Shown here one piece after another: positions 1 through 11,065 of a stretch of 11,065 nt of DNA. The notes below the pieces were generated by a model, which saw only the letters and a program-made list of their open reading frames with translations, was not told the DNA's origin and made no database searches. A program made the translations under genes and the position numbers. How positions within the stretch are numbered: the first letter of the stretch is position 1; every line of letters starts with the position of its first letter. This DNA comes from an uncultured Alphaproteobacteria bacterium (GTDB lineage: Bacteria > Pseudomonadota > Alphaproteobacteria > Paracaedibacterales > CAIULA01), in the NCBI GenBank assembly GCA_903905285.1, contig CAIVFQ010000149.1, forward strand, positions 1 to 11,065. Direction: 5' to 3'.

Positions 1-311
1 CGGTTTCTGGACTTTAGCTGAATTTCTGTGGGATTGGAACCCCATGGGAAGACATATCCAAAGACTGAAAGGTTTTGGGGTACAGGGAGAATTGTGTTGT
101 GGTTGTGTGGCGGGGAGGGCCCCACAAGGGCGCATTATGTCCGCAATTTGGCTGAAGAACTTCCCCTAAATCTAATTGATCACACGCCGTAATTATAATT
201 TGATCAACAGAATAATACCCAATAGATTTCGAAAGACGAAGGGTAAGGTATCGTATGTGAAATTCTTGTGCTATGTATACACCAAACCTTGATTAACAAT
301 TTACAAGTTAA
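1..311. other. Unassigned sequence upstream of lolA
   Basis: No recognisable gene lies here. On the + strand a frame stays open from base 2 to a TAA at 167-169; its translation is rich in Trp, Gly and Cys. On the minus strand a frame stays open from about 293 down to a TAA at 14-16, but its only ATG is 13 codons before the end (MSSHGVPIPQKFS). Neither frame has a convincing start with a ribosome site, and I recognise neither product. The composition of 1-169 (GC-richer, runs such as GGGGAGGGCCCC) differs from the AT-rich 170-311. This could be the edge of a repeated element or the tail of a gene beginning outside the window. The 170-311 part is probably the lolA upstream region. Confidence 0.3.
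200..228 (+). promoter_or_regulatory. Candidate sigma70 promoter for lolA-rsmD
   Basis: TTGATC (200-205) and TAGATT (223-228) are separated by exactly 17 bases; each matches the consensus at four of six positions. Transcription would start near 235, about 75 bases before lolA. The palindrome TGATCA occurs at 177-182 and again at 201-206, overlapping the -35 box, and could be an operator pair or chance in AT-rich DNA. This is a sequence match only. Confidence 0.25.
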
Positions 312-920
312 ATGAAAAGAAACGTCTTAATTGCCCTGTTTTTCTTAGTTGTGACACATACGGTTGCGGTTGGTGCTGACCAAAATTTAATAACCCAGGT
401 GCAAAATTTCCTGAATGGCATTCAATCACTGGTGGTGGAGTTTGTTCAAACCAATCCTGATAAAACTCAGGTTAATGGGAAAATTTGGTTGAAACGCGAT
501 GCTAAGAGTAACGGCAAAATGCGCCTAGATTATGAATGCGACGTGGGGCAACGGCTGATTGCGGATAAAGACGAGCTTGTCGTTTATGATTTAAATGACA
601 ACAGTGAAAGTCGTTATAATCTTGATTACACCCCAGCTGCCTTTATTTTACGGCCCAAAATTAATCTTAGCAAAGACGTCACCGTGGAAAGCACGCGCAA
701 AACGGCAGAGTTTATTGAGCTGGTTTTATCGCCAAAAGGAGATGCAACAGGGCAATCTTTAACTTTATATTTTAGCATTTATGCCAATGGGAATATTAAG
801 GCGTTGCAACAATGGGTTGTCAAAGACCCCCAGGGAAATCAAACATTGGTACAGTTCACACCGGATACTCTTTCGTTGAATGATCTGAAACTTGTCCCTG
901 ATATGCTTTTTATTCCCTAA
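312..920 (+). CDS. lolA: Outer-membrane lipoprotein carrier protein LolA
   Basis: Predicted periplasmic chaperone that takes mature lipoproteins from the inner-membrane LolCDE exporter and carries them to the outer membrane. The 202-residue product has a signal peptide (about residues 1-22, MKRNV, a hydrophobic core, then VAVGA before DQ). The mature part fits the LolA fold: an early LNGIQSLVVEFVQTNPD stretch, then GKIWLKR and KMRLDYE, the strand-turn-strand signature typical of alphaproteobacterial LolA, followed by repeated amphipathic beta-strands. The ATG at 312 is the only start that preserves the signal peptide; it has no strong Shine-Dalgarno sequence. The stop overlaps the next gene's start (TAATG), so lolA and rsmD are probably co-transcribed and translationally coupled. 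The family call rests on these motifs and the length; LolA sequences diverge widely. Confidence 0.85.
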   Translation: MKRNVLIALFFLVVTHTVAVGADQNLITQVQNFLNGIQSLVVEFVQTNPDKTQVNGKIWLKRDAKSNGKMRLDYECDVGQRLIADKDELVVYDLNDNSESRYNLDYTPAAFILRPKINLSKDVTVESTRKTAEFIELVLSPKGDATGQSLTLYFSIYANGNIKALQQWVVKDPQGNQTLVQFTPDTLSLNDLKLVPDMLFIP

Positions 921-1489
921 TGTTACGCATCATTTCTGGTCGCTGGCGCCAACACCGTTTACACCTGCCGCCGCCCTCTGTGACGCGCCCAACCACTGAC
1001 CGGGCACGAGAGGCGCTTTTTAATATATTGGCTCATGGTTGCGGCCTGGATTTTGAGGGCTTAACCGTTTTGGATGCGTTTGCTGGGTCAGGGTCTTTGG
1101 GCCTTGAATCCTTGTCCCGTGGCGCGCAATTTGTTTATTTTATGGAAAATAACCCTCAGGTTCTGAAGGTTTTAAGGGCGAACATTCAATCGTTAAAGGC
1201 AGATGAATCTTGCTCTGTTCTAAAGGGCAATCTTCCTGATGTATCTCAGGCCTTTTGTGCGGTGGACTTGGTGTTTTTAGATCCCCCTTATCAGCAGAAT
1301 CTGGCCGTACCTGCCTGTGTTGCATTGCAAAAAAAAGGCTGGCTAAAACCTGAAACCTTGATTTGTGTTGAGACGTCAGCCCACGACATTCCAACCTCTA
1401 TTCCGGGTTTAATTTGTGATCAACAGCGCCAATATGGGCAATCGGTCATAACTTTTTGGCGTGTCCAAGAGGCAGATGATTCTTTTTAA
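920..1489 (+). CDS. rsmD: 16S rRNA (guanine(966)-N(2))-methyltransferase RsmD
   Basis: S-adenosylmethionine-dependent enzyme that methylates N2 of G966 in 16S rRNA during small-subunit assembly. The 189-residue product shows the family layout: RIISGRWR at the start, TRPTTDRAREALFNIL (residues 22-37), SAM-binding motif I VLDAFAGSGSLG (50-61), and the catalytic DPPY (121-124) within VFLDPPYQQN. The length is normal for RsmD. The ATG shares one base with the lolA stop (TAATG), which suggests reinitiation by ribosomes finishing lolA. The 3' end overlaps the stop of the convergent minus-strand gene by four bases, leaving no room for a separate terminator between them. All key residues are present and the gene looks functional. 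Confidence 0.95.
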   Translation: MLRIISGRWRQHRLHLPPPSVTRPTTDRAREALFNILAHGCGLDFEGLTVLDAFAGSGSLGLESLSRGAQFVYFMENNPQVLKVLRANIQSLKADESCSVLKGNLPDVSQAFCAVDLVFLDPPYQQNLAVPACVALQKKGWLKPETLICVETSAHDIPTSIPGLICDQQRQYGQSVITFWRVQEADDSF

Positions 1490-2099
1490 CGCTTTAAGAA
1501 AGCTTTTATCAAATCACACGCTGAGGCAAACACCTTAGGGAAAGTTGTTCCATAGACTTGGCTTTCGCATTTTAAAATTAAAAGGTTTTTGCGGGTTAAG
1601 GGAAAAGAAAGATCAACCCTCTTTTTTTTCTGTATAACTTTAGCAAGGCGTTTTTGGAGAGTGCTAATCTCTCTGTCGATTCGTTTAATACGATCGTTTA
1701 TAGCGTCTGCAAAATGAACATGTTTGCCCGTTTGGGGTTTCTTAGTCCCTTGTTTGCGCAAAATCTTCTTAATCAGGGAACGAATGCGCTGATCAATATC
1801 TTGTCGGAAAATCATACGATCCGAAGGCGTGCGGTCCAAAGTCGTTTTCTGATCTAGATTTATAGTATTGGGTAGAACGAGAAAATCCTCTTCTATTCCC
1901 GCAAGGATTGCGAATTCCCGTGGTGTTAGAAAAGATTGATGAGGCATTATTGCTAGTGTCTGTTTAGGCCTTAGCTCTATGCCTATAGGTGATAGGACTA
2001 GATCTTTTGGTCGCCTGCCTGGCAGGCTGAGACCAAAATAGTTATCAAAACAGTAAAAAGGGCAGATGAATAACAAATATCTCTTAAATAATTTGTCAT
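1486..2099 (-). pseudogene. Probable frameshifted lipoprotein gene, function unknown
   Basis: Two overlapping frames appear to be pieces of one gene. The first starts at ATG 2099-2097, seven bases after an AAGGG ribosome site. It encodes a 33-residue peptide with a typical lipoprotein signal (hydrophobic FTVLITILVSAC, lipobox VSAC, Cys26) and stops at TAG 2000-1998. The second frame, open to TAA 1488-1486, has only a TTG (2076) or an internal ATG (about 1947) as start and no good ribosome site. It encodes the mature part, including a basic helical stretch (INDRIKRIDREISTLQKRL). The frames join if one CAGG unit is added to the CAGGCAGG run (minus strand of 2014-2021), giving ACQAGRRPKDL and a lipoprotein of about 205 residues. 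I do not recognise the family; a faint resemblance of RPKDLVLSPIGIEL to the start of BamF/DUF3035 lipoproteins is too weak to name. The alternative is an ordinary gene starting at the internal ATG. Confidence 0.5.
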
Positions 2100-2115
2100 A
2101 ATCTTGCCCTTTTTA
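2054..2115 (-). promoter_or_regulatory. Long hairpin over the lipoprotein start; terminator or translation control
   Basis: TAAAAAGGGCA (2054-2064) pairs with TGCCCTTTTTA (2105-2115). GAT/ATC and an inner ACAAAT (2073-2078)/ATTTGT (2091-2096) extend the stem. Read on the minus strand, the 5' arm contains the AAGGG ribosome site of the ATG at 2099, and the 3' arm ends in TTTTTA. It may terminate the gene ending at 2140 (25 bases upstream in the direction of transcription), sequester the lipoprotein ribosome site, or both. Confidence 0.5.
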
Positions 2116-2139
2116 AATCACTTTCTTTTTAACAGGTTT

Positions 2140-3483
2140 TTATTTCTTTCCATCCTGTTCTTTGTGTCCTGCTATTTCTACGCTAGCCGCCGCTGCTGCC
2201 TGTGGGGTGGCCTCGAAAACAACCCGATTGTGTGTTCTTGCAGCTGCTAGTTTAAGGGCATTATTAGAAATCATTGCTTGAAGATACCTTTGGTAATGAA
2301 CCTCTGCGTCACCAGCATTATCCATTAACATTTCATGGGTGATTGACATGCTTGACGGAAGGGCACTGATACCAGTAACAGCAAGACGATCGGTATTTGC
2401 TGACCAACTTGGCAGAGAAAATGCCCCCCAAAACATAGGAACCCAGGCTCTATGAAAAGGATACATGGCATGCATTAATGCTTCTGCACTTAAGATCTGT
2501 GCTTTAAATTTTCCGATATTTTCTTTTTGACTCTTGGCTGTTTTTTCATAGGCAGAGCGGGTCTCTGCGTTCTTTTCGGCCTTAGCAAGCTCTTCTAATT
2601 CACTGACGCTTCTCTTAAGGGTTTCAACCGCATTTAGGGTGTATTCCATAAATTGTTGAGTTTGTCCAAGATGAAAAAGGGCTTCGTTAACTAACAAACT
2701 ATAGTTAGCAATTTTCGTTCCCAAACTTGCTGAAGACGCTTGCAAATCACCCAACACACCATCTGTTCTCGCGGCTATTCGGTCATCTAATACCTTTTTT
2801 TGAGTTGTCATTTCCAGAATTTCGGCACTTAACCAGCTCATGACGTTTTGACGACGTGTCGCAAAAGGATATGAACCAGGTGACTCAGATTCAATTCCGT
2901 ATTGATAGAATCTATCTGCGGCCAGGCTATAAAAATCATTAAATTCAAGATCTGAGCTTGGGGTGTAAGGCTTAATCGTTAATGCATGGGGTAAAGTAAA
3001 TGACGCTGAGTTATCTAGGCGTGTTTCGCCGTAAACAGCAGCCCCTGCACTAAGATCTCTTTCTAGCCCCTCTAAGGCGGCAGATGATGCCACAATAACA
3101 GCAGTAGCTGTTGCAGGTGCTCCAGAATCGTGGATTTCAACAACTTCTACTCTTACTGCTTCTTCTTTCTTTTCTTCTTTAACGCCCACTTGTGCTGATG
3201 CAGCGGTAAGGACAGATACAGATGAAAGGAAAGCTGCGCCTGGAAGGGTATCATCTGATGCTGTAGATTCTAAGGTGCCTAGGCCTCCTGTTGTTGGTGC
3301 AGCAGATCCCCTATCGTCTTCTACAACCGCGGGTAAGGAAGGCTGCAGTTGTTGGGCGCGTTTAAGGGCGCGTCGTTGTGCCCCAGTTAAAGGTTTCTCA
3401 GCAGCATAGCTGTTGGATATAAAAGCTGTGGAACTGGCTAATAACAAACTAACGGACAATAATTTGGAAATTGCGAATGACAT
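2140..3483 (-). CDS. Secreted coiled-coil protein of unknown function
   Basis: I do not recognise this family. From ATG 3483-3481 the product has 447 residues; a GTG 12 bases upstream would add MSVS but lies against the AAG/GAG ribosome-site region, so I prefer the ATG. An N-terminal signal peptide (MSFAISKLLSVSLLLAS) ends around NSYAA before EKPL, so export is likely. The mature protein has a basic patch (AQRRALKRAQQLQ), a long low-complexity Ala/Ser/Val/Thr region (about 50-150), and a helical second half. The clearest coiled coil lies at about 285-340 (ETLKRSVSELEELAKAEKNA onward). A Trp/Phe-rich stretch follows (FHRAWVPMFWGAFSLPSW), then an Ala-rich tail ending KEQDGKK. There are no cysteines and no second membrane segment, so it is probably periplasmic or released. 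It may be a host-interaction factor or a structural envelope protein; this is a guess from composition only. Confidence 0.75.
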   Translation of the reverse strand: MSFAISKLLSVSLLLASSTAFISNSYAAEKPLTGAQRRALKRAQQLQPSLPAVVEDDRGSAAPTTGGLGTLESTASDDTLPGAAFLSSVSVLTAASAQVGVKEEKKEEAVRVEVVEIHDSGAPATATAVIVASSAALEGLERDLSAGAAVYGETRLDNSASFTLPHALTIKPYTPSSDLEFNDFYSLAADRFYQYGIESESPGSYPFATRRQNVMSWLSAEILEMTTQKKVLDDRIAARTDGVLGDLQASSASLGTKIANYSLLVNEALFHLGQTQQFMEYTLNAVETLKRSVSELEELAKAEKNAETRSAYEKTAKSQKENIGKFKAQILSAEALMHAMYPFHRAWVPMFWGAFSLPSWSANTDRLAVTGISALPSSMSITHEMLMDNAGDAEVHYQRYLQAMISNNALKLAAARTHNRVVFEATPQAAAAASVEIAGHKEQDGKK

Positions 3484-3715
3484 ACTTACGCTCACTTTCT
3501 CAAGAACTGATGATCAAGTTGTTAGGTGTACTTATTACCTAATCTTAGAATTGTATGTCTTAAAATAACATTAAGGAAAGGACATTTTTTTTACGAGTCC
3601 TTTGATGCCATATACCAATTAAAGTGAATGTCTTCTGTGAACGGCACTAGACAACGGCCGAAAATCCTTTTATAAAAAGCATAAGGTAAGCGTGCGTTAG
3701 AAGCGTTCTTATCTT

Positions 3716-3791
3716 GCCCAGATAGCTCAGTTGGTAGAGCAAGGGATTGAAAATCCCTGTGTCGTTGGTTCGATTCCGACTCTGGGCACCA
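3716..3791 (+). tRNA. tRNA-Phe (anticodon GAA)
   Basis: All cloverleaf parts are present. Acceptor GCCCAGA (3716-3722) pairs with TCTGGGC (3781-3787). D stem GCTC/GAGC encloses AGTTGGTA. Anticodon stem AGGGA/TCCCT holds loop TTGAAAA with anticodon GAA at 3749-3751. The variable loop is five bases (GTGTC). T stem GTTGG/CCGAC holds TTCGATT. The discriminator is A3788 and CCA is encoded at 3789-3791. There is no intron and no mismatch in the stems. It stands alone, between two minus-strand genes for exported proteins. Confidence 0.99.
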
Positions 3792-3810
3792 TTTTCCCAT
3801 CTTATGCCCA

Positions 3811-3846
3811 TATAAAAAAAGCACCCTGTCGAATTGACAGAGTGCT
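3811..3846 (-). terminator. Intrinsic terminator of the six-cysteine protein gene
   Basis: AGCACCCTGTC (3820-3830) pairs with GACAGAGTGCT (3836-3846) around loop GAATT, ten base pairs with one C/A mismatch. Read on the minus strand the stem is followed directly by seven T (3820-3814). It lies about 80 bases past the stop of the gene ending at 3929 and stops read-through into the antisense of the tRNA. Confidence 0.85.
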
Positions 3847-3928
3847 GAGTATGTTTTCAAGAAAAATCCCGAATTATAGGGCCCTAATTATAGCGGGTTG
3901 CCGTATTCGTGTTTTCTTTGTTTTGTTA

Positions 3929-4591
3929 TTAGCACACGCCGTTAGCTTGATCGTCTTCTGAACAAGCAGGAGCTGCTGGTTCTTCCTCGGCCGCTGCTGC
4001 ATCATCCAAAGGTGCTCCATCATCCAAAGCTGCTTCGCCGCCATCCGTTAGGTCGTTTTCAGGGTCTTGACCTGCTGCATCTTCTTGTTCTGATGCCATA
4101 CGTTCAGCTTCAGCTGCTGCTGCTGCTGCTGCTTGTTCTGCCTGTTTCTGTTTTGCCAAAGCGACTTTATGGTCTGCCAATGCTTTTGCGTGTGCAGCTT
4201 TTGCTTTCTGTTGTGCTACCTTTTTTGCATTAGAATCTTTGATAGCAACAAGATGTTGTTTGGTCTTAGCAGCTGCTATGTGTGTGTTGTTAACCAGGCC
4301 GGCTTTTGAACAAGCCATTTGAAGGTTCTTATCTTTTTTCATGGCTGCTTTAGCTTGTGGTGTAGAGCAGTGGGCTTTAACGAACGCTGCCGAAAAATTT
4401 TTAATGGAGTTAGGGTCAACCTCATGGATACACTTTTCATTAAAAGCCATGCTTTTTGGATCTGATTTTACAGCCGCTTTAGCTGTACATGTTAGCCTGT
4501 TAGGCCCCATGCCAAACGCAGCATTCGCGGTATTGGTGTAGCCAAAGGCAATTAACCCTACGGCTGCAATATATTTCAAGTTCTTTAACAT
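3929..4591 (-). CDS. Exported six-cysteine protein with Ala/Lys-rich middle and acidic tail
   Basis: No family recognised. The start is supported by a strong ribosome site, AAAGGAG, nine bases before the ATG. The 220-residue product begins with a clear signal peptide (MLKNLKYIAAVGLIAFGYTN, cleavage likely after TANA-24). The mature N-terminal part (25-100) carries Cys35, Cys54, Cys75 and Cys94, spaced 19-21 residues apart, suggesting a small disulfide-bonded domain. Residues 105-165 are rich in Ala, Lys and Gln with a run of seven Ala (154-160) and look like one long charged helix. Residues 165-209 are highly acidic (DGGEAALDDGAPLDDAAAAE), and the end holds Cys210 and Cys220, the latter being the last residue. 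It is likely periplasmic or secreted. It is a single-gene unit with its own terminator. Basic and acidic halves could interact with nucleic acid, envelope polymer or a partner, but nothing identifies which. Confidence 0.8.
   Translation of the reverse strand: MLKNLKYIAAVGLIAFGYTNTANAAFGMGPNRLTCTAKAAVKSDPKSMAFNEKCIHEVDPNSIKNFSAAFVKAHCSTPQAKAAMKKDKNLQMACSKAGLVNNTHIAAAKTKQHLVAIKDSNAKKVAQQKAKAAHAKALADHKVALAKQKQAEQAAAAAAAEAERMASEQEDAAGQDPENDLTDGGEAALDDGAPLDDAAAAEEEPAAPACSEDDQANGVC
4113..4133. repeat. (GCT)7 trinucleotide repeat within a coding region
   Basis: Seven uninterrupted GCT units encode, on the minus strand, the seven-alanine run of the exported six-cysteine protein. Length changes by slippage would alter the linker by whole residues without shifting the frame. 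Confidence 0.9.
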
Positions 4592-4744
4592 AATCTATAC
4601 TCCTTTTAACAATTAAAAAATAAATACTAAATCAATATTTTTCGATCTTTAATTACATTCTACTTGCTAAAAGTTAACAAAACGTCAATATTTCAAGATT
4701 ATTTAAAAAAATAATTCCTTGTACCAATTACCATCCGCCTCATT

Positions 4745-4750
4745 TATAAT
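4745..4750 (+). promoter_or_regulatory. Perfect -10 box just ahead of lptE; leaderless start likely
   Basis: TATAAT ends seven bases before the lptE ATG (4758), so transcription would begin at or next to the A of the start codon. The best -35 (TTGTAC, 4719-4724) sits at a long 20-base spacing. No Shine-Dalgarno sequence precedes the ATG, as expected for a leaderless message. Confidence 0.4.
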
Positions 4751-4757
4751 CCCCTCC

Positions 4758-5258
4758 ATGAAGCTTTTTTCATTTCTTCTTATTATCCTTATTTTGGCTG
4801 GTTGTGGGTTTCGACCTTTGTATAAGCAGTCGTCAAACGTTTCGACCGCTTTTGTGTTAGAGGTTAAAGGCAATAACGAGGAAGCTTATGGAACCTATAA
4901 GTTCAAAAAAGAATTAACACCGCTTATTGCCCACATTAATAACCCCGCCATTCATAAAATTTCTATATCGCTGAGTGAAAACTTTGGGGACATTGGCTAT
5001 GCGGCTGATGCCTCGGCCTTGCGGTCGCAAGGGCGGGTTGTGGCGTTGATTGAAATCTATGACGCTAATCGCCAGCTTATTTATCAAAACAAGGTGGATT
5101 CTATCAGTTCTTATACAACCGATATATTAGAGGAGTTTTCAAACCTGAATGCCAAAATGGCGACGCGGGAACGATTGATGGTCAGCCTGGCACAAAGTGT
5201 TGCACGCGATATTCAGATTTTAAACTCGGGCAGCCTGCTGCCACGCTTGGAACATTAA
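4758..5258 (+). CDS. lptE: LPS-assembly lipoprotein LptE
   Basis: Predicted outer-membrane lipoprotein that plugs the LptD barrel and helps insert lipopolysaccharide. From ATG 4758 the product has 166 residues: a lipoprotein signal peptide MKLFSFLLIILILAGC with lipobox LAGC (Cys16), then GFRPLY, the hallmark of the alphaproteobacterial LptE family. Beta-strand-rich sequence and a C-terminal helix (NAKMATRERLMVSLAQSVARDI) complete the expected architecture. A TTG 39 bases upstream would add 13 residues ahead of the signal peptide and is unlikely. In many alphaproteobacteria lptE lies between leuS and holA; here it stands alone. Its last 39 bases overlap the 3' end of the convergent asnB. Family assignment rests on the lipobox context, length and C-terminal pattern, since the family is poorly conserved. 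Confidence 0.85.
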   Translation: MKLFSFLLIILILAGCGFRPLYKQSSNVSTAFVLEVKGNNEEAYGTYKFKKELTPLIAHINNPAIHKISISLSENFGDIGYAADASALRSQGRVVALIEIYDANRQLIYQNKVDSISSYTTDILEEFSNLNAKMATRERLMVSLAQSVARDIQILNSGSLLPRLEH

Positions 5259-7064
5259 AATATTCCATAACTGTTGCGAATGCGACGATTGCCCTTTTTG
5301 ATGGTTTTGCCATGCTTGAAGAATAAGCTTCGGCTCAAACGTTTCTTTTAAAGACGCTTCACTTAATAATGCGTTTGCCCATTCGTTTAAATCACCCCGC
5401 AACCAATCGCCAATCGGCACAGAAAAACCCATTTTAGGGTGTTCAAAAAGATTCTCAGGCACATATTTTTTCAAAATTTGCCTTAACAGCCATTTGGTTT
5501 TCCCTTGGTAAAAGGTATAGGGCTGCTGCCAGGCCCAGGTTACCACGCGATGATCCAGCAAGGGCACGCGGGCCTCCAAGCTAACACCCATCGTTGCCCG
5601 ATCCACCTTAACCAAAACGTCATCGGCCAAATAACGCATGGTATCCATATAACGCATCTTATCGACCAGGTCAGGCATCAAAGCGTCTTGTGGCCACAAA
5701 TTATCGTCGTAGGTTTGAATGCCAGATACTAAAAGACTGGGATCAGGCCATTGGCTGAGCAATACGTCATAAAGCTGTTTTTGCGACTTTGATTTTAGAA
5801 TGTTCGCTATTTTTTCTCCCTGCTTCATAAAGGGAAGGGGGCAATTTTTAGGCAGCAAAGACCCTAGGCGCTGTATCAAGGGCAGCCACGGTTGTATTTT
5901 TTTACCAAAAGCATGACGATTGTAACCGCCGAACGATTCATCTCCCCCATCGCCTGATAAAGCCACCGTGACATGCTGGCGTGCCAACTCAGCAACTAAA
6001 AAGGTGGGAATCTGGGATGCGTCAGCAAAGGGTTCGTCATACAGGGTGGGTAATTTGGGAATCACAGCCTGAGCCTGACGGGTGGTTACAAACAGTTCTG
6101 TATGATCGGTTCCCAAATGCTGGGCAATGGCGCGGGCATGATCAGCCTCGTTATATTTTTTTTGATCAAAGCCAATGGTAAACGTTTTAACCGGTTGGGT
6201 GCTTTGGCTTTGCATCAGCGATACCACAAGGGAAGAATCAATCCCCCCTGATAAAAAGGCCCCCAAAGGCACATCAGCCATCAGTCGACGGCCAACGGTA
6301 TCCTTTAGCAATTCGTGAAGGCCCTCCACCGCTTGTTCTGGCGATAAATCCTTTTTGCCGGCCTTGATAACAGATTCCAGCGTCCAATAGGGTTCTATAA
6401 CGGGTTCAGCCCCAGGACGGTAGGTTAAAATATGCCCCTGGGGTAGTTTATAAATATTTTCGTAAATGCTGTGGGGGGCAGGAATATACCCATGGTTTAG
6501 GTAGCTGGTCACGGCTTTGCGGTCTGTGGTTGTGGCAATATCTTTATGGGCTGTTAAAGCTTTTAGCTCTGAGGCAAAAAACAAAGTTTGGCTCTGGTGC
6601 GTCCAATATAAGGGTTTAATGCCTAAACGATCGCGCACCAAATAAAGAACCCGATCATGGCGGTCCCACAGGGCAAACGCAAACATACCAATAAAATGTT
6701 CCAAAGCTTTATGCACCCCTAAAAGGGCACAAGATTCCAGCATGACTTCGGTGTCAGAATGTCCGCGGAGGGGTATATTGTGGCGGGAAAGGATGGGCTT
6801 TAGTTCGGCCTGGCTGTAAGTTTCGCCATTATAACACATCACCCAACGGCCACACTGCGACACCATGGGTTGGCGGCCTGCGGGCGATAAATCAACGATC
6901 GCCAGGCGGCGATGACCAAGGGCAATGCCTGCCTCGGCATCCAGCCACAGATCGTCACTGTCGGGACCGCGATGGGTAAGCGTCTGATTCATGGTTTGGA
7001 TATCATTGCGCAGGGTGTCAGCCGACAACGATTTCTGAGTTGTAAATCCAACAATTCCGCACAT
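5220..7064 (-). CDS. asnB: Asparagine synthetase, glutamine-hydrolysing (AsnB type)
   Basis: Converts aspartate, glutamine and ATP to asparagine, or amidates a related carboxylate. The 614-residue product has both domains of the AsnB family. The N-terminal class II glutaminase begins MCGIVGF with nucleophile Cys2, then HRGPDSDD (31-38) and YNGE (78-81). The synthetase domain carries the ATP pyrophosphatase loop LSGGIDSSLV (271-280), YDEPFADASQIPT (342-354), ALSGDGGDE (368-376) and, near the C-terminus, VKVDRATMGVSLEARVPLLD. All catalytic residues are present. The ATG codes directly for the required Met-Cys start, with only a weak AAGATAG ribosome site. Paralogues of this length often sit in polysaccharide clusters, where they amidate sugar acids; none of those neighbours is visible here, so free asparagine synthesis is the default. 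The gene overlaps lptE by 39 bases at its 3' end and diverges from the channel gene over an 81-base gap. Confidence 0.95.
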   Translation of the reverse strand: MCGIVGFTTQKSLSADTLRNDIQTMNQTLTHRGPDSDDLWLDAEAGIALGHRRLAIVDLSPAGRQPMVSQCGRWVMCYNGETYSQAELKPILSRHNIPLRGHSDTEVMLESCALLGVHKALEHFIGMFAFALWDRHDRVLYLVRDRLGIKPLYWTHQSQTLFFASELKALTAHKDIATTTDRKAVTSYLNHGYIPAPHSIYENIYKLPQGHILTYRPGAEPVIEPYWTLESVIKAGKKDLSPEQAVEGLHELLKDTVGRRLMADVPLGAFLSGGIDSSLVVSLMQSQSTQPVKTFTIGFDQKKYNEADHARAIAQHLGTDHTELFVTTRQAQAVIPKLPTLYDEPFADASQIPTFLVAELARQHVTVALSGDGGDESFGGYNRHAFGKKIQPWLPLIQRLGSLLPKNCPLPFMKQGEKIANILKSKSQKQLYDVLLSQWPDPSLLVSGIQTYDDNLWPQDALMPDLVDKMRYMDTMRYLADDVLVKVDRATMGVSLEARVPLLDHRVVTWAWQQPYTFYQGKTKWLLRQILKKYVPENLFEHPKMGFSVPIGDWLRGDLNEWANALLSEASLKETFEPKLILQAWQNHQKGQSSHSQQLWNILMFQAWQQAARV

Positions 7065-7145
7065 AATTTTAATCTATCTTTGTAAAAAATTTACTTATGA
7101 TGGGTTATATTCGTTCTTAGAGAAAATTTATATTAACTGTATTTC

Positions 7146-8162
7146 ATGAAAAAAAGCCTGGCATTCTTTTTGGTTGTGTTCTGCTTTATGGCATCCTTTG
7201 CCTTTAGCGAAGAAACGTCTGGTCTTCAGAATCATTCGGAGGTTAAGCCGTCTAAACCCCCACAGGATCTGCACTTGAAAGATAAGAAAAAAGTCGTCGT
7301 CGGGATTTTTCTTAGCAGTATTACCAATTTTAGTCTGTCAAAACGCACCGCTGATTTGGGCTTCTATGTTTGGTGGCGAGGTCCTTATTCTGACTATAAT
7401 CCTGTTGAACATACAGAAATCGTTAATTCACCTGATTACAAAAAACTTTGGGGCGAAACTTCCACAGTTGGCAATGACTATATTACTGTTGTTCGTTATT
7501 TTTCTCAAATTCGTAATAACTGGGAAGTTACACATTTTCCTTTCGATAGACAAGAAATTACCATTTCCATGGAGGATACGGTCCATGATATCGACAGCCT
7601 TCAGTTTATTCCTGATGTGGAATTCAGCGGCATTTCTCGGCGTCTACAACTAGGTGGTTGGACTATTACGGGTGTAAAGATGTCCAGTTATCCAAATTTA
7701 TACATGACAAATTATGGAGATCCATCCAAGGATGAAAGCGTTTTCTCGCGTGTTTCTATGGTTATTGAATTAAAACGATTGGGGGGGCGTATTTTCTTTA
7801 ATTATTTTGTTGGCTTCTTTTTGGCTGCTTTTTTGTGTGGCATGACTTTTTGTGTGGAAACCTCAAACTTAATGGCCCGATCAAACTTAACCGTGGCGTC
7901 TATTTTTGTTGCTGTGGGGAATAAATATATCCTTGATCAATCATTGCCCTTGACATCCATTTTTAGTTTGGCTGACGCGATTCAGATTTCAACCTTTTTG
8001 CTAATAACCCTTACTGTTTCAACAAACGTGGCTTGTAACTTTTTGCATAAAGCGGACCATTCCAAAAAGGCCCTATTCTTTAATAAACACCTGGGAATCA
8101 CAATGATTCTTTGTTATGTAAGTTACTTGAGTTATATGATCCTTTCTTCCATTTATTCTTAA
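7146..8162 (+). CDS. Bacterial pentameric ligand-gated ion channel (Cys-loop receptor superfamily)
   Basis: Predicted inner-membrane channel with a periplasmic ligand-binding domain. The 338-residue product starts with a signal peptide (1-21, cleavage near FAFS before EE). A beta-rich extracellular domain (about 45-212) follows, with FYVWWRGPY (73-81), EIVN (91-94) and the family hallmark HFPFDRQ (130-136). The canonical Cys-loop cysteines are replaced (N124 and I138), as in other prokaryotic members. Four membrane segments follow: M1 about 216-236, M2 about 246-262 ending before SLP, M3 about 274-296, and C-terminal M4 about 314-336. Aligned without gaps to the M2 of GLIC as I recall it, residues -1' and 0' are Ala-Arg and 9' is Phe. 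The length suits the family. No Shine-Dalgarno sequence is visible and a TATATT box (7129-7134) lies close to the ATG, so the leader may be very short. A decayed tandem copy follows. The ligand cannot be inferred. Confidence 0.87.
   Translation: MKKSLAFFLVVFCFMASFAFSEETSGLQNHSEVKPSKPPQDLHLKDKKKVVVGIFLSSITNFSLSKRTADLGFYVWWRGPYSDYNPVEHTEIVNSPDYKKLWGETSTVGNDYITVVRYFSQIRNNWEVTHFPFDRQEITISMEDTVHDIDSLQFIPDVEFSGISRRLQLGGWTITGVKMSSYPNLYMTNYGDPSKDESVFSRVSMVIELKRLGGRIFFNYFVGFFLAAFLCGMTFCVETSNLMARSNLTVASIFVAVGNKYILDQSLPLTSIFSLADAIQISTFLLITLTVSTNVACNFLHKADHSKKALFFNKHLGITMILCYVSYLSYMILSSIYS
7746..8162 (+). repeat. Direct repeat, unit 1: membrane half of the channel genes
   Basis: This 417-base stretch matches 8821-9238 with no gap except the extra G of the second copy. 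By eye about 38-40 positions differ, so identity is about 90%, and many differences are synonymous. Identity falls sharply upstream of the shared TCGCGT at the left edge. Confidence 0.9.
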
Positions 8163-8168
8163 TTTTTT

Positions 8169-8198
8169 TTGACAATACGGTGCGAAATGTTTCCTAAT
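8169..8198 (+). promoter_or_regulatory. Candidate promoter of the second channel copy
   Basis: A perfect -35 box TTGACA (8169-8174) is followed after 18 bases by CCTAAT (8193-8198, four of six matches). It lies just past the stop of the intact channel gene and about 40 bases before the ATG of the decayed copy, suggesting that the duplicate had its own promoter. Confidence 0.35.
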
Positions 8199-8237
8199 GG
8201 ACGAAATGGAACAATTATGAAGACTGGTCCCTATTTT

Positions 8238-9238
8238 ATGATAAAGAAAATACTCTTTCTTTTGGTTGGGCTCTGTTTTTCTATTTCTTTTGCCTATGCC
8301 CAAGAAATGCCCCCTCATGATTCTTCTAAAGCGGCGGAGAATATTGAATCAAAAGATAAGAAAAAAAATTGTTGTCGGGTTTTTTATAACCAATATCTCT
8401 AAAATTGATCTTGGAAAAAAGTTCGTTAATGTAGACTTTTCCCTCTGGTGGCGAAGTCCTTATGGTGACTATGATTATGTAAAAAACATGGAAGTTGTTA
8501 ATGCATCCGATGTCAAAATGGCTTGGATAATTTCTCATAAAATTGAGAATGATTATGCCACGATTGCCCGCTTTTCATGTGATGTTCGTAATAATTGGGA
8601 GGTTACAAATTTTCCCTTTGATAGGCAAAAGATCGTCTTGTCTATATAATCCATTAACGATGAACGTAAAGATCTTCAATTTGTTCCTGACATTAAAAAT
8701 AGTAATATTTATTCAGACCTAATCCTACACGGATGGACAATTCTTGATGTGAAGCTAACTGAGGAACTCTATCTATACAACACAGGCTTTCAATACCCCA
8801 ATCAAAGCGAGGGTCTTTATTCGCGTATTTCCATGGTTATTGAATTAAAACGATCGGGGGGGGCGTATTTTCTTTAACTATTTTGTTGGTTTCTTTTTAG
8901 CTGCTTTTTTGTGCGGTATGACTTTTTGTGTGGAAACCTCAAACTTAATGGCCCGATCAAACTTAACCGTGGCGTCCGTTTTTGTTACCGTGGGGAATAA
9001 ATACATTCTTGATCAATCATTGCCTTTGACATCTGTTTTTAGTTTGGCTGATGCGATTCAGCTTTCGACTTTTTTGCTAATAACCCTTACTGTTTTAACA
9101 AACGTGGTCTGTAACTTTTTGCATAAAACGGACCATTCCCAAAGGGCCCTATTCTTTAATAAATACCTGGGAATCACGATGATTCTTTGTTACGTGAGTT
9201 ACTTGAGTTATATGGTCCTTTCTGCCATTTATTCGTAA
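8238..9238 (+). pseudogene. Decayed tandem copy of the ligand-gated ion channel
   Basis: The whole channel architecture can be followed, but in three pieces. From ATG 8238 a signal peptide MIKKILFLLVGLCFSISFAYA leads to ESKDKKK, where a run of eight A (8361-8368) shifts the frame by +1 relative to the intact copy. The next frame continues IVVGFFITNIS through SLWWRSPYGDY and NFPFDRQK to a TAA (8647-8649) at the position of Glu143 of the intact copy. After the stop homology continues (LQFVPD, ILHGWTI, SRISMVIELKR) to a run of eight G (8856-8863; seven in the intact gene at 7781-7787), a second +1 shift. The remaining frame covers M1-M4 to TAA 9236-9238. An upstream in-frame ATG at 8217 is also possible but does not align with the intact start. 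With three independent lesions no full-length protein is possible. The ligand-binding part has roughly half identical residues to the intact copy, against about 90% DNA identity over the membrane part. Confidence 0.92.
8821..9238 (+). repeat. Direct repeat, unit 2: membrane half of the decayed copy
   Basis: Second unit of the direct repeat that starts at 7746, 418 bases long because of one additional G in the homopolymer at 8856-8863. It encodes the end of the binding domain and M1 to M4. Confidence 0.9.
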
Positions 9239-9306
9239 AAGAAATTCTTCTGTTTGATCTTTTCTCATAAACGGCAGAAAACATTCTAAAACCCCTGTTA
9301 CAAATC

Positions 9307-9867
9307 CTATTCAGCGGTATTCTTTGAATAATCAACTTTGCTGACTGTTTGCCCAACAGATACACCGTCTTGACCAAATTCAAAAACGGTATTTTCCCTT
9401 GTTGTCACGTACAATTCTAGGAACAATCTATCGGCCGTTTGTTCAAAACTTCCTATGCGGCAATTCCCATAGGCAATTGTTTGCAGCTTAACTTTAAGAG
9501 CCTTAGCATTCCCTAGCCTCACTATGGTTACCAATTCAAGATGTTCACCTGTATTCATTTTTGTTTCTAATACGGGAGCATAACTACCATTAGGAATTTC
9601 CAGTTCAAGCAAAGAATGCCCTAATGTTGCTGAGGTAAAAAGAAGGTTACCAAGGTCGCCTGTGGTTTTACGTTTGGACGCACCCTTCCAAGTAAAAAGT
9701 TGGGCATGATCTTCAAAACCATCAACGCTTGATTTTAAAAGGTCTCCGATGTTAAGCATCCACTCAGGCGTCCGAACACCTGAGTGGGGGCCGCCGTGTT
9801 GCAAGGGATCATCCGTTGGGTTGCTAAAATGATTGATTTGGCGTGGCAGCTGGTATTGAACAGACAT
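9307..9867 (-). CDS. Possible Hcp-like (type VI secretion tube) protein, otherwise hypothetical
   Basis: The start is supported by AGAGG six bases before the ATG. The 186-residue product has no signal peptide or membrane segment and is predicted to be a soluble, beta-strand-rich protein. Its order of elements recalls Hcp, which stacks as hexameric rings in type VI secretion: VDGFEDHAQLFTWKGAS (48-64) resembles the segment where Hcp proteins have an acidic turn followed by a WSWG-like strand. A hydrophobic helix-like TSATLGHSLLELEI, strands LELVTIVRLG and ALKVKLQTIAYG, and a C-terminal KVDYSKN follow in a comparable order. These are fold-level similarities by eye, with an N-terminal extension of about 40 residues that typical Hcp lacks. 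No other secretion gene is in the window. It is divergently transcribed from the thiolase gene over an AT-rich gap of 115 bases. Confidence 0.35.
   Translation of the reverse strand: MSVQYQLPRQINHFSNPTDDPLQHGGPHSGVRTPEWMLNIGDLLKSSVDGFEDHAQLFTWKGASKRKTTGDLGNLLFTSATLGHSLLELEIPNGSYAPVLETKMNTGEHLELVTIVRLGNAKALKVKLQTIAYGNCRIGSFEQTADRLFLELYVTTRENTVFEFGQDGVSVGQTVSKVDYSKNTAE
9760..9787. repeat. Perfect 9-bp inverted repeat inside the Hcp-like gene
   Basis: CCACTCAGG (9760-9768) and CCTGAGTGG (9779-9787) flank a 10-base loop. It falls at codons 27-36 of the minus-strand gene (PHSGVRTPEW), so its mRNA could fold near the start of translation. Confidence 0.7.
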
Positions 9868-9982
9868 GTGTTACCTCTTTTTTTCTTTTCTAATTAAATT
9901 AAGCTTTTTAGTTTAATTTTTTCTAAAATTGATTCAAACTACTATTAGTTTCGCCTTTCTAAGGTTAACAAAAGGTTAATAA

Positions 9983-10939
9983 ATGGTTAGTTCACATTCT
10001 TCTGTTCCTGTTATTGTTGCTGCTAAGCGCACACCTATTGGTAGCTTTCAGGGGTGTTTAAGCTCTTTCAAGGGTTATCAGCTGGGCAGTGCCGTTATTA
10101 AAAGCCTGGATCTTTCTTGTGCTGTTGATGAAGTGATTATGGGATGTGTCCTTCAGGCTGCCCAGGGGCAGGCACCTGCTCGTCAAGCGGCAATCCATGC
10201 TGGCATCAAAGATTCAGCCCCCTGTACCACGGTTAATAAGGTTTGCGGGTCAGGGATGAAAGCTATTTTTATGGGCTGTGACCAGATTCGTTTGAATCAA
10301 GCCAGCCTTGTTATTGCCGGTGGCATGGAAAGCATGACGAACGCGCCGTATTTATTGGATCGCGCCCGTGGTGGCTATCGCGCAGGTCATGGTACCTTTA
10401 TTGATCATTTGTATCGTGACGGGCTGGAAGATCCCTATCATAAGAATGAAGATGGTACGTATCGATTAATGGGAGAATTTGCCGACGATACCGCCAGCCT
10501 TTACAATTTTCATCGCACGCAACAAGAACAATATGTTTTCGAAACATTAGCTTATTACCAGCAAGCGCTTGCCAAAGGTTTGTTTGAATTTGAAATGACT
10601 CCCCTTGAGGTGCGCGATAATAAAGGCAACGTGACGATTATAACCCAAGATGAACCGCCCAGTCGGGTGAAGCCAGAAAAGTTTAGTGCCTTAAACCCAG
10701 CCTTTCGCGCTGGCGGTACGGTAACGGCCGCGACCTCCTCTCCTTTGTCGGATGGGGCTGCGGCTATTGGTTTGGCATCTTCAGCGCTGGCTTCGGAAAA
10801 AGGATTGATTCCGTTAGCCAAAGTGGTGGGATATTGTTCGTATGCTCACCAACCCGCCCATTTCACAACGGCACCAGTTGGCGTTATCAAGAAACTGTGC
10901 AATCAAATTGGTTGGTCAGTGGCAGATGTTGATTTATAG
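9983..10939 (+). pseudogene. Acetyl-CoA acetyltransferase (thiolase), 3'-truncated
   Basis: Thiolases of this type condense two acetyl-CoA to acetoacetyl-CoA, or cleave it. The gene starts well: AAAGG eight bases before the ATG, then VIVAAKRTPIGSF, the nucleophile Cys88 in NKVCGSGMKA, GGMESMTNAPYLL (113-125) and GTVTAATSSPLSDGAAA (245-261). The frame ends after WSVADVDL at residue 318 with TAG, exactly where family members continue with F/Y-E-x-NEAFA. About 75 C-terminal residues are missing, including the NEAF loop, the GHP catalytic His and the C-x-GGG second catalytic Cys. The product therefore cannot be an active thiolase. The sequence after 10936 shows no thiolase homology in any frame, so the gene was cut by an insertion or rearrangement rather than by a point mutation. 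The rest of the gene may lie beyond the window. Confidence 0.9.
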
Positions 10940-11065
10940 TCTCCTAATTGGTTAAAACCTTCGCCTTCAGGCGAAAGAGACTTCAGTCCTTGTTTGTATT
11001 CTTAAAATTTTAGTAGAGATGGATTTGCATTTGTGCGTCTCATCTGGTACCCTGAGCCGCAGTAA
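10937..11065 (-). mobile_element. Possible end of an IS200/IS605-type element replacing the thiolase 3' end
   Basis: The sequence after the break carries three small hairpins in a row: GGTT-AA-AACC (10950-10959), TTCGCC-TTCA-GGCGAA (10960-10975) and GAC-TTCA-GTC (10979-10988). The last two share the TTCA loop. Such subterminal hairpins are typical of IS200/IS605 ends, whose transposases recognise hairpins and whose tnpB genes overlap a structured RNA at this end. On the minus strand two short frames run in from the window edge. One ends inside the larger hairpin (TGA 10969-10967; last residues IQTRTEVSFA). The other ends at TAA about 11010 after CGSGYQMRRTNANPSLLKF. Either could be a transposase or TnpB C-terminus, but no diagnostic motif is visible. 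Confidence 0.3.

Follow-up and report, generated by a model that had tools for sequence, protein, structure and literature searches.

A receptor-channel gene and its genomic setting

The window, i.e., the whole stretch of 11,065 nucleotides that was analysed, carries two tandem pLGIC genes on its forward strand, an intact one at 7146..8162 (copy 1; 338 open codons, 338 amino acids) and a degraded paralogue at 8217..9238 (copy 2; start read by eye). Copy 1 begins with a predicted signal peptide at 7146..7211 (about residues 1-22 by eye; an N-terminal helix spans residues 2-25 in the structural model), and its extracellular domain (ECD) is therefore expected in the periplasm. This domain, a beta-sandwich in the AlphaFold2 model (7284..7778, residues 47-211), contains the Pro-loop FPFD (7536..7547, residues 131-134), which is invariant or nearly so in the clade alignments, and a region assigned to loop C by profile alignment (YMTNYGDP; 7701..7724, residues 186-193), whose usual form in the clade is YxTxFGDP and which is a candidate ligand-contact loop. 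The membrane domain (TMD) comprises M1 (7785..7847, residues 214-234, from model and alignments), M2 (7869..7943, residues 242-266), M3 (7968..8051, residues 275-302), and M4 (8061..8156, residues 306-337), the last two taken from the model. No Cys pair flanks the Pro-loop, and residues 47-211 are devoid of any Cys. Sequence and model thus confirm the FPFD hallmark, the lack of Cys-loop cysteines, and the four membrane segments that had been listed in a preliminary description of this DNA.

The monomer model (mean pLDDT 91.3, pTM 0.81; input alignment of 60 sequences) predicts the pLGIC fold, i.e., an ECD beta-sandwich and four helices. Its top Foldseek matches in the PDB were GABA-A and GLIC chains (E of 4e-19 to about 1e-18), and the VIA-align scores, with structural matches beginning at residue 42, were tied among families on the VIA list (GluCl, 25.2; GABA-A, 25.1; GlyR, 24.8; GLIC, 24.6). 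A profile of 17 relatives matched GLIC and chimeras with E values down to 2.2e-21; the best E value of the single-sequence search was 1.7e-5, and the scores in Pfam (13.9 bits; cut-off, 26) and NCBIfam (LGIC_1, 37.7 bits; cut-off, 500) were below the respective cut-offs. Profile matches, model, Foldseek, and VIA-align together bear out the earlier identification as a Cys-loop receptor homologue. At the residue level, FPFD agrees with the [F/Y]PxD signature of the beta6-beta7 loop, in which Pro and Asp reach 100% and 93% among pLGICs (PMC4795631, Table 1). The Trp of the beta9 core is present as the clade-invariant W172, in a GW aligned to the GW of GLIC, R211 aligns with the pre-M1 Arg of GLIC (R192 in Table 1 of PMC4795631), and P268 represents the Pro of the M2-M3 loop. 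The clade-invariant G223 of M1 aligns to the M1 Pro of GLIC; at this position (M1 14'), Pro is found in 77% of pLGICs, and the Gly of copy 1 is a listed substitute (5%; PMC4795631).

The source genome is a draft of 1.65 Mb in 217 contigs, and no further copy of the pLGIC gene was found elsewhere in it. The neighbours include a LolA gene (Pfam) and genes that were recognised by eye only, for an asparagine synthase, an acetyl-CoA acetyltransferase, and RsmD-like and LptE-like proteins; no sensor partner for the pLGIC was seen among them. Predicted proteins encoded on the minus strand at 1486-2076, 2140-3495, and 3929-4591 stayed below the curated cut-offs of both Pfam and NCBIfam. A 186-aa orphan is encoded at 9307-9867, also on the minus strand; an Hcp-like reading of it, made by eye, found no support and the protein is left unassigned, as it had no significant match in Pfam, NCBIfam, or the PDB, PF05638 was not found in the genome, and its single-sequence model (pLDDT 36) was worthless.

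A role in chemotaxis has been proposed for bacterial members (Tasneem et al., PMC549065). The draft genome has no match to PF00015 (MCPsignal) at E<=0.01, a domain found in 8 of 14 control genomes, and coupling of copy 1 to chemotaxis in its own genome is therefore unlikely. At locus L009 of a same-genus relative (961-3699, 3662-4861), the pLGIC gene lies divergently beside TssK, DotU/TssL, and HslV. A conserved link to type VI secretion was nevertheless rejected, because the one TssK of the source genome is located on a different contig from the pLGIC gene and because the neighbours at L010 and L089 (RecA and AlaS by eye), two loci that encode an identical pLGIC, and at L090 differ from those at L009. 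A phage or viral origin was likewise rejected, as relatives were absent from viral contigs and no match was obtained in phages. Host association of the source bacterium is a suggestion, with the genome size of 1.65 Mb, the type VI secretion gene, and kin including Candidatus Paracaedimonas acanthamoebae as its basis.

Relatives are sparse and were detected in 5 of 58 near genomes (E<=0.001), 8 of 385 genomes of the class (E<=1e-10), and 16 of 398 genomes of the phylum (second model, E<=1e-20), with the source genome counted each time. Apart from the source genome, the GNK motif of M2 was found at loci in 3 of 7 class-search genomes and 2 of 15 phylum-search genomes, and the clade itself is therefore rarer than the class and phylum counts. 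A same-order genome carries a 101-aa remnant (L007, 1498-1803, minus strand) that consists of a signal-like start fused to M3-M4 only.

Pore mouth of copy 1 and its clade

Profile alignments place the M2 of the clade without gaps onto that of GLIC, and the -2' column of the clade coincides with the Glu preceding M2 of GLIC, which we take to be the GLIC filter residue. Copy 1 thereby has Met243 at -2', Ala244 at -1', Arg245 at 0', Asn247 at 2', and Phe254 at 9', followed by Gly 13', Asn 14', Lys 15', Tyr 16', and Asp 19'; the filter triplet Met-Ala-Arg maps to 7872..7880. The register assumed in the preliminary description (Ala -1', Arg 0', Asn 2', Phe 9') was the same, and the absence of an acid from -2' and -1' implied there extends over -5' to -1'. 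An acidic residue at the intracellular mouth, named in advance as the alignment result to be set against the anion-type reading, was not seen in the profile alignments, and the nearest kin (P0002, P0003, P0004, and P0007) likewise lack an acid from -5' to -1'. Ala-Arg at -1'/0' without an acid at -1' or -2' corresponds to the A-[R/K] pattern of anion-selective Cys-loop receptors. The proposed likeness to the Pro-Ala-Arg of GlyR and GABA-A receptors held in part: Ala-Arg is present, but the GlyR-type Pro at -2' is replaced by Met243. In the alignment of bacterial M2 segments that had been called for, Met-Ala-Arg without an acid stands, and most relatives carry an acid at -2'.

Relatives were gathered in a first search (17 found among 1,308 candidates), an alignment search (2,523 of 7,995 scored proteins reached E<=0.001, and the motif was read in at most the best 120), and a third search (27 found among 3,510 candidates). 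A motif pattern at M2 13'-19', which itself fixes G13' and K15', was matched by 130 of 133 proteins, the window's own among the 130. All motif-bearing proteins have Arg at 0' and Asn at 14' (130/130 each), nearly all Tyr at 16' (129/130), and 108 of the 130 Asp or Glu at -2'; since Arg 0' is also found in these 108, Arg alone is uninformative on selectivity. GNKY at 13'-16' (residues 258-261 of copy 1) occurs in nearly all members seen, across two phyla, and a pairing of K15' with D19' is raised as a question only.

The distribution among phyla was counted in 84 ORFs from 80 named genome loci (the best 80 of 189 confirmed, the window not included), a biased sample that favours kin of the query alignment. 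An acid occupies -2' in 68 of 71 ORFs of Bacteroidota, in 1 of 1 of Chlorobiota, and in 0 of 12 of Pseudomonadota, the last including mutual near kin, e.g., two Azospirillum and two Rhodospirillales loci. The entire stretch from -5' to -1' is free of acids in 8 of the 12 Pseudomonadota ORFs, an acid being kept somewhere in it by the other 4, and in 0 of the 72 ORFs of Bacteroidota and Chlorobiota; at 0', 82 of the 84 ORFs have Arg and the other 2 have Lys. A subclade of P0124, P0126, P0127, and L022, including Legionella sp. W05-934-2, shows Arg-Pro-Arg over -2' to 0' and thereby a doubly basic mouth. The Parafilimonas-type genome of L064 harbours tandem clade paralogues (3818 and 4896), one with Gly and the other with Asp at -2'.

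In place of the Met -2', Arg 0', and M1 Gly of copy 1, GLIC of Gloeobacter violaceus (PDB 3eam) carries Glu, Asn, and Pro, respectively. Compared with GLIC, copy 1 has an M1-M2 linker that is two residues longer and equals the GlyR/GABA-A length, and in the alignment GLIC lacks the GNKY of copy 1. With 30.4 bits, sTeLIC of a Tevnia endosymbiont (PDB 6fl9) is one of the top TMD matches and likewise, if the suggested host association holds, a bacterial-symbiont pLGIC; its linker is two residues shorter than that of copy 1, and it is aligned without GNKY. In contrast to GlyR, GABA-A, and GluCl, copy 1 has no Cys-loop, no Pro at -2', and no intracellular domain; identities are 11-16% (VIA-align), and the aligned animal chains lack GNKY. 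Bacteroidota members, e.g., P0087 of Flavitalea flava, which is named ligand-gated ion channel, share M2 length, GNKY, R0', and F9' with copy 1 but differ by the Asp or Glu at -2' counted above.

Two quick trees were built with the motif columns masked. In the 67-row tree, the -2' state requires 7 changes, 5 of which are forced by well-supported branches alone; shuffled -2' states gave a mean of 19.5 changes, and 0 of 500 shuffles was as low as observed. The 62-row tree, in which long branches were left out, again requires 7 changes, and a branch with a support of 100 sets apart 22 proteobacterial-type rows, grouped after the first tree and several of them from organisms without a name. The -2' residue is neutral or basic in 20 of these 22 rows, P0125 and P0129 having an acid, and 4 of the 40 remaining rows lack an acid there. 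A single origin of the neutral state was rejected on the 62-row tree (p-AU 2e-100). The tree and its branch states therefore indicate that the filter of copy 1 is a property common to its branch, with several parallel changes elsewhere; as judged from these sequences, a neutral -2' is not peculiar to copy 1.

Tandem copy 2 and the domain boundary

Copy 2 is disrupted at three points, namely by an in-frame stop and by two frame shifts, both of which lie at homopolymers. Its membrane domain (8867..9238, forward strand) is 90% identical to that of copy 1 at the protein level, with a dS of 0.27 and a dN of 0.04 (dN/dS about 0.15), versus a dS of 1.3 in both ECD pieces, which is a rough value. DNA identity of the copies is 55% up to codon 201 and 91% beyond, and this change point (log-likelihood gain, 85) falls at the ECD/TMD boundary. 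P0002 (350 aa), found elsewhere, is an intact relative of copy 2; its ECD shares 69% identity with the ECD piece of copy 2 versus 40% with the copy-1 ECD; for its membrane domain the values are 94% versus 91%. The synonymous rates, rough as the ECD value is, led us to reject protein-level selection as the sole source of the difference between ECD and TMD. Since selection on the protein explains the synonymous contrast poorly, we consider it most likely, from the sequences of the two copies, that recombination at the ECD/TMD boundary exchanged their membrane part.

Four other tandem pairs were found in 109 loci. The pair at L017 points in the same direction as copies 1 and 2 (dS 0.40 in the ECD versus 0.11 in the TMD), the one at L045 in the reverse direction (0.61 versus 1.08), and in those at L064 and L073 dS is saturated or nearly so. 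Conversion of the pore domain is thus not a general rule for tandem pairs. What is new here is the presence of tandem copies with a like pore and an unlike ligand-binding domain, which suggests that sensor domains have been swapped on a single pore.

Ion selectivity and the proposed channel

In animals, cation channels are marked by an acid at -1' and anion channels by Ala-[Arg/Lys]. Experiments with mutants at this position gave a cation-selective GlyR (A-1'E), a slightly anion-selective 5-HT3A receptor (E-1'A), and an animal alpha7 receptor that remained cationic (E-1'A), and in simulations neutralisation of the acid ring made both alpha7 and GLIC anionic (all cited in PMC8011927). The same article describes hydrophilic pore linings in anion channels, and given these, the hydrophobic Phe 9' of copy 1 counts against an anion reading. 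The location of the filter motif is insufficient for selectivity in prokaryotes according to Jaiteh et al. 2016 (PMC4795631). An anion-type basic residue was described in six bacterial sequences by Tasneem et al. 2004, who predicted both selectivities (PMC549065). Bacterial anion selectivity as an idea is thus not new; among the titles and abstract starts of open-licence literature, neither a description of the present clade nor a demonstrated anion-selective bacterial pLGIC was found.

TMD-only profiles of mixed, acid-bearing, and neutral members all ranked animal anion channels or a GlyR-TMD chimera first, at low scores (23.6 to 32.5 bits at best), and no animal cation channel was among the best 60 of 124, 149, and 105 matches, respectively. 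Since the acid-bearing relatives also rank animal anion channels first, TMD likeness does not track the filter and was rejected as selectivity evidence; equal loop lengths may in part account for the ranking. With the single full-length sequence as query, native nAChR alpha chains (E 0.0046) ranked above native GABA-A beta3 (E 0.96). From its filter sequence, anion selectivity is plausible for copy 1, and the chance that it prefers anions is probably about one half.

The pLGICs of unicellular organisms are described by Jaiteh et al. as lacking any known biological role (PMC4795631). For copy 1 we propose, at even chances, a homopentameric ligand-gated channel of the inner membrane that prefers anions or is weakly selective, with a broken tandem copy adjoining it. 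The protein would form the subunit of this homopentamer in a small-genome alphaproteobacterium, and a periplasmic ligand would bind at the subunit interfaces near loop C. The signal would pass, as in other pLGICs, via the Pro-loop, the pre-M1 Arg, and the M2-M3 Pro, all of which are observed in the sequence, and the Phe 9' ring would open as the gate. Given Met, Ala, and Arg at -2' to 0' and the acid-free stretch from -5' to -1', the open pore is expected to favour anions or to be weakly selective, in which case its opening would shift the membrane potential and the anion distribution upon arrival of the ligand. Most Bacteroidota members, which keep the -2' acid, would be of the cation type. 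The tandem copy, now broken, would once have offered the same pore with a different binding domain next to copy 1.

Copy 1 could instead be a cation-selective or non-selective pLGIC, in which the neutral -2' merely lowers conductance and selectivity depends on backbone geometry and on charges elsewhere, namely Glu -7', Asp 19', and acids of the vestibule. The cationic alpha7 E-1'A mutant (PMC8011927) and the insufficiency of the motif in prokaryotes (PMC4795631) argue for this account, as do the acids retained within -5' to -1' in 4 of 12 Pseudomonadota ORFs and at -2' in two rows of the proteobacterial branch, P0125 and P0129. It must, however, accommodate the acid-free stretch of copy 1 and its four nearest kin as well as the slight anion selectivity of 5-HT3A with Ala at -1' (PMC8011927), and we regard it as possible but rather doubtful. 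That copy 1 is decaying or does not work as a channel, like copy 2, with a neutral filter resulting from drift, appears unlikely. The three lesions of copy 2, the L007 remnant reduced to M3-M4, and the few genomes with a relative, both near the source genome and in its class, are consistent with decay; yet copy 1 is open over all 338 codons and has kept FPFD, the pre-M1 Arg, and the M2-M3 Pro, its neutral -2' is common to a deep branch, and the dN/dS between the membrane domains is low, though copy 2 is now broken.

Beyond the homopentameric, anion-preferring or weakly selective channel proposed for copy 1, a wider hypothesis, which we put forward tentatively and consider somewhat doubtful, would be that the clade switched its charge filter repeatedly, that its Pseudomonadota branch, to which copy 1 belongs, holds true anion-selective pLGICs, and that in some tandem copies recombination keeps the pore domains alike while the ligand-binding domain is exchanged, pore and sensor thus evolving as separable modules. 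If recordings confirm the expected selectivities, a single bacterial family would comprise filters with and without an acid on pores that otherwise resemble each other. The rule that links sequence to charge selectivity could then be tested on natural proteins instead of mutants, with the Gly/Asp paralogues of L064 as a natural test pair. Copies 1 and 2, in turn, suggest a route by which new ligand specificities may be fitted to one pore.
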